Source: Microscillaceae bacterium
GTDB lineage: Bacteria > Bacteroidota > Bacteroidia > Cytophagales > Microscillaceae
Direction of reading: 5' to 3'
Assembly (NCBI GenBank): GCA_025054775.1
Contig: JANWZA010000022.1
Coordinates: forward strand, 1-64,000
DNA length: 64,000 nt
In this document: piece after piece, positions 1-64,000 of the stretch
Numbering within the stretch: position 1 is the first letter of the stretch
How the letters are laid out: each line of letters starts with the position of its first letter
Translations under genes and position numbers: made by a program
The notes under the pieces: generated by a model
What the model saw: the letters and a program-made list of their open reading frames with translations, nothing else
What the model was told of the DNA's origin: nothing
The model's database searches: none

Positions 1-18
1 CAAGTTGCTGATGTTCAT
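1..18 (-). CDS. First codons of the next restriction-operon gene (possibly hsdM), cut by the window edge
   Basis: After the hsdS stop codon (27-29, minus strand) an ATG at 16-18 opens a frame reading MNISNL that runs off the left edge. The gap to hsdS is only 8 bp, as expected for the next gene of the same leftward operon. A type I system needs a modification subunit and none is present next to hsdR and hsdS inside the window, so hsdM is the natural guess. Only six codons are visible, so the identity is inference. Confidence 0.3.
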
Positions 19-26
19 TCATACAT

Positions 27-1322
27 TTACAAATTTGTAATCTCTGGAAATAAACCCTGCAATAACCCTTTTTTATGCAATTTTAACAATTCTATTTTTT
101 CCCGTTGTGCCTCTATCAACTCGTCTAATGACGAAAGACAAACCGCAATTTTTTGCTGTTCGGCAAGGGATGGGAGGGGGATTTCTATTCCAAAGAATGC
201 TTGTTTAGATATATTAAACCTTGTAATTCCTTGTGCTAAAACAGTTACTCTTTTTCTGTATATTTCACTTCTAAACAAGTAGCATAAAAATTCAGGAAAT
301 ATTTTGTCTTTTGACTTAAATCTAATGCCAAAACAAAAACTATTTAAGTAAGTAGGCAAGCTAGGCTCTTCTGTTACAACCGAAGCATAACCAACTTCAT
401 CAGGAGTTTCAGATGAGGTTGTTATAAGTACATCTCCTTTTTCAACCTTATTTTGACTTTCATTAGGTTTAATTTTTACTAAACCACACTTTGAAAAGTC
501 TATTCTTGAATTTCCAAACACCTGCATATACGTAATATATGGCTCACCGCTTCCAAAATCTGATGATATTTTTCCAGTTAAACCATTATAACTTACAGCA
601 ATTTGCCTTAACTCCTTCTCCTCCCACTCTCCATCTTGTTGGAATTCGGGGAAACGGAGGCGAGGGACTTTTTCGCCTTCTTGGGGGAAAAGTTGTTGCA
701 ACAAGCCTTTTTTGTGAGTTTGCCATAACTCCAACTTTTGCGTTTCGGCTTCTATGAGTTCGTCTAAGGAACTCAAACAAGCCGCAATTTTTTGCTGTTC
801 GGCAAGAGAGGGTATCTTTATAGGAATACTAAATAATATCTCCGTATCAACATTTAAAGCACCATGAGCCCGAGCTCCAACTTCTATGTAATTTCTTAAA
901 TGCTTGCCATGATGATTATTTTCAAAAATGTAATTCAAAAATAGTGGGTATATTATTAAACAATTAGGACGGAAACAGATAAAAATGCTATTGGGAACGC
1001 AAGCAATATCAAAGTCTTTTACCATTGCAATAAACCCTTCTGGAAAAGATTTTGTAGAACTTTTATTGTAGGCAAAGTCAAATCTTTGAACAACATAATA
1101 GTTTTTATATTGGCTACCTGATATATCCCTGCCAAACTTTTCTATTTGAGATACTAGTCCTATTCCAGATGTAACACTTAGAGTTAACAATTTTTTATTA
1201 CCAACTTTTTCTTTGATTAACTCCGCTATCTCCCCCAACCTTTTTTCAACCCACTCTCCATCTTGTTGGAATTCGGGGAAACGGAGGCGAGGAATAAGTT
1301 TTGGGTTGTTAGGGTTGTTCAT
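27..1322 (-). CDS. hsdS: Type I restriction-modification specificity subunit HsdS
   Basis: HsdS gives a type I restriction-modification complex its DNA target. The 431-residue protein has the classic two-half layout: a target-recognition domain (about residues 25-170), a conserved helical spacer (172-215), a second recognition domain (about 235-383) and a second spacer (384-431). The halves are visibly duplicated: PRLRFPEFQQDGEW occurs at 11-24 and 220-233, and SLAEQQKIA-CLSSLDELIEA at about 172-192 and 384-404. The ATG start overlaps the end of hsdR by 14 bp, so the two are translationally coupled. At the DNA level the duplication includes a perfect 43-bp direct repeat (623-665 and 1250-1292), which could allow recombination that changes specificity. 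Assignment is firm; the recognised sequence cannot be told. Confidence 0.95.
   Translation of the reverse strand: MNNPNNPKLIPRLRFPEFQQDGEWVEKRLGEIAELIKEKVGNKKLLTLSVTSGIGLVSQIEKFGRDISGSQYKNYYVVQRFDFAYNKSSTKSFPEGFIAMVKDFDIACVPNSIFICFRPNCLIIYPLFLNYIFENNHHGKHLRNYIEVGARAHGALNVDTEILFSIPIKIPSLAEQQKIAACLSSLDELIEAETQKLELWQTHKKGLLQQLFPQEGEKVPRLRFPEFQQDGEWEEKELRQIAVSYNGLTGKISSDFGSGEPYITYMQVFGNSRIDFSKCGLVKIKPNESQNKVEKGDVLITTSSETPDEVGYASVVTEEPSLPTYLNSFCFGIRFKSKDKIFPEFLCYLFRSEIYRKRVTVLAQGITRFNISKQAFFGIEIPLPSLAEQQKIAVCLSSLDELIEAQREKIELLKLHKKGLLQGLFPEITNL
623..1292. repeat. Perfect 43-bp direct repeats within hsdS (623-665 and 1250-1292)
   Basis: The 43 bases at 623-665 are identical to 1250-1292 and flank the first target-recognition domain. 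A second pair, 25 bases at 143-167 and 782-806, is also identical and lies in the conserved spacers. Together these segments bracket each recognition domain. In other hsdS genes such repeats are substrates for homologous domain swapping. Confidence 0.95.
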
Positions 1323-4266
1323 AGGCTTTCAATCCTGAAATTTCTTTACCTTCGGTTTGTTTTTTGAGAAAAGGAATTAAATCTTTCATCAAAGTAGTTT
1401 CTCTGTTTTTCCTTTCTTTCCAGGTCAAATGCAAAGGCTCAAAAAGTTGCGTCAATGCGTCTGCGTCAAAAATCATTCGGTTAAGAATATTCTGTACAAA
1501 CTGCTCTAATTGTTGAAGTGGTAAATGGTTTTTATGGGCAATTCGGGCTAATTCTTCGGCTCGTCTTTGCTTCTTAAACTCGTAATAATTACGTTTTACC
1601 TCCTGTTCGCTCAATCGTATGCCTATTTGTAAGGTTTCGATATAGGCTTGTATGTCTTCTTTTTCTTCCATTAAGTTGGCACTACTACTCAAAAGATTGA
1701 TAAGTTGCTCGGGAGTAAGTTTAATTTTCTTTGGATTTTGTTGAGTGTATTTGGCAATAAGGTTCATGATATAGTCATAATCAATAAGAGCAGAAGCAAA
1801 CAAAACAAATTCAAAATCTAGTTGCTGAATTTCATTGGGGGCATTGTAATCTTGCTCTTGCTGTACTTTTCGGAGCTGTTTAGCGATTTCCAAATAAGCA
1901 CTTTTGAATTCTGTTAGTTTTTCTTGCGGGAATATAGCCTCAATTTGTTGTTTCTGTTCGGCAGTCAGGTCGGTGTATTGGTCAAGTTGGGTTTTAATTC
2001 TTTGGATTTCCTTAAACAAATTGATAAATTCTGCACGTGCCACATCGCCCTTGATGTTAAAGACTTCATGTGGTTCAGGTGCCAGACCTTTGTTTTGCAT
2101 CCATTTATTCAGTTTTTCAGTAGTATCTTGGTACTTCTTTATTACTTTGTCAGCTTCTTCAACGAGCCAAATTTCTTGGGGTTGGCTTACATTTTCACCA
2201 CTAAAAAGCACAATAGCATCATTAACTTGCCTCTGTAATTCTCTAAAAACCAAGATATTGCCATAGGGTTTAGTATCATTAAGGACACGATTAGTACGGC
2301 TGAAGGCTTGTATAAGGGAGTGATATTCTAAATTTTTATCTACATACAGCGTATTCAAGTATTTGGAGTCAAAGCCTGTCAGGAGCATATCTACCACAAT
2401 GACAATATCAATTCTGCTATTGCGAGGAAACTCGTTATAGCTGTATTGGTGCGATTTAATTCTTTGTTGAATGTCTTGGTAGTAAAGGTCAAAATTAGCT
2501 ACGGTGAAATTGGTGCCGTAATGTTGGTTGTATTCTGCAATGATGTTTTGGAGAGCGTTTTCCTTTTCGTTGGGTTGAGTTTCTAAGTCTTTTGCTTCCT
2601 GTTGTAAATCTTCTTGAAGTTGCTGCATATCGGGCGGAGAGAATACAGCAAAAACATTCAAGGGCAAAAAGTTTTCATCTTCTTGCTTTTTTTTGCTTTG
2701 AATTTCTTTGAATAGTTCGTAATAAGCAATCGCATCGTTAATGGAGGAGGTTGCAAAAATGGCATTAAAGCGTCTGCGGTTAGTGGCGGTATCGTGTTTT
2801 TCTAGGATAGCATTTACAACTGCCCTTTTAGTAGAATCGGGGTTTATGGTATTTTCGGGTATTTCTGGCTTGAAATAAGCCACGTGGAAACGTAATACGT
2901 TTTTATCTTCAATGGCGTGGGTGATAGTGTAGGCGTGGAGTTGTTTTTGAAAAACGTCTTTGGTCGTAACATAAGCACCTTGTGTGCCGTCTATTTTCGT
3001 ATAAGAGGCGTTATCTTCAAAGATAGGTGTGCCTGTAAAGCCAAATAATTGAGCATTTTCAAAAAACTTCTTAATAGCCTTGTGATTTTCTCCGAATTGG
3101 CTTCGGTGGCACTCGTCAAAGATGAATACTATACGTTTATTACGCAGTTTTTCAAGTCTTTTTACGTAGTTAGAGTTAGTACGGGAGCTATCTAATGCGA
3201 TTGCAAGTTTTTGAATGGTGGTTACGATGATTTTGTCTGCGTAATCTTCTGAGAGCATTCGCTCCACTAATTTTTCGGTACTCGTATTCTCTTCTACACA
3301 ATCTTTTTGAAATTTATTGAACTCTTGTCGGGTTTGTCGGTCAAGGTCTTTGCGGTCAACTACAAACAGACATTTATGAATATTAGGATTATCTTTGAGG
3401 AGCGTAGAAACTTTGAAAGAGGTGAGTGTTTTACCACTGCCAGTGGTGTGCCAAATGTATCCATTTCCCCTATTTTCATCTATACATTTGATTATGTTTT
3501 TAACTGCATAAATTTGATAAGGTCGCATAGGCAAGATTTTCTGTTCGGTTTCTACAAGAACCATATACTTACTAATCATTTCAGCAAGGGTACATTTGTT
3601 GAGAAAAACCTTGCAGAAGTCAAACAGATGAGTTATTTTTTTATTATTTTCGTCAGCCCACTGATATACAGGCAAGAATTTTTCATCTGCATTGAAGCTA
3701 AAATGGTGGTTATTGTTATTGGCAAAGTAGTATGTATTGGAGCGGTTGCTCACCACAAACAACTGCATAAAGCATAGAAGGGAGTTAGTATATCCATTGC
3801 CTGCATCTTTCTTGTAATCTACGATTTGTTGCATTGCTTTGCGAGGAGTTACCTCTAAGCCTTTCAGTTCAATTTGAACTATTGGTATTCCGTTGATAAG
3901 AATAATGACATCGTAACGCTGATAGCTCTTTTGGGTATTTATTCGCAACTGGTTGATGACTTCAAATTCATTCTTACACCAGTCTTTTGTATTGACCAAA
4001 GTATAATGCAGAGGAGTTTCATCATCACGAAAAAAAGTATTCGTAGTTCGCAAAATTTTGGAAGCCTTAAAGACATCATCCGTAATGATTTCCTCCCAAA
4101 GTCTCGCAAATTCTTTATCTGTTAAATTAACTTTATTAAGTAGCTGAAATTTTTGGCGAAAGTTATCTTTGAGAGCCTGCTCGTTGCTGATGTCTGGTCG
4201 GTAGGTGTATTTCAGTTCTACTAATTCTTTAATTAGGTCTTTTTCTATTTCAGCCTCTTTTAACAT
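1309..4266 (-). CDS. hsdR: Type I restriction enzyme, ATPase/endonuclease subunit HsdR
   Basis: HsdR is the DNA-translocating and cleaving subunit of a type I restriction complex. Counting from the TTG at 4317 that opens the frame, an N-terminal PD-(D/E)xK nuclease core is visible (D136, then E150-L-K152). It is followed by superfamily 2 helicase motifs: Walker A TTGSGKT (291-297), DECH box (401-404) and FTGTP (about 427-431), then a helical C-terminal domain. The ATG at 4264-4266 is preferred as start because it begins MLKEAEIEKDLI, like the family's N-terminus, and gives 985 residues. Its stop overlaps hsdS by 14 bp. The gene begins only about 90 bp from an inverted repeat that marks a junction with a broken deacetylase gene. 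No frameshift is seen, so it should be functional. Confidence 0.95.
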   Translation of the reverse strand: MLKEAEIEKDLIKELVELKYTYRPDISNEQALKDNFRQKFQLLNKVNLTDKEFARLWEEIITDDVFKASKILRTTNTFFRDDETPLHYTLVNTKDWCKNEFEVINQLRINTQKSYQRYDVIILINGIPIVQIELKGLEVTPRKAMQQIVDYKKDAGNGYTNSLLCFMQLFVVSNRSNTYYFANNNNHHFSFNADEKFLPVYQWADENNKKITHLFDFCKVFLNKCTLAEMISKYMVLVETEQKILPMRPYQIYAVKNIIKCIDENRGNGYIWHTTGSGKTLTSFKVSTLLKDNPNIHKCLFVVDRKDLDRQTRQEFNKFQKDCVEENTSTEKLVERMLSEDYADKIIVTTIQKLAIALDSSRTNSNYVKRLEKLRNKRIVFIFDECHRSQFGENHKAIKKFFENAQLFGFTGTPIFEDNASYTKIDGTQGAYVTTKDVFQKQLHAYTITHAIEDKNVLRFHVAYFKPEIPENTINPDSTKRAVVNAILEKHDTATNRRRFNAIFATSSINDAIAYYELFKEIQSKKKQEDENFLPLNVFAVFSPPDMQQLQEDLQQEAKDLETQPNEKENALQNIIAEYNQHYGTNFTVANFDLYYQDIQQRIKSHQYSYNEFPRNSRIDIVIVVDMLLTGFDSKYLNTLYVDKNLEYHSLIQAFSRTNRVLNDTKPYGNILVFRELQRQVNDAIVLFSGENVSQPQEIWLVEEADKVIKKYQDTTEKLNKWMQNKGLAPEPHEVFNIKGDVARAEFINLFKEIQRIKTQLDQYTDLTAEQKQQIEAIFPQEKLTEFKSAYLEIAKQLRKVQQEQDYNAPNEIQQLDFEFVLFASALIDYDYIMNLIAKYTQQNPKKIKLTPEQLINLLSSSANLMEEKEDIQAYIETLQIGIRLSEQEVKRNYYEFKKQRRAEELARIAHKNHLPLQQLEQFVQNILNRMIFDADALTQLFEPLHLTWKERKNRETTLMKDLIPFLKKQTEGKEISGLKAYEQP

Positions 4267-4356
4267 ACTTACTTTTGTGTTTGGTAGAGATGTAAATTTG
4301 AAAAAAATTTTTTCCAATACTAAAAAAAATCTAAAGGAAGAATTATAAGTATTGAA

Positions 4357-4497
4357 GTTGTTTAGGATTGTAAAAAATTTCCTATCAAAGGTTTATTTTT
4401 AGGCCTCTACTCTAAAATAGCCCTTTTATGAGAATCTTAAGCAGAGATAATATTTATTTTTCATGCAGAATGAACAAAAAAATAAATCCTAAACAAC
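4357..4497. repeat. 13-bp inverted repeats flanking a 115-bp spacer at the restriction-locus boundary
   Basis: GTTGTTTAGGATT at 4357-4369 is repeated perfectly inverted as AATCCTAAACAAC at 4485-4497. GAAG also lies just outside both copies, read outward from the centre. The element spans 141 bp and encodes nothing convincing. Its right end falls where homology of the adjacent deacetylase remnant stops, and its left end lies about 90 bp from the hsdR start. This resembles a MITE or the end-to-end remnant of an insertion sequence. No target duplication could be recognised with confidence. Confidence 0.6.
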
Positions 4498-4678
4498 CTT
4501 CTCGCTCTGTAAGCTCCGAAGTAGTTACAAATTCAAAGCCGTTTTCTGTTAGGTATGACAAAACATTTTCAAAATACTCCTGAGAATTCAGTGTTCCAAA
4601 AGTTGCGTAAGCATTCGGCAGGGTGATTTGCTTTTCTGGTAATACTCTATGAAACATCAATACCGGAAGATCAATACC
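4454..4678 (-). pseudogene. N-terminal fragment of a polysaccharide (NodB-type) deacetylase
   Basis: The frame immediately after the stop of the neighbouring LOG-family gene reads GIDLPVLMFHRVLPEK and continues through a FGT...EYFENVLSYL...FEFVTTSEL segment. This resembles the N-terminal 50 residues of NodB-type polysaccharide deacetylases (PVLMYHxVL pattern). After SELTE the sequence becomes unrelated (CLGFIFLFILHEK) and stops, so the catalytic TFDDG region and everything after it are missing. The loss coincides with the right arm of the 13-bp inverted repeat at 4485-4497. The fragment is in frame with the upstream gene and separated from it only by one TAA. It is most simply a remnant left when the restriction locus or a small element arrived. 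Family assignment rests on a short segment. Confidence 0.5.
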
Positions 4679-5182
4679 TTAGCTATTGTCAAGGTGTTTT
4701 AAGATTTCGTCAATGCTCTGTACAGGAATGAGTAGTTCTTTTTGCCGATTGTCCAAGTTTTTTCCTGCTAGTTGCTTTGCCCAGCCGTCATAAAGCGTTA
4801 CGCATAGTACTTTTTTTTCAAGTTGCCAAGCAAAAGCAATTTCAGAGAGGGTGCCTGCTCCTCCGCCTGCTGCAATGAGGAGGTCTGCTGTTCTTACGAT
4901 AATGATGTTTCGTGCTATGCCTTGTCCTGTTGCTATTGCGATATCTATGAAAGGATTTGCATTTTGGGTTGTATTGTCAGGCAAAATGCCGACGGTCTGC
5001 CCTTTGAACGTGTGGGGCGATTGTTTAATACCTTTGCAAACGGCTTCCATAAAGCCGCCAAGTCCACCGCAAACAAATATTCTATTCGTTGTAGCAATCT
5101 GCTGGCCTAGTTGCACACCAAAGTCATAAAGCTCTTTGCTACACATTTTGTCATTAGGTCCGATTATTCCGATTTGCTGCAT
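4679..5182 (-). CDS. LOG/TIGR00725-like nucleotide-binding protein
   Basis: This 167-residue protein has the Rossmann-like fold signature of the lysine-decarboxylase-like (LOG) superfamily. It carries an N-terminal IGIIGP strand, GGLGGFMEA (39-47), RN (91-92) and GGGAGTLSE (106-114), corresponding to the family's PGGxGT phosphate-binding region. Plant and bacterial LOG enzymes release cytokinin-like bases from nucleoside monophosphates by phosphoribohydrolase activity. The TIGR00725 subgroup to which this is closest has no settled substrate. The start is the ATG at 5180-5182. The gene is followed in the same frame by the deacetylase remnant. Superfamily placement is good; function is not known. 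Confidence 0.75.
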   Translation of the reverse strand: MQQIGIIGPNDKMCSKELYDFGVQLGQQIATTNRIFVCGGLGGFMEAVCKGIKQSPHTFKGQTVGILPDNTTQNANPFIDIAIATGQGIARNIIIVRTADLLIAAGGGAGTLSEIAFAWQLEKKVLCVTLYDGWAKQLAGKNLDNRQKELLIPVQSIDEILKHLDNS

Positions 5183-5272
5183 TTGTCAAAATTTAAGTTA
5201 TGTTCTAAATGTATGATGACTATTTAGCTAAATATACTGATGCTTGGAAAGCATTTGTACGCGTGTTTAGCA

Positions 5273-5425
5273 AGGAAAATTCTCTAGTTGGTAGGGCTTG
5301 GGCTTGTACCAAGAGATGGATAGCGTAAGTAGTTACTTATGGGTTAGAAATAAGCGATTAGTCCGAAAAAATACTTTACTTGTTTCTCCAAAAAAGAGCT
5401 TTACCACGATGCTTCTGTTAAAACT
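5273..5425 (+). repeat. Hairpin repeat element, copy A (strand arbitrary)
   Basis: This gene-free stretch shares several blocks with 13337-13450: GGAAAATT, then GCGATTAGTCCGAAA (5354-5368), then ACTTGTTTCTCC (5378-5389), then an A-run and TTACC...GCTT. The arms GAAATAAG (5347-5354) and CTTGTTTC (5379-5386) pair over 8 bp with one G-T pair. The second copy changes the arm yet keeps pairing. This suggests a dispersed structured element or small RNA rather than chance. Confidence 0.6.
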
Positions 5426-5475
5426 AGATCACCGTCATTTCTTGAAATCTGAAACATAAGAATATACAAAAATGA

Positions 5476-6342
5476 CTACTTACATAATTTATCTAATTTC
5501 TCTTGGGCTTTTGTTAGGCCTAAAGATACCGCTTTTTGCCAATCCTTACAACACTCTTGCCTATTTTTTTGCTTCAAACGAATGATACCACGTACATAGT
5601 AAGGCTCAGGCATGGTGGGGTTTAGTTCTATGGCTTTGTTCATATCCATTTCTGCATGACGAAAGTCATTATTTTCATAGTATAAATTACCACGAATAAA
5701 ATATAATTCCGCCCACTTAGGTTGAAAAAACATAGCCTGGTTCAAATCGTCCATAGCTTCTTTTTTATTTTTCATGGCTAATTTGAGCACGGCACGGTGC
5801 ATAAAGGCTTCAGCAAAATTAGGCATGAGGCGGATGGCTTGGTCGTAGTCTTTGAGAGCAGCTTCAAAATTATTGTTATCATACCGTAATAGTCCTCTGA
5901 AATGGTAGGCTTCGGGCATGTTTTTATCTATTTGTAAGGCTTTGTTTACGGCTTTCATAGCTTCGGCTTTTTGCTTTTGGGCTTCGTGCAAGCGGGCCTT
6001 GAGCAAATAGGCTTCGGCATAAAGCGTATCTAAACTAATTGCTTGAGAAACATTTTGCATAGCCTGTGATATTTCTCCTTTATAGAAATAAGCATTTGCC
6101 CGATTGAGCCATGCCATGGCTTTTTTAGGGTTGAGTTGAACAGCTTGGTCAAAAAAAGGAATAGCCTCTCCGTACTTTTTCTTTGCCATCAATATTATGC
6201 CCTCTTCCATGGCAGTGTCAAAGGGTGTTTTCTTTCTTTCTTGGGGTTGGTTAGTGGGTTGGAGTTTTTGGGAAAAAGTACTAAAATTTCTTAAAAAAGT
6301 AGTTATGAGAACAAAAAATATAACTAAAAATTTGAAATTCAT
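5476..6342 (-). CDS. Exported tetratricopeptide-repeat protein
   Basis: The 288-residue product begins with a hydrophobic signal sequence (about residues 1-25, ending STFSQ). The rest is almost entirely tandem 34-residue TPR units from about residue 40 to 285. The repeated A-W-L-N-RANAYFYKG, AYHFRGLLRY and ELYFIRGNLYYEN helices are easy to see. TPR arrays mediate protein-protein contacts; here the protein is probably periplasmic or surface-associated. Its ATG overlaps the stop of the IscA-like gene by 4 bp, so it is co-translated with it and with the peptidoglycan-binding protein upstream. That context hints at an envelope role, but no partner can be named. Confidence 0.85.
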   Translation of the reverse strand: MNFKFLVIFFVLITTFLRNFSTFSQKLQPTNQPQERKKTPFDTAMEEGIILMAKKKYGEAIPFFDQAVQLNPKKAMAWLNRANAYFYKGEISQAMQNVSQAISLDTLYAEAYLLKARLHEAQKQKAEAMKAVNKALQIDKNMPEAYHFRGLLRYDNNNFEAALKDYDQAIRLMPNFAEAFMHRAVLKLAMKNKKEAMDDLNQAMFFQPKWAELYFIRGNLYYENNDFRHAEMDMNKAIELNPTMPEPYYVRGIIRLKQKNRQECCKDWQKAVSLGLTKAQEKLDKLCK

Positions 6343-6635
6343 ACTATTTGAAAGCTAAATCCTTTTTCTCCCTTTTCGTTTGCAATATACACTATTTCTA
6401 CGCCAATTACATACATGAGTTGTCTTTTATCTACTAAAATAGGTATATTTTCTATCATAAATTGCAAATCCGTAGGGTGAGGTTTATCAAAACCTAATAA
6501 AAATTGCGTGGCTTTGCTACAATTCCTTCCTTTAATTCCAATACGCAAAGCATACTCTTGGCCAATTTGCTTTTTTTCTCTGATGGCTTGAATAGCTTGT
6601 AGGGCTTCAGGGCTAATTTTAATAGGAACTTCCAT
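6339..6635 (-). CDS. IscA/HesB-like protein lacking the C-terminal cysteine pair
   Basis: The 98-residue protein follows the HesB/IscA (A-type carrier) pattern: ISPEALQAI at the start, a LRIGIKGRNCSK segment holding one cysteine, a central FMIENIPILVDKRQLMYVIGVEIVYI strand region and a short C-terminal tail. True A-type carriers bind iron-sulfur clusters through that cysteine plus a C-terminal CGCG. Here the tail reads GFSFQIV and has no cysteine. Cluster transfer by the usual mechanism is therefore unlikely, and the protein may have kept only the fold. It overlaps the TPR gene by 4 bp and follows the peptidoglycan-binding gene by 26 bp, in an apparent three-gene operon. Confidence 0.75.
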   Translation of the reverse strand: MEVPIKISPEALQAIQAIREKKQIGQEYALRIGIKGRNCSKATQFLLGFDKPHPTDLQFMIENIPILVDKRQLMYVIGVEIVYIANEKGEKGFSFQIV

Positions 6636-6661
6636 ACAGAGTGGGAAATTAGGGGTAATCT

Positions 6662-7297
6662 TTATTTTCCTTTCAACAATAGCCGTAAACTCTCCTCATT
6701 TAGCACTCCTGAAGGATAAAGTTGGTTATCTTTTTGAAATTGCTGTAAGGCTCTCTGCGTAACATCAATAAACTTGCCGTCAAGTGGAATATTATACCCT
6801 TTTTTAATCAAGAGGTCTTGCAAGCGCCAAACCACAGCTCCTGTGTCTCCTTTGGCAAGATTTCTCTTACTCACTTCCTTAAACAACTGATAATGATCTG
6901 CATTGATTCCTTTTTGCTCGATAAATTTAATCTCTTCGTTGGAATAGCCTGCTTTTTTAAGGGCTTGCGAATTTTCTAACAATTGTTCTAAATATTTAGC
7001 TCTTTTTCGCATGTTGTTATATGCCTTTGCTGCATTACTACTTTGAGTGTTGCTTTCATCAGGATACAAGACATCAATGCCCTCGTTGTACCAAGTGCGG
7101 CGTGCAAATGCACCAATTTGATAGCATAAATCATAATACTCTTGTAACAGCTTGGCATCGTGATAATTTACATCTATCTTATTGCTTACAGGGTATTCAT
7201 AGTTAGTAGGTGGATTGAAACGGCGATAATTCCAAAAGAGATAAAAAGCAATATATAGGTTAGCTATTACCAAAACGGCAATGATTATTCTTTTCAT
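6662..7297 (-). CDS. Membrane-anchored peptidoglycan-binding-domain protein
   Basis: The preferred start, ATG at 7295-7297, gives 211 residues beginning MKRIIIAVLVIANLYIAFYLFW, a single N-terminal membrane anchor. A longer reading frame upstream would overlap aroB and is not needed. The middle is a charged helical region. The last about 60 residues (KGDTGAVVWRLQDLLIKKGY...DGKFIDVTQRALQQFQKDNQL) form a peptidoglycan-binding domain of the PG_binding_1 type. It heads the operon with the IscA-like and TPR genes and is transcribed divergently from aroB. A minus-strand TACTTTTG box at 7358-7365 fits its promoter. The likely role is at the cell wall; no catalytic domain is present. Confidence 0.8.
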   Translation of the reverse strand: MKRIIIAVLVIANLYIAFYLFWNYRRFNPPTNYEYPVSNKIDVNYHDAKLLQEYYDLCYQIGAFARRTWYNEGIDVLYPDESNTQSSNAAKAYNNMRKRAKYLEQLLENSQALKKAGYSNEEIKFIEQKGINADHYQLFKEVSKRNLAKGDTGAVVWRLQDLLIKKGYNIPLDGKFIDVTQRALQQFQKDNQLYPSGVLNEESLRLLLKGK

Positions 7298-7321
7298 ATA
7301 GCGTAAAGCGAAAAATAAGCG

Positions 7322-7365
7322 TATTTTTGTTTGTTTTTGGTAATTGACAAGACTGGGCAAAAGTA
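7322..7365. promoter_or_regulatory. Divergent -7 boxes for aroB (+) and the peptidoglycan-binding operon (-)
   Basis: TATTTTTG at 7322-7329 reads toward aroB. CAAAAGTA at 7358-7365 is TACTTTTG on the minus strand and reads toward the gene starting at 7297. Both match the Bacteroidota -7 consensus TAnnTTTG; no clear -33 boxes were found. Confidence 0.45.
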
Positions 7366-7380
7366 AGAAAAAAATGGAAA

Positions 7381-8457
7381 ATGGGAAAAAAACAAGATTT
7401 TTTAGCAATGGAAAGTAATTTTTTTTTAGGGCAAGATAGCTTTCATTTTTTAGCAAATTGGCTAAAACTGCAAAAATACTCGCAAGTAGTAGTTTTGGTG
7501 GATAGGAATACTAAGCAATTTTGCTATCCACTTATCAAAGATTTTTTGCCTGAAAATCATTTTTTAATTGAAATTCCTGCAGGAGAGCTACATAAAAATC
7601 TGCAAACTTGTCATCAAATTTGGGCGAAGCTAACTACTTGGGCAATAGACCGTAAAGCTTTGCTAGTGAATTTAGGGGGAGGCGTTCTATGCGACATAGG
7701 GGGGTTCTGTGCTGCTACCTACAAGCGAGGTATAGATTTCGTACATATTCCTACCACACTTTTGGCACAAGTTGATGCTTGCTTTGGGGGTAAATTAGGT
7801 ATTGATTTTCAAGGGTTTAAGAACCAAATCGGAGTCTTTGCTTTACCTAAACACGTATTAGTAAATCCTACTTTTTTGCATACCTTGCCCAAGCGTGAAT
7901 TATATGCAGGATTTGCCGAAGTAATAAAACACAGCCTTATTGCTGATGCTGAGCATTTTCAGTTTTTAGTTACTTTGGAACGGCAATTTTCTACGCACTT
8001 GCATGAAATTGTGTACCATTCTATTAAAATAAAAAATCAGATTGTAGAGCAAGATTTCAAAGAACAGCATCTTCGCAAAACGCTTAATTTTGGGCATACC
8101 GTTGGTCATGCCATAGAAAGTTTTTTGTTACAGTTTCCTGAAAGGGCTATTTTGCATGGCGAGGCAATAGTGGTAGGCATGCTTTGTGAGGCGTGGCTTG
8201 CTATGAAAAGAAACTTGCTTCCGAAAACTGACTTTGAGCAAATTTGGGCATATCTTACACATATTTATCCGCAAAAAATAGTTTTTAGCCCAGAAGAAGT
8301 AAGCGAAATAGCTAAGCTTTGCTTGCAAGATAAGAAAAATACACATCGGCAAATTTTATTAGCCACTTTGGAACAGATTGGAAAAGCAGTTTTTGATGTG
8401 CCTGTAACTTTGGGAGAAATAGAGCAAGCTTTGTATTTTTATTTGAAAAACCTATAA
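7381..8457 (+). CDS. aroB: 3-dehydroquinate synthase
   Basis: AroB converts 3-deoxy-D-arabino-heptulosonate 7-phosphate to 3-dehydroquinate, the second step of the shikimate pathway, in the cytosol. The 358-residue protein shows the family signatures in order: LVNLGGGVLCDIGGFCAATY (NAD binding), KRGIDFVHIPTTLLAQVDAC, GKLGIDFQGFKNQIG, and the zinc-binding elements E in AEVIKHSLI, H in LNFGHTVGHAIES and H in LHGEAIVVGM. The length is normal. The ATG at 7381 is used; an internal ATG nine codons later is possible. The stop codon lies inside one arm of a terminator hairpin shared with the convergent nrdB. Confidence 0.95.
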   Translation: MGKKQDFLAMESNFFLGQDSFHFLANWLKLQKYSQVVVLVDRNTKQFCYPLIKDFLPENHFLIEIPAGELHKNLQTCHQIWAKLTTWAIDRKALLVNLGGGVLCDIGGFCAATYKRGIDFVHIPTTLLAQVDACFGGKLGIDFQGFKNQIGVFALPKHVLVNPTFLHTLPKRELYAGFAEVIKHSLIADAEHFQFLVTLERQFSTHLHEIVYHSIKIKNQIVEQDFKEQHLRKTLNFGHTVGHAIESFLLQFPERAILHGEAIVVGMLCEAWLAMKRNLLPKTDFEQIWAYLTHIYPQKIVFSPEEVSEIAKLCLQDKKNTHRQILLATLEQIGKAVFDVPVTLGEIEQALYFYLKNL

Positions 8458-8479
8458 AGTGTAGGCAACCTTATAGGTT
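8449..8479. terminator. Hairpin between convergent aroB and nrdB
   Basis: AACCTATAA (8449-8457, including the aroB stop) and TTATAGGTT (8471-8479) form a perfect 9-bp stem with a 13-base loop. The position between two converging genes fits a bidirectional terminator, although neither side has a strong T-run. Confidence 0.6.
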
Positions 8480-8486
8480 TACAGTG

Positions 8487-9476
8487 CTAAAAATCAGCAT
8501 CTAATACAAATTTTTGTTCAGGTTTCGTTTCTGCTTGAATGCCTACTCCTGCCTTGCGGTATTCACCTACACGTTTTTCAAAAAAGTTGGTTTTGCCTTG
8601 TAAAGAGATTAATTCCATAAAATCAAATGGGTTAGTAGCATGGTAATATTTAGGATAACCTAATGCTACAAGCAGCCTATCAGCCACAAATTCAATGTAT
8701 TGAGACATGAGCCTAGCGTTCATGCCAATCAAGTCTACAGGTAGCGCATCGACTACAAATTCTTTTTCTATGCTTACAGCGTCGGTAATAATTTCGTAAA
8801 TTCGCTCTTGGGGTAGTTTGTTTTGAATGTATTTGGTATAAAGCAAACAAGCAAAATCGCAGTGCAAGCCTTCGTCTCTGGAAATCAACTCATTAGAGAA
8901 ACCTAGCCCTGGCATTAAGCCACGCTTTTTAAGCCAAAAGATAGAGCAAAAACTTCCTGAAAAGAAAATACCTTCTACGGCAGCAAAGGCGATTAGTCGT
9001 TCTACAAAGCTACTATTTTTTATCCAACGTAAAGCCCACTCTGCCTTCTTTTGCACACAAGGCACGGTTTGAATGGCATGGAAAAGGCGGTGCTTTTCAG
9101 TACTATCTTTTATGTAAGTATCAATCAAAAGCGAATAGGTTTCGGAGTGTATATTTTCCATCATTACTTGAAAGCCATAAAAACAACGTGCCTCGGGAAT
9201 TTGTACCTCTTTCAGAAAGTTTACGGCTAAATTTTCATTCACGATGCCGTCGCTTGCTGCAAAAAAGGCTAATACGTGAGAAATAAAGTGCCGTTCACCG
9301 TCGTTAAGAGCTTCCCAGTCTCTTAAGTCAGGTAAGAGGTCGATTTCTTCGGCAGTCCAAAACGAGGCTTCGTGTTTTTTATACATTTCCCAAATATCGT
9401 GAAATTGAATAGGAAACAGCACAAAACGGTTGTCTGTTTCTTGGAGTAAGGGTTCTATATAGGTTTGTGTTGCCAT
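8487..9476 (-). CDS. nrdB: Ribonucleoside-diphosphate reductase small (beta) subunit, class Ia
   Basis: NrdB houses the diiron-tyrosyl radical that activates the large subunit for deoxyribonucleotide synthesis. All key residues can be placed in the 329-residue sequence: iron ligands D76, E107, H110, E168, E202 and H205, and the radical tyrosine Y114 (ENIHSETY). The sequence resembles the eukaryote-like class ([28 protein letters not shown]). The C-terminal FVLDADF matches the tail that docks on the large subunit. No large-subunit gene lies in the window. The promoter is probably TAGATTTG (minus strand, 9549-9556) with a TTTG box 22 bp upstream. Confidence 0.97.
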
Positions 9477-9548
9477 GCGAAATTACGGTAAGTTTGCTAA
9501 AAAACGTAACTTTTGTTTGAAAATACATCAAGTTTTTTTAAGGTTTTG

Positions 9549-9582
9549 CAAATCTACAACAAGTTTCGAGAAAATTTGCAAA
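9549..9582 (-). promoter_or_regulatory. nrdB promoter, Bacteroidota type
   Basis: On the minus strand TTTG (complement of 9579-9582) is followed after 22 bp by TAGATTTG (complement of 9549-9556), matching the TTTG / TAnnTTTG consensus. The predicted transcript would start near 9542 and leave a leader of about 65 bases before nrdB. Confidence 0.5.
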
Positions 9583-9641
9583 ATTTTTCTTAAAAATTAC
9601 TTGCCAAGTTCTAATCTTTTGAGAATTAGCCTAATAATTTT

Positions 9642-11153
9642 TTATAATTTTTGGAAAGCCTTTCCTAACTGCTCTATGAGGTCAGAAGCGATTAAACTTT
9701 CCACACTTTGGGCTTGCTGAATGGCTAAATCTCCTGCTAGTCCATGCAAATACACTCCCAGTAGGCAGGTTTCATAGGCAGTATAGCCTTGAGCTAGAAG
9801 GGAAGTGAGTATACCTGTAAGCACATCGCCGCTACCTGCCGTTGCCATGCCTGCATTGCCTGTGGAATTAAAGTAAATTTCTTGTTCGGGAGTGATAATA
9901 GCAGTGTAATGCCCTTTAAGAACAAGAAAAACTTGATATTGTTTAGCAAACTCTTGTGCGGCGAGCCAAAGCGAATAGGTTTGGGTAGTTTCTACTTTAG
10001 CAAGTCGTTGAAATTCTTTACGATGCGGTGTAAGAATGCTATTTTTAGGCAATTGAGCTAAAAGCTCGGGGTTTTGTGCCAAAATATTCAAAGCATCCGC
10101 ATCTAACACAATAGGTTTGGTAAAATTAGTAAGCGTATTTTCTAAAACTGCCTTAGTATGAAGGTGCATACCCATACCACAGCCCAACCCTATGCTGTTG
10201 AACATAGTCAAATCATTTGCCCAGGCTGTTAGGTGTGTTTCGTTTTTATCTGCCTCAACCATTGCCTCGGGAATAGCCGTTTGTAAAGCCGTATAACCAC
10301 ACTGAGGGATATGCAAGGTGAGTAACCCTACGCCGCTACGCAAGCATGCTTTGGCTGCCAAGATTGCCGCGCCTATTTTGCCATAGCTACCTACCTGTAA
10401 TAATGCTCTTCCAAAAGTGCCTTTATGAGCAAACTTTGAACGTCTTTTACGTATTTTTACTAAGTCTTGGGCTTCAATAAAATAAAATTGCGTAGGAGTT
10501 TCTTCTAATTTTTCTGCTGAAAGTTGAATATTTAACACGTGCCAATTTCCTACAAAGACTTCATTTTCGGGCATAAAAAAAGCTAATTTTGGCACTTGAA
10601 ACGTAAGGGTGTGGTGTGCTTTTACTATGGTGGTGTGGGCTGTCGGTTGGTCAATTAGTAGCCCTGAAGGGACGTCTATGCTTACCACTATTTGCGTAGC
10701 ATACTGATTTTGAATAAATCGTATTACTTCGGCGGTAATGCCTTCAGGCTCTCGGTTGATACCTGTTCCTAAAATAGCATCCACCAAAACCCCTTTGCTT
10801 AAATTAGAAGGAAGCTGTTCGGCTTGATAAATATGTTTTACTTCGGTTAGTTTTTCTAATCGGTTCAAATTTTGCTGAAAATCCTCTGAACGTTTGGGGT
10901 GTTGCCATACTACCCACACGTTTACGTTATAGCCTAGTTGAATAAGTTGCCGAGCAATGCCCAAGCCGTCGCCACCATTATTGCCCACACCGCAAAAAAT
11001 ATGAAAAGGTTGCTTAGAAGAAAAGTTTTGCCTGAGCCACTGCGTAACTTGCATACAAGCTCTTTCCATAAGGTCAATAGAAGCAATAGGCTCGTGAGCT
11101 ATGGTGTATTGGTCAAGGGTTTTGATTTGAGTGGCAGAAAGGATTTTGAGCAT
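9642..11153 (-). CDS. nnr: Bifunctional NAD(P)H-hydrate epimerase / ADP-dependent NAD(P)H-hydrate dehydratase
   Basis: This enzyme repairs damaged NADHX and NADPHX: the N-terminal NnrE half interconverts the epimers and the C-terminal NnrD half dehydrates the S form using ADP. In the 503-residue protein the epimerase half (about 1-220) shows CGVGNNGGDGLGIARQL and DAILGTGINREPEG. The ribokinase-like dehydratase half (about 230-503) shows GRALLQVGSYGKIGAAILAA, PIVLDADALN, ILTPHRKEF and the nucleotide-binding NAGMATAGSGDVLTGIL. The length is as expected for the fused form. It is a single-gene unit ahead of nrdB, with 165 bp between them. Confidence 0.96.
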   Translation of the reverse strand: MLKILSATQIKTLDQYTIAHEPIASIDLMERACMQVTQWLRQNFSSKQPFHIFCGVGNNGGDGLGIARQLIQLGYNVNVWVVWQHPKRSEDFQQNLNRLEKLTEVKHIYQAEQLPSNLSKGVLVDAILGTGINREPEGITAEVIRFIQNQYATQIVVSIDVPSGLLIDQPTAHTTIVKAHHTLTFQVPKLAFFMPENEVFVGNWHVLNIQLSAEKLEETPTQFYFIEAQDLVKIRKRRSKFAHKGTFGRALLQVGSYGKIGAAILAAKACLRSGVGLLTLHIPQCGYTALQTAIPEAMVEADKNETHLTAWANDLTMFNSIGLGCGMGMHLHTKAVLENTLTNFTKPIVLDADALNILAQNPELLAQLPKNSILTPHRKEFQRLAKVETTQTYSLWLAAQEFAKQYQVFLVLKGHYTAIITPEQEIYFNSTGNAGMATAGSGDVLTGILTSLLAQGYTAYETCLLGVYLHGLAGDLAIQQAQSVESLIASDLIEQLGKAFQKL

Positions 11154-11600
11154 AGGGATTAATTCAGAAATTACTTCGTGCTATTTAATGACTCAATTGC
11201 TTTTATTAGTGTATATAATTGATTTATTTAATTGATTAGCCCGACTTTTCAAGAGATTACTTGTCATAGAATGTAAGAAACGATTTATTTTCGGTATGAT
11301 TGATTTACTTTTGTTACTTACAAATTGTAGGGCTATAAATTTCAAACTTTTAGCTTGTTAAGCTAAATAATTATGCACAAAGGTTCAATTTTCCTACGTA
11401 GCCTCTGAGGTTTGCACTTCTAAACTACAAAATGGCATACCAAAGGTAAAGTGGTTTGGGTATTTTGTGAAATATAAATTTTTGAAAATCAGACTAATCG
11501 GTTAAGTTAATCTACAAAAACACTTAAAATTATAGTAAAGAAAAAAAGGAAAAGTTTAGCAGATTGTCATGCCTTTCTCAAAAGCTATTTTGTTATTTTA
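11154..11600. other. Gene-free 447 bp between nnr and an exported protein
   Basis: No open frame with support was found. The segment is AT-rich. A short stretch (GATTAGCCCGA at 11234-11244, then TTACTTGT at 11257-11264) partly resembles the core of the hairpin element at 5354 and 13385, but without a clear stem. Nothing else was recognised. Confidence 0.5.
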
Positions 11601-12197
11601 TTATTTTTTTATTTTAATGGTCTGCATTATATTTTTAGCGATGGGTTGCCACTTTTGTTTTTGCTTGGCAGGGCAACTAAAGCTAAAAACAAACATTTTG
11701 CCTTTTTCTATGGTGTAAAGCAAGTAATTGTATTGCCTAATACCTACTTCATTTTTCACCCTTCCCTCGCGGTCCTTGTCTTTTACTTCTCCTATGAATT
11801 CAAAAATGATAAACTTTCTTTTGTTAATCACAGTAATACCTTCTTCTAAAAATTCTACCTCATCGTGCATAGCAGCGATGCTAGCTTTATACATGCCTTT
11901 TATCATTTCCATGTCCTTTTCGTTCCAGTCAGATTGAGCCACTGCCAACAGAGAGCGATTTTGTACATTATTCACACTTAGGGTTGCAGAGCCATCAGGG
12001 CTGGCGAAAGCAGCTATTGGCTTACGATATGTCGCAAATCTCCGCAAATACATTTCGTCAGGCATAGGTGTGAAATTAGCAGGGATACTCATAGAAATTC
12101 CTTCTTCAAACTGCATCTTTACAAGTTTCACATCATCAAAAGCACTCAATAAAACAAGTAATGCAAGAGCAAATACACGCTTGAAAAATGTTTCCAT
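11601..12197 (-). CDS. Exported protein of unknown function
   Basis: The 198-residue product starts with a short signal peptide (METFFKRVFALALLVLLSAF). The mature part reads like a small alpha/beta domain with a MQFEEGISMSIPANFTPMPDEM opening. That pattern, a strand of the form G..MSIP..F, is common in DcrB/PsbP-like secreted proteins and also appears in two other exported proteins of this window (21969 and 33924). No catalytic motif is visible and I do not recognise a named family. It stands alone; the gene to its right on the same strand ends in a strong terminator, so this gene must have its own promoter. Confidence 0.75.
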   Translation of the reverse strand: METFFKRVFALALLVLLSAFDDVKLVKMQFEEGISMSIPANFTPMPDEMYLRRFATYRKPIAAFASPDGSATLSVNNVQNRSLLAVAQSDWNEKDMEMIKGMYKASIAAMHDEVEFLEEGITVINKRKFIIFEFIGEVKDKDREGRVKNEVGIRQYNYLLYTIEKGKMFVFSFSCPAKQKQKWQPIAKNIMQTIKIKK

Positions 12198-12296
12198 ACT
12201 TCTTATCTCTTACGCTTGTACTTAAAAATGGCTCAAATATTTAACTTATCTGTGTAATCAGAAACGTAAAAACGCTTTTTAGGGTTTTGCAAAAAT

Positions 12297-12330
12297 AAAA
12301 AAAGCCATTGAGATACTCAACGGCTTTTTT
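12297..12330 (-). terminator. Intrinsic terminator of the 12382-12798 gene
   Basis: Arms A-rich+GCC-A-TTGAG (to 12312) and CTCAA-C-GGC+T-rich (12316-12330) form a stem of more than 12 bp with one mismatch and a 3-base loop. On the minus strand it ends in a run of seven T. It lies just downstream of the leftward gene ending at 12382; on the plus strand it also ends in a T-run. Confidence 0.85.
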
Positions 12331-12381
12331 GCAAGTTAATGTGTTGAACTGTCAAACCAAACGAACTACATTTTACCAACC

Positions 12382-12798
12382 TTACTCTATTTCTATATCA
12401 AACAAACTGCTCTCTTCATTAACAAAAAGTGGTTTATAGGTCTCATTTACCACTTTTCCCAGATTGATAGGAGTAATTTTTAAGCTATTCATGAGCCACT
12501 GCTCGGCAGGGGTATAAGTAGGTGGCGTTAAATCAATATTCTCTATTCGGAGCATGTTGAGCAATTTTTGCTCTATTGTAACATGCTCCACACGTACAGG
12601 AATTTCATCAAAGGTAATGGCTTCTATTGAGAGCGTAGCCATTATCTGCAAATCCGCCTGTGTGCATTTACTATTTTTTTGTGTTTTTTTAGTTTCTTTT
12701 TCATCTTTACCCCCTGTGGCAAACGAAATATTTGCTGAAACTAACAAGGCTAAAGCCGCCACTACAAATTTCCGAAACATATTTCTAATAGTCTCCAT
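12382..12798 (-). CDS. Small exported protein of unknown function
   Basis: The chosen ATG at 12796-12798 gives 138 residues beginning METIRNMFRKFVVAALALL, a signal peptide that probably ends at NISFA. An upstream TTG would only add hydrophilic residues before the signal and is rejected. The mature protein starts with a lysine-rich stretch (KDEKETKKTQKNSK) and then an acidic, leucine/isoleucine-rich region with three similar short segments of the form L.IE.I.F.EIPV / LRIENIDLTPP / LKITPINLGKV. These may be weak internal repeats. No family is recognised. A strong terminator follows it. Confidence 0.65.
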   Translation of the reverse strand: METIRNMFRKFVVAALALLVSANISFATGGKDEKETKKTQKNSKCTQADLQIMATLSIEAITFDEIPVRVEHVTIEQKLLNMLRIENIDLTPPTYTPAEQWLMNSLKITPINLGKVVNETYKPLFVNEESSLFDIEIE

Positions 12799-13336
12799 TT
12801 TCTTATCCTGTGAAAGGTGAAACAATAAAAACATAAACTTTTTGGTCAAATTTATCTAACCCTTTGCCCCTCTGTTACAAAAGGAAGCAATTTCAAAGAA
12901 TGATTTAATTAATTAGGTAATGTTTTATCATTTTATTACACTTTGATAACGTAAAAGGGAGATTATTAGTTTACTTTTTTTTTGAAATTTTATTTCGATT
13001 ATAATTTTTAAACACGCGAAACAAAGGAAAATTCTGAATAAAAATTTTTTAATTTATATTTTTTTAAAAATAATATTTTGAAATTTTTGAAATAAATTAT
13101 ATAAAAGTTTGCTTTATAGATTTACGAAATTTTATGTAAGATTTTTCTATAAAAAATCACTTTTCGCATCATAACAATTCCAAAGAAATAAACCTATTCT
13201 TCTGTAATAAAGCTATATCCAGAAATAATACAAACCGCTAACGTCAAAATACCAAAAAGCCACCTAAACCAAAATAATCCTTAATCAGGAGAATAAGTAA
13301 GAATTTTTTATATTTTGTATAACAAAAGTGTTTAGT

Positions 13337-13450
13337 CAGGAAAATTATCAGGTAGGTAAGACTATGCTAGTAAGCTAGAAACAGGCGATTAGTCCGAAAG
13401 ACTACTTGTTTCTCCTCAAAAAGACTCTTACCGAGAAGCTTATCTTAAAT
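13337..13450 (+). repeat. Hairpin repeat element, copy B (strand arbitrary)
   Basis: GAAACAGG (13378-13385) pairs with CTTGTTTC (13405-13412). Inside, TAGTC and GACTA pair around the loop CGAAA. The blocks GCGATTAGTCCGAAA (13385-13399) and ACTTGTTTCTCC (13404-13415) are identical in copy A at 5354-5389, and the flanks are also related. Arm differences between the copies preserve pairing through G-T pairs. Confidence 0.6.
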
Positions 13451-13538
13451 ATGTTTCAGCGTAGAAATTACTACTATCGTACATTCTAAACCAACACCTA
13501 TTCTAAAAAATGAATATCTTGAAAATGTTTCCAAAGAA

Positions 13539-13570
13539 TTTGGATTTTCTGCTTTTTATGCATACCTTTG
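13539..13570 (+). promoter_or_regulatory. Bacteroidota-type promoter of the 13617 gene
   Basis: TTTG at 13539-13542 and TACCTTTG at 13563-13570 are spaced 20 bp apart, an excellent match to the -33/-7 consensus. Transcription would start near 13577, leaving about 40 bases before the ATG. Confidence 0.7.
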
Positions 13571-13616
13571 CAAGGTATAAATTCAATGTTTCATTAAATT
13601 TTAATCTTATTCAATC

Positions 13617-13895
13617 ATGGACAAAGTACAACAAGAGACTGCTGAACTTATTAAATCAGTAGCCACCAAAGCAGGCATTTCAGAAGAGCAAGCCAAAGCG
13701 GCAGTAGATACTGTGCTAGAATATGTAAAAAAATCAGGTTTGCCAGGAGTAGATACACTTAGTGAATACGCAGGAGTTGCTAAAGACACTTTGAGTAATG
13801 TAGCAAGTTCAGTAGGTAACTTTTTCAAAAGTGCTTTTGGTGGCGGAGGTAAAGAAGAACCTAAAAAAGAAACTGAGGAGAAAAAAGCGGAGTAG
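13617..13895 (+). CDS. Small helical protein of unknown function
   Basis: The 92-residue protein has no signal peptide. It reads as two or three helices (VQQETAELIKSVATKAGISE, EQAKAAVDTVLEYVKKSGLPG) and a glycine-serine stretch, and ends in a lysine/glutamate-rich tail (KEEPKKETEEKKAE). The GISEEQAKAAVDTVLEYVKKS..PG segment resembles small helical domains of the DUF2267/DUF2780 type, but I cannot place it firmly. It has a near-consensus promoter and its own terminator, so it is a single-gene unit and may be well expressed. It is probably cytoplasmic. Confidence 0.75.
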   Translation: MDKVQQETAELIKSVATKAGISEEQAKAAVDTVLEYVKKSGLPGVDTLSEYAGVAKDTLSNVASSVGNFFKSAFGGGGKEEPKKETEEKKAE

Positions 13896-13944
13896 CTATC
13901 ATATATGTAAGAAATATGTTTTTTTAGGCTTATTTGAAATTAAC

Positions 13945-14004
13945 AAACACACCTGAAAAGCAAAAAGTCTATTAGGAAAGACATGCAAAAAAGGTGTGTT
14001 TTTT
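13945..14004 (+). terminator. Terminator of the 13617 gene
   Basis: AAACACACC (13945-13953) and GGTGTGTTT (13993-14001) form a perfect 9-bp stem that runs into a T-run to 14004. The 39-base loop contains a small inner stem (GTCT / AGAC). Confidence 0.7.
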
Positions 14005-14106
14005 CATTGTCAGTATTTATTTGAGGATATAATACTTGCTTGAAATAGTTAGTTATCACTGGCTTTTTATGAAAAGCTGAGAAAGTTGTAAAAAATTTGT
14101 ATGGTG

Positions 14107-14139
14107 TTGCTCATAAATAAAAAATATTTTGTAAATTTG
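14107..14139 (+). promoter_or_regulatory. Probable promoter of the greA leader
   Basis: TTG at 14107-14109 and TAAATTTG at 14132-14139, 22 bp apart, fit the Bacteroidota consensus. The inferred start near 14146 would give a leader of about 195 bases before greA. Confidence 0.5.
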
Positions 14140-14145
14140 TAGTTA

Positions 14146-14341
14146 AAGCTAAAAAAACGATGAGCAAGTTCAACCCAAATTTGGGGGTTATTACAAGAGT
14201 TGTACTTTGGAAAGATAGTTAGATAAACACTTTTGTAGAGGAAGTGTTATTATCGAAACGGTCTTGTTCAAAGTGCCGTTTTTTTGTTTTTTTATTGGTA
14301 TTCGTGTTATTTTGTCAAAAACTAAAAAAAATTAAAAAACT
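14146..14341 (+). ncRNA. Structured leader or small RNA upstream of greA
   Basis: Between the promoter and greA there are three stems: AACCC/GGGTT near 14172-14190, AACACTT (14226-14232) with AAGTGTT (14242-14248), and AAACGG (14256-14261) with CCGTTT (14276-14281). The last runs into seven T, like an intrinsic terminator. A 20-codon frame (ATG at 14160, stop at 14220-14222) precedes the second stem. This could be an attenuated leader of greA or a separate small RNA. The function is inferred from layout only. Confidence 0.45.
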
Positions 14342-14815
14342 ATGGGAAAAGTGTCATATTATACTGTTGAAGGATTAAACAAACTAAAAGAGGAACTTCA
14401 AGATTTAACTACGCGTGGGAGAGCAGAAATAGCTCGTCAAATTGCAGAGGCACGCGAAAAGGGAGATTTGAGCGAAAATGCTGAGTATGATGCTGCTAAA
14501 GATGCGCAAGGTCTGCTTGAATTAAAGATTGCTAAATTACAAGAACTTGTCGCTAACGCGCGTTTGATAGACGAGTCCAAGATGGATACTTCTGTGGTGT
14601 CTATCTTATCCAAAGTGAAAGTTAGGAATTTGAAAATAAACAAAGAGATAAGCTATATGCTTGTATCCGAAGAGGAGGCTAACGTTAAAGAGGGCAAGAT
14701 TTCGGTGCAATCTCCTGTTGGAAAAGGGCTTTTAGGTAAACGCGTAGGCGACAAAGTTTCTATCCAAGTACCAGCAGGTTGGGTAGAGTTAGAGATTTTA
14801 GAAATTAGCCGCTAA
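14342..14815 (+). CDS. greA: Transcription elongation factor GreA
   Basis: GreA enters the secondary channel of RNA polymerase and stimulates cleavage of backtracked RNA. The 157-residue protein has the N-terminal coiled-coil domain with the acidic tip (GDLSENAEYDAAKDAQ) that positions the catalytic metal. Its C-terminal FKBP-like domain ends SPVGKGLLGKRVGDKVSIQVPAGWVELEILEI. The length is standard. A terminator-like stem lies about 60 bp upstream of the ATG, so polymerase pausing or attenuation in the leader could feed back on greA. This is an idea suggested by the sequence, not shown by it. Confidence 0.96.
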   Translation: MGKVSYYTVEGLNKLKEELQDLTTRGRAEIARQIAEAREKGDLSENAEYDAAKDAQGLLELKIAKLQELVANARLIDESKMDTSVVSILSKVKVRNLKINKEISYMLVSEEEANVKEGKISVQSPVGKGLLGKRVGDKVSIQVPAGWVELEILEISR

Positions 14816-14828
14816 ATACTAAACCAAA

Positions 14829-14861
14829 ACTACTTTCCAAGTTTTAGAAACTTGGAAAGTA
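14829..14861. terminator. Long perfect hairpin between convergent greA and the SH3 lipoprotein gene
   Basis: CTACTTTCCAAGTTT (14829-14843) and AAACTTGGAAAGTAG (14847-14861) form a perfect 15-bp stem with a 3-base loop. It serves both converging genes. It shares the TTTCCAA core with the hairpins at 44537 and 45767. Confidence 0.75.
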
Positions 14862-14887
14862 GAGTTTGAGTAGTTTTTGTGTTCCAT

Positions 14888-15841
14888 TTATGCAGGTTCA
14901 ACTTCGGGTAAGTTTAGGAATTGTCCTGAAGCCCAACCTTCAAAATTACCATAACGCACTTTATACCAAATGTTTCCACTTTCGTCTGTAGCGGTAATAT
15001 TGACAAAATCATCATTTAGTATCAAATAGACTTCCGCATTGCTTGGGATAATGGTAATGCGTTGTCCGTTTTTGTTAGGTTCTTTGCGTAATACTAAACC
15101 TGACTTAGCATTGATGGAAGCTGTAGAGAAATTGAGGTAAGCACTAAAAATATAGCCTTCGTTCTTACCATAGCGTACTTTGCACCAACTTCCGCCCAAG
15201 TCGTTAATGGTTTCAAAGTTGTCGGTATATTCCAAAATAGCCACTTCGGCATTTCTTGGGATAGTTACAATTTTTTGTCCACTCTGTTTGGGTTCTTTAC
15301 GCATGGTTAAGCCCGATTTGGCATTTACTAAGGCTTTTTGAATAGCATCTCCAAAGTTGGTTTTCACGTTATTTCCTCCTTCGGCTTCTGAGGCGGTGTT
15401 GATTTTAGTGTCATTGGTGGCTTCCAATTTGTGTCCCATTTTGAGGTACGCCCCGAAGGCATAGCCTTGATATTTGCCATATTCTACTTTGTACCAATTT
15501 CCTTTTTTGCCCTTGAGCTCATCGGCTTTGTCTTTTTCAATTACCTCTACCACTGCGTTGGCGGGTAGTACCGTAATAAGTTTTGCCTTAAAGTCAGGGG
15601 ATTTTCGCAAACTCAACCCAGACTTGGCAGTTACCACGGCATCTTTGTTGTTGCCTTCCGAAGAGGTTTTGTCTGCCTTACTCTCTCCTGCTTCGGCATC
15701 ACCTTCCTTAGATTGGGCTTTTTGTTCGGCATTGATAGGTGGTTGGTTGTTTGTGTTGTTGTTGTTACGATTACCGCCACTACCACAAGCGGTCATTAAC
15801 AAGAGTGAAGCACTTGCAAGTGCAAGCAATTCTTTTTTCAT
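14888..15841 (-). CDS. Lipoprotein with three bacterial SH3 domains
   Basis: The N-terminus is a lipoprotein signal (LLLMTAC, lipid-modified cysteine at about 19) followed by an asparagine-rich linker. Three SH3b-type repeats follow at about 70-135, 170-235 and 240-312. Each opens with (A/N)AKSGL.(L/M)RK.P, continues with a V.V(I/L).....AEV..(I/L) strand and ends in W.KV(R/E)YG...G(Y/W).(F/S)..(Y/F)L. Such repeats usually bind peptidoglycan or cell-wall peptides; no hydrolase domain is attached. The protein probably sits on the inner face of the outer membrane or on the surface. It converges with greA across a long hairpin. Confidence 0.85.
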   Translation of the reverse strand: MKKELLALASASLLLMTACGSGGNRNNNNTNNQPPINAEQKAQSKEGDAEAGESKADKTSSEGNNKDAVVTAKSGLSLRKSPDFKAKLITVLPANAVVEVIEKDKADELKGKKGNWYKVEYGKYQGYAFGAYLKMGHKLEATNDTKINTASEAEGGNNVKTNFGDAIQKALVNAKSGLTMRKEPKQSGQKIVTIPRNAEVAILEYTDNFETINDLGGSWCKVRYGKNEGYIFSAYLNFSTASINAKSGLVLRKEPNKNGQRITIIPSNAEVYLILNDDFVNITATDESGNIWYKVRYGNFEGWASGQFLNLPEVEPA

Positions 15842-16291
15842 GTTTTTGAATAAAATGTTTGAATTAAAGGTTTGAAATGATTTTTAAGTTCAAAAAACTA
15901 TGCCTTAATAAGACATAGCCCGCAAGAATGATAATGGCATTGATTATAAGAAGATATTAAATTCATTAAGCTATGCCTGCGGAATTAATTATAAGCACAT
16001 ACTTTGCTTCATTTTGGTTGATGGTGTAACTTCCATAGATTTTTTTAATAAAAGAAAGCCTAATAGTATATTTATGAAATGTTTTGTGAATACTTATAGG
16101 TGTCAAATCAGTTTAGTTAGATACTTTCTCTAAACAACAAGGGCAAATGTTATGCAAATTGAAAAAAAGCAACGAGGATTTCGCAGATTAAGGTTCTTTT
16201 GTTAATTTTGCAACTTAAAATATACCTCTCTTCCTGAGATTGGTATTATCAGATACAAATGTAAAGATTTTTTTCATTTAACCAAAAAAAG
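15842..16291. other. 450-bp divergent intergenic region upstream of secA
   Basis: No gene is seen. A secA-directed -7 box TAATTTTG lies at 16203-16210. CTATGCCTT at 15898-15906 recurs at 28637-28645 and inverted at 28806-28814. No strong hairpin was recognised. Confidence 0.4.
16203..16210 (+). promoter_or_regulatory. secA -7 box
   Basis: TAATTTTG matches TAnnTTTG and lies about 80 bp before the secA ATG. No -33 box at the right distance was recognised. Confidence 0.35.
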
Positions 16292-19200
16292 ATGTTAAAT
16301 CTGTTAAATAAAGCCTTAGCGAAGATTTTTGGTACAAAAGCGGAGAGAGATTTGAAAAGATTGCTTCCTTGGGTAGAAAAGATTAACAAAGAATGGGAAG
16401 CCCTCGCACAAAGCCATGTAACCGATGATATGCTTCGTGCTAAAACGTATGAAATTAAGCAATATATTGAACAAAGACTACAAGGAATAGATAATCAAAT
16501 AGCTCAACTTCACCAAAAAATAGAGCAAGAACCCGATGTTCTGAAAAAAGAAACTCTTTTTGAAGCCATAGATGCCAAAGAAAAAGAACGTAATAAGCAA
16601 CTGGAAGTGGTTTTATTAGAAGTCCTACCTTTGGCTTTTGCTATTGTAAAAGAAACTGCCCGAAGACTCAAAGAAAATAAGCAACTAGTAGTTACCGCTA
16701 CCGATTGGGATAGAGAGTTGGTGGAAAAATATAAAAAAACCTACATCACTCTTGAAGAGGGCAAAGCAATTTGGGCAAATACTTGGATAGCTGCAGGCAA
16801 CCCCGTTACATGGGACATGGTGCATTATGACGTGCAACTGATTGGAGGAGTTGTATTGCACGAAGGCAAAATTGCAGAAATGGCAACAGGAGAAGGTAAA
16901 ACCTTGGTAGCTACCCTACCCGCCTTTTTGAACGCCCTAGCTAAACGCGGAGTACACATAGTAACAGTAAACGACTACCTTGCCAAACGCGACTGCCAAT
17001 GGATGGGACCTATCTATGAATTCCACGGCTTGCGTGTAGATTGTATCGACCTGCACGAACCCCACACCGAAGCCCGTAAACACGCCTACCAAGCCGATAT
17101 TACCTACGGCACTAATAACGAGTTCGGTTTTGATTACCTACGCGACAACATGGCACGAGACCTCAGCGAAGTAGTACAGCGAAAACTCCACTTTGCCATA
17201 GTAGATGAAGTAGACTCTGTTTTAATTGATGATGCACGCACCCCACTCATCATTGCTGGACCAGTAGGCAAAACTAACGACGAGCAACTTTATTACGAAC
17301 TTAAACCACGTATCGAACGACTAGTAGAAGCTCAAAAAAAGATAGTAAACGAGTTCTTACAAGAAGCAAAAAAGAAATTAGCTTTAGGCGACGAAAAAGA
17401 AGGAGGCTTGGCACTATTTAGAGCCTTCCGCGGTTTGCCTAAAAGTAAACCCCTTATCCGATTTCTAAGCGAGACAGGCAAAAAGCAAATCTTGCAAAAA
17501 ACTGAAGCCTACTACCTGCAAGATAACCAAAAATACATGCCCGAGGCAGACAAACCACTATATTTCACGATTGACGAAAAAAACAACCAAGTCGAACTTA
17601 CAGAACGTGGTATAGAATTTATTACTATGGCAGGAGAAGATGCCAACTTCTTTGTCTTGCCTGATATTGCCACGCAATTAAGCGAAATTGAAAAAAAATT
17701 TGCAAATAATGAAGCTGAAAAATTTGCCCAAAAAGAGAAATTGTTAGAAGAGTACAGCCTGAAATCAGAACGTATTCATGCCGTACAGCAATTGCTCAAA
17801 GCCTATTGCTTATTTGAAAAAGATGTAGATTACATCATTGACGAGGGCAAAGTGAAAATCGTGGATGAACAAACAGGACGTATCATGGAAGGCAGGCGTT
17901 GGTCTGATGGATTGCACCAAGCTATTGAAGCCAAAGAAAAAGTTAAAGTAGAAGAAGCTACCCAAACCTATGCTACCATTACTCTGCAAAATTACTTCCG
18001 TATGTATCATAAGTTGGCAGGTATGACAGGCACCGCCGAAACCGAAGCCGCTGAATTTTGGGAAATCTATAAGTTAGATGTAGTAGTTATTCCTACTCAC
18101 AAAAAAGTAATTAGAGAAGACCGCAACGATGTTATTTTCAAAACAAGCAAGGAAAAATATGCAGCTATTATTGCAGAAATAGAAAGGTTGGTTAATGAAG
18201 GCAGACCTGTACTAGTAGGTACTACCTCAGTAGAAAACTCCGAACTCTTGAGCCGTATGCTCAACTTCAAAAAAATTAAACACCAAGTCCTTAATGCGCG
18301 CTTGCACCAAAAAGAAGCCGAAATCATTGCCGAAGCAGGTAAACCACGCACCGTTACCATCGCCACAAATATGGCAGGACGTGGCACAGATATCAAACTC
18401 ACCCCCGAATCTCGTGCAGCAGGAGGGTTAGCTATCATCGGCACAGAACGCCACGAATCAAGACGTGTAGACAGGCAACTTCGCGGACGAGCAGGAAGAC
18501 AAGGCGACCCCGGAAGCTCCCAATTCTTTATTAGCTTTGAGGACAACCTCATGCGTATCTTTGGATCCGACAGTATTGCTAAATGGATGGATAGGCTCGG
18601 TATGAAAGAAGGAGAGTCTATTCAAGCAGGTATTCTCACACGTTCAGTAGAGAGAGCTCAAAAAAAGGTAGAGGAGAATAACTTCGGCATACGAAAGCGG
18701 TTGTTAGAATACGACAACGTAATGAATGCCCAACGTGAAATTATTTATCGCCGTAGGCGAAATGCTTTACAGGGAGAACGACTAGAATTAGATATTGTAA
18801 ATACTTTTTACGATGTGTGTGAACTCTTGGTAACTTCTTACCAAGCTCCCGGTAATTATGAGAACTTCAAAATGGAACTGCACAAAGTCTTTAACATCAC
18901 TCCCTCCATAACAGAACAAGAGTTCTACAAAAGTGATGCGAAAGTTATTACACAAAAATGCTTTCAAGAAGCAATAAAAGGTTATCAGGAGCGATGCAAA
19001 AAAAATATTGATAACCTTCTGCCTGCCATGAAGAATTTACGAAAGCAAAGACCCGACCTAACAGAAGTACTTTTACCGCTCCCTTGGGACAACAAACCCG
19101 ATAATATCGTAGAGATAATTATTAACCTAGACGATTTGTTGAATACCGAAGGAAAACACCTTACCAAAACCATACAAAAGTTCGTTTCCCTCAAAGTTAT

Positions 19201-19711
19201 TGATATAGCATGGAAAGACCATCTTCGCGAAATGGATGACCTGCGACAATCAGTACAAAATGCTGTTCTAGAACAAAAAGATCCCCTCCTAGTCTATAAA
19301 TTTGATGCCTTTGAATTATTTAGCCAACTTATCGCTAATATCAATCGTGAAATTGTAGAAACACTTACTCACTTATCTGTACCTGAAATCAATATTGAAC
19401 TTGAAGAAAAGATAGGTAACAAGACTAAAAACATCAAACCTACTAAAAGACCTGTAAGCAGAGACAATAAAACCAAAGAATTTAAGCCTAATTACCAAAC
19501 TTTCACGAACCAAGCAGCTATTGACGAGAATTTACTTTCAGACAAAGAAACACAAGAACCTGTTAAAACACAACCTATACGAGTAGAGAAAAAAATAGAC
19601 CGAAATGCCAAAGTGAATGTTCGCTATACTGACGGACGTATAGTAAAAGATGTGAAATTCAAAAATGTAGAAGAGGATATTCGCAAAAACAAGTGTGAGA
19701 TTATTGACTAA
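16292..19711 (+). CDS. secA: Protein translocase ATPase SecA
   Basis: SecA drives preproteins through SecYEG using ATP. Visible motifs are Walker A ATGEGKT (198-204), the DEVD box in FAIVDEVDSVLIDDART, the second nucleotide-binding domain GTTSVENSELLSRML, and ATNMAGRGTDIKL and RVDRQLRGRAGRQGDPGSSQF. At 1139 residues it is longer than proteobacterial SecA (about 900). The extra length comes from a helical N-terminal insertion (about 50-110), an insertion near 340-500 and a long C-terminal linker, as is usual in Bacteroidota. The C-terminus lacks the zinc-binding CxCxnCH tail and ends KFKNVEEDIRKNKCEIID. It is a single-gene unit with a weak hairpin (CCTAAA/TTTAGG, 19723-19743) after the stop. 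Confidence 0.97.
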   Translation: MLNLLNKALAKIFGTKAERDLKRLLPWVEKINKEWEALAQSHVTDDMLRAKTYEIKQYIEQRLQGIDNQIAQLHQKIEQEPDVLKKETLFEAIDAKEKERNKQLEVVLLEVLPLAFAIVKETARRLKENKQLVVTATDWDRELVEKYKKTYITLEEGKAIWANTWIAAGNPVTWDMVHYDVQLIGGVVLHEGKIAEMATGEGKTLVATLPAFLNALAKRGVHIVTVNDYLAKRDCQWMGPIYEFHGLRVDCIDLHEPHTEARKHAYQADITYGTNNEFGFDYLRDNMARDLSEVVQRKLHFAIVDEVDSVLIDDARTPLIIAGPVGKTNDEQLYYELKPRIERLVEAQKKIVNEFLQEAKKKLALGDEKEGGLALFRAFRGLPKSKPLIRFLSETGKKQILQKTEAYYLQDNQKYMPEADKPLYFTIDEKNNQVELTERGIEFITMAGEDANFFVLPDIATQLSEIEKKFANNEAEKFAQKEKLLEEYSLKSERIHAVQQLLKAYCLFEKDVDYIIDEGKVKIVDEQTGRIMEGRRWSDGLHQAIEAKEKVKVEEATQTYATITLQNYFRMYHKLAGMTGTAETEAAEFWEIYKLDVVVIPTHKKVIREDRNDVIFKTSKEKYAAIIAEIERLVNEGRPVLVGTTSVENSELLSRMLNFKKIKHQVLNARLHQKEAEIIAEAGKPRTVTIATNMAGRGTDIKLTPESRAAGGLAIIGTERHESRRVDRQLRGRAGRQGDPGSSQFFISFEDNLMRIFGSDSIAKWMDRLGMKEGESIQAGILTRSVERAQKKVEENNFGIRKRLLEYDNVMNAQREIIYRRRRNALQGERLELDIVNTFYDVCELLVTSYQAPGNYENFKMELHKVFNITPSITEQEFYKSDAKVITQKCFQEAIKGYQERCKKNIDNLLPAMKNLRKQRPDLTEVLLPLPWDNKPDNIVEIIINLDDLLNTEGKHLTKTIQKFVSLKVIDIAWKDHLREMDDLRQSVQNAVLEQKDPLLVYKFDAFELFSQLIANINREIVETLTHLSVPEINIELEEKIGNKTKNIKPTKRPVSRDNKTKEFKPNYQTFTNQAAIDENLLSDKETQEPVKTQPIRVEKKIDRNAKVNVRYTDGRIVKDVKFKNVEEDIRKNKCEIID

Positions 19712-19785
19712 ATCAATTTTTCCCTAAAAGCTTTTTCTTTAGGTTATGCTATAAAATAACAGAATCGGTAGTTAGATCTCTGCCA

Positions 19786-19793
19786 TATTTTTG
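19786..19793 (+). promoter_or_regulatory. -7 box upstream of the type IX cargo gene
   Basis: TATTTTTG matches TAnnTTTG. It is about 170 bp from the ATG at 19964, so it is only a possible promoter. Confidence 0.25.
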
Positions 19794-19963
19794 TAGTCAT
19801 TTTCACACTGATGTACATTTCACATCATTACCCGACTTTTTTGAGCACTTTTTAAGAGATTAGGTATGAATTTTACTGCAATAATGTATACTTTTATATA
19901 ATTTTTGCGTTTAATTAGAGCTAGGATGTCTGATTTGATGCAAATTTCAGCGAATAGATAGAA

Positions 19964-21871
19964 ATGTCCAAGCAATATATTGTTTGTGGGTGGGTGGGTA
20001 GCTTTTTTTCTTGTTTGTTTGCACTTATTAGTGTTGCTCAAAGACCTTGCTTTGAGGCAGATGTGCGGCGTGGGTGTGTGCCTTTAACCATAAAAATAAC
20101 AGAGTGTACTAACGGCGGTATCAATCTTTTATATAAGTATGGAGACGGAAATAATTTGCCCACCCCTTCTACCACACACACCTATAACAATCCCGGAGTG
20201 TATTCTATTACGCAAATTGGCAGTTTCAATGGACAAGGTGATAGCTTGCGAAAAGTGAACTACATTGAAGTCTTGCCCACTCCTGCTCCTCATTTCGAAG
20301 TATTTACGTGTGCAGACAGGCAAGTTTTTTTGAATGTAATTGATAAACAATATGAGAGTTATCAAATTGATTGGGGGGACGGGGTGAAACAAACTATTGC
20401 CCGCAATGCCCCACCTGTAAATCACATTTACAATACCACTGATAATTATACGATTACTGTAAAAGGAGTCTACATTCCTGGAGGCTGTGGAGCAGAAAAC
20501 GCACGTATCGTTACACCGATCAATAGCTTACCTTCACCACAAATTCTTCGCATTACTACTCAAACCAAAGACGAGAGTGTGGGAGCTATTAGTCTTAGCT
20601 TTCAAGCATTGCAAGGTTTTGATTATGAAGTCCGCTATCGTAAAAGTGGAGTAGCTAGTTTCCAAACCTTTTCTATATTGAAAAATGTAGAGGGGACACA
20701 AACCGTGGTAATTCCTAATTTAGATACTCAAAAAGAATTTTATTGCTTACAAATTGATATAGTAGATAAGTGTAACAACCGCTTGTCCTCAGAAGAGTTT
20801 TGTACTATAAACCTTAATGTAGAAGCCCGTGATTCAGAAAACCTACTATCTTGGAACAGGTACCTTATCAATTCGCATTTTCAAAGTTATCTCATAAGCC
20901 GCAATGGGCAAGTATGCGAAATTGTAAATGACTGGAACACAACCTCTTGGATAGATCGAGATGTACTCTGTAAGCAACAATATTGCTATGCAGTAGTGGT
21001 TCAAACGCAAAGCCTTCTTAACCAAGCCCGTATTACCAGCAATACGGAGTGTGTGCAAGTATTTAGCACTTTACAAGCCCCTGCTGTTAGCCAACTTAAT
21101 GCAACTATTCAAAGCGAAAAAAGTGTGGCTCTGTTTTGGAAATCTGAACCTTTGCCACGTATTTTACGATACACGATTGTACGTAATGAAAGAGATACAC
21201 TTATTATACAAGGTAATGACAATCAGGCACTTGATAATGACATTGATACCCACAAACAACCCTTTTGCTACCAAGTAAGCTATGAAAACGAGTGCGGCAA
21301 TCGCTCAGAGCTAGCTTCTAAAACATGTACTGCTTTCCTGCAAATAGCTCTGAATACCGCCACCGAAGCCTTTTTGCAGTGGTCTCCATATCAAAATTTT
21401 AACGACCAATTTGAAGGCTACTTTGTGCAAAAATTTGATGCTCAAAATAATCTTTTAGCAGAAGTGTGGAATGGTAATTTTAATTTTTGGGTAGATGATG
21501 CATTGCAAAATAGCCCACAAATTATTCGCTATCGGGTTAAGGTAAAAATTCGGGAGAATGTATTTAGTTATTCTAATTTCGTGCAATTAGAGCAAAAAAA
21601 TCGGCTTTTCGTTCCTAATGCTTTTAGCCCTAATAATGATGGTGTAAATGATACATTTGAACCCCAAGGACTTCATATTCACAAGTTTACGATGAAAATT
21701 TACAATCGTATAGGTGAAAAATTGTACGAAACTCAAGATATCAGGAAGGGCTGGAGCGGGCAAATTAACGGTACTGACGCCCCACAAGGCACTTATATTT
21801 ATGTTATTGAGTTTGAAGATTTCTTAGGTAATCAACAACAGCAACGTGGTACATTTCTCCTTCTACGATAG
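19964..21871 (+). CDS. Type IX-secreted protein with PKD-like domain and gliding-motility C-terminal domain
   Basis: The 635-residue protein has a signal peptide (GSFFSCLFALISVAQ). A PKD-like domain follows (CFEADVRRGCVPLTIKITEC, YKYGDGNN...HTYNNPGVYSI, about 27-100), then further immunoglobulin- or fibronectin-like beta domains. The last about 85 residues are a CHU/gliding-motility-associated C-terminal domain: RLFVPNAFSPNNDGVNDTFEP, YNRIGEKLYE, W.GQINGTDAPQGTYIYVIE. That domain is the recognised type B sorting signal of the type IX secretion system, so the protein is probably delivered to or anchored on the cell surface. The cargo role is established for the domain; its binding partner is unknown. 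No type IX machinery gene is in the window. Confidence 0.9.
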   Translation: MSKQYIVCGWVGSFFSCLFALISVAQRPCFEADVRRGCVPLTIKITECTNGGINLLYKYGDGNNLPTPSTTHTYNNPGVYSITQIGSFNGQGDSLRKVNYIEVLPTPAPHFEVFTCADRQVFLNVIDKQYESYQIDWGDGVKQTIARNAPPVNHIYNTTDNYTITVKGVYIPGGCGAENARIVTPINSLPSPQILRITTQTKDESVGAISLSFQALQGFDYEVRYRKSGVASFQTFSILKNVEGTQTVVIPNLDTQKEFYCLQIDIVDKCNNRLSSEEFCTINLNVEARDSENLLSWNRYLINSHFQSYLISRNGQVCEIVNDWNTTSWIDRDVLCKQQYCYAVVVQTQSLLNQARITSNTECVQVFSTLQAPAVSQLNATIQSEKSVALFWKSEPLPRILRYTIVRNERDTLIIQGNDNQALDNDIDTHKQPFCYQVSYENECGNRSELASKTCTAFLQIALNTATEAFLQWSPYQNFNDQFEGYFVQKFDAQNNLLAEVWNGNFNFWVDDALQNSPQIIRYRVKVKIRENVFSYSNFVQLEQKNRLFVPNAFSPNNDGVNDTFEPQGLHIHKFTMKIYNRIGEKLYETQDIRKGWSGQINGTDAPQGTYIYVIEFEDFLGNQQQQRGTFLLLR

Positions 21872-21903
21872 TTTTATGCTGCCTACAAATCAAACTTTTG
21901 TAC

Positions 21904-21911
21904 TATTTTTG
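21904..21911 (+). promoter_or_regulatory. -7 box for the exported-protein gene at 21969
   Basis: TATTTTTG matches the consensus and predicts a start near 21918, about 50 bases ahead of the ATG at 21969. Confidence 0.4.
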
Positions 21912-21968
21912 CGTATTTACTAGAACTAAGAGGATCTCTACACGTCATTTTCTCCTTTGTCTTATTTT

Positions 21969-22442
21969 ATGAAAAGTATTTATTTAGCAAACATATTCGC
22001 AAATTTGTTATTTTGGAATCTAACCTTTTCTATTGCTCAAACCACTGATTACACTTGGGACGAATACGGATTGAAGTTTAGTGTTCCAGTAGGTTTTGAG
22101 GAAACTGCTAATGATGAGACGCATTTTGAAGGAAAATGTGAAAAATCTAAAATTATTCTTTTCGGGCTTTATCCTATTAAGAGTAATCAAATTACAAAAA
22201 GTAATTTGAAAGACGCCTTTAACTCTATGACCAAAGAGGCAAACATGACTGTTGATGAAATACAAAATATTTCCTTTAATGGATTTGAAGGCATTTATGC
22301 CGAAGGTAAAATTAACAATGTAGAGGCTTTTTTTGCCTGTATGCTAGACCCTATGGGGGATTTGAATTTTATTGTTAGTGTATTACACGATAATGTAGAT
22401 GCCGCAGTAAAAATTGTAAAAAGTATTAAAAAAGTACGATAA
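21969..22442 (+). CDS. Exported protein of unknown function
   Basis: The ATG at 21969 gives 157 residues starting MKSIYLANIFANLLFWNLTFSIAQ, a clear signal peptide. A TTG four codons upstream is less likely. The mature protein begins WDEYGLKFSVPVGFEETANDE and ends in a predicted helix (AAVKIVKSIKKVR). The pattern of a strand with SVP.GF, a central KIILFGLYPI strand and a terminal I.SIK helix resembles the exported proteins at 11601 and 33924, so they may share a fold of the PsbP/DcrB kind. That link is inference. No function can be assigned. Confidence 0.75.
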   Translation: MKSIYLANIFANLLFWNLTFSIAQTTDYTWDEYGLKFSVPVGFEETANDETHFEGKCEKSKIILFGLYPIKSNQITKSNLKDAFNSMTKEANMTVDEIQNISFNGFEGIYAEGKINNVEAFFACMLDPMGDLNFIVSVLHDNVDAAVKIVKSIKKVR

Positions 22443-22450
22443 ATTTAACT

Positions 22451-22458
22451 ATCTTTGC
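22451..22458 (+). promoter_or_regulatory. -7 box for the 22543 gene
   Basis: TATCTTTG lies about 85 bp before the ATG, just after the previous gene's stop at 22442. Confidence 0.4.
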
Positions 22459-22542
22459 TTAAAAAGATTAAAGTTAGCTTGTCTATTAAATTCACTAACC
22501 TAAGAACAAGCGTGCTAAATCTAACACCACTTACTCAATGCA

Positions 22543-23973
22543 ATGGTTATGCAAATGTATACTCGCGTATTTGTGGCAGTAATTCTCATTTCCTTCTTAC
22601 TCTCACTCAATTTGATTGACCTCAAAGTATTCAACAGAGCGTTTCAATCAGGTACACCTAATAGTGATAACTATTTGCCCACAGAAAAGAAACAAAGTAA
22701 TACCTTACAAACTACCACCAACAAACCTATAACTGACAAAGCAAAAACTCCTACTCAACCTCAACTTCAAAAAAATAGGCAAGAAACAACTAAGGAAAAC
22801 AAGAAAGAAGAAAAAGATAAAAAAACTCCTCAAAAAAATGCTAATAATCAAGCAAATAATACTAATGCTAGCATTAGTATTTTAGAAACTAAACAACGCA
22901 TGGCTGAAGACAGCCTTTTACCACAACAGGAATATACAGCACTCGCTAAAATGCTTGCTGCTATGCCCATAGATTACGAACCATATAAATCGGTTTATGA
23001 AGATAAAGCTACTAAATTACATTATCTAGAATTTGAAAAAGCATGGGAGGGATTAAAAAAACAAAAATTAGATAAAATGCAAACTTGGAGAGATGAAGAG
23101 TTGATAGATCTTAATCAACAGCAAGGGAGTACGCTTTTTTATCCATTCAGCGGTCCTGATTTTCTGAATGCATATCACCTATTCCCCAATTGTGAGTACT
23201 ATCTTATGTTTGGTTTGGAACGAATAGGAGAATTACCTAAAAAAGATCAAATGAAACCTCCAATCTGGGCAAACTATTTATTTAGTGTGAGGCAGGCACT
23301 CTCCGAGCTTATGCAACGTAACTACTTTATTACAGCACGAATGAGTGTTACTCTCAACAATCCTAATGCTGTAAAAGGTGTCTTGCCATTGATTTGCATA
23401 TTCCTTGCTCGCACTGATAATGAAATTTTGAGTATTCAACGCGTTTATTTAGATAAACAAGGAAATGCTACCTACACTCATTTGCATGATTACTCTAAAA
23501 AAGGATTATCAGGTTTGTATATCGTTTTTTTGAATAAAAACAAAGAAAAAGCACAAAGACTCTATTATTTTAGTGCAGACCTTGCCGACGCCGCTATGCC
23601 TGCTAAAAAGGAACTCATCAACTTTATCAAAGCCTTTGACAATAAAATCACATTGATTAAATCAGCCTCTTATCTCTTGCATACAACGCACTTCAGTACT
23701 ATACGCAACCTCATACTTGATGATACTTTCGCTTGCCTGCAGGACGATACAGGTGTACCCTACAGCTATTACGTGAAAAATAATTGGGACGTGCAACTTT
23801 ACGGCAAATATGATAAACCCATACGCGACTTTAATTACGGCTATCAACTTGACCTGCAACAACGATTTAATACAGACAAAACCATAAAACCTCTTAATTT
23901 TACCTTTGGTTACCACTGGTGGACAGATAAGTCCAGCATATTACTTTGCCGAAAGAAAAAACGAGTAGAATAA
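22543..23973 (+). CDS. Membrane-anchored protein with a conserved YPFSGPDF domain, function unknown
   Basis: The 476-residue product has one N-terminal membrane segment (VFVAVILISFLLSLNLI). Next comes a long low-complexity linker rich in K, T, Q and N (about 30-112) and then a globular domain. The domain carries the motif TLFYPFSGPDFLNAYHLFP followed by YLMFGLERIGELP. This combination recurs in an uncharacterised family that I recognise only by that motif. The C-terminus ends with FTFGYHWWTDKSSILLCRKKKRVE. The topology suggests a periplasmic domain held to the inner membrane, or an uncleaved signal. Three closely spaced ATGs (codons 1, 3, 5) make the exact start uncertain. Enzymatic activity is not predictable from sequence alone. 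Confidence 0.8.
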   Translation: MVMQMYTRVFVAVILISFLLSLNLIDLKVFNRAFQSGTPNSDNYLPTEKKQSNTLQTTTNKPITDKAKTPTQPQLQKNRQETTKENKKEEKDKKTPQKNANNQANNTNASISILETKQRMAEDSLLPQQEYTALAKMLAAMPIDYEPYKSVYEDKATKLHYLEFEKAWEGLKKQKLDKMQTWRDEELIDLNQQQGSTLFYPFSGPDFLNAYHLFPNCEYYLMFGLERIGELPKKDQMKPPIWANYLFSVRQALSELMQRNYFITARMSVTLNNPNAVKGVLPLICIFLARTDNEILSIQRVYLDKQGNATYTHLHDYSKKGLSGLYIVFLNKNKEKAQRLYYFSADLADAAMPAKKELINFIKAFDNKITLIKSASYLLHTTHFSTIRNLILDDTFACLQDDTGVPYSYYVKNNWDVQLYGKYDKPIRDFNYGYQLDLQQRFNTDKTIKPLNFTFGYHWWTDKSSILLCRKKKRVE

Positions 23974-24201
23974 ATTCCTTTGGTTCAATTATGCTATTGC
24001 AATTTGTGAAAAGTTGATAAGTGTAAGAAATTTTAGGTTATGATAGGTGGTAATTCATTGATTTTCACACCGCTAATTTTTCTCTTTACAAACTCTAACA
24101 CTGCTCAAACTTATACGCCTAAAATGATTAACTTTTGATAATATTTCTCCTTTGGCAAATGCATCTGAAAAAATATTTTAATCCAAACCACTTGAACCAT
24201 C

Positions 24202-24747
24202 ATGCAAAACCTTTTTAACCCTTGGCATCATGTCTCCCCAGGCGAGAACGCACCTAATATTGTGAACGGTATTATAGAAATTCCCAAAGGAACTCGTGCA
24301 AAATATGAACTTGACAAAGAGAGCGGGCTTATTCGCCTTGACCGTGTGCTATATTCGTCAATTTATTATCCTGCTAATTACGGCTTTATTCCACAAACTT
24401 ATTGCGATGATAAAGACCCATTAGATATTTTAGTACTTTCGCAAATTGAAGTTGTACCAATGTGTATTATTCCTGCCAAAGTTATTGGGGTAATGCGTAT
24501 GTTAGATAATGGCGAAGCCGATGACAAAATCATTGCCGTTGCTGCTGGGGATCCAAGTGTAAGCTACATTAATGATATTTCGCAAATTCCTGCTCATTTC
24601 CTTTCAGAAATGCGTAGTTTTTTTGAAGATTACAAAAAATTAGAGAAAAAAACCGTAGTTGTAGAGGATTTTTTAGATAAACGAATAGCTATCCAAATCT
24701 TACAAGATAGCTTTATTCTTTACCAGCAAACTTTTGGTAAATCCTAA
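24202..24747 (+). CDS. ppa: Inorganic pyrophosphatase, family I
   Basis: Ppa hydrolyses the pyrophosphate released by biosynthetic reactions, pulling them forward. The 181-residue protein shows the family I core: [20 protein letters not shown] (active-site lysine and glutamate), [25 protein letters not shown] (the metal-binding DxDPxD-type segment, here DDKDPLD), and [12 protein letters not shown]. The length fits the bacterial family. The rsmE ATG begins 4 bp after its stop, so the two are co-transcribed. It is cytosolic. Confidence 0.95.
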
Positions 24748-24751
24748 ATTT

Positions 24752-25456
24752 ATGCACTTATTTTTTCAAGCTGATTTTACTGAAAAAAGCACCTTGCTTT
24801 GTGAAGAGGAGACGCACCATGCCGTTAAGGTACTTCGCTTGAAGCAAGGGGCTATTTTACAACTTACCAACGGCAAAGGGGAATTGTTTGATTTACAACT
24901 TGTGGATATACAAGGCAAACAAGCCCAAGTAAAGCTATTACAAAAAGTTACCGCCGAGCCGGCTAATTTTTGTATTCACTTAGCCATCGCCCCTACCAAA
25001 AACATGGAACGAGTAGAATGGCTTGTGGAAAAGTTGGTAGAAATTGGCATACAAAAAATTAGCTTTGTGCAGTGCGAACGCTCTGAACGTAAAAATTTGA
25101 ATTTAGAACGTTTGCAAAAAATTGCCATTAGTGCCTTAAAACAGTCTTTGCAAACTTTTTTGCCCACACTCTATCCGCTCATTTCGTTTAAGGAATGGAT
25201 AAAAAAAGATTTTTCGGCTAATACCCAAAAGTTTATTGCTTACCTTAGTGAAACACCTGCAGAATTATTACAAAAAAAATTGCAACCTAACCAAAATTAT
25301 GTGTTGCTCGTTGGTCCTGAAGGAGATTTTAGCCCACAAGAGGTAGCTTTGGCACAGAGGCAAGGTTTTGAGGTAGTGAGTTTAGGCAAAAATCGGCTGC
25401 GTACTGAAACGGCAGGGTTAGTAGCATGCCTTACATGTCAAATAGTAACTTCATAA
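24752..25456 (+). CDS. rsmE: 16S rRNA (uracil-1498-N3)-methyltransferase RsmE
   Basis: RsmE methylates U1498 in the decoding region of the small ribosomal subunit with S-adenosylmethionine. The 234-residue protein starts MHLFFQADF and has an N-terminal PUA-like domain (HHAVKVLRLKQGAILQLTNGKG). Its SPOUT domain carries the knot motifs LLVGPEGDFSPQEV and VSLGKNRLRTETA. The ATG at 24752 is preferred over the TTG at 24734, which lies inside ppa. It follows ppa by 4 bp and ends 23 bp before the convergent peptidase gene. Confidence 0.93.
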   Translation: MHLFFQADFTEKSTLLCEEETHHAVKVLRLKQGAILQLTNGKGELFDLQLVDIQGKQAQVKLLQKVTAEPANFCIHLAIAPTKNMERVEWLVEKLVEIGIQKISFVQCERSERKNLNLERLQKIAISALKQSLQTFLPTLYPLISFKEWIKKDFSANTQKFIAYLSETPAELLQKKLQPNQNYVLLVGPEGDFSPQEVALAQRQGFEVVSLGKNRLRTETAGLVACLTCQIVTS

Positions 25457-25479
25457 AAAGCCTACCAGTCCAAGAATGT

Positions 25480-27615
25480 TTACTCGTTTATTCCTAATAG
25501 TTTGAGCAGGAAAGCATATTCAAAAGCAACATCTTTTAGGGCTTGGAATCGTCCTGACTTGCCGCTGTGTCCTGCACTCATGTCAGTTTTAAGTAGTAGA
25601 AGGTTATTGTCTGTTTTCATTTCTCGTAGCTTAGCTACCCACTTGGCAGGTTCCCAGTATTGCACTTGCGAGTCGTGTAAACCTGTGGTAACTAATAAGT
25701 TAGGATATTTTTTTCTTTCTACTTGGTCATAAGGAGAATAAGAGAGCATATAGATGTACGAGTCAATATTATTTGGATTGCCCCACTCGTCATATTCACT
25801 AGTGGTGAGTGGAATGGTATCGTCAAGCATAGTAGTAACCACATCTACAAAAGGTACAGCGGCAATCACTCCCTTGAACAAGTCAGGACGCATATTGATA
25901 ACTGCCCCCATAAGTAATCCTCCTGCACTTCCCCCTTCGGCAAAAAGTTTTTCAGGGGTGGTATACTTTTGGGCTATAAGGTACAAGGCACAATCAATAA
26001 AATCAGTAAAAGTATTTTTCTTTTGAAACATTTTGCCATTTTCGTACCATTGCCTTCCCATTTCTGAACCGCCGCGTACATGGGCAATAGCAAAGACAAA
26101 ACCTCGGTCTAGTAGGCTAATACGCGGAATACTAAAATAAGCACTTGTAGAAATTCCGTAAGAGCCGTAAGCATAGAGCAAAAGCGGGGCTTGCCCATTT
26201 TTTTGAAAACCTTTTTTATAGACTAATGAAATAGGAATTTTAGTTCTATCTTGAGCTTCGGCGTAAATGTATTCGGCTTGGTAATTTTTACTATCATATC
26301 CACCTAAAACAGGTTGTTGTTTGAGCAATATTTTTTGGCGGGTTTCCATATTATAGTCAAAAGTACTATTTGGTATGGTAAGCGAAGTATAGGTAAATCG
26401 TAAAAGTTGTGTGTTATAGTCAAAATTAGCGGATAATTTTGCAGTATAGGTTGGCTCACCAAAGTCAAGGTAATGGCTTTGCTTGTCTTTCCAACGGATA
26501 ATTTGAATGGCATCTAAGCCATTTTTACGTTCTGAAACCACTAAAAAATCTTTGAAGATGTCAATCCCTTCTACCAACACATCAGGGCGGTGGGGAATAA
26601 CCTCTTTCCAATTTTCTTTGGTAGTTTTATCTAAGGTGGTTTCCATTACTCTAAAATTTTTGGCTTGCCAATTCGTAACGATATAGAATTTGTTTTCAAA
26701 ATGGTCAATGCTATATTCTAACTCACGCTCTCGTGGGTGAAAAATTTTGAACTCTCCCTTAGGGTTATTGCTATCCAAAAACCGTACTTCGTTGGAAAGC
26801 GTGCTTTGGCTCGCAATAATGATATATTTTTTTGATTTGGTTCTATACACATAGGTAAAAAAAGTTTCGTCTTTCTCTTCATAAACTAACACATCTTTTT
26901 CAGGATTAGTACCTACCTCGTGGCGAAAAATTTTGTTAGAGCGAAGTGTAACCTCATCTTGTTTGGAATAAAAGATATGTTTTGAGTCCATAGCCCAGGT
27001 AATGCCTCCTGTACTAACAGGAATAAAATTTTCAGCAATTTTGCCTGTTTTCATGTCTTTGAAGTAGATTGCAAATTTGCGTCTACCCACGTAATCTACC
27101 GAAAAGGCGAGGGTTTTATCGTCAGGGCTAATAGCAACCGAAGCCACTGAGCAGAACTCTTTGCCTTCGGCTAATTGGTTTACATTTAGTAAAATCTCCT
27201 CTTTGGCTTGTAGGTTGCCTTTTTTTCGGCAATAAATAGGATATTCTTTGCCCTCCTCAAAACGTGTGTAATAGTAGTAGCCGTCAAGTAAATAAGGTAC
27301 AGACTCGTCGGTTTGTTTGATTCTACTTTTTATTTCCTCAAATAATTTTTCTTGCAGAGGTTTAGTATCTGCCATTATTTTTTCGGTATATTCGTTTTCG
27401 GCTTCCAAGTAACGAATTACTTCGGGATTTTCGCGCTCGTTGAGCCAATAGTAATTGTCAATACGTTTATGCCCATGTTTTATTAGTTCTTTGGGCTTTT
27501 TTGCGGCTTGGGGAGGTGTTATGGTGTTTTGTGCTTGGGCAGTTTCGTGTTGCATAGTGATAAAAAAAAGCAATAACAAACTATGATATTGGATTTTGTA
27601 GAGCATATAACTCAT
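25480..27615 (-). CDS. ptrB: Exported S9A prolyl oligopeptidase family peptidase (oligopeptidase B-like)
   Basis: The 711-residue enzyme begins with a signal sequence (YHSLLLLFFITMQHETAQAQ), so it acts outside the cytoplasm. An N-terminal beta-propeller follows (about 60-430; KKPKELIKHGHKRIDNYYWL opening, repeated blades). The C-terminal alpha/beta-hydrolase domain carries the catalytic serine in GGSAGG, the aspartate in TTGLHDSQV and the histidine in MSAGHSG. The family cleaves short peptides, in oligopeptidase B after basic residues. The sequence does not settle whether this one is truly dibasic-specific, so the gene symbol is tentative. It stands alone. Confidence 0.9.
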   Translation of the reverse strand: MSYMLYKIQYHSLLLLFFITMQHETAQAQNTITPPQAAKKPKELIKHGHKRIDNYYWLNERENPEVIRYLEAENEYTEKIMADTKPLQEKLFEEIKSRIKQTDESVPYLLDGYYYYTRFEEGKEYPIYCRKKGNLQAKEEILLNVNQLAEGKEFCSVASVAISPDDKTLAFSVDYVGRRKFAIYFKDMKTGKIAENFIPVSTGGITWAMDSKHIFYSKQDEVTLRSNKIFRHEVGTNPEKDVLVYEEKDETFFTYVYRTKSKKYIIIASQSTLSNEVRFLDSNNPKGEFKIFHPRERELEYSIDHFENKFYIVTNWQAKNFRVMETTLDKTTKENWKEVIPHRPDVLVEGIDIFKDFLVVSERKNGLDAIQIIRWKDKQSHYLDFGEPTYTAKLSANFDYNTQLLRFTYTSLTIPNSTFDYNMETRQKILLKQQPVLGGYDSKNYQAEYIYAEAQDRTKIPISLVYKKGFQKNGQAPLLLYAYGSYGISTSAYFSIPRISLLDRGFVFAIAHVRGGSEMGRQWYENGKMFQKKNTFTDFIDCALYLIAQKYTTPEKLFAEGGSAGGLLMGAVINMRPDLFKGVIAAVPFVDVVTTMLDDTIPLTTSEYDEWGNPNNIDSYIYMLSYSPYDQVERKKYPNLLVTTGLHDSQVQYWEPAKWVAKLREMKTDNNLLLLKTDMSAGHSGKSGRFQALKDVAFEYAFLLKLLGINE

Positions 27616-27726
27616 TGAAAATGAAAAAATTAGTAAAAATAAGTAAGGTAAACTTAAGTTTAAGACCTTGCTAAATTGAAGTTACTTTTATGCTAACTAT
27701 TAGTATGCTTTTTATGGACTAGCTTG

Positions 27727-27764
27727 CAAAGCTAAATATATTTGCGAAAAAATACGTACTTTTG
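27727..27764. promoter_or_regulatory. Divergent -7 boxes between the peptidase and TetR genes
   Basis: CAAAGCTA (27727-27734) is TAGCTTTG on the minus strand, reading toward the peptidase. TACTTTTG (27757-27764) reads toward the TetR gene. No properly spaced -33 boxes were found. Confidence 0.35.
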
Positions 27765-27901
27765 TAAATACTTTACAAGTAAATTATTTTGAAAATCTTT
27801 TCTTACTTTAAAAGAAACCTCTGAAACTTCTAGCGTGTTTATAGGATAAAAAACAGCTATTAAAAAAATACAAATAAATACCAAAAAAGTATTAATTTTC
27901 G

Positions 27902-28576
27902 ATGCAAAATAATGAAATTGACATAAAGAAGCGCATTTTAATTACTGCCAAAGAACAATTCATGAAATATGGGTTCTCTATGGTGCGCATGGAGGACCTT
28001 GCCAACGAAATGGGGATGAGCAAAAAAACTATCTACAACCACTACCGTAGCAAAGATGAATTAATACGTGAGTGTATTTCTTACATCGGCAATGAAACGC
28101 GCTGCTGGATAGAGGAGATATTTGCCAATCAAAATCTAAGTTTTGTAAGCAAACTGAAACAATTTATTATCTTAATAGGTAAAATCAACACACTCATGTC
28201 TCCTTTGGTATTAGAGGACTTGCGGCGAAATGTCCCCACGGTTTGGAGAATTATTGAAGAGGTACGAACCGAACACCTTACTCAGGGCTTCAAAAAAATA
28301 TTGATACAAGGTATCCAAGAAGGTGTATTCAAAGATGAATTTAACCTCGACGTGTTAGTTATGATGTATTACCATGCTATCAACTCTATTATTTCTCCTG
28401 AAAACCTTGTTAAAGTAAACTATTCCCCTAATGAGGCTTTTCAAACTATTTTTAAGGTAATTCTACAAGGGATTATGACTGACCAAGCACGTCAAGAAAT
28501 GCAAAGCGACAGGACCGACCCCTCTAATAATCTTGCAATTAGTACCGAATTTTTGTGCTTAGATAAGGCAAAATAG
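27902..28576 (+). CDS. TetR/AcrR-family transcriptional regulator
   Basis: The 224-residue protein has the TetR N-terminal helix-turn-helix: ILITAKEQFMKYGFSMVRMEDLANEMGMSKKTIYNHYRSKDELI (about 12-55). A helical ligand-binding domain of ordinary length follows. Such regulators usually repress their own gene and an adjacent transporter or envelope gene until a ligand is bound. Nearby candidates are the DUF2254 membrane protein downstream on the same strand (251-bp gap containing inverted repeats) and the divergent peptidase. No operator could be proven; the inverted repeats at 28638-28713 are worth testing. Family call is firm, target is unknown. Confidence 0.92.
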   Translation: MQNNEIDIKKRILITAKEQFMKYGFSMVRMEDLANEMGMSKKTIYNHYRSKDELIRECISYIGNETRCWIEEIFANQNLSFVSKLKQFIILIGKINTLMSPLVLEDLRRNVPTVWRIIEEVRTEHLTQGFKKILIQGIQEGVFKDEFNLDVLVMMYYHAINSIISPENLVKVNYSPNEAFQTIFKVILQGIMTDQARQEMQSDRTDPSNNLAISTEFLCLDKAK

Positions 28577-28827
28577 ATACAGGAAATAAACAATTTTTTA
28601 TGATCTATAAAAACTTTAAGTTGCAGCTTGTTGGTTCTATGCCTTTGCTTGCAAAATAATAAGGAACAGACGATATCCTAGGATACGTCAATGCTGAATG
28701 AAACAAAGGCATAACTTTTGTGCGAAAATCGCTGAAAAATTAGATTACCTAATTACCTAAATTATGCTCTCTCTTAATTAGATAATAAGTTTATTATTTT
28801 TTATCAAGGCATAGCCTTTATACATTT
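28577..28827. promoter_or_regulatory. Inverted repeats between the TetR and DUF2254 genes
   Basis: TATGCCTTTG (28638-28647) is repeated inverted as CAAAGGCATA (28704-28713). Between them GACG and CGTC flank the perfect palindrome TATCCTAGGATA (28674-28685). A third relative, CAAGGCATAG, lies at 28805-28814, just before the ATG at 28828. These could be regulator sites or a folded leader. Confidence 0.45.
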
Positions 28828-30294
28828 ATGTTTACTAAACTCAAACACAGAGAAGCAGCTTGGGAAGCTCTGCAACTGCTGAAATCCACCTCGTTTAGTA
28901 TTATTTATATCATTTTTGGATTGACTGTTGCCATCGGTTTCGTTACTAATAGCAATTTTTTTATCAATACCGATAAAGCAGGTTATATTGATGCCTTAAA
29001 TCTACTAGCCAGCCTTTTAGCAGGTATAGTAGCTACTACCTATTCTATTACCATAGTAGCTTTGCAGTTAGCTTCTACGCAGTTCTCACCCCGTGTTTTG
29101 CGTTATTTCCTTTCTAAGAATCTTTACACCCAAATTACGTTAGGAGTGTTCATGGGGTGGGTTATGTATTGTCTTTTACTTAAATTTTGGCTTATTGATT
29201 CGCTCCCAGCAGAGCAGACCACTGTTCCTGAAGAAATGATTATTTTCTTGGACATAGCAATCTATGGTTGTATTTTTCTAACTGCAGGGCTACTTCCCCA
29301 TTTCATTGTTACAATAGCTGATAATATTAACGTGGCTTCTATTGTTCGTAAAATTGCCTTACACACCATAGACGAGATTCAAGAGGCAAAACTTTTTTGG
29401 CAACATCAAGAGGAGATACCCCACCGTATACAGCACCCCCAAAAGATCGCTATTCACAGCCGTTCCTTTGGCTACTTGCAAAGCATAGACTATGAAGAGT
29501 TGCGTAAGATTAGCCTTATCAAAGGAGTAGAATTGATTGAGCAAGTACATGACGTTGGTAGTTTTGTGCAACGTGATGCTGTTTTGGTAAATGTAGTTCT
29601 ATCTGATCCTAAAATCTTCTCTTCCATAGAAAAACGTATTTTGCGTACTTGCCGTATTGATAAGTTCAGGAGTTATCACCAAGACCTCAACTTTGGCATT
29701 AGGCAATTAGTGGATATTGCTCTCAAAGCTATTTCCCCTGCTGTGAACGACCCTACTACGGCTGTTAATGCTTTGGACTATATAGGAGAAATTGCCAAGG
29801 AAATTATGCAAGCTAATATGCCTGTTTCAGGGCATACGCGCTGGAAAGGACATAACCTCTACCTTAACGAAGTGAGTTTTAAGCGAATTATAAACCAATC
29901 TTTTGACCAAATCTACCATTATGGACGTACTGACTTCGCCGTTACTGCACGCCTCTTTGATACTATTGCCAAGATAATTCCTGCTGCCCATAAAAATCAA
30001 TACCTAGAAGTTTTAGGTGATGAAATTGTAGAATTGGGCTTGGATTTTAACTATCAGTACATACAAGGTACACTTTCACAGGCTTATAGCTTTGAGCAGT
30101 TAGTACGTCTATTGAAAATCATACTGCGAGTAATAGAGAATATTCAAGAAAAGAGCAAGCAAAATCAGCAGCCGCCACTTTCACAACACTTACAGGAACG
30201 TTTATCACTTGTGGCACGAATGTGCAAACAAAGCATAGAGCACATTCAAAATTTTGATTTCCTAAAATTAAAAGCACAAACATTGCCTCCTTAA
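28828..30294 (+). CDS. DUF2254-family integral membrane protein
   Basis: The 488-residue protein matches the DUF2254 pattern. An N-terminal half has four predicted membrane helices (FSIIYIIFGLTVAIGFV, LLASLLAGIVATTYSITIVA, LGVFMGWVMYCLLLKFW, AIYGCIFLTAGLLPHFIVTI) and the conserved LQLASTQFSPRVLR. A C-terminal cytoplasmic half includes the conserved DIALKAISPAVNDPTTA. The family's function is not established. The TetR regulator lies upstream on the same strand, and the gene converges on the cas6-like gene with only 8 bp between the stops. Confidence 0.88.
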   Translation: MFTKLKHREAAWEALQLLKSTSFSIIYIIFGLTVAIGFVTNSNFFINTDKAGYIDALNLLASLLAGIVATTYSITIVALQLASTQFSPRVLRYFLSKNLYTQITLGVFMGWVMYCLLLKFWLIDSLPAEQTTVPEEMIIFLDIAIYGCIFLTAGLLPHFIVTIADNINVASIVRKIALHTIDEIQEAKLFWQHQEEIPHRIQHPQKIAIHSRSFGYLQSIDYEELRKISLIKGVELIEQVHDVGSFVQRDAVLVNVVLSDPKIFSSIEKRILRTCRIDKFRSYHQDLNFGIRQLVDIALKAISPAVNDPTTAVNALDYIGEIAKEIMQANMPVSGHTRWKGHNLYLNEVSFKRIINQSFDQIYHYGRTDFAVTARLFDTIAKIIPAAHKNQYLEVLGDEIVELGLDFNYQYIQGTLSQAYSFEQLVRLLKIILRVIENIQEKSKQNQQPPLSQHLQERLSLVARMCKQSIEHIQNFDFLKLKAQTLPP

Positions 30295-30302
30295 AAAGAA
30301 GG

Positions 30303-31103
30303 CTAACTTACCAAAAATTCTTCCAGACTATAAGAAATAGTACGATTAGAGGCTTCTGTATAAGCTACATCTAACATTCCAAAACCTTTGTGAGTACACG
30401 AACCTAAACCACATTTGTACACAAACTCTTGCACCTCTACCGCCGCGTAAAGTGTAAAGGGAAAGACATACCCGCGTAATTCATGCCGAACATTTTGTTC
30501 ATAAATAGAATAGATACGTGCAAATTTTTTGTCTTCTCGCTTAATTTTATTCAAATACTCACGATCTGGTACAACTTGAAATTTATTGAAGGAGCTAATT
30601 TGCTCTTCTGTATAAATTCCCAACTTTTCCATACGACTCATAGTTGACTCGTATAGTAAGTCAGAAAAAATATCATATTCAGGCGAAATGAACTTTTTGG
30701 CATAAAAATAATCATATACAGGATTCACTAATGCGATAGGTGAAATACACAAGTATTTCATTTCTTTGGTAAAAGTAGGCAACATCTCTTGCTCTACACT
30801 TTCAGGCAGAAGCGACAAGAGACCAATATTTATTTTTTTACGAGTGAATAAATTTTGCAAAAAAACTTTCAAAAAATGTTCATTCTCACTTGATAATACT
30901 AGAGTAACTTTTGAAGAACAAATATGCAAGCCATTCCTACTGGTGCGTGTTTGTCCCTTTAATCCTGAAAAGTGAAAATAAGGATAATTTTTATATTCAG
31001 TACTAGCAATAGTCTCTCTTATCATTTTCTCCAGCAAGTGCTGATGATAGAATGGAATACACGCCCCGCGATTATTGACCGAAAAAATAATACGAATCCT
31101 CAA
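30303..31103 (-). CDS. cas6: Solitary Cas6-family CRISPR RNA endoribonuclease homolog
   Basis: The 266-residue protein has the Cas6 layout of two ferredoxin-like RAMP domains. It opens MRIRIIFS and continues IPFYHQHLLEKMI, then FHFSGLKGQTR, then F...LF..KKINIG...LLPESVE, then MKYLCISPIALVNP. It ends with the glycine-rich loop GLGSCTHKGFGMLDV that contacts RNA. Cas6 processes CRISPR transcripts in type I and III systems. Potential catalytic residues near the N-terminus are Y19, H20 and H22; I cannot say which is used. No array and no other cas gene is in the window. The start must be the TTG at 31103 because no ATG precedes the first strand. It converges with DUF2254 and diverges from rlmD. 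Confidence 0.82.
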   Translation of the reverse strand: MRIRIIFSVNNRGACIPFYHQHLLEKMIRETIASTEYKNYPYFHFSGLKGQTRTSRNGLHICSSKVTLVLSSENEHFLKVFLQNLFTRKKINIGLLSLLPESVEQEMLPTFTKEMKYLCISPIALVNPVYDYFYAKKFISPEYDIFSDLLYESTMSRMEKLGIYTEEQISSFNKFQVVPDREYLNKIKREDKKFARIYSIYEQNVRHELRGYVFPFTLYAAVEVQEFVYKCGLGSCTHKGFGMLDVAYTEASNRTISYSLEEFLVS

Positions 31104-31438
31104 CGTTTTATTAGGTTTAGGTTAATGGCTATATTTGATTTTAATAATAAACACATCTTTAATTAAATTGTTTGAAAAAAAAAATGTAAAAAATGCGATA
31201 ATTTTGCTACTAAAACGCTTCTTTTTAAGAATTTTGTAATGAAAACATAGCACTTTACATAAAATGTTGTAAGTCCTAACTCTAAATTTGCTTTTATTTA
31301 AACACCTTTGCAGTGTAATACTATAGTAGTCAAATAATATGGAAATTAGCAGGAAAGGTATTTTTATAGGTTTATATCATATGCAATTTTGTTAGTATGT
31401 TTCATGCAAAATAATTCAGAGAAATATCAAAATGTATT
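31104..31438. other. 335-bp divergent intergenic region between cas6 and rlmD
   Basis: AT-rich DNA with a run of ten A near 31175. No CRISPR-like repeat, stable hairpin or convincing -7 box was recognised on either strand. Confidence 0.4.
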
Positions 31439-32857
31439 ATGAAAAAAATTTTAGAGCAGGTATTCATACAGGACATGGTTGCCGGTGGTAAATGCATTGC
31501 TAGAGTGAATAACAAAGTAGTTTTTGTAGAAGGTACACAATCTGCTCCGCAGGATTTGGTTGATTTGCAAGTTATTCGTTCAAAGAAAAAGTATGCCGAA
31601 GCCGTCGTAACGCACTGGCATCAACTCTCTCCTTTTAGAGTAGAACCTTTTTGCCAGCATTTTGGTACTTGTGGCGGTTGCCAATGGCAACACATAAGTT
31701 ACGAAAAACAATTAGCCTACAAGCAACAGCAAGTAATAGATAATTTGCAACGCATAGGTAAACTGGATTTACCTCCTATCCGCCCTATTATCGGTTCAAA
31801 ATCACAACGATTTTACAGAAATAAATTAGAGTTTGCTTTTTCTAACAGGCGATGGCTCACCGCACAAGAAATTCAACAAGAAATTATGCTTGAAAAAAGC
31901 AATGCCCTAGGGTTTCACCTTCCTAAACATTTTGATAAGGTATTAGATATTGAAAAGTGCTATCTCCAACCTGACCTATCTAATCAAATTCGGCTAGCAA
32001 TCAAGCAATATGCCCTTGACCACAACTTATCTTTTTTTGATATAAAAAACAAACAAGGTTTTTTGCGAAATTTACTAATACGTAACACCTTGCAAGGAGA
32101 ATGGTTGGTTTTGCTCTCTTTTTTTGAAGACAAACCCCATGAAATCGAAAAGCTACTGACCTTTGTAGCTAACACATTTCCACAAATAACCTCTTTGCTT
32201 TATGTTATCAATTCTAAAAAAAACGATACTATTCACGACTTGGAAATACACCTTTTCAAGGGCAACTCCTACATTACTGAAGAAATGCCCTGCCTATATA
32301 GTGAAAAACCCCTACAATTCAGAATTGGAGTCAAGTCTTTTTATCAAACCAACTCTGAACAGGCTTTTCAACTCTATAAGGCTGCAGCACAAATGGCTGA
32401 TTTACAAGGACACGAAATTGTATATGACCTTTACACAGGAATAGGGACAATAGCCCTGTTTGTAGCTCGCAAAGCCCAAAAAGTAATAGGTCTGGAGTAC
32501 ATACACACAGCAGTAGAAGATGCTAAAATCAATGCTCAACTTAACGGTATTGAGAATACGTATTTTTTAGCAGGAGATATCAAAGATTTGCTAACAGACC
32601 AACTATTCAAGCAATATGGTAACCCTGACGTGCTAATTACCGACCCTCCAAGAGCAGGTATGCACCCGCAAGTGGTGAAAACTATTTTGCAAGCTGAACC
32701 CTCAAAAATTGTGTATGTAAGTTGTAATCCTACTACCCAAGCCCGCGATCTAGCACTTTTAGCACAAAAATATATGGTTACTGCTGTTCAGCCTGTGGAT
32801 ATGTTTCCACACACTTCACACGTAGAAAACGTGGTTGGTTTGCAAAAAAGAACATAA
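31439..32857 (+). CDS. rlmD: 23S rRNA (uracil-C5)-methyltransferase, RlmD type
   Basis: The enzyme methylates a uridine of 23S rRNA (U1939 for RlmD) at carbon 5. The 472-residue protein has an N-terminal TRAM RNA-binding domain, an iron-sulfur segment with cysteines in FCQHFGTCGGCQW, and a C-terminal methyltransferase domain. That domain carries the SAM motif DLYTGIGTIALFVA, the DPPRAGMHPQVV loop and the catalytic cysteine in VYVSCNPTTQARDL. The exact uridine cannot be read from sequence, since TrmA/RlmD paralogs are similar and some do two sites. The folP gene follows by about 50 bp on the same strand. Confidence 0.92.
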   Translation: MKKILEQVFIQDMVAGGKCIARVNNKVVFVEGTQSAPQDLVDLQVIRSKKKYAEAVVTHWHQLSPFRVEPFCQHFGTCGGCQWQHISYEKQLAYKQQQVIDNLQRIGKLDLPPIRPIIGSKSQRFYRNKLEFAFSNRRWLTAQEIQQEIMLEKSNALGFHLPKHFDKVLDIEKCYLQPDLSNQIRLAIKQYALDHNLSFFDIKNKQGFLRNLLIRNTLQGEWLVLLSFFEDKPHEIEKLLTFVANTFPQITSLLYVINSKKNDTIHDLEIHLFKGNSYITEEMPCLYSEKPLQFRIGVKSFYQTNSEQAFQLYKAAAQMADLQGHEIVYDLYTGIGTIALFVARKAQKVIGLEYIHTAVEDAKINAQLNGIENTYFLAGDIKDLLTDQLFKQYGNPDVLITDPPRAGMHPQVVKTILQAEPSKIVYVSCNPTTQARDLALLAQKYMVTAVQPVDMFPHTSHVENVVGLQKRT

Positions 32858-32905
32858 GGAAGTTGGTCGCTTAGATTATTGCTTGGTAAGTTACCTGTTT
32901 TAAGT

Positions 32906-33730
32906 ATGAAGAAAACACTTAACCTCAACGGTACACTTTTATCATTAGAAAAGCCTTGTGTAATGGGGATCCTTAACATTACACCCGATTCATTTTATGC
33001 AGGCAGTAGGGTGCAAACTGAGAAGGAAATATTATCTCAAGCAGAAAAACATTTGAGCGAAGGGGCTACTTTCCTAGATGTCGGAGGCTACTCATCGCGC
33101 CCTAATGCCGAGCATATTTCTGAACAGGAGGAGTTGCAAAGAGTATTGCCTGCTATTCGGCTTATTCGCCAACATTTTCCTCAAGCCTACATTTCAGTAG
33201 ATACTTTTAGAGCAGAGGTGGCAAAGCAAGCTATATACGAAGGGGCAAGCATAGTGAATGATATCTCAGGTGGAAGTTTAGATAGTGAAATGTTTCCTAC
33301 CGTAGCTCAAGCCAAAGCGCCTTATGTACTTATGCACATGAAAGGTACACCACAAACCATGACTACACTTACGCATTACGATAATATTTTAGCTGAAATA
33401 TTACAATATTTTGCTCAGAAAATAGAAAAACTTACAGAGCTGGGCATAAAAGATATAATTATAGATGTAGGTTTTGGCTTTGCCAAAACCTTAGAGCAGA
33501 ACTTTTATTTGCTCAAACATTTGCAACAATTTCACACATTAGGTTTACCACTGCTGGTAGGGCTTTCGCGCAAGTCTATGATTTGGCGAACTTTACAAAT
33601 TTCTCCTGAAGAAGCACTCAACGGGACAACTGCTTTGAATATGGTGGCACTCTTGCAAGGGGCTACTATCCTGCGTGTGCACGACGTGAAGGAAGCCATG
33701 CAAACCATTACGCTTTGGTGTAATCTTTAA
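32906..33730 (+). CDS. folP: Dihydropteroate synthase
   Basis: FolP joins p-aminobenzoate to the pterin pyrophosphate in folate synthesis. The 274-residue sequence shows the signatures VMGILNITPDSFYAG, FLDVGGYSSRP, YISVDTFRAEVA, IVNDISGG, DVGFGFAKT and the C-terminal LRVHDV. The ATG at 32906 is preferred; an upstream TTG at 32879 adds nine residues without family similarity. In many Bacteroidota folP is adjacent to cdaA. Here cdaA lies nearby but on the opposite strand, separated by an exported-protein gene. Confidence 0.95.
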   Translation: MKKTLNLNGTLLSLEKPCVMGILNITPDSFYAGSRVQTEKEILSQAEKHLSEGATFLDVGGYSSRPNAEHISEQEELQRVLPAIRLIRQHFPQAYISVDTFRAEVAKQAIYEGASIVNDISGGSLDSEMFPTVAQAKAPYVLMHMKGTPQTMTTLTHYDNILAEILQYFAQKIEKLTELGIKDIIIDVGFGFAKTLEQNFYLLKHLQQFHTLGLPLLVGLSRKSMIWRTLQISPEEALNGTTALNMVALLQGATILRVHDVKEAMQTITLWCNL

Positions 33731-33923
33731 TAACAACTCAATATTTACCTTTTGCAAACTGCAAATCCATATACACAGACAAAAATTACAAATTTGAAAA
33801 ATTATCAAAGTTGATTAACTACAAGGAATTTTAGACTCGTATTTATTTTTAGAAATTCTACTAAAAGTTTGGTAGCAAAACCCTAGTAGTAGGAAATCTT
33901 TATGCCGAGGAGAGCTGTAGTTC

Positions 33924-34433
33924 TTATTTTACCAATTGAAACGAACCAAAAAATTGATTCACTTCACTTTCAGAAGCATACTGTTGGTTGCGAATAATGT
34001 AGAATTGAAAAAGTTGATTAGGAGTAATAATAGTTCTAAAAATGACAGCACTGCCGCGGTCAGTACGAAAGCGAATTTCTTTAGAAGGAAAAGAAAGAAA
34101 GGTAAAATTTTGATTACTTTCTACCTTATCCGTTTCGGGTTTGAGTAAACTTTCACTTTCTTTGAGCAAGTCATTAGCGATGCTCATATTGTAGCTTCGG
34201 TTCCAAATGGTTACAGCACGATAAACGGTAGCATTACTTATGGCACGTGCTTGCAAGGCATTATCATCTAAAAACGAAACGGTTGGTTGAGTAGGAAACA
34301 TCATTCTAAACCCGCCTGGGTTGAACTCATACACCTGCCAAGAGTTTTGTGCCGTAGTTACCTGAAAGGGTGCAAAATATGCCAGTAAAAAGCTCAAAAA
34401 AGCATATTTCAATGGTGCAAGTTTCAGTTTCAT
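33924..34433 (-). CDS. Exported protein of unknown function
   Basis: The 169-residue product has a signal peptide (YAFLSFLLAYFAPFQVTTAQ). The mature domain begins YEFNPGGFRMMFPTQPTVSF and ends in SEVNQFFGSFQLVK. The opening strand (F.MMFP..P) and the closing F..SF.L segment resemble small secreted domains often found in Bacteroidota, and the exported proteins at 11601 and 21969 in this window. No catalytic residues are visible. It lies between folP (convergent) and cdaA (same strand, 58 bp upstream), so it may be co-transcribed with cdaA. That would place an envelope protein in a c-di-AMP operon, which is an inference. Confidence 0.75.
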   Translation of the reverse strand: MKLKLAPLKYAFLSFLLAYFAPFQVTTAQNSWQVYEFNPGGFRMMFPTQPTVSFLDDNALQARAISNATVYRAVTIWNRSYNMSIANDLLKESESLLKPETDKVESNQNFTFLSFPSKEIRFRTDRGSAVIFRTIITPNQLFQFYIIRNQQYASESEVNQFFGSFQLVK

Positions 34434-34491
34434 GTTTTTTCAAATAAAGTAGGATTAGCTTTGTGATAAAACCAATGAAGCTACAAATGTA

Positions 34492-35382
34492 TTAGTTTTT
34501 TTTTACTTGAGCGGATACTAAAGTGGTGTCCATATCAGAAAAGTCTTTTTGCTCCTCAGTTTGGGCTTCCTCTACTTCTTCTTCATCTTCGGCGGTAAGC
34601 CACTCTATTAAAGTACGTCGTAATTCAAGATAAGATAATCCGCGTTTGATTTGTCCATTGTGAGCCAAAGAAACTAGCCCTGTCTCTTCAGAAACAACAA
34701 GGACTACAGCGTCTGTCTGTTCGGATAATCCGAGAGCAGACCTATGTCGCAATCCTAAATTAGGAGGTAAGTTCATATTTTCCGAAACGGGTAGTATACA
34801 ATTAGCGGCAATCAGTCTACCATTTCTATCTACGATGAGTGCACCATCGTGCAGGGGGCTGTTTTTGAAGAAAATAGTGTTAATCAAGCGTTTAGAGGGC
34901 AAAGCATCTAAGGCATCACCTGTATCGGCATAAAACTTTAAGTCTCTTCCTTTGGCGAAGGCAATCAACGCTCCCGTTTTAGTACTAGAGAGCATTTGTA
35001 CGGCTTCCATAAAAATATCAATAGGAATATTTACTTTGCTACGCCTAATGGCAAAGATTTTTTGCAAAATTTTTTGTAATGAAACAATTTCACCTTTGCC
35101 CAAAAGGAAAAGAAACTTTTTGATTTCCGCTTGAAAGATAACAATAATCGCTACTACACCTACATTGACAAACTGCCCTAAAACACTACTTAATAACTGC
35201 ATATTAAGGGCATCAAAAAGCCAATAAACTAACATTATGATTAGCCCACCTATTAAGATACGTATCGCTACGCTCCCCTTTATCAAATTGTAAAGAGCAT
35301 AGAATAGCAAAGCGGTAAAGAAGATGTCTATGGCATCTATCCAGCCGAATTGCAAAAAATCTATGTTCAAAAACAAGAGCAT
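34492..35382 (-). CDS. cdaA: Diadenylate cyclase CdaA
   Basis: CdaA makes the second messenger c-di-AMP from two ATP at the membrane, where it controls potassium and osmotic balance and wall homeostasis in known cases. The 296-residue protein has three N-terminal membrane helices (about 10-85) and a DAC/DisA_N domain with the catalytic signatures SPLHDGALIV and GLRHRSALG. A short acidic C-terminal tail follows the domain (about 262-296, EDEEEVEEAQTEEQ). The domain order is the CdaA one rather than the DisA one. It may form an operon with the exported-protein gene that follows. No CdaR or phosphodiesterase is in the window. Confidence 0.94.
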   Translation of the reverse strand: MLLFLNIDFLQFGWIDAIDIFFTALLFYALYNLIKGSVAIRILIGGLIIMLVYWLFDALNMQLLSSVLGQFVNVGVVAIIVIFQAEIKKFLFLLGKGEIVSLQKILQKIFAIRRSKVNIPIDIFMEAVQMLSSTKTGALIAFAKGRDLKFYADTGDALDALPSKRLINTIFFKNSPLHDGALIVDRNGRLIAANCILPVSENMNLPPNLGLRHRSALGLSEQTDAVVLVVSEETGLVSLAHNGQIKRGLSYLELRRTLIEWLTAEDEEEVEEAQTEEQKDFSDMDTTLVSAQVKKN

Positions 35383-35592
35383 AGGCTGAGTTTAGGTTGG
35401 GATTATTAAAAAATGAAATATTTAAGGTGTTTTGTCAGGGTAATCTTGTGTAATACGTGTTCAATGTTGTAAGGTTGCTTTTGATGATTTGATAAAAAAT
35501 ATCAATTATTTGTCAAGCCATTTACTCAAATAGTGGCAAATTGTTTGCCACAAGGCAAAAAAGCAAAATTTTTCTGTAATGTGATTAGCTTT

Positions 35593-38500
35593 TTATTCTA
35601 TTTCATCACTTAACTCTACAATTTGGGTGATAATGGTTTCTACTTCATTTACAGCTTTGCTTAAAAGTTCCCAATATTGGGGCATGTTGGGTTGGGTTGG
35701 TTCTTTACGCTCTTCATTCATTAGATACATTAAACCAATGATATTTGCAATGGGTCTGCGGAGGATATGCGAATGGAAAAAGGCTATTTTTTTTAGTATT
35801 TCATTTTGTTTTAAGATGCGCCCCTCGTTCTTTTTACGTTCTGTAATATCTGTTTGCACGGCTATGTAGCCTGTCAGTTGATTATTGCTGTCAAATATTG
35901 GTTGAATGTCTATGTCCAGCCAGTAAGGTTCGAGGTGTTTGCCCTTGTTCAAAATTTCAAAACGTACAGGTTCGGCTCGGGCTAATTTTTCATTCACTTT
36001 GGCAATCACTCTTTGGTCTGTACCTTCAAACTGAAACATTTTAGGTGTTTTGCCTATTACTTCTCCAAGAGTATAGCCACTGATTTTCTTAAAACTTTCA
36101 TTTACCCAAAGAATTTTCTTATTCTTATCAGTAATGATTACCATGTTAGAGGTACGTCTTGCTACAAGAGAGAGTTTGCGTAGATTTTCTTCCAAGTGTT
36201 TGCGTTCTGTAATGTTATTGCACACAAGTACAAAACTTTCAACAATACCCTCTGCGTTAAGAATAGGTTTCAAGATGTTCAAATAGGTTTTATTGCCAAA
36301 TTTGAGTTCGTATTTTACGGTTTGTTTAGTTAGAACTCTAGGGATAGCCTGTTCTATTTTTTCAGCTAATTCTGCAGGTAGTATTTCAAAAATAGTTTTA
36401 CCGATTAAATATTTAGGATCGGAACTCTCTTTCTGGTACTCTTCACCTCCTGTATAAAGAAAAGTAAGGGTTTGTACATCAACCAAACTAATAGTCCCTT
36501 GTGGGTAATTACTTGCAATAATGTCTAAACGTTGTTTAGCAGTAAGTATTTCTTGTTCGTTATTTTTTCTTTCTGTAATATCTTGTAACGTTCCTGACAT
36601 AAAAAGTGGTTGTTGGTCTTCTGTCCAAGTATGTACTTTACCTTGGCTAACTACCCAAACCCAAGTTCCGTTTTTGTGTCGCATGCGCATCTCACATACA
36701 AAGTAGGGGTTCTGATTTCTAAAATGCTCTCTAAGGGCGTTATTCATAACCTTTAGGTCTTCAGAATGGCAAAGGATTTGCCAAGTGTGTATAGAAACAG
36801 GTTCTAGCTCTTTAAGTGTATAGCCGAGCATTTCAGCCCATCGTTCGTTCAGAATAAGTTCTCCTGTAGGTATATTCCATTCCCATGTTCCCACATTTGT
36901 ACCTTTAAGAATATCTTTAAGCCTACGTCGTTCAATTTGCAGCTCTATTTCAGTTTGTCTACTTTGGGTAATATCGTGAAAAGTAGCAAATACGGCATAG
37001 GGTATTTTGGTATCTGGATGATAGAGGAGTTGTGAATTCACAGAAACCCAGACAAGTTTGCCATTGGGTCTGTAAATACCAAGAATAAAATTAGAAATAG
37101 GTTTTCCTGTACGTAGAGTAACCATTGAAGGAGTGTCTTGAATTGATAATGGCTTTCCATGCTCATCTATTACTTTCCATAGAGGGCTATCTGCCGTTTG
37201 CCCAATAATTTGGTCGTGGGTCAATCCTAAAATCTCTTCGGCTCTATGGTTGCAGGAGATAATTTTACCTGTGAGGTCTTGGACTAAAATGCTCTCTTGC
37301 ATAGTTTCAAGGAGAAGGCGGTTGCGTGTTTCACTAATTTTAGTTTCCTCTTCGGCTCGTTTGCGGGGGGTAATATCTTGATGTATGCCCATGATTTTAA
37401 GGGCTTTTCCTCTGGCATCTCGTTCCACCACTTTGCCAGCGATGTTAATCCACTTCCATTGCCCATAGGCAGTTCGCTTCCGATGCTCTACTTCGTAGTA
37501 TGTAGCCCTGTCTTCAATAACCTCTTGGAGTGCTTGGAGTAGTTTCGGCTTATCCTCTGGGTGGATGAGTTCTTGCCATTGGTTAAAATGCATTTCCTTC
37601 ACTTTTTCCCACTCAAATTCTAAAATTTCAGCCCACCGTTGGCTAAATTTGATGAGATTAGTTTGCAAATCCCACTCCCATGTGCCTAACCTTCCGCCCC
37701 AAATTATAAGTTCTAAACGATTGCGCTCCTCCTCTAAAGCCTTCAAAGTAAGTTTGTAAGGAGTAACATCTACCCCTACGCATTGTATTTCTTGGACATT
37801 ACCTTGCTTATCTTTGATAGTAACAAACTCCCAAAGCGTGTAAAAGAAGCCTCCCTTGGGGTTAGGCTTGCGAAGTTCTACGGATATGACTGTATTCGGA
37901 TTTTGAAGCAATTGAAGTACAGTTGCCTGACAAAGGGGTATGTCTTCAGGGTGAATAGTCGGAATATAGGATTTGCCAAGCAATTGATTGTAATCAAATC
38001 CAAATTTTTTACAAAAGGCCTGATTCGCATAGGTATATCGCCCTTCTAAATCAGTACGTATCAGGTAGCTTGTATTAGATTGTAGCAAGGAATTGAGCAT
38101 TTCATTACGTTCATAGATAACTTGCTCTTTTTGATAAAGTTCAGTACGGTCAAAGATATTAAGAATGATAAATTGCAATTGCTTTAATTTGGAGTAAATA
38201 GGCTTCAAAATCATTTCATAGTAATAAATATCTTTTTGGTGTTTAATTTCAAATACCCGTGTATAAGAATCCATATTATATGTTGCCATATCGATTAGGA
38301 TACTCGCCAACTCTGCATAGACAAAGGCAGGCAGTAGCGTCTCTACATGTGGGTTGATTTTCTGGGGGGGAGCCTGAATACCTATTCTTTTCAAAAGCTG
38401 ATAAGTTTGAGTATTGATTAAGCTAATGCGTTGGTGAGCATCTAAAAGTAGGCAGCCATGCGTTAGATTTTCAAACAAGGTAGTAAACAGGTGATTGGTT

Positions 38501-40653
38501 TCTTTTAATTGTTGTTCCTTGGTGCGGAGTTCTCTGTTTAGTAGCTGTAATTCAGCATAAGCTGTTTGTAATTCTTCATTAGTAGATTGCAACTCCTCGT
38601 TACTAGTTTCTAACTCTTCGTTAGCGGTTTGTAGCTCCTCGTTAAGCGATTGCAACTCCTCGTTGAGGGATTGTAGTTCTGCACTATGATTTTCTATTTC
38701 TTCTATATAGTTCTGTAAATATTCTTTGGTGAGTTGTAGTTCCTGTTCTAATTCTACAATGTGTACACTTTCTTGTTTAGGAGCCGTGTTTAAAGGGCTT
38801 TTTTTTAATTCAAATTGTTCTAATATAATCAGATATAACTCATCGGTCTGCTCACTTGTATTGATCGGTCCACATTTAACTTGTAATACAACCTTCTTTC
38901 CAGATAAATTAAAAGTTTTGAGTAAAGAGGCAGTAGGTTGCTTGGTTTTGATAGTTTTCAAGAGGGTGTTTTTTATAAAAAGTGCTATTTCGCGGTTGAA
39001 TAATTTACTTAGTTGTAAACTAACCACTCCTGACTGAATTTGCACTAAATCATTCCAATTACCGTGTATTTCTATCACTTCTCCATTCGGATTAACCACT
39101 AAATAAGGCTTTTGTAAAATATTCATGAAAGCCTCTTGAATGCGGGTTTGAAGGGAAGGAACAGCTACTTGCTGTATGGGGGATGTGTGGATATTTATCT
39201 TCTTAAAATTATGCAAAAGTAGTTGCTCAACAGCAGGTTTTACGAGTGAGCGCTTCTTAAACAATTTATATTTTGCCTTTAATTTTTCAAACAAGTACTC
39301 TACATAGTGTGTACCTTCCGACTTGCCTAAGAAAAGTATGCCGCGGGGTTGTAAAGCATAATGAAAAATGGAGAGTATTTTATACTGCATTTCCGCATTG
39401 AGATAAATAAGCAAATTACGGCAGCTGAGTAAATCTATTCTCAGAAAGGGAGCATCTTGTGTAATGTCATGTTTAGAAAAAAATATTTTACTACGTAGTT
39501 CTTTATTTATTATATAACCGTGCTCTTGTAGAAGGCAATACTTTTGTAAAAGTTCGGGGGGAACATGTTGCATTTGGCTAAATTTATACTCTCCTTTGCG
39601 CGCTAATTGCAAGACTTTTTCATTAATATCAGTAGCAAGTACCTGCAAAACACACTCATGCTTTTGATGCTTGTCTAGAAGATTTTGCACAAGCATAGCT
39701 ATGCTGTAAGCTTCCTCTCCTGTAGAGCAGCCTGCTACCCAAACTCGGAAGGTCTTTTGCTCAAAATTATGAGTTATTAGCTCTTCAACTACCTCAGCAA
39801 GGGCTTCAAAAGCCTCCCTGTCTCTGAAAAACTCTGTAACATTGATAAGGAAATTTTGATATAATTTATCTAGTTCATTGGAGTTAGTAAGGGCATAGTC
39901 TACGTAGTCTACCCAATGGGTATATTTTAGCTGTTCGGCGGCTTTTTGTAGTTTTCGCATTAAGATTTGGCTCTTGTAGAGATTAAAATTAATACCATAG
40001 GTTTTTTGTAACAAATCTAACAATTTTTTGAGCCTTATATAGGCTTCTACCGACAGCGAAGCCTCTTGCGAAAGAAGAGTATTATTTTGTAAGTCAGCTA
40101 ATTTATGAGCTATCGACTTAGGGGGAAGTATAAAATCTACCGCAGTAGTCTGTAATACGCTCAAAGGCATACCACTATATTTAGCACTTTCAGGAGATTG
40201 CACCATCACCACACCTCCTTTTTGCTTAATGGCATATGCTCCACGTGCGCCGTCTGAGCCCGTTCCTGACAGAACAATACCCACTGCATATTTAGCATAA
40301 TGTTGAGCAATAGACTCAAAGAGCATATCTACCGAAGGCTGTGGCATTTGCCGAAAAGATGCCTTAGCTAATTTTATACTTCCATTTTCTATCCAAATAT
40401 CCGAGTCAGGAGGGGTAACATATACTTTACCTGCTTCCAAAGCCATATTTCTTTGAGCTTCTACCACTTCTAACAAGGATACCCTAGAAAGAATTTTTGC
40501 CAACATACTCTTATGCTTCGGACTAAGGTGCTGAGCTACCACAAAGCAAAAGTTCGCACTCAGTTCCCTAGGAACATGCGGCAACAACTCCAAAAGTGCC
40601 TCTAAGCCACCTGCCGAAGCACCTATACCCACAACGTAAAGCGTTTCTTTCAT
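35593..40653 (-). CDS. CheB-CheR-multi-PAS sensory protein ending in a histidine-phosphoacceptor-like domain
   Basis: This 1686-residue protein fuses a CheB methylesterase (about 1-185; catalytic serine in GIGASAGGLEALLE and aspartate in LSGTGSDGARGA), a CheR methyltransferase (about 200-470; VAGCSTGEEAYSIAM), a long heptad coiled coil (about 640-720, repeated SLNEELQ/TANEELE) and about seven PAS/PAC modules (TWEWDL, VTPYK, DITERK). The end is a DHp-like helix pair: FFHSHILRRPIANIIGL carries the histidine. It stops after ELSDEIE with no HATPase_c domain. It therefore cannot phosphorylate itself in the usual way and must work with a separate kinase, or sense and methylate only. It is a single-gene unit with no chemotaxis neighbours. 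Confidence 0.9.
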   Translation of the reverse strand: MKETLYVVGIGASAGGLEALLELLPHVPRELSANFCFVVAQHLSPKHKSMLAKILSRVSLLEVVEAQRNMALEAGKVYVTPPDSDIWIENGSIKLAKASFRQMPQPSVDMLFESIAQHYAKYAVGIVLSGTGSDGARGAYAIKQKGGVVMVQSPESAKYSGMPLSVLQTTAVDFILPPKSIAHKLADLQNNTLLSQEASLSVEAYIRLKKLLDLLQKTYGINFNLYKSQILMRKLQKAAEQLKYTHWVDYVDYALTNSNELDKLYQNFLINVTEFFRDREAFEALAEVVEELITHNFEQKTFRVWVAGCSTGEEAYSIAMLVQNLLDKHQKHECVLQVLATDINEKVLQLARKGEYKFSQMQHVPPELLQKYCLLQEHGYIINKELRSKIFFSKHDITQDAPFLRIDLLSCRNLLIYLNAEMQYKILSIFHYALQPRGILFLGKSEGTHYVEYLFEKLKAKYKLFKKRSLVKPAVEQLLLHNFKKINIHTSPIQQVAVPSLQTRIQEAFMNILQKPYLVVNPNGEVIEIHGNWNDLVQIQSGVVSLQLSKLFNREIALFIKNTLLKTIKTKQPTASLLKTFNLSGKKVVLQVKCGPINTSEQTDELYLIILEQFELKKSPLNTAPKQESVHIVELEQELQLTKEYLQNYIEEIENHSAELQSLNEELQSLNEELQTANEELETSNEELQSTNEELQTAYAELQLLNRELRTKEQQLKETNHLFTTLFENLTHGCLLLDAHQRISLINTQTYQLLKRIGIQAPPQKINPHVETLLPAFVYAELASILIDMATYNMDSYTRVFEIKHQKDIYYYEMILKPIYSKLKQLQFIILNIFDRTELYQKEQVIYERNEMLNSLLQSNTSYLIRTDLEGRYTYANQAFCKKFGFDYNQLLGKSYIPTIHPEDIPLCQATVLQLLQNPNTVISVELRKPNPKGGFFYTLWEFVTIKDKQGNVQEIQCVGVDVTPYKLTLKALEEERNRLELIIWGGRLGTWEWDLQTNLIKFSQRWAEILEFEWEKVKEMHFNQWQELIHPEDKPKLLQALQEVIEDRATYYEVEHRKRTAYGQWKWINIAGKVVERDARGKALKIMGIHQDITPRKRAEEETKISETRNRLLLETMQESILVQDLTGKIISCNHRAEEILGLTHDQIIGQTADSPLWKVIDEHGKPLSIQDTPSMVTLRTGKPISNFILGIYRPNGKLVWVSVNSQLLYHPDTKIPYAVFATFHDITQSRQTEIELQIERRRLKDILKGTNVGTWEWNIPTGELILNERWAEMLGYTLKELEPVSIHTWQILCHSEDLKVMNNALREHFRNQNPYFVCEMRMRHKNGTWVWVVSQGKVHTWTEDQQPLFMSGTLQDITERKNNEQEILTAKQRLDIIASNYPQGTISLVDVQTLTFLYTGGEEYQKESSDPKYLIGKTIFEILPAELAEKIEQAIPRVLTKQTVKYELKFGNKTYLNILKPILNAEGIVESFVLVCNNITERKHLEENLRKLSLVARRTSNMVIITDKNKKILWVNESFKKISGYTLGEVIGKTPKMFQFEGTDQRVIAKVNEKLARAEPVRFEILNKGKHLEPYWLDIDIQPIFDSNNQLTGYIAVQTDITERKKNEGRILKQNEILKKIAFFHSHILRRPIANIIGLMYLMNEERKEPTQPNMPQYWELLSKAVNEVETIITQIVELSDEIE

Positions 40654-41230
40654 TTAATGACAGTATAAAATCAAATCTGGTAAAATTTAAGTAATAAATC
40701 TTATTTCCTTGTCTTTACTTATGTGGCAGGAAACATATGACTTCCCCTACAAGAAGGCAGTTAAACGAGGTAAGATTTGTAGGGGCATAACTATTAACGA
40801 AATGTATGTAAATAAGTTTTAACTACTAAAATTTGCAAGATAAAAAAAACTTGTAATTGTAACTAATTGATTTTCAAAGTTTTTTTCGTAAAGTTCTCTC
40901 TTTTCTTGAACTCTTTTATTACTTGGTAATTCGCTTGTATCAACAGGGAAATTCTTGGGTAGGATTAGGAAATAAATAGGAAATAAAAAAATAAGTGAAG
41001 GATAGTTCAATTTAGAAAAGAAATACGAAATATTTTACATTTTTTTCTTACATACCTACAAACAACCAATAGTAACCTGAATAATTAAAAAAAATGCTTT
41101 TTACCAAAAAAAAATACTTATTTTTATGCTAATTTATACAAAAAAATACACAATTCATGGAAAATTACTATTTTAGTTAGTTTTGTTTATTTTTTCCTAA
41201 TTTTGTGTTTCAAAAATAATATTATTCACA
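40654..41230. other. 577-bp divergent intergenic region with crossing inverted repeats
   Basis: AAATCTTA (40696-40703) pairs with TAAGATTT (40771-40778), and CCCCTACAA (40744-40752) pairs with TTGTAGGGG (40777-40785). The pairs interleave as in a pseudoknot. The mutS2 -7 box is near the right end. A 63-codon minus-strand frame at 40819-41010 looks spurious. Confidence 0.45.
41198..41205 (+). promoter_or_regulatory. mutS2 -7 box
   Basis: TAATTTTG matches TAnnTTTG and predicts a start near 41212, about 19 bases before the ATG. Confidence 0.45.
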
Positions 41231-43648
41231 ATGCTCTATCCACACAACTTAGAACAAAAATTAGGTTTTGACAAAATTCGTGAACTACTAAAACAACTAT
41301 GTGTCAGCCCTTTGGGCATAGCTTTCGTAGAAAAAATTAAATTTTCTACTAATTTCGAATACATACAAAAACTCACCCAACAAACCTACGAATTTAAACA
41401 AATCCTACTACTCGGTGAGCAATTTCCTGAGCAAAATTACCTTGATGTAAGTGCTGCTTTGCAAACGGCTCAAATAGAAGGTAGCTGCCTGAGCGAAAAG
41501 ACTTTTTTTGACTTGTTACTTTCACTTAAAACTATTACCGAATGTTTACAATTTTTTACTAAAAAACGCACAGAAGAATACCCACTTTTAAGTGAATTAG
41601 CCCAAAATATTATAGTAGAAAAACAGATTATCCCTCAAATTCAAAGTGTCATAGATGAACATGGCAGAGTACGTGATACAGCTTCACCAGAATTAGCTAA
41701 AATCCGAAAAGCAATTGTAGAGCAACAGCAACACCTTCGCAAAAAGTTAGATAGCTTGCTTCGTACTGCCAAGCAAGAAGGGCTAACAAAAGAAGACGCT
41801 TCGCTTACCATTCGTGAGGGACGCATGGTAATACCCCTTGCCGCAGAAGCCAAACGTAAAATGAAAGGCTTTATTCACGATGAATCTGCCACAGGGCAAA
41901 CTGTTTACCTTGAACCTACCGAAGTTTTTGAACTTAATAACGAAATCCGTAACCTGCAATACCGCGAACAGTGGGAAGTGGTGCGTATTCTAACTGACCT
42001 CACCGCTTTTATTCGCCCTTACCTACCTAATTTGCAAAAAGCCTATCATTTTTTAGGAATGATGGATTTTATTCGTGCCAAAGCACGGTTAGCCTTAAAA
42101 ATAGAAGCTCACCAACCGCTTTTTGTCAAAAAAAGTATGCTCAAATGGTTCAACGCCAAGCACCCACTTCTGTACCTAAACCACCAAGCACAAGGCAAGC
42201 CAACTATACCACTTAATATAGAACTCTCTGAAAATCAACGCATTCTTATTATTTCTGGACCTAATGCAGGTGGCAAATCAGTAGCACTCAAAACAGTGGG
42301 CCTATTGCAATATATGTACCAATGCGGATTACTAATTCCTGTTAGCCCTGACTCTACAGTGGGGATTTTTCAAGCTATTTTTGTAGATATTGGCGACGAG
42401 CAATCCATAGAAAATGACCTAAGTACCTACAGTTCGCACCTCAAAAATATGAAGTATTTTCTACAATTTGCTAATGCTAAAACCCTCTTTTTGATTGACG
42501 AGTTCGGCACAGGCACAGAACCCGCCATGGGTGGGGCTATGGCAGAGGCAATTTTAGAGCAACTTTACCAACAAAAAGCTATGGGAATTATTACTACCCA
42601 TTACACAAACCTTAAACATTTTGCCAACTCCAAACCTGAAATTGCCAACGCCGCCATGCGATATGATGTGCAAAATTTAGAGCCACTTTATCAATTAGAA
42701 ATCGGTAAACCAGGAAGTTCGTTTGCCTTCGAAATCGCCAAAAAAATGGGTATTTCAGAACAAATTATCCAAAAGGCAAGACAAAAAGTAGGCACTAAAC
42801 AAGCCGATTTTGACCAACTTCTCGCCCAAGTAGAGGCAGAGAAAAAATATTTCCAAGAGCAAAATGCTTTTTTGCAAAAGAAAGAGAAAATACTTACCCA
42901 AACCATAGAACAATATGAAAAATTGAAAAACCTCTTAGAAACAGAACGCAAAAAAATCTTGAACCAAGCCAAACAAGAGGCAAAACAACTTGTGCAAGAG
43001 GCAAACCGCAAAATTGAACATACTATCCGCCAAATTAGAGAGCAACAAGCTGAAAAAGAAACTACTAAACAACTCCGTGCTGAACTTGCCGAATTTGCCC
43101 GAACCGAACTTCAACCCGAAGAGATTAGCCCCGAAGCCACACTTTTCAACCAAAACCCCGAAGCTGAACTAATCAATGTGCTAGAAGGCAAAATTGAAGT
43201 CGGTGATATAGTACGTATCAAAGGGCAGTCCGCTATGGCTGAGGTAGTAAATATTCGCAATGACGAGGCTGAAATTTTGATGGGTGAACTGAAATCTTTT
43301 GTCAAAATCAGTCGTTTGGAGAAACTTAACTGCAAACAAATTCGCCAACAGACGCAAAACCTCAAAAGTAGCTATGCCTTTGATATGAGCGAAAAAACCG
43401 CTAATTTTACTGCCCAACTGGATGTACGTGGTATGCGTGCCGAGCAAGCTATTCAAGAAACGGAAAACTTTATTGATACGGCTATCTATTTGGGCAGGCA
43501 AGAACTACGCATTATTCACGGCAAAGGCGATGGCATTTTGAGAACTGCTATTCGCCAACATCTCAAAAAATACAAGCAAATCAAACAAATAGAAGACGAC
43601 CACGCCGACAGAGGCGGCGCAGGCGTTTCAGTGCTTACGCTTGCCTGA
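41231..43648 (+). CDS. mutS2: Endonuclease MutS2 with Smr domain
   Basis: MutS2 is a MutS-like ATPase that does not take part in mismatch repair. It acts on branched DNA to suppress recombination and, in some bacteria, on collided ribosomes. The 805-residue protein has the MutS core and clamp helices, then Walker A GPNAGGKS in ISGPNAGGKSVALKTVG and Walker B LFLIDEFGTGTEP. A long basic coiled coil follows (about 510-640), and a C-terminal Smr nuclease domain (LDVRGMRAEQA, IIHGKGDGILR, about 725-805). Mismatch-recognition domain I is absent, as expected for MutS2. It is a single-gene unit, convergent with birA. Confidence 0.95.
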   Translation: MLYPHNLEQKLGFDKIRELLKQLCVSPLGIAFVEKIKFSTNFEYIQKLTQQTYEFKQILLLGEQFPEQNYLDVSAALQTAQIEGSCLSEKTFFDLLLSLKTITECLQFFTKKRTEEYPLLSELAQNIIVEKQIIPQIQSVIDEHGRVRDTASPELAKIRKAIVEQQQHLRKKLDSLLRTAKQEGLTKEDASLTIREGRMVIPLAAEAKRKMKGFIHDESATGQTVYLEPTEVFELNNEIRNLQYREQWEVVRILTDLTAFIRPYLPNLQKAYHFLGMMDFIRAKARLALKIEAHQPLFVKKSMLKWFNAKHPLLYLNHQAQGKPTIPLNIELSENQRILIISGPNAGGKSVALKTVGLLQYMYQCGLLIPVSPDSTVGIFQAIFVDIGDEQSIENDLSTYSSHLKNMKYFLQFANAKTLFLIDEFGTGTEPAMGGAMAEAILEQLYQQKAMGIITTHYTNLKHFANSKPEIANAAMRYDVQNLEPLYQLEIGKPGSSFAFEIAKKMGISEQIIQKARQKVGTKQADFDQLLAQVEAEKKYFQEQNAFLQKKEKILTQTIEQYEKLKNLLETERKKILNQAKQEAKQLVQEANRKIEHTIRQIREQQAEKETTKQLRAELAEFARTELQPEEISPEATLFNQNPEAELINVLEGKIEVGDIVRIKGQSAMAEVVNIRNDEAEILMGELKSFVKISRLEKLNCKQIRQQTQNLKSSYAFDMSEKTANFTAQLDVRGMRAEQAIQETENFIDTAIYLGRQELRIIHGKGDGILRTAIRQHLKKYKQIKQIEDDHADRGGAGVSVLTLA

Positions 43649-43680
43649 GAAAAGGTGAAGTATTACCCTGTGACTGAAAA

Positions 43681-43707
43681 AGTAAAATTTTATTAAAAGA
43701 TTTTACT
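43681..43707 (-). terminator. Hairpin between convergent mutS2 and birA
   Basis: AGTAAAAT (43681-43688) and ATTTTACT (43700-43707) form a perfect 8-bp stem. Read on the minus strand the stem is followed by five T, so it best serves birA. Confidence 0.55.
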
Positions 43708-43724
43708 AAAAACAAGAAATTTCA

Positions 43725-44489
43725 CTACAAAAAAACGATTTCTTTCAAGTCAAAAGGTACAAAACTCTGCCCCACTTGCACTATAATTTTACCTGACTCT
43801 GCTACATCTTGAATAATGCCCTCAAAATAAATATCTTGTTTCTTGTCGTAGTAATATGCAGTTTGTTGGTACAAATATAAAGATTTTAAGTAATTTTCTT
43901 TAATTTTTTCGTATTTTTCTGCTTTCAGAAGTAAGTAATTTTTTTCAATATGTTGAAAAAGAATAGGCAACAAATCAGCTAAAATATATGATTTTTGCGT
44001 AATATTTCGCAAAGAAGTAGCTTTTTGGACTTCAAAATGTTGTTGGTTAATATTTAGCCCTATACCTACAATGCTATGCTCAATGGTTTGCTTGCGAATG
44101 GTATTTTCAATTAAAATCCCTGCTATTTTTTGTTTTTTTTCTTGGTGCAAAATATCATTTGACCACTTAATAGCCCAAGAATGCTCAGGGGCAACGGCTT
44201 GCAAAAAATCGTAAATACCCAAAGCTACACACATATTCAAAAAAAACTGCTTTTGGATAGGCAAAAAGATAGGTTTGAGCAAAAGCGAAAAAGTAAGGTT
44301 TTGGTAGGGTTCTGCCTCCCAAACATTGCCTTTTTGCCCGCGTCCTGCGGTTTGCATATCCGTAATTACTACTGTTCCCTCGTACAAAGTAGGGTTTTGT
44401 TGCACAAGTTCAGCCAAATGGCTATTAGTAGAAGGGCAAATCGGCAAATGCAAATACGGTTGCCCAACAAAAAGCGTAGGAAAAGTCAA
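43725..44489 (-). CDS. birA: Biotin-[acetyl-CoA-carboxylase] ligase
   Basis: BirA activates biotin as the adenylate and attaches it to carboxylase carrier protein. The 254-residue protein is the short form without an N-terminal DNA-binding domain, so it is not a repressor. Motifs are CPSTNSHL, TAGRGQKGNVW (biotinyl-AMP loop), AIKWSNDIL, KIAGILIEN and VGIGLNIN. No in-frame ATG precedes the conserved domain; the TTG at 44489 is the plausible start. The C-terminal SH3-like cap ends FVPFDLKEIVFL. Confidence 0.93.
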   Translation of the reverse strand: MTFPTLFVGQPYLHLPICPSTNSHLAELVQQNPTLYEGTVVITDMQTAGRGQKGNVWEAEPYQNLTFSLLLKPIFLPIQKQFFLNMCVALGIYDFLQAVAPEHSWAIKWSNDILHQEKKQKIAGILIENTIRKQTIEHSIVGIGLNINQQHFEVQKATSLRNITQKSYILADLLPILFQHIEKNYLLLKAEKYEKIKENYLKSLYLYQQTAYYYDKKQDIYFEGIIQDVAESGKIIVQVGQSFVPFDLKEIVFL

Positions 44490-44536
44490 GACAAATAGTA
44501 AAAATTTGGAGTGAAATCAACTCACAAACATAAAAA

Positions 44537-44567
44537 AACTTTCCAAGTCTCCAAAACTCAGAAAGTT
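44537..44567 (-). terminator. Terminator of the cysteine-motif lipoprotein gene
   Basis: AACTTTC (44537-44543) and GAAAGTT (44561-44567) form the stem, followed on the minus strand by a run of seven T. The TTTCCAAG core relates it to the hairpins at 14829 and 45767. Confidence 0.65.
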
Positions 44568-44604
44568 CTTAAAAAATTTACACAAACTTATTGCTTTTTC
44601 TTAC

Positions 44605-45519
44605 TCAATCCAAAAGGCTACATTTTGAGCAATTTCCCGCTTCGCAGTAGTAAGCCGTACCCACGAAAGGAATACTCATTTTTTCTTTTTTGCAGCCGCT
44701 TCCTTGGGTACACTTACAAACAATATTCGCATCTATTTCTTTCAAAGAGCCGTTAGCAGTTTTGGGTGCATATTTTACGCCCTCAATTTCTATTTCAAGC
44801 CCTTCGGTGAATGGTACTAAGGCGAGATTTCCATAAATATTGAGGTAAGCATACTTGTTAGGTTCTTTACCTGCTTGGCGGTATTGCTCTCCGAGGTCAG
44901 AAAAATATTTTTTCACTTCGTCCACTTCAAATAAAGCTGTGAACGCATTGCCATGAATTACGCTTGTGTGTCGGATAATTTTTTCAAAATTTATCAAACT
45001 ATTTTCTCCTTTTTTGGGTAATTCCTTGTCAGAGAGCAACGTAATGCCTGCACTTTTGTTCATTAATCCTTTAATGCTCAAACGTGTGCTATTCCTTGAA
45101 TTGGCTACTTTACTTATAGACGCGGTGCAAATTTTACCTTGTGGTTTGCTTATGCAGTAATATTTGCCATCATATCTCACGGGTGAGCAGCCCGTGCCGT
45201 TGGTGCAGCTACAAGTTACACTTACGGGTTCGGGTTCAATTTGGGTTCTGTTGTTATCGTTGGCATCACTTACTACGTAATAGTAGTTTGCAGGAAGGGT
45301 AATTTGGTACGTACTTTCAGAAGTTTGCATAATTACACTACCTTCGGGAAGTGGTATGCCTCGCTGCCCCGAAGCCTCTATTTGGGCTATGATTGAGGCA
45401 TCAACTTTACGGTCTAATTCCCGCACTTTTACCTCTTGGGTGGTTTCTTTTCGCACACAAGAAAACAGCACAAGCAAAGCTAATAAGCCTAAGAAATGCA
45501 CACTTTTGTCAATTAGCAT
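44605..45519 (-). CDS. Lipoprotein with duplicated CxCTxGxGC cysteine motifs
   Basis: From the ATG at 45517-45519 the product has 304 residues with a lipoprotein signal (FLGLLALLVLFSC). ATGs upstream, for example at 45570, would extend the signal needlessly. Two similar cysteine clusters stand out. The first is VTCSCTNGTGCSPVRY followed by KYYC. The second, near the C-terminus, is IVCKCTQGSGCKKEKM followed by AYYC and then NCSKC. The shared pattern CxCTxGxGC...YYC suggests a small disulfide-rich or metal-binding module used twice, flanking a region without cysteines. I do not recognise the family. It is probably anchored in the outer membrane. A T-rich terminator follows it. Confidence 0.7.
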   Translation of the reverse strand: MLIDKSVHFLGLLALLVLFSCVRKETTQEVKVRELDRKVDASIIAQIEASGQRGIPLPEGSVIMQTSESTYQITLPANYYYVVSDANDNNRTQIEPEPVSVTCSCTNGTGCSPVRYDGKYYCISKPQGKICTASISKVANSRNSTRLSIKGLMNKSAGITLLSDKELPKKGENSLINFEKIIRHTSVIHGNAFTALFEVDEVKKYFSDLGEQYRQAGKEPNKYAYLNIYGNLALVPFTEGLEIEIEGVKYAPKTANGSLKEIDANIVCKCTQGSGCKKEKMSIPFVGTAYYCEAGNCSKCSLLD

Positions 45520-45766
45520 TTCACCAAAACCACTTGGGTTTAACCATAAATACACACTTTTTTTGAACATAATGCTTAAAATTTGAATGTTGAGAGATAA
45601 AAAAATTATTCGTGCTTGCAAGCATTACAAAGATAAAGATAGTAATTTTTATTAAGAAAAAAATAAAAAATAAAAAATAAAATTTTTTCCGTGATTTTAA
45701 TAGTAAAAGTACTTAAAAATAATAGTTTTACTATTACACTTAATTCCTTTACTATTAACATAAAAA

Positions 45767-45799
45767 AACCTTTCCAAATGTTTAAGACTTGGAAAGGTT
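45767..45799 (-). terminator. Terminator of the 39-codon gene
   Basis: AACCTTTCCAA (45767-45777) and TTGGAAAGGTT (45789-45799) form a perfect 11-bp stem. Read on the minus strand it runs into seven T. It lies 30 bp after the stop of the small gene at 45829. Confidence 0.8.
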
Positions 45800-45828
45800 A
45801 CATTTATTTGAGAGCGAAATTTTGTAGC

Positions 45829-45948
45829 TTATCGTAGTTGGCTCAAATAAGTTCGCATTTCGTCAATAGCTTGGTTGTGCCGTACTGCAACTTCGGATTG
45901 TAAATCTTGGTATGATTTTACAAGGTTTTGCTGCTGCTGGTTTAACAT
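45829..45948 (-). CDS. Small 39-residue protein
   Basis: A minus-strand ATG at 45946-45948 opens a frame of 39 codons ending TAA at 45829-45831. The peptide starts MLNQQQQNLVKSYQDLQS and ends MRTYLSQLR. It is hydrophilic, cysteine-free and predicted as one long helix. It is framed like a real gene: a -7 box TAGGTTTG (minus strand, 45970-45977) lies about 22 bp upstream of the ATG, and a strong intrinsic terminator lies 30 bp downstream. No other gene occupies this 455-bp space. I recognise no family. The remaining gene-free part, 45520-45766, is AT-rich and otherwise empty. Confidence 0.55.
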   Translation of the reverse strand: MLNQQQQNLVKSYQDLQSEVAVRHNQAIDEMRTYLSQLR

Positions 45949-45969
45949 AGGGTACGTGTAATTAGTCTG

Positions 45970-45977
45970 CAAACCTA
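45970..45977 (-). promoter_or_regulatory. -7 box of the 39-codon gene
   Basis: CAAACCTA is TAGGTTTG on the minus strand, a match to TAnnTTTG. The predicted start near 45963 leaves a leader of about 15 bases. Confidence 0.45.
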
Positions 45978-46076
45978 TATCGAAGATTAGCTCTTAACTT
46001 TTATAGTAAGACAATCAATTTCAGTGTGTTATTTTAAGAATAACTTGTTATACGAGAGCCAAAACTTAAGTAAAGT

Positions 46077-47183
46077 TTATCTCTTTGTTATGATTTCACA
46101 AATTTGATTGATTTGTTGGTTTGTAAGTTGTGTACCACTGGGCAAACACAAACCGCGCTCAAAGAGGTGTTGGGCAATGCTTTCTCCGAAATACATACAA
46201 TTTTGATAAAGCGGTTGCAAGTGCATGGGTTTCCAAAGGGGGCGAGCTTCTATACGGTGTGCGTGCAAGGTTTGCAGGGCTTTTTGGGCTTGGGCAGGTG
46301 TATCAAACAAAATGCGTGTAAGCCAGTGTGTTTCTTGGATGTAAGGGATAGCTTGTGGGAAGTGAATATAAGGTATATGGGCAAGTGCTTTCTGGTATTG
46401 CTCAAAAATATGACGTTTTTGAGCAATACGCTGTTCTAATACGTCCATTTGTGCCAAGCCGAGAGCGGCTAATACATTACTCATGCGATAGTTATAGCCT
46501 ACTTCGCTATGTTGATAGTGCGGAGCAGGGTCTTTGGCTTGGGTAGCCCAAAATTGAGCTTTACTAATATATTTTTCCTCATTACTTACCAGCATTCCCC
46601 CTGCTGAGGTAGTAATAATTTTGTTTCCATTGAAGGAAAAAAAAGCTAATTCTCCAAAATTTCCTACTTTTTTCTCTCTATAACCTGCTCCTAAAGATTC
46701 GGCAGCGTCCTCTATAATAGGAATACCAAAAAAAGTAGCTATTTCAGTAATTTCTTTCATCATAGCGGGTCTGCCGTAGAGGTGTACTACCACTATTGCT
46801 TTAGGCTTTTTGCCTGCTTTGAGGCAATACTCAATGGCTTGTTCTAGATATTTAGGAGAGAGGTTCCAAGTTTCGGGTTCACTATCAATCAAAACGGGAA
46901 TGGCTTGTTCATACAAAATTGGATTGAGCGAAGCCACAAACGTAAGACTTTGGCACAGGACAAAATCGTTTTTGCTAATTCCTAACGCCTTAACTGCCAA
47001 GTGCATGGCTGATGTGCCACTGTTTACAGCCAAAGCGTATTTCTTGCCGATATATTGTTTTATTTTTTCTTCAAAAAGAGTCAAGTTGTCTCCTGCGGGG
47101 GCTATCCAGCCCTTTTGCAAAGTTTGTGCTAACAGAGTCAATTCCTCACCTGTCAGGTGTGGGGGAGAAAGGTAAATTTCCAT
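46077..47183 (-). CDS. DegT/DnrJ/EryC1-family sugar aminotransferase
   Basis: These PLP enzymes transfer an amino group to keto-sugar nucleotides for surface polysaccharides. The 368-residue protein opens YLSPPHLTGEEL, binds PLP through K188 (FSFNGNKIITTSAGGM) and D159 (IIEDAAESLGAGY), and has the family's NYRMSNVLAALGLAQ segment. The opening resembles UDP-4-keto-6-deoxy aminotransferases (PglE-like) used for bacillosamine-type sugars, but the substrate cannot be fixed. It follows the GH3-family gene by 9 bp and is probably co-transcribed with it. A KdnB-like oxidase 7 kb away would need a DegT-type partner; this gene could be considered but is not adjacent to it. Confidence 0.88.
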   Translation of the reverse strand: MEIYLSPPHLTGEELTLLAQTLQKGWIAPAGDNLTLFEEKIKQYIGKKYALAVNSGTSAMHLAVKALGISKNDFVLCQSLTFVASLNPILYEQAIPVLIDSEPETWNLSPKYLEQAIEYCLKAGKKPKAIVVVHLYGRPAMMKEITEIATFFGIPIIEDAAESLGAGYREKKVGNFGELAFFSFNGNKIITTSAGGMLVSNEEKYISKAQFWATQAKDPAPHYQHSEVGYNYRMSNVLAALGLAQMDVLEQRIAQKRHIFEQYQKALAHIPYIHFPQAIPYIQETHWLTRILFDTPAQAQKALQTLHAHRIEARPLWKPMHLQPLYQNCMYFGESIAQHLFERGLCLPSGTQLTNQQINQICEIITKR

Positions 47184-47192
47184 GAGATAAGA

Positions 47193-48695
47193 TTAGTCTT
47201 TCTCTTTCCATTGGATAATCTTGTCAGCAATAGTGCGGTCATTACTCAGGCGTGGTACTTTATTTTGCCCTCCTAATTTGCCGATAGATTTCATGTATTG
47301 CTGAAACGCATCGGGTTGAAGGCAAGTGATTTCTAAGGGTTTAAGGATTTTACCTGTAATCAAATCGTTATAATAGCTATTGAGTTGGCAAAGTTTTTTG
47401 TCTAAATCGGTTATGAATTGTTGCATATTATTAGGCTTTCGTTCAAAAGCAATAAGCCACTCGTGGTGAGGTAATCCTTGCTTAGGTGTAACTTGCGGGG
47501 CGACGGAAAACTCTATAATAGAGGTTTCAGGGTGGAGCGCAAGGGCATGTTTCATAGCTTTTTCTACTTCTTCTCCGATGACGTGTTCTCCAAAAGCAGA
47601 GATAAAATGTTTTATTCGTCCTGTAACGATTAAGCGGTACGGATTTTTACTCACGAACTTTACTGTATCCCCAATAGAGTAGCCCCAGAGCCCTGCATTA
47701 TTGCTAATTATCAAGGCATAATTTTTTCCTAATTCTACCTCACCAATACTTAGGCGTGTTGGGTTGGGATTAAAATACTCTTCTGCAGGAACGAACTCGT
47801 AAAAAATGCCTGTATCTAACAAAAGTAATAGCCCTTCCGAATCTTGCTTGTCTTGGTAAGCGAAAAAGCCTTCTGAGGCGGGAAAAAGCTCAATAGAATC
47901 AATTTTTTTGCCAATACTTTCAAACATTTTCCTTCGGTAAGGTTCAAAATTGACACCACCATACACCAAAAGTGAAAAATTAGGAAAAATCTCTTTAATA
48001 GGTCTTTGGTATTTAGCTATCAGCCAATCAAAATACATTTGCACCCAAGGGGGTATACCTGAAATGAGGCTCATGTCTGCTTTTTCGGTCTCTTCTATGA
48101 TTTTAGCCAATTTGGTTTCCCAGTCTTCAATACAATTTGTGGCAAAAGAGGGTTTTTGGTTAGAACGCAAATAAGCAGGTACGTGGTGATTAACAATGCC
48201 CGAAAGTCTGCCTGTGAGAATATCGCCTTTTTTATCTAAAACGGGACTACCAGACAAAAAAATCATTTTTTTATCCAAAAAACTGCTATTACCTGTTTCG
48301 TGTACGTAGGTAAGCAAAGCATTTCTCGCTGAATTGATGTGATTAGAAATAGAGTCTTTGGTAATAGGGATGTATTTAGTTCCTGAGGTTGTGCCTGAGG
48401 TCTTAGCAAAATAAATGGGCTTGCCTTGCCAGAGTACATCTTGCTTTCCTGCAATAATTTGGTCAATATAAGGTTTCAACCCTTCGTAGTCCCGAATAGG
48501 GATATTTCGCTTAAAGTCGTCATAATTTTGGATGGTCCCGAAGTTATGCTCTTTACCAAAAATGGTATTTTGGGCTCTTTTTATGAGCATTTTTCTTACT
48601 TTTTCTTGAGTTTCTACAGGGGTAGAAGCCCATTTTTTTTGTTGTTTGGCAATATAAGCTGCTAAGGGTTTAGCAAGCAGAGAGCGTATTCCCAT
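47193..48695 (-). CDS. GH3 auxin-responsive-promoter family protein (acyl-adenylate-forming enzyme)
   Basis: GH3 proteins adenylate a carboxylic acid and conjugate it, in plants to an amino acid. The bacterial substrates are mostly unknown. The 500-residue sequence follows the family: FGKEHNFGTIQNYDDFKRNIPIRDYE near the N-terminus, the ATP phosphate-binding loop FAKTSGTTSGTKYIPIT, YGGVNFEPY, ELFPASEGFFAYQD, and the hinge GDTVKFVSKNPYRLIVTGRIKHFISAFGE. The length is normal. It has a likely promoter of its own (TATCTTTG at 48753-48760, minus strand) and leads into the aminotransferase gene 9 bp downstream. The two may act in one small biosynthetic pathway. Confidence 0.9.
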   Translation of the reverse strand: MGIRSLLAKPLAAYIAKQQKKWASTPVETQEKVRKMLIKRAQNTIFGKEHNFGTIQNYDDFKRNIPIRDYEGLKPYIDQIIAGKQDVLWQGKPIYFAKTSGTTSGTKYIPITKDSISNHINSARNALLTYVHETGNSSFLDKKMIFLSGSPVLDKKGDILTGRLSGIVNHHVPAYLRSNQKPSFATNCIEDWETKLAKIIEETEKADMSLISGIPPWVQMYFDWLIAKYQRPIKEIFPNFSLLVYGGVNFEPYRRKMFESIGKKIDSIELFPASEGFFAYQDKQDSEGLLLLLDTGIFYEFVPAEEYFNPNPTRLSIGEVELGKNYALIISNNAGLWGYSIGDTVKFVSKNPYRLIVTGRIKHFISAFGEHVIGEEVEKAMKHALALHPETSIIEFSVAPQVTPKQGLPHHEWLIAFERKPNNMQQFITDLDKKLCQLNSYYNDLITGKILKPLEITCLQPDAFQQYMKSIGKLGGQNKVPRLSNDRTIADKIIQWKEKD

Positions 48696-48752
48696 GCAAT
48701 GTTCAGGTGAGGATAAGTTAGTAAGTTTAGTTTAATTGTGAAATGTTATTTG

Positions 48753-48760
48753 CAAAGATA
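48753..48760 (-). promoter_or_regulatory. -7 box for the GH3-aminotransferase pair
   Basis: CAAAGATA is TATCTTTG on the minus strand, about 58 bp ahead of the ATG at 48695. Confidence 0.4.
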
Positions 48761-48781
48761 CAATTTTTAGGCAATTCAAGG

Positions 48782-49585
48782 CTAATCTTGTTTCTTATAC
48801 GATAAAGCAGTACGTACACTTTGGGTTTGTTCTAAAATTTCGGCGGCTTCTTGATAGCTTACGTGTAGTTCGCTCATAATCATACGAATACCACGTTCTA
48901 TAAGTTTTTGGTTGGTAAGTTGCATATCTACCATTTTGTTGCCTTTTACTCTGCCGAGTTGTATCATGGTAGTAGTACTTATCATGTTAAGTATCATTTT
49001 TTGGGCTGTACCTGCTTTTAGTCTTGTACTACCTGTCAGAAATTCAGCCCCTACAATTACCTCAATGGGGATATCAACAATTTGGGTAAGTAAAGAACCT
49101 TCGTTACAAACGATAGCTGCAGTAAGGCAACCATATTGTTTAGCTTGTTGCAAAGCTCCGCACACGTAAGGAGTTTTGCCTGAGGCGGCAATACCTACCA
49201 CGGTATCTATGGGCTTTATCTGATAGGCTTGTAAATCTTTCCAACCTTGCTCGGTATTATCTTCGGCAAATTCTACTGCTTTGCGAATAGCCTCGTCCCC
49301 TCCTGCTATGATTCCTACTACCCACTCTGGGGGTGTACCAAACGTGGGGGGACATTCTGCTGCATCTAAAATACCTAAACGCCCGCTTGTACCCGCTCCG
49401 ATATAGAATAACCTACCTCCTTGTTTCATACGGCTTACTAATTGTTTTACTAATTTTTCTATTTGTGGTAAGGCTTTTTCTACGGCAAAGGCTACGGTCT
49501 TGTCCTCACGATTCATGCCTTGTAGCAGAGATAAAACGTCTTGCTTTTCTAAATCTTGATATTGCGAGGGGCTTTCAGTAGTCAT
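48782..49585 (-). CDS. murQ: N-acetylmuramic acid 6-phosphate etherase
   Basis: MurQ removes lactate from MurNAc-6-phosphate, a step in recycling the cell wall. The 267-residue protein has the SIS fold with FYIGAGTSGRLGILDAAECPPTFGTPP (sugar-phosphate loop and catalytic glutamate), GGDEAIRKAVEFAEDN and a further SIS-domain segment GIAASGKTPYV. The ATG at 49583-49585 (MTTESPSQY) is preferred; the TTG at 49606 adds seven residues without conservation. It is followed by the GH3 gene after an 86-bp gap that contains a promoter. Confidence 0.95.
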   Translation of the reverse strand: MTTESPSQYQDLEKQDVLSLLQGMNREDKTVAFAVEKALPQIEKLVKQLVSRMKQGGRLFYIGAGTSGRLGILDAAECPPTFGTPPEWVVGIIAGGDEAIRKAVEFAEDNTEQGWKDLQAYQIKPIDTVVGIAASGKTPYVCGALQQAKQYGCLTAAIVCNEGSLLTQIVDIPIEVIVGAEFLTGSTRLKAGTAQKMILNMISTTTMIQLGRVKGNKMVDMQLTNQKLIERGIRMIMSELHVSYQEAAEILEQTQSVRTALSYKKQD

Positions 49586-49606
49586 ATTAATATATATACT
49601 AAACAA

Positions 49607-50299
49607 AAAGTGATTTTATAAATTTCTCAAATAGAGAATTTTGATTTTCAGTAAGTTCCAATTTCTAAAAAATCAAAACCTCTGTTAGTTGAGTATAAAT
49701 GATTAAAAGTAAGTAATATACAAAGTATAGCAAACAGACAATTAGAATAGTTTCTAATATTTTATTTTTTTATCTTTTTCAAATGTAAGCATACTATTTG
49801 CTTAACTATAATCCTTACTTTGAATATAAAGTCATTATCTAGAACCTAAAAATTTAGGTAGTGGTTCACCACGTTATGAAACGTAAGTTTACTATTCAAA
49901 AGCACAATTAGTAGCTTATTTGTTAATATATTTCACACGTTATACGCCTTTGCACCACTGTATAGCTGTTTAGTTACTTAGTAATTATGATGGCAAAATT
50001 AGTTCAAAAAGTGAATTAAAACATCTTTGTTGCTCTCTTGAGCAAATAGCTTCTTGCAATCAAGAGCGGTGTGTAGGGGTGGATGTGCTTTATTATATGG
50101 AATTTGGACTTGGTTTTATACAAAATTAAAAAATTTTGCTCTATTTTTGGCAACTTTTTGCGCCTAACTTGGCACTGTTGTTAAATTTTATGTGTTTTAG
50201 GCTAAAATTCATTTCTTTTTTTGCAAATACGAAAAAAATATGTAATTTCACGGCAAAGGTTTGTTTTCTTTTCCTCGTTAGCCTCAAATAAAATAGGAT
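49607..50299. ncRNA. Gene-free 693 bp with three hairpins; possible small RNA
   Basis: No protein gene is seen. CTCTTGA (50035-50041) plus GCAA (50042-50045) pair with TTGC (50054-50057) and TCAAGAG (50060-50066), an 11-bp stem with a two-base bulge. ACCTAAA/TTTAGGT (49844-49859) and GTGGT/ACCAC (49861-49872) are adjacent palindromes. A TATTTTTG box at 50142-50149 may serve the gene at 50300. The RNA interpretation is speculative. Confidence 0.3.
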
Positions 50300-50533
50300 A
50301 TGGTATTGTTGGTTTACTTGCTAATATGTATGCTCAGTTTTTCTATTATTGTATGGATAATGCTTAAATCCATGCGTGGGGGCTATTATCCACCCAATAA
50401 TGATGACGAGGGAGGTATTTCTAATCAAAATTTTCCTATTATAGATCTGCCCCCAGGAGGGCAAATACAAGACCTTTTAGTAGACAGATGGCATGGCGAT
50501 AAAGTCACACCTAAACGCTGGAAACAAACTTGA
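50300..50533 (+). CDS. Small single-span membrane protein of unknown function
   Basis: The 77-residue protein has one N-terminal membrane helix (VLLVYLLICMLSFSIIVWIML). A cytoplasmic or periplasmic tail follows with a GG(Y)YPPNNDDEGGISNQ segment and FPIIDLPPGGQIQDLLVDRW. Short proteins with an acidic GG stretch and a DLPPG motif after one membrane span are familiar from Bacteroidota genomes, but without known function. The start ATG at 50300 is clear. It converges with mdh across a terminator hairpin. It is not a cbb3 oxidase assembly protein by motif. Confidence 0.75.
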   Translation: MVLLVYLLICMLSFSIIVWIMLKSMRGGYYPPNNDDEGGISNQNFPIIDLPPGGQIQDLLVDRWHGDKVTPKRWKQT

Positions 50534-50580
50534 GATGTGATTGCAGAGCATAAATTTGAAAGATACAACATAAAAAATAA

Positions 50581-50620
50581 AAAAAAGACACTTGATCCTC
50601 TTATAATCAAATGCCTTTTT
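50581..50620. terminator. Bidirectional terminator between the 50300 gene and mdh
   Basis: An A-run plus GACACTTGAT (to 50596) faces ATCAAATGCC plus a T-run (50606-50620). The stem includes TTGAT/ATCAA and, past mismatches, CA/TG, G/C and the A/T runs. T-runs occur on both strands. Confidence 0.65.
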
Positions 50621-50638
50621 GTTTCTTTTTAAGAATTT

Positions 50639-51574
50639 TTACAAAGCTAATGTCGCTAATAGGTTATTCATATTACGTACTGCCTCTGCCGACTTATTAA
50701 ATAATGCCTGCTCCTCAGCATTAAGTTGAAAATCAATAATTTTTTCCCAACCATTTTTTCCAACAATCACAGGTACCCCAAGGCAAATATCCTTTTGCCC
50801 ATACTCGCCATCAAGAGCTACACAACAAGCGAATAAGCGTTTTTGGTCTGCCAAAATACTTTCTACTAATACCGCCCCTGCTGCCCCAGGTGCATACCAA
50901 GCAGAGGTACCAATTAATTTAGTTAAGGTTGCTCCGCCCACCATTGTATCATCGGCAATTTTTTTAAGTTGCTCTTGACTTAGGAACTGGCTCACAGGCA
51001 CTCCCAAATAAGTGGCAAAGCGTGTGAGTGGGATCATAGTCGTATCACCATGTCCTCCAATAACAACACCTTCTACGTCTTTTTGTGGGCAGTTCAATGC
51101 TGCAGCAAGGTAACTTTTGAAGCGCGCACTATCCAAGATACCTCCCATGCCAATTACTCTATGTTTGGGTAAGCCTGATTCCTTGAGGGCTAAATATGTC
51201 ATAGTATCCATGGGATTAGAAATAACAATGATAATGGCATTGGGCGAATATTCAAGAGCTTGTTTAATTACTGACTTGACAATTCCCGCGTTAATTCCAA
51301 TCAATTCCTCTCGGGTCATACCTGGTTTGCGTGGTACTCCTGATGTAATTACTACCACATCAGAGTTAGCGGTTTGGCTATAATCATTAGTTACTCCTGT
51401 AATACGTGTAGCCGAGCCTAAAATATTGGCACTTTGACGCATATCTAAGGCTTTGCCTTCAGCTAAGCCTTCTTTAATATCTATCAATACAACTTCGTGA
51501 GCAATTTGGCGGTACATCAACACGTCGGCACACGTGGCCCCAACGTTACCCGCACCTACTATGGTTACTTTCAT
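50639..51574 (-). CDS. mdh: Malate dehydrogenase (LDH-like type)
   Basis: Mdh interconverts malate and oxaloacetate with NAD in the citric acid cycle. From the ATG at 51572-51574 the protein has 311 residues beginning MKVTIVGAGNVGATCADVL, the NAD-binding motif. A longer frame from a TTG upstream is not needed. Substrate-binding arginines are in VPRKPGMTREEL (the malate-type R-K-P-G-M-T-R), NPMDTMTYLA follows, and the catalytic histidine is in IGGHGDTTMIPL. The length is standard for this class. A minus-strand -7 box at 51684-51691 would give a leader of about 100 bases. Single-gene unit. Confidence 0.95.
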   Translation of the reverse strand: MKVTIVGAGNVGATCADVLMYRQIAHEVVLIDIKEGLAEGKALDMRQSANILGSATRITGVTNDYSQTANSDVVVITSGVPRKPGMTREELIGINAGIVKSVIKQALEYSPNAIIIVISNPMDTMTYLALKESGLPKHRVIGMGGILDSARFKSYLAAALNCPQKDVEGVVIGGHGDTTMIPLTRFATYLGVPVSQFLSQEQLKKIADDTMVGGATLTKLIGTSAWYAPGAAGAVLVESILADQKRLFACCVALDGEYGQKDICLGVPVIVGKNGWEKIIDFQLNAEEQALFNKSAEAVRNMNNLLATLAL

Positions 51575-51683
51575 AAGTTTTGCATAAAGGTAGAACAAAA
51601 GTAGAATAGAATAAGTATAAAAAAGTTTGAATATAGTTTATTAAGTGTATAGCAACCTTTTATTGCATGAGCAAAAAAGCAAA

Positions 51684-51691
51684 CAAAGGTA
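51684..51691 (-). promoter_or_regulatory. mdh -7 box
   Basis: CAAAGGTA is TACCTTTG on the minus strand, matching TAnnTTTG, about 110 bp upstream of the mdh ATG. Confidence 0.4.
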
Positions 51692-51828
51692 CGTATTTTT
51701 TTCATTTTTGCGAAAATTCCTATTGTACGAAATTTGTTAGAGATTGTTTGCCGTTTCAAATAAGCAATTTCTACTTAAAAAGCCCAAATTTTTGTAATAT
51801 ACTACAATAATTTTTAGTAAAAAATTAC

Positions 51829-51836
51829 TACCTTTG
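51829..51836 (+). promoter_or_regulatory. -7 box of the methyltransferase gene
   Basis: TACCTTTG matches the consensus and predicts a start near 51843, about 30 bases before the ATG at 51874. Confidence 0.45.
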
Positions 51837-51873
51837 TGAAAAAATACTAAACCCACTTTTCTGATACTAGACT

Positions 51874-52644
51874 ATGGTTAGTACTACTGAAATTACCTCG
51901 CAAGAAATTGTTTCTGACAATCCTATTCACCAAAGGTTGCTATTTGCTTATCTTAAAGCCGTACCTTGGATAAGAGGTAACGTGTTAGAAATTGGCTGTG
52001 GTGCAGGGCGAGGATTAGAACTACTAATTGACCATGCAGATAGCTTTACGGCAATAGATAAAAACAAAGCTCTTTTACAACAATTGCAACTCAAATATCC
52101 ACAAGTAGATTTTATTCACCAACATATTCCACCACTCAGAAATATTCCTTCTAATACATTTGATGTAGTAATCAGCTTTCAGGTAATAGAACATATTCAC
52201 CAAGATGATTTGTTTGTCCAAGAGATACATCGTGTACTGAAAAAAGGAGGGAAAGCCATTCTAACTACTCCTAATAAATTACTTTCATTAAGCCGCAATC
52301 CTTGGCACGTGAGAGAATATACTGCTCAGGAGCTGGAGAAATTAGTATTCCCTTACTTCACAAAAATAGAAAAAATGGGTGTACAAGGTAATGCGAAAGT
52401 GTTGAATTATTACCAAGAAAATAAGAAATCAGTAGAAAGGATTATGCGCTGGGATTTGCTTAATGCCCAGTATTGGCTACCGCGTCAGGTGTTGCAAATT
52501 CCTTATGAGTTGTTAAATAGATTTAACCGTAGAAAATTATACAAGCAAAACCTACAATTAGTTTCAGATATTACCACTGAGGATTATTTTTTAGTGCAAG
52601 ATGCTACAAATAGTTTAGATTTATTTTATGTGCTTACCAAATAA
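51874..52644 (+). CDS. Class I SAM-dependent methyltransferase, substrate unknown
   Basis: The 256-residue protein has the class I fold. Motif I is VLEIGCGAGRGLELL (about 40-54), the acidic end of strand 2 is AIDKNKAL, motif IV is FDVVISFQVIEHI, and a post-motif is VLKKGGKAILTTPNKL. The order and length resemble Methyltransf_11-type enzymes acting on small molecules, lipids or glycans. The C-terminal 80 residues (WDLLNAQYWLPRQVLQIPYELLNRF) are unusual in being rich in aromatic residues and may form the substrate lid. There is no operon partner: truB converges on it 9 bp downstream. Confidence 0.85.
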   Translation: MVSTTEITSQEIVSDNPIHQRLLFAYLKAVPWIRGNVLEIGCGAGRGLELLIDHADSFTAIDKNKALLQQLQLKYPQVDFIHQHIPPLRNIPSNTFDVVISFQVIEHIHQDDLFVQEIHRVLKKGGKAILTTPNKLLSLSRNPWHVREYTAQELEKLVFPYFTKIEKMGVQGNAKVLNYYQENKKSVERIMRWDLLNAQYWLPRQVLQIPYELLNRFNRRKLYKQNLQLVSDITTEDYFLVQDATNSLDLFYVLTK

Positions 52645-52653
52645 GCTACCCTT

Positions 52654-53349
52654 TTAGGTATTTAGTTTTTGTGTTAGTTGCTCAATAGTAAGGGCGTTTT
52701 CTACACTGAAATTGCCTATGTGTGTCCTTCGCAAGGCGGTGAGGTAAGCTCCTGCATTTAAGGCTCTCCCGAAGTCGTGAGCAAGGCTTCGAATGTAAGT
52801 TCCTTTTGAACATTTTACCTTGAATCGTACATAAGGTAAAGCGATTTGCGTAATTTCAAAGTTATCAATTCGGACAGGGCGAGCTTTTGTAACAATATCT
52901 TTGCCTTTACGGGCTAGTTTATACAGGGGTTCTCCTGTTTGTTTAATTGCTGAAAAGATGGGAGGATACTGCCAAATTTCCCCTAAAAATAATTTTGTCG
53001 TTTCATATATTTTTGTTTCTGTAATGTGGGCTATATCAAAGGAGGCATTAGGTTCGGTTTCAGCATCATAAGAGGGGGTAGTTTTTCCGAGGCAAAGTTC
53101 ACCTATGTAAATTTTATCTTGTGCTTGAAAGCTATCTATCTGTTTAGTCATTTTACCTGTGCATACAATTAGTAGCCCTGTGGCTAGGGGGTCAAGCGTC
53201 CCCGCGTGTCCTATCTTTATTTTTTTTTGAGTGTACTTGTAAACAAGGTTGCGTATTTTTTTTACCACATCAAATGAGGTCCATCGTAAGGGCTTATCTA
53301 TAAGCAACACCTCACCTTGCTCAAATTGATAGGGAGTGGCTTGCCTCAT
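52654..53349 (-). CDS. truB: tRNA pseudouridine-55 synthase
   Basis: TruB converts U55 in the T-loop of nearly all tRNAs to pseudouridine. The 231-residue protein shows KPLRWTSFDVVKKIRN, the catalytic aspartate in GHAGTLDPLATGLLIV, PPIFSAIKQTGEPLYKLARKG, and KCSKGTYIRSLAHDFG. The C-terminal PUA domain of longer homologs is absent, as is common in Bacteroidota. It is the last gene of an apparent leftward operon: the coiled-coil protein gene ends 15 bp upstream of its ATG. Confidence 0.95.
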   Translation of the reverse strand: MRQATPYQFEQGEVLLIDKPLRWTSFDVVKKIRNLVYKYTQKKIKIGHAGTLDPLATGLLIVCTGKMTKQIDSFQAQDKIYIGELCLGKTTPSYDAETEPNASFDIAHITETKIYETTKLFLGEIWQYPPIFSAIKQTGEPLYKLARKGKDIVTKARPVRIDNFEITQIALPYVRFKVKCSKGTYIRSLAHDFGRALNAGAYLTALRRTHIGNFSVENALTIEQLTQKLNT

Positions 53350-53364
53350 GTTACTAGGGTACTT

Positions 53365-54024
53365 TTAGCTGTTTGCTTTTCCCAGCAGTATTTGTGCAGC
53401 GTGTTTTCTATCCATCTGTTTTTGGTTATGTTTTCCAAGTTCTTGGCTAATTCTATCGCAAAGGGCATTAAGTTCTTGGGTAACTTTCTTTTCCATTTCA
53501 CTAATTCTATCGGAGATAAATTGTGCCATTTGGAAAATAGTCTGCTGATCTTCTTCGTATTGTGTTTTTATTTGTTTATGCAGTTGTGAAATTTGCTCTT
53601 CAATATTTTGAATATCTTTGCCTAAGATAATTTCTTTAACGGCATCTAGGCGCGAATATTTTTCTATTTGCTCTTTTGTAGGAGTATCTTTGGTTTCTGC
53701 AATAAAGATAACCTCTTCTTTTTGTGAGCTCTTTACAGAGGTAGTAATCATTTGTGGCAAGCTCTTATAGAGATCTTGCAGTTGCATCTGAAAAACGCGC
53801 CTATTTTCTTCAAGAATATTAACAAAGAGCGATTTAAGGTCTCTAACTTGTGTATCATATTCTTTTTTATTTTCTACTAACATAGCAGTAAACAACTCCT
53901 TCATGCCTTGGAGTTGTGCTTCACGTTCGCGCTTCTCGGGTCCTACAATCAGTTCTCTAAAGAGTTCGGAAGTGCTCACCTCTTCAGCAGGTTGGTATTC
54001 CTCGGTCTTTAATTTCTCGTCCAT
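53365..54024 (-). CDS. Coiled-coil protein with two LxELIxGxE motifs
   Basis: The 219-residue protein is soluble and almost entirely helical. Two short related segments stand out: LFRELIVGPEKREREAQLQGMKEL (about 21-44, given in two halves: LFRELIVGPEKR, EREAQLQGMKEL) and LDAVKEIILGKDIQNIEEQI (about 127-146). Each is a hydrophobic helix, a glycine and an acidic amphipathic helix. The same segment occurs in the small gene upstream. Similar L..LL.G.E...L..L segments appear in large coiled-coil envelope proteins with OmpA domains elsewhere, so an assembly role is possible. No membrane span or enzyme motif is present. It is co-transcribed with truB by spacing. Confidence 0.75.
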   Translation of the reverse strand: MDEKLKTEEYQPAEEVSTSELFRELIVGPEKREREAQLQGMKELFTAMLVENKKEYDTQVRDLKSLFVNILEENRRVFQMQLQDLYKSLPQMITTSVKSSQKEEVIFIAETKDTPTKEQIEKYSRLDAVKEIILGKDIQNIEEQISQLHKQIKTQYEEDQQTIFQMAQFISDRISEMEKKVTQELNALCDRISQELGKHNQKQMDRKHAAQILLGKANS

Positions 54025-54101
54025 GGTCTTGAAAGAAATAGGTAAAAACTGAATAGAAACACTTTACATTTATTTAGTAGCATTAAGAACAGAAAACTGA
54101 T

Positions 54102-54172
54102 AGAGTTTATGAAAATTTATGAAGAGACAGCTATAAATCTAGATAGTAAAATTCCTGATATTCATAAACTCT
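54102..54172. repeat. Perfect 12-bp inverted repeat between the two coiled-coil genes
   Basis: AGAGTTTATGAA (54102-54113) and TTCATAAACTCT (54161-54172) are perfect complements separated by 47 bp, with an inner CTAT/ATAG pair. No T-run follows on either strand. It could be a terminator of the 110-residue gene, an mRNA-processing hairpin or a protein-binding site. Confidence 0.6.
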
Positions 54173-54183
54173 GGTATTTCTTA

Positions 54184-54516
54184 TTAGTCTCGTGATAATT
54201 GCTCTGAAAGTTTAGCTAGAAATTCGCTAAATGCTTTACGGCTAATGTGTGCTTTATCCTGACGTTGCAATTCCCTATCGGTAGCTTCTTGCACGGCGCG
54301 TATCCTTGCTAGGAGATTTTGCTCGGTATTTTGTACTGCCATAGCAAGGTGAGACTTCACCTCTTCTACTTTGGCGAGCAACTCACTTCTATTTTTAGCT
54401 ACGTTTTCGCGCAGTTGCCGAAGTTGCTCGTTGTAATCTTTAATTTCTTGCCCAAAAATTAGGTTTTTTACTTCCTCTAATTTATTGAAGCTTGTTGTTT
54501 GCTCTTGCATAATCAT
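54184..54516 (-). CDS. Small coiled-coil protein related to its downstream neighbour
   Basis: The 110-residue protein has LEEVKNLIFGQEIKDYNEQL at about 13-32, clearly related to LDAVKEIILGKDIQNIEEQI in the 219-residue protein next door. A long amphipathic helix follows (RENVAKNRSELLAKVEEVKS...EQNLLARIRAVQEATDREL). Its C-terminus (ISRKAFSEFLAKLSEQL) also matches the neighbour's DRKHAAQILLGKA. The two genes look like an old duplication with loss or gain of one repeat. The ATG at 54514-54516 is used; codon 3 is a second ATG. A minus-strand -7 box lies at 54567-54574. Function is unknown; the partners probably interact through the coils. Confidence 0.75.
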   Translation of the reverse strand: MIMQEQTTSFNKLEEVKNLIFGQEIKDYNEQLRQLRENVAKNRSELLAKVEEVKSHLAMAVQNTEQNLLARIRAVQEATDRELQRQDKAHISRKAFSEFLAKLSEQLSRD

Positions 54517-54566
54517 TTTTCTTAATTCTCTGATGTAGCTTAATCAAATTTTTTACCATTTGTTTG

Positions 54567-54574
54567 CAAATTTA
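54567..54574 (-). promoter_or_regulatory. -7 box for the coiled-coil/truB genes
   Basis: CAAATTTA is TAAATTTG on the minus strand and lies about 50 bp before the ATG at 54516. Confidence 0.4.
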
Positions 54575-54654
54575 AGCAAAAAAAAATAAAAATACATATA
54601 AAAGTGTAAAAAAAGCATGGTCAATTTTCTACTTAGGTTAAATTGAATATAATG

Positions 54655-55743
54655 CTACATTCGGTAGTACAGTTCTTTAATTTTATTTTTCGTGATTTTA
54701 TTTTTTTCTTTCCAATCTGGTCCTAAGGCGTGATTCCACATATGCGTAAGGGCTAAGGCTACATCTGCCATTTTGTCTATTTGAGCTTCAGTCCACTCTT
54801 TAGCTAAATTTTTTGGGATGAAAATGTCATTTTTTTCTACCATTGCTCTAAATTCTCTTACTCCTTCGGGGTAGTATTCTTCTAGTTGGTCAAAAATAAT
54901 GCAATTAGCAAGGCAGTGTCTCGTTCCTAGCACGTACGATAAGCCATAAGATAGAGCATGGCATATACCTACTTCGGAATAGGTGAGGCTCAGCCCTCCA
55001 AAGTAGGAGGCTACCATAAGTTTTTCATTATTTATGGGGTTTTGCCCGTGTTCCTTTCCTAAGAAGATTTCGCGGCAGAGGTCAAGGGCTTTATAGGCAT
55101 AAGCTTCACTAAAAGTATTTTTGAAATAGCCTGTCATAGACTCTACGCAATGGATGTAGGTATCCATGCCTGTATAAAACCATTGGTTTTTAGGTACGGT
55201 GGCAGTTAGGGTAGGGTCTAGGATAATTTGATTGAAAACGGTCCAGTCGCATTTCAGGCCTAATTTTTTTTCTGGTCCTGTGAGTACAGCAGTCATGGAA
55301 ACTTCTGCACCTGTGCCTGAGATAGTAGGTATGCCTACGTGGTAAACCCCTTCTTTTTTGACTAGGTTAAGTCCTTGGTATAGTTGCGATGAGCCCTCGT
55401 TAGTAAGCATAAGCGAAACGGCTTTGGCAATATCCATGACACTTCCGCCGCCAATTCCCACAACCCCTGCGGGTAGTCCTTTTTGTGCCAAAATTGTATC
55501 ACGCAAGTTATCCACTTGTTCGGTGGTTGGTTCGTGGATATCAACATCAATAAAAAATACTAGATCTTGACTATAAGCAGGAATTTGCTTTGCCAAAGGT
55601 TTATCTTTGAAGTAATTGTCTATCAAAAAAACCATTACATTATTGTCCTTAGTGCGTTTGGTAGCCAAAATCTCATCTAGTTTGCTAAACGCTCCAGCCC
55701 CGTAGACGCATTTTTCTACGCTCTTAAAGTTTTTGAACTGCAT
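54655..55743 (-). CDS. kdnB: Iron-dependent alcohol dehydrogenase, KdnB-like (3-deoxy-D-manno-octulosonate 8-oxidase)
   Basis: KdnB oxidises the C8 hydroxyl of Kdo so that a DegT-type aminotransferase (KdnA) can make 8-amino-Kdo for lipopolysaccharide. The 362-residue sequence opens MQFKNFKSVEKCVYGAGAF and has the NAD loop GVVGIGGGSVMDIAKAVSL, then GIPTISGTGAEVSMTAVLTGPEKK. Metal-binding histidines lie in the FYTGMDTYIHCVESM and CHALSYGL regions. The overall wording matches KdnB more than generic alcohol dehydrogenases. Neither kdnA nor kdsB is adjacent, so the substrate is inferred from similarity. The promoter is probably the minus-strand TAACTTTG at 55772-55779, divergent from the Crp-family gene. 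Confidence 0.75.
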   Translation of the reverse strand: MQFKNFKSVEKCVYGAGAFSKLDEILATKRTKDNNVMVFLIDNYFKDKPLAKQIPAYSQDLVFFIDVDIHEPTTEQVDNLRDTILAQKGLPAGVVGIGGGSVMDIAKAVSLMLTNEGSSQLYQGLNLVKKEGVYHVGIPTISGTGAEVSMTAVLTGPEKKLGLKCDWTVFNQIILDPTLTATVPKNQWFYTGMDTYIHCVESMTGYFKNTFSEAYAYKALDLCREIFLGKEHGQNPINNEKLMVASYFGGLSLTYSEVGICHALSYGLSYVLGTRHCLANCIIFDQLEEYYPEGVREFRAMVEKNDIFIPKNLAKEWTEAQIDKMADVALALTHMWNHALGPDWKEKNKITKNKIKELYYRM

Positions 55744-55771
55744 ATTTTTTATCTTTTGGAACAGTATTCTA

Positions 55772-55779
55772 CAAAGTTA
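55772..55779 (-). promoter_or_regulatory. kdnB-like gene -7 box
   Basis: CAAAGTTA reads TAACTTTG on the minus strand, about 29 bp upstream of the ATG at 55743. Confidence 0.45.
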
Positions 55780-55808
55780 GTTATTTTCTGTGAAAATGAT
55801 AAAAGTCA

Positions 55809-55839
55809 TTGAATAAATAGAAAAAAAATCTTACTTTTG
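55809..55839 (+). promoter_or_regulatory. Promoter of the Crp-family gene
   Basis: TTG at 55809-55811 and TACTTTTG at 55832-55839 are 20 bp apart. The predicted start near 55846 lies downstream of the TTG at 55837, so the first usable start codon is the ATG at 55879. Confidence 0.6.
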
Positions 55840-55878
55840 TTTCTGATACCATTGCAAACTTACTTTATCAGTCGTTGT

Positions 55879-56514
55879 ATGCTTCAAAAATTAGTTCCTG
55901 ATATTGTTAATTATGCTGTAGAGTTGAGCATACCGCCTAATACCTATATTTTTGAGGCGGGAGAGGAGAAAAAAGGTATTTTTTACATCCGACGCGGAGG
56001 GGTGGCTATTTTTCACAAAAATAAGTATCAAAAAGAAATACTTACACATTTTGTAGGAAAGGGCTATACGATTGGCATCAATTGCATAGAAGCACCTACG
56101 CACACAAATAGTGCTAAAACGATAGCTCCCACCACTGTGTTAAGTATCTCTACACAAACCGTAGAGCATCTTATGGCAGTGAATATTCAATTTCGGTTCT
56201 TTATTTTGCAAGAGGCTTGCAAACAGATTCAACAATTAGAACTGAAGTTTATGCAAAATCAGTTTCAAAAAAAATCCGAAATGCTAGAAATTTTGTTCAA
56301 AGATTTATGCCATTTGCTAGATGAGGAGACTTTGCAAAGTCCTATTTCATTACCCATATCTGAAATTTGCGATAAGTTAGAGATACCTATACAACTTTTT
56401 CAGAAATTTTTGAAAGAGCTTGTCTTAAAAGATTGTATAGAACAGCGTGGAGAAATGATTGTATTTAAGAAAACGCATTTTTTCTCTGCCCAAAAGCACA
56501 CACACGAAATTTAA
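55879..56514 (+). CDS. Crp/Fnr-family transcriptional regulator
   Basis: From the ATG at 55879 the protein has 211 residues. It has an N-terminal cyclic-nucleotide-type beta-roll ([30 protein letters not shown], about 20-55), a dimerisation helix ([25 protein letters not shown]) and a C-terminal winged helix. The wing domain ([34 protein letters not shown]) is divergent, so DNA contacts cannot be predicted. No cysteine cluster for an iron-sulfur sensor is present. A longer frame begins at a TTG inside the promoter -7 box and is rejected. The ligand and regulon are unknown; the CoA-transferase gene follows by 77 bp. Confidence 0.88.
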
Positions 56515-56591
56515 GGGAGGTATATTTTTTTGATTTTTTCATTACATTTGCCTCATATTGTTTGACCTTTATTTTTTTCTTTGTAAAAGCT

Positions 56592-57290
56592 ATGATAAAT
56601 AAAGTAGTTAGCGGTGCAGATGAAGCTATTGCGGATATTTTTGACGGTGCCGTACTTATGTTAGGAGGGTTCGGCTTGTCAGGTATTCCTGAAAATTGCA
56701 TTGCAGCTTTAGTACGTAAAGGCGTAAAAAACTTGACTTGCATTTCTAATAATGCAGGCGTAGATGATTTTGGCATCGGACTTATGCTCAAGCAAAGGCA
56801 AGTGAAAAAAATGATCTCCTCGTATGTAGGTGAAAATAAGGAGTTTGAGAGGCAGTTACTTTCAGGAGAGCTAGAAGTAGAGTTAATTCCACAAGGTACA
56901 CTTGCAGAGCGGATCAGGGCAGGAGGAGCAGGTATTCCTGCTTTTTTTACCCCCGCAGGTGTGGGTACAGAAGTTGCCGAAGGCAAGGAAATACGCGAAT
57001 TTGAGGGTAAACTTTATCTTATGGAACGTTGGCTTCGTGCAGATTTCGCCCTTGTGAAAGCCTGGAAAGGAGATACGGCAGGTAACTTGATTTACAGAGG
57101 TACCTCACGCAATTTTAATCCTATGATGGCGACCGCTGCCAAAATTACCATTGCTGAAGTAGAGCATCTTGTTCCCGTAGGTGAACTTGACCCAAACTAT
57201 ATTCATACGCCTGGAATTTACGTAAAACGCATTTTTGAAGGTAAAAATTACGAGAAACGTATTGAACAACGAACTACACGCCCGAGATAG
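56592..57290 (+). CDS. scoA: 3-oxoacid CoA-transferase subunit A
   Basis: Subunit A pairs with subunit B to move CoA from succinyl-CoA to acetoacetate or a related acid. From the ATG at 56592 the protein has 232 residues with [61 protein letters not shown] and [16 protein letters not shown], all family signatures. The catalytic glutamate belongs to subunit B, which is not in the window: recN follows on the opposite strand. A lone A subunit implies that B is encoded elsewhere, which is unusual for this usually paired gene. The function call is firm. Confidence 0.92.
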
Positions 57291-57308
57291 TTTACCAAGT
57301 TGAAATGT

Positions 57309-58964
57309 TTAAGCCGAGCTTAACAATTCCTTAGCACTTGCTAAGGCACTTTCAGTAACTTTGGTGCCTGCTATCATTTGGGCAATCTCGGCTATGCGTT
57401 CCTCTTGCGAAAGTTGTTTGATACGGCTTACAGTACGTACATCAGCATCGTCTTTATAGACAAAGTAGTGGTGATCACCTTTGGCAGCGATTTGCAGTTG
57501 GTGAGAAATAGCAATAATTTGATGTTTTTTTGCCATTTGCTTAAAAATATTTCCTATTTTATTTGCAACCTCACCCGAGATGCCCGTATCTATCTCATCA
57601 AAAATGAGTGTAGGTAAAGCAATTTTTTGAGCTAATATGTATTTGATAGCTAACATAAGCCTTGAGAATTCACCTCCTGACGCTACTTCTTGAATGGGTT
57701 TAGGGCTAATACCTTTGTTAGCAGTGAACAAAAAGTTAACATTATCAATACCTGTGGGTTGAGGAGGGGTAGTTTCTTGGACAATGCGGAGAGTGGCATT
57801 AGGCATGCCTAAATCAGCTAAGATGCTCTTAATTTCAAGTTCCAAGGGAGAGATAACAGCCTTTCGGCTTTCTGAAAGTTGCTGGGCAATAGTAAGTAAT
57901 TGTTGCTCTAATGTTTTTACTTCGTTTTGAAGAGCTTGAATCTCATCTTCAAAATTGAGTACTTTTTGCACTTTTTGGTCTAAATCAGCTTGGATTGTCA
58001 AAAGCTCGGTAATGGTACTTACACGATGTTTTTGTTGTAAGCGATAAATTTCGTTCAGTTTACTTTGTACTTCGGCAAGATGTTCGGGATTGTGTTCAAT
58101 ATTTTCCTGCTCTCGTTCAATTTCGTGGGCAATATCTCGTAATTCTAGGAGGCAACTTTCTACACGATTTCTAAGTTCTTGATATTGAGGAGAAAATTTA
58201 CTAATTGAGCCTAAGGTTTGCATTAAATTTTTGAGCAGTGGATTGATGGCTAACTCATCGGCTTGTAAGTATTGCAAACACTCTTGCAATTTGAGTTTAA
58301 TCTCCTCACTACTTTCTAATCTTTGCAACTCCTGCTCTAAAATTTCCTGTTCATTAGCTTTGAGGTTAGCTTTTTGCAACTCTTCTAACAAGAAGCGATT
58401 AAATTCTAGTTCTTTGGCAAAAGCGTCATGTTCTTTTTGCAGTTGTAAGTAAGCTTTTTGTTTCTGACGATATTGCTGATAAGTTTGCTGATAGCTTTCT
58501 AATAAAGATTGATTATTGGCAAACGTATCAAGGACTTGCAGTTGGAAAAGGTTGTTTCCTAATTGCAAATTATCGTGCTGAGAATGAATATCAATTAAAT
58601 ATGAGCCAATTTTTTTCAAAGTCTCTAAAGTTACAGGAGTATCATTGATAAAAGCACGGGATTTGCCATTAGGGCTAATCTCACGGCGTATGGTGGTATG
58701 GGGGCTGTAGTCCAAATTCTCTTCTTCAAAGATAGGTTGTAAGTGGTAGGCTGTAATATCAAAATGTGCTTCTACAATACACTTTTCTTCAGTATTGAGC
58801 AACGCTTTCAAATCAGCACGATTGCCTAATAGCAAGCCAATTGCCCCAAGCATAATAGATTTCCCTGCTCCCGTTTCCCCTGTAATAATATTTAAGGCAG
58901 GGTGTGGCTTCATCATAAGCTGCTCAATGAGGGCGTAATTCTTAATGTAGAGGTCAGTGAGCAT
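57309..58964 (-). CDS. recN: DNA repair protein RecN
   Basis: RecN is an SMC-like ATPase that helps hold and align DNA ends during double-strand break repair. The 551-residue protein has Walker A GETGAGKSIMLGAIGLLLG near the start, a central coiled coil (about 150-380) and a C-terminal signature ASGGEFSRLMLAIKYIL with Walker B TLIFDEIDTGISGEVA. The ATG at 58962-58964 (MLTDLYIKNYALIEQL) is preferred. A longer frame from 59036 is unlikely because a minus-strand -7 box (58983-58990) would place the transcript start downstream of it. Confidence 0.95.
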   Translation of the reverse strand: MLTDLYIKNYALIEQLMMKPHPALNIITGETGAGKSIMLGAIGLLLGNRADLKALLNTEEKCIVEAHFDITAYHLQPIFEEENLDYSPHTTIRREISPNGKSRAFINDTPVTLETLKKIGSYLIDIHSQHDNLQLGNNLFQLQVLDTFANNQSLLESYQQTYQQYRQKQKAYLQLQKEHDAFAKELEFNRFLLEELQKANLKANEQEILEQELQRLESSEEIKLKLQECLQYLQADELAINPLLKNLMQTLGSISKFSPQYQELRNRVESCLLELRDIAHEIEREQENIEHNPEHLAEVQSKLNEIYRLQQKHRVSTITELLTIQADLDQKVQKVLNFEDEIQALQNEVKTLEQQLLTIAQQLSESRKAVISPLELEIKSILADLGMPNATLRIVQETTPPQPTGIDNVNFLFTANKGISPKPIQEVASGGEFSRLMLAIKYILAQKIALPTLIFDEIDTGISGEVANKIGNIFKQMAKKHQIIAISHQLQIAAKGDHHYFVYKDDADVRTVSRIKQLSQEERIAEIAQMIAGTKVTESALASAKELLSSA

Positions 58965-58982
58965 GGTTTCTATTTTTTTGTA

Positions 58983-59105
58983 CAAAAATATACAACTTGT
59001 GTAAAATATACAAAAAAATAGCTCTTTTTTTGTCAAAATGTAGGCTAGGCTTCAGAATAACCATAACTAATATAACTTAAAAGTCAAACATAGCTTTTAT
59101 ATTTG
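58983..59105. promoter_or_regulatory. Divergent -7 boxes for recN (-) and the prenyl synthase (+)
   Basis: CAAAAATA (58983-58990) is TATTTTTG on the minus strand, 19 bp from the recN ATG. TATATTTG (59098-59105) reads toward the prenyl synthase ATG at 59146. Both match TAnnTTTG. Confidence 0.45.
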
Positions 59106-59145
59106 CGTTGTGTTATTAAATTTTGCTTTTCCCTTCTAAATTTCT

Positions 59146-60141
59146 ATGCCTAATGCACCAGCCCCTGCGATTAGCTTGAAAGAGATACAAGCCGTTATCC
59201 AACAAGAAATGATGGATTTTGAAAAAAAATTCAGAGAATTTGTGAAAAGCGACGTCATGCTTTTAGATACTATTATGAGTTACATTGTGAAAAGCAAAGG
59301 TAAGCAAATACGCCCTATGTTTGTGTTTCTTGTGGCGGGTATGTGCGGCAGTATTAACGAAAGTACACATAGAGGCGCTGCTCTAATAGAGTTATTACAT
59401 ACGGCTACATTAGTGCATGACGATGTGGTAGATGACTCTAACTATCGGCGTGGCTTCTTTTCTATCAATGCCTTATGGAAAAATAAAATTGCTGTTTTGG
59501 TAGGGGATTATTTGCTCTCGCGAGGGTTGTTGCTCTCGGTAGATAATCAAGATTTTGAACTTTTGGGCATCGTGTCTAAGGCAGTAAAAGAAATGAGTGA
59601 GGGCGAATTGTTGCAAATCGCTAAAGCCCGCAGGTTAGACATTACCGAAGAGGTATATTTTGAGATTATTCGCCAAAAAACTGCCTCTTTGATTGCCGCT
59701 TGTTGTGCCGTAGGTGCAAGTTCTAGCCAAAAAACAGATAAAACTACACAAGAGCAGACCCGATTATTCGGTGAAAAGGTAGGTATTGCATTTCAAATTA
59801 AGGACGATTTATTTGACTATGGCGACGCTGAAATCGGTAAACCCGTAGGGATTGATATTAGAGAAAAAAAAATGACTTTGCCTCTAATTTATGCACTCAA
59901 TCGAGCCACTTGGAGCGAAAAGCGAAACATTATTTACATCATAAAGAATCAAAGCCACAAGCCCAAAAAGGTGCGTGAAGTAATTGAATTTGTAAAAAGA
60001 AGCGGCGGAATTGAATACGCTACCCAAAAGATGCAACAAATCAAAGAAGAGGCTTTGGCTATCTTAAATCAATTTCCTGAATCAAGCTACAAGAAATCTT
60101 TACAGCAATTAGTAGATTTCACTATAAACAGAGAAAAATAG
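59146..60141 (+). CDS. Polyprenyl diphosphate synthase
   Basis: These enzymes add isopentenyl units to allylic diphosphates to build the side chain of menaquinone or related lipids. The 331-residue protein has SKGKQIRPMFVFLVAG, the first aspartate motif LVHDDVVDDSNYRRG, AVLVGDYLLSRG and the second aspartate motif FQIKDDLFDYGD. The residues before the first aspartate motif (LLHTATLVHDD) lack bulky blockers, so a long-chain product (octaprenyl-like, IspB type) is likely but not certain. Its stop codon is immediately followed, with no spacer, by the stop of the convergent restriction-methyltransferase gene. Confidence 0.93.
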   Translation: MPNAPAPAISLKEIQAVIQQEMMDFEKKFREFVKSDVMLLDTIMSYIVKSKGKQIRPMFVFLVAGMCGSINESTHRGAALIELLHTATLVHDDVVDDSNYRRGFFSINALWKNKIAVLVGDYLLSRGLLLSVDNQDFELLGIVSKAVKEMSEGELLQIAKARRLDITEEVYFEIIRQKTASLIAACCAVGASSSQKTDKTTQEQTRLFGEKVGIAFQIKDDLFDYGDAEIGKPVGIDIREKKMTLPLIYALNRATWSEKRNIIYIIKNQSHKPKKVREVIEFVKRSGGIEYATQKMQQIKEEALAILNQFPESSYKKSLQQLVDFTINREK

Positions 60142-62583
60142 TTATCGTTTCAAAAAACCATACTGATAGATTTTAGGTTCTATTTTCTGGGCTAGTGCAT
60201 CTAATTCGGAGCGTAAATTGTTTAATAATTCTTTGAAAGTGGTATTTGTACTGTTACTTTTTAGTCGCCCTTGTTCATTTTTTCCTTGAAAATAAACTTT
60301 GATATCATACAACGAAGCATTTACTTCGTCCTGTTCCTCTCCTATGGTAAGTTTTTGGGTAATTACTTGGTGGTAGTATGCCCATAGTTTGCGTCCTGCT
60401 TCAAAGACTGCCTTTGCCTCTACTGAAAAGGTTAAAGGAGTGGTACGTACTTTTTCAGTTTCTAACAGGGTGCCGTTGCCTTGTGGTTTGAGTTTGCCTT
60501 GTATGAAATTGGTCATAAAATTGCTCTTGAATTTTGCTTTTGCGTTCACTTCCTTTTCGGTGAAAGGTATCCAGTGGTTTGTGCCGTTTCGCCAAGAGAT
60601 GCGGTTTTGGGAATGAAACAAGGTAAAAGCGAGGCAATCGTTTTGAAATTCGCTATCGGTTTGCCAACCTGCATTAGGATACAAAAATTGGTCGCGGTCA
60701 TTGAGCCACGTGGCTTTCAAACAATGGCGAACAGAAAAGTAAATGCAAATAGGTTTGAGATTATTTTGATTGATTTCTAATATAGTCATGCTACTTTTTC
60801 CTAAACTTTCAATAAAAACCATAGATTGATGTTGAAAATCATTTCCGCGATAATGTAAAAAACCAATACTTGCATTTAGTTTGTTCTGATATTCACTTAT
60901 CCATGTGTTAATGTATTGGCAATCGTTGTACGCAAATAATGTTTTTTCACCTATGGGGATATTATTTTTTTGATAAATTAGGGCTGTGATGCCCTCAAAT
61001 TTTTCTTTTTTGGCTGTATTCCATATCTTAAAGCCGATAGGAAATACACCTTTTACGTTGTCAAATGTATTGGAAGGTATGATAAAACAGCGTTCTAGTT
61101 TAGCTAAAAAATGATTTCTAAAATGCTCAAAATTGGGCGATTGTAAGGCTTTCAACTTTGAAAACTCACCTATCAAACAGCCAGGGATTTCTTGATAAAT
61201 ACGGATCAAAAATTGTGCAGAAAGTTCATAAGAGGCTTTTTTTAGCAGTTCGCCATATTTTTTTTGTATCTCGGTTTGGGTTAGTTGCTCTTTGTAGGCT
61301 TTTCTAATAAGATTAACTTTGCTTGTATGCTCCGCATAGGGCGGATTGATGTAAATAATAAGTTTTTTTCGCAAGTCAGGATTTTGCACAATTTCACGCA
61401 AATTGTCAGGCAGTTTTGAAAAATCATCATTCAAAAAATCAAACTGAAATACGTGCTGCTCTAACAAATTCGCTCCGTTTTTTATCCTATCACGCATTAT
61501 ATCCACATCTTGTCGGTCAAGGGTTGATGCCCAAATGTGGTACTTGTTGGTCAAACCTGCTAATAAATTCCCCGTGCCTGCCGCACAATCCCAAATGTAA
61601 TACTCATCTTGCCAATTCTCTCCTAACAATTCGGCAAAATATTGTTGCGAAAGTTCTACCCAAATTTGTGGTGTAAAGAAACTCCCTTTTCGCTCACGTA
61701 TATCTTGTGGTACAAGCAAATCTCTGCGGTTCACAATATAGTTCCAGTATTGCTCACGGGGCGGTCTTTCGTACTTATTCCAAAACTCAGCGTGGGCGCG
61801 TTGATTATCTTTGAAAAAAGTACGCTTGATGGTAAAAATCCCCATCTCGTCTAAACTCTTTTCAAATTCATAATGGTCTTTGTTCAGTATTACATACAAC
61901 TTCTCCTTTATTGTCTGATTTTCCTGAGAGAGCAAATCCGCGAGGTAGAAATCGGCATCAATGATACCGTTTTTTTTGGCTAATTCCCAATTAACGGCTA
62001 TGCTGGGCTTGACGGTTTGCAGCCACTTGTTATACACAATGATAAAATTATTCTTATCTATCCGAATTTTACTGATTGTTGTGTAATCAATTTTTAAGTT
62101 ATGTTTAATAAAATTTCTCAATTCTTTGCCGTCAAATTCAAAGTCAAAGAGCAAGGATTTTTGCGCAAGGGTATTGCTAACCATTGCTAAAAGTAGCTTA
62201 AATTCTCTTGTTTCGTGGTTAGAAGGGGCGACATTCCAATTAAAGTCATTTAAGTAAAAGACTTCTTGCACGTCAGCATAAGGAATAAAGGCGATTTTTT
62301 GGCAGTCAAAAGCGGATAGGAAGGCGGGAGGCATGACTTTGTCAAAAGTGCGGGCTTTGCCGATGGTTAAAATAAGTTGGACGAGGGCTTTGGTCAAATC
62401 TACCGTGCCTCGCTTTGCCTCTGCCCATACCAAAGACTGTGGCATACTTTTGCTATTGCTTTGCAAACCACATACCGTAAAATCAATGTTGCCGATAGCC
62501 GTGTGGTAGTCATATTGCCAAAAAAAGTCCTCTCCTACACGATTTTTTAGTTCTTCTTCTCTTAGGTTGATAGGATATTTCAT
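60142..62583 (-). CDS. Fused restriction endonuclease / adenine-N6 methyltransferase (type IIG-like)
   Basis: The 813-residue protein combines nuclease and methylase in one chain. At the N-terminus a PD-(D/E)xK core is visible: D34 in NIDFTV and E55-A-K57 in VWAEAKRG. The methylase follows: GSFFTP (300-305), motif I DCAAGTGN (332-339) and catalytic motif IV NPPY (413-416), typical of adenine-N6 enzymes. The C-terminal 300 residues are the probable target-recognition domain. No separate endonuclease, specificity or modification gene is nearby. It resembles type IIG/IIL enzymes, although solitary methylases of phage-defence clusters share motifs. Two small palindromes precede the gene. It is an accessory gene between housekeeping genes, so probably acquired. 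Confidence 0.85.
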   Translation of the reverse strand: MKYPINLREEELKNRVGEDFFWQYDYHTAIGNIDFTVCGLQSNSKSMPQSLVWAEAKRGTVDLTKALVQLILTIGKARTFDKVMPPAFLSAFDCQKIAFIPYADVQEVFYLNDFNWNVAPSNHETREFKLLLAMVSNTLAQKSLLFDFEFDGKELRNFIKHNLKIDYTTISKIRIDKNNFIIVYNKWLQTVKPSIAVNWELAKKNGIIDADFYLADLLSQENQTIKEKLYVILNKDHYEFEKSLDEMGIFTIKRTFFKDNQRAHAEFWNKYERPPREQYWNYIVNRRDLLVPQDIRERKGSFFTPQIWVELSQQYFAELLGENWQDEYYIWDCAAGTGNLLAGLTNKYHIWASTLDRQDVDIMRDRIKNGANLLEQHVFQFDFLNDDFSKLPDNLREIVQNPDLRKKLIIYINPPYAEHTSKVNLIRKAYKEQLTQTEIQKKYGELLKKASYELSAQFLIRIYQEIPGCLIGEFSKLKALQSPNFEHFRNHFLAKLERCFIIPSNTFDNVKGVFPIGFKIWNTAKKEKFEGITALIYQKNNIPIGEKTLFAYNDCQYINTWISEYQNKLNASIGFLHYRGNDFQHQSMVFIESLGKSSMTILEINQNNLKPICIYFSVRHCLKATWLNDRDQFLYPNAGWQTDSEFQNDCLAFTLFHSQNRISWRNGTNHWIPFTEKEVNAKAKFKSNFMTNFIQGKLKPQGNGTLLETEKVRTTPLTFSVEAKAVFEAGRKLWAYYHQVITQKLTIGEEQDEVNASLYDIKVYFQGKNEQGRLKSNSTNTTFKELLNNLRSELDALAQKIEPKIYQYGFLKR

Positions 62584-62610
62584 TTTTGCTAATATTGCAA
62601 AGTTTTGCTA

Positions 62611-62643
62611 AGCTTGTAAGCTAATTAGGTTGTAAGATACAAC
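62611..62643. promoter_or_regulatory. Two small palindromes upstream of the restriction-methyltransferase gene
   Basis: AGCTTGTAAGCT (62611-62622) and GTTGTA-AGA-TACAAC (62629-62643) lie 28-60 bp upstream of the ATG at 62583. Restriction genes are often tightly timed, so these could be operators or leader hairpins. Confidence 0.35.
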
Positions 62644-62708
62644 AAAAATTTGATTAACTACCATACTTTTGTTCTGATTGTTGTGTTTTTAATATTGTTT
62701 GATACTAT

Positions 62709-63623
62709 CTAGTAGATTTCGTTCAATTTTTGGGCTAAAAGAGGGGCTACTGATTTTACGGTTAAAAACTCACTCTGGGAGGCTAAGGCATTAGGGTGGG
62801 TATTAGTAGTAACAATTTTCTCAAATAAACCTGTACTTTTCAACTTTTCTACGGCTTGGTCAGGAAAGATACCGTGTGTTGAGATAGCAAAAATCCGATT
62901 AGCTCCTGCATTTTTGTAGGCTTTGGCTGCTCCAATCAAAGAACTTCCTGTACGAATCATGTCATCATAAATTACAATATCTTTGCCTTTTACGTCAGCA
63001 TTGATACCTGTAATTTCGGTATTTTCACCACTAATTCTACGTTTGAAGACAAAAGCGGCATCTACGCCCATGTCATTAGCCAAAGACTCTACCCATTTGG
63101 CTCTGCCTGCATCGGTACAGGCTAGAATAAAATTGTTACCTGCTAATTCGCGAGCTGCTTCAATAATCAAGGGCTTACAGTACAAGTGTACGGGGCGAAT
63201 ATTGCCTTCAAAGTAATGTGGTATGCCCTCGCTATGTAAATCCATTAGGATAACATGGTTTCCTGTGCGAGTGATAGGGACGGCAGAGAAAAGCCTTGCG
63301 CGGGTTTTAGCGGTTACAATCTCTCCTTTTTTGACGGCACGCTCCATTGTAGAATAGCCATAATAAGGAATAACGATAAAGAGCGAATTAGCTCCGTGTT
63401 TTTCGGCGGCACAAGCCAAGTCATAGAGTTCTAGGGTATCGGAGTCGCTAATTGTACCTCCGATTAAAACCACGTTTTGGTTGTCTACCTCAGAGATTAG
63501 GCGTTGGTAACGTTCTCCATCGGGAAAAAACTTTACTTCTTTTTCACCCAGCTCAAAACCTTCGTATTGCGTAAGTTCTTGGGCTAAGTAGGTGTAATTT
63601 TGGGTACTAAAGACAAGTTTCAT
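62709..63623 (-). CDS. prs: Ribose-phosphate pyrophosphokinase (PRPP synthetase)
   Basis: Prs makes phosphoribosyl pyrophosphate for nucleotides, histidine and NAD. The 304-residue protein has FFPDGERYQRLISEV, the domain-linking segment VIPYYGYSTMERAVKKGEIVTA, HSEGIPHYFEGN, and the PRPP-binding loop IVIYDDMIRTGSS. It is a little shorter than the usual 310-320 residues and diverges from classical Prs at several sites. For example, YYGYSTMER replaces the usual YARQDR, so it may belong to the less-studied clade of shorter Prs proteins. It is separated from the restriction gene by 125 bp. Confidence 0.85.
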   Translation of the reverse strand: MKLVFSTQNYTYLAQELTQYEGFELGEKEVKFFPDGERYQRLISEVDNQNVVLIGGTISDSDTLELYDLACAAEKHGANSLFIVIPYYGYSTMERAVKKGEIVTAKTRARLFSAVPITRTGNHVILMDLHSEGIPHYFEGNIRPVHLYCKPLIIEAARELAGNNFILACTDAGRAKWVESLANDMGVDAAFVFKRRISGENTEITGINADVKGKDIVIYDDMIRTGSSLIGAAKAYKNAGANRIFAISTHGIFPDQAVEKLKSTGLFEKIVTTNTHPNALASQSEFLTVKSVAPLLAQKLNEIY

Positions 63624-63674
63624 GCTATTGTTCAGCTAGTTTATACATGAATGATGGTAAATATAGCTTTTTTG

Positions 63675-64000
63675 TTAGTTTTTTAGGTTTTTGATGTTTA
63701 GCCATGTTTGCTCGTAGTAAAAACATTTTAGCAGAAATTCTATTGCCTCAATATGGCGTTTTGCTTCTGACAGGCTGCTGCCCCAAGCATACAAGCCATG
63801 CCCTGACAAAAGAAAGGCATAACAGTGGGGATTACGCGTATAATATTTTTTGATTTCTTGGGTCAGTTGAGTCATATTTTGCGAGTTTTCGAAGATGGGG
63901 AGCCAAATTTTCGTTTCGTGAGTAAGAATTCCTTTGATGGCTTTTAGGATTTCTAAGTTAGCTAATTGGATACCTTTTTGAGGCAAAAAGATTTTAGATA
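63675..64000 (-). CDS. mtnB: Methylthioribulose-1-phosphate dehydratase, C-terminal part (runs off the right edge)
   Basis: The frame stays open to the right edge of the window, so only the C-terminal about 108 residues are visible. They contain WLPIFENSQNMTQLTQEI and HCYAFLLSGHGLYAWGSSLSEAKRHIEAIEFLL. This is the class II aldolase fold with the zinc histidine in SGHGLYAWG, characteristic of MtnB of the methionine salvage pathway (class II aldolase relatives such as AraD are less similar here). It is followed on the same strand by prs after 51 bp. The N-terminus and start lie outside the window. Confidence 0.8.
   Translation of the reverse strand, partial: SKIFLPQKGIQLANLEILKAIKGILTHETKIWLPIFENSQNMTQLTQEIKKYYTRNPHCYAFLLSGHGLYAWGSSLSEAKRHIEAIEFLLKCFYYEQTWLNIKNLKN

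Follow-up and report, generated by a model that had tools for sequence, protein, structure and literature searches.

A solo Cas6 family of the Cytophagales conserved irrespective of CRISPR and lacking the catalytic-histidine segment

We found that a solo Cas6-family gene, located in a 64-kb stretch of DNA from a Microscillaceae genome (64,000 nucleotides, hereafter the window), is conserved across the order Cytophagales irrespective of CRISPR, is inherited vertically and is under strong purifying selection. The explanation that we favour, and hold to be fairly probable, is that a family of solo Cas6 proteins specific to this order broke away from CRISPR early in the Cytophagales and was exapted as a cellular RNA-binding protein, probably a non-cleaving one. 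From its fold, motifs and neighbours, we infer that the solo protein binds RNA, leaves it uncut and may be linked to translation. The original prediction had raised recruitment away from CRISPR as one option, and this part is well supported by order-wide conservation independent of CRISPR together with housekeeping-like synteny and selection.

Most known cases in which CRISPR parts were exapted involve guide RNAs or several cas genes retained together. In the present case, one RNA-processing subunit on its own, devoid of its catalytic segment, appears to have turned into a core gene in much of the order. If true, this would show a route from an immune RNA-processing fold to a housekeeping RNA-binding protein, and the solo protein is a directly testable candidate RNA-binding factor in Cytophagales. 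We found no description of the solo family in the open-access literature searched. The accessible part of a review of CRISPR exaptation does not mention the family. Nor is Cas6 named anywhere in a survey of isolated cas loci, which counts only loci with at least three cas genes.

The window gene is an intact open reading frame with a TTG start (Table 1). The start codon was GTG or TTG in 97 of 111 family members, and GTG in 44/44 of a Cyclobacteriaceae-rich set. Pfam placed the protein in Cas_Cas6_C (60.4 bits; cut-off 23), with the N-terminal Cas6_I-A model matching below threshold. The AlphaFold (AF2) model, built with 36 orthologues as input, reached a pTM of 0.90, and the top Foldseek matches were Cas6 structures. 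Together with the Pfam match, these results bear out the full-length, two-RAMP-domain Cas6 protein that had been predicted, as well as its C-terminal glycine-rich loop (GLG-x5-GFGM), the glycines of which were present in at least 98% of 111 members. No match to Cas6b (PF17955/PF17262) was obtained for the window protein. Its score with the NCBIfam cas6 model TIGR01877 (48.2 bits, E=1.7e-12) lay below the curated cut-off of 58.65 bits, which several orthologues passed; annotators should therefore be aware that CRISPR-free genomes may receive a Cas6 label. The convergent/divergent setting of the gene was also as described: a convergent DUF2254 membrane-protein gene lies downstream and ends at 30294, 8 bp from the end of solo cas6, and a divergent RNA uracil-methyltransferase gene starts at 31439 on the other side.

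Table 1. Solo cas6 and the conserved motifs of its product, in window coordinates
Feature	Position	Strand	Evidence
Solo Cas6-family gene, 266 aa	30303..31103	-	ORF; Pfam Cas_Cas6_C, E=4.1e-16; AF2 pLDDT 94; Foldseek matches to Cas6
PF-x-HQ motif (PFYHQ here), residues 17-21, start of helix 1	31041..31055	-	P17, F18, H20, Q21 in at least 98% of 111 members
Short loop following helix 1, residues 32-42; site of the catalytic-histidine segment in CRISPR Cas6	30978..31010	-	Spacing comparison; PfuCas6 His46 falls in gap
FSGLKGQ motif, residues 45-51	30951..30971	-	F45, S46, K49, G50, Q51 in at least 98% of members
Family-specific segment PDREYLNKIKREDKKFARIY, residues 179-198	30510..30569	-	P179, D180, Y183, K192, K193, F194, R196, Y198 in at least 98% of members
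Glycine-rich loop GLGSCTHKGFGM, residues 232-243, RAMP signature	30375..30410	-	G232, G234, G240, G242, M243 in at least 98% of members

All 111 members lacked the segment with the canonical catalytic histidine, leaving a Cas6 fold without this segment, as in Cas6nc. The distance from the helix-1 HQ motif to the FSxLKG strand was 19-28 residues in the 111 distinct solo proteins, and this stretch never contained LH. The CRISPR-locus Cas6 proteins of the same order (n=10) have 38-41 residues from the helix-1 start motif to the FS/FG strand, and in 8/10 of them this stretch includes a histidine directly preceded by L, V or I. The catalytic triad of PfuCas6 consists of Tyr31, His46 and Lys52 (PMC3652601); profile alignment placed His46 opposite a gap of the solo profile, and the triad positions were absent or unconserved in the solo family. 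The earlier statement that the gene bears no sign of decay thus holds for the reading frame, which is intact, but not for this segment.

On these sequence comparisons, the solo family is probably non-cleaving. Sulfolobus Cas6 is able to cleave although its active site has no histidine (PMC3652601), so loss of the histidine in the solo family is no proof of lost cleavage. An active stand-alone endoribonuclease, acting on cellular RNA through a rebuilt non-canonical site (e.g. H20, K49, K192/K193, R196 or R210), would accord with the invariant histidine and basic residues of the family, whose invariant positions include H20, K49, K192, K193, R196 and R210, and with the two Sulfolobus Cas6 paralogues that cleave with neither a general acid nor a general base. 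We regard this reading as unlikely, given that the PfuCas6 triad positions are missing or unconserved and that the closest matches to the fold include non-catalytic Cas6nc besides active Cas6. Since no member of the family has the catalytic-histidine segment, the stand-alone endoribonuclease originally suggested is doubtful.

Among known proteins, PhCas6nc (PH0350, PDB 3QJJ) and PfuCas6nc (PDB 3UFC), described as non-catalytic or inactive RNA binders, gave the best or near-best sequence and fold matches. The Cas6nc proteins share only ~20% identity with the solo protein, are archaeal and were studied with CRISPR repeat RNA, whereas the solo family is not linked to CRISPR and is distinguished by a conserved segment at residues 179-198. 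The PDxxYLxKI part of this segment had no equivalent in the aligned CRISPR Cas6 proteins. Catalytic PfuCas6 (PDB 3I4H, 3PKM) resembles the solo protein in its two-RAMP fold and glycine-rich loop, with TM-scores of 0.65-0.81. Within the order, the Cas6 proteins of type I loci (e.g. L068, L174, L175) contain Cas_Cas6_C and Cas6_I-A domains and are homologous to the solo protein over its full length; they differ in lying beside cas genes and arrays, in their longer stretch from helix 1 to FS and in their side of the tree. In that tree, the solo family stood on one side of a branch and the CRISPR-locus Cas6 proteins on the other, with 96/96 support, long branches and an unsure root. Cas6b (PF17955/PF17262) belongs to the Cas6 superfamily and occurs in several carrier genomes, yet forms a separate family within their type III loci.

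One arrangement of interest was a pair of tandem Cas6 genes in genome G053 (L067 7138-8630), of which only the first has the catalytic-histidine segment. The second gene (L067:7962-8630; 25 residues in the shortened stretch) encodes the CRISPR-locus protein nearest to the solo clade in the tree, a placement made unsure by its very long branch. Unlike the solo gene, it lies within a cas locus and adjoins a full-length Cas6. The pair is a possible intermediate towards solo Cas6.

The original prediction of no CRISPR array and no other cas genes held for the 64-kb window but not for the genome. Contig C6 of the same genome harbours a CRISPR locus of type II-C, made up of cas9, cas1, cas2 and an array, the names cas9 and cas2 being assigned from open reading frames and gene order. 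In the array, a 36-nt repeat, AATGTAAAAAACTTTTTTTTGTAATCAAATCACAAC, recurs at least 17 times, separated by spacers of ~30 nt; this array was the only one found in a search of the window and fetched stretches of the genome. The C6 cas9 (L073 12796-16133) is divided between two frames that overlap (12796-13794 and 13743-16133), owing either to an error in sequencing or to disruption of the gene. In type II systems, crRNA maturation depends on RNase III and tracrRNA, not on Cas6.

Searches of this genome with models for RAMP (PF03787), Cas3 HD (PF18019), Cas6 (TIGR01877) and Cas6b (PF17262) returned no effector gene, no Cas6b and no second Cas6. A distant type I/III system, considered as a client, was rejected on these searches, and the reading of the gene as a component detached from a complete type I/III system lacking cas6 is likewise unsupported. 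In this genome, in which the one system found is type II-C, the gene is neither encoded with nor needed by an array that has an effector of type I, III or IV. Since the sole array found is type II-C and neither Cas3 nor RAMP genes were detected, the proposed service to a distant array in trans has no support in this genome.

The distribution of the gene was examined in several genome sets. Single full-length orthologues were present in 37 of 57 relatives, the source genome included, mostly at 44-55% identity, and the weak extra matches in this set were a few CRISPR-type Cas6 proteins. Among 292 Cytophagales genomes drawn, 133 contained the gene as a long open frame, and these carriers cover twelve taxonomic families. 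In the profile search, family members scored at least 262 bits and the next match 75 bits, a gap which shows that the solo family is sharply bounded; a diverged copy in the gene-less families was rejected, as no profile match fell between 75 and 262 bits. None of the 133 carriers belonged to families f11 and f13, and the absence of the gene from entire families of the order indicates that it is not essential to lifestyle. In a phylum draw of 392 genomes, the gene was found in Cytophagales only (0 of ~377 genomes outside the order). A scan of GTDB species genomes yielded 400 relatives; the names among the 80 matches listed were those of Cytophagales and their members or of unspecified Bacteroidetes, with the genera Algoriphagus, Cyclobacterium, Echinicola, Cesiribacter and Marivirga.

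Presence of the gene did not follow presence of CRISPR. The adaptation gene cas1 was absent in 62/133 carriers, and 49 cas1-positive genomes lacked the solo gene. The two genes showed a mild positive association (odds ratio 2.6, uncorrected for phylogeny), which is probably due to shared phylogeny. Seven of the 37 closely examined carriers (G018, G028, G030, G032, G034, G046, G047) contained no Cas1, RAMP, Cas3, Cas6b or second Cas6. Eight further carriers (G000, G015, G020, G022, G033, G044, G048, G055) contained only a low-scoring type II-like Cas1, the type II call being made from the Cas1 score, with the locus checked in G000 only. No Cas6-requiring system was therefore seen in 15/37 examined carriers. 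These counts bear on a further explanation, in which the protein is a resident crRNA-processing Cas6 acting in trans for type III/I systems that come and go. The mild cas1 association would fit such a role, as would two fragmented genomes (G004 and G006) with RAMP genes and no other Cas6 found. We nevertheless consider it improbable: no client was seen in the 15 carriers, the source genome is type II-C only, and the catalytic segment is missing. Moreover, 5/7 type III genomes that initially seemed to depend on the solo gene encode their own Cas6b, and selection of YchF strength, described below, is unexpected for an accessory immune gene. As a separate observation, the arrays at L159, L164, L166 and L170 (G017, G036, G049 and G006; all with type III genes) have common repeats of the form ...GGATTGCGAC in one orientation.

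The gene order around solo cas6 was recurrent: a PUR-like protein, an AI-2E-type transporter, ychF and solo cas6, followed on the opposite strand by DUF5103-like and ABC-F-like genes, these neighbour names coming from reading cluster sequences and not from a family search. The ychF cluster was found in 88/120 loci and PUR in 79/120, a set in which 80 named loci over-represent Cyclobacteriaceae and overlap slightly with the remainder. Immediately adjoining ychF was seen in 12/36 order-wide loci (window excluded). The conservation of the gene and its neighbours had been put forward for examination in the original prediction; at the window copy, the ychF neighbourhood has been lost.

Protein distances of solo Cas6 tracked those of YchF (Mantel r=0.85, with 0/999 permutations as high). 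Between close species, the median dN/dS was 0.03 for solo cas6 versus 0.023 for YchF. Fourfold-degenerate sites were more conserved in solo cas6 than in ychF in 11/12 pairs, which suggests high expression of solo cas6. These selection results contradict the idea that the gene is a leftover of a vanished CRISPR system and in decay. Such a remnant would agree with the source genome having no Cas6-dependent system left, and is scarcely credible given a dN/dS of ~0.03 and a long open frame in 133 carriers of twelve taxonomic families.

Under the exaptation that we favour, Cas6 would have detached from CRISPR early in the Cytophagales and then been kept as a chromosomal gene, often beside ychF. By analogy with archaeal Cas6nc and repeat RNA, the cleft that separates the two RAMP domains of the solo protein may bind one particular stretch of cellular RNA, and the protein would hold, protect or present the bound RNA instead of cutting it. 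The ancestral neighbours YchF, the PUR-like protein and the ABC-F-like ATPase weakly suggest a link to translation. A broader version, which we put forward only tentatively, is that the exapted Cas6, acting jointly with its ychF/PUR/ABC-F neighbourhood, is an abundant global RNA-binding protein wholly outside immunity, an RNA chaperone or translation regulator with an Hfq- or ProQ-like role.

Hairpins of the window (5347-5386 and 13378-13412) had also been proposed as a substrate, to be processed or bound by solo Cas6. Both belong to one dispersed repeat of ~170 bp that can form a hairpin and whose core, GCGATTAGTCCGAAA, is conserved (window 5274-5456 and 13342-13493); further copies lie in L181, L182, L184, L185, L186, L191, L194 and L196, making at least 10 in the source genome. 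Rfam gave no match anywhere in the window. Membership of one multicopy family is in keeping with a shared substrate, yet the ~2.1 Mb of loci searched contained no copy beyond those of the source genome, with none in the loci of related genomes, and the protein is conserved order-wide. Because the repeat was seen in its own genome only, the hairpins are unlikely to be the conserved ligand of the family; this candidate was rejected, and we consider its chance of being correct very small.

The first ten codons of solo cas6 were unusually conserved (excess codon identity 0.38 in the Cyclobacteriaceae-rich set). A conserved RNA element at the 5' end of the gene was rejected as the cause, as ychF, ferredoxin and PUR showed a like trend (0.21-0.27), and we therefore read this conservation as a translation-start constraint. 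Upstream of ychF, ~40 codons at the 3' end of the AI-2E-type transporter gene (L101-L158, Cyclobacteriaceae-rich) had unusually conserved synonymous sites, with an excess of up to 0.38, and this stretch is perhaps a regulatory element for ychF.
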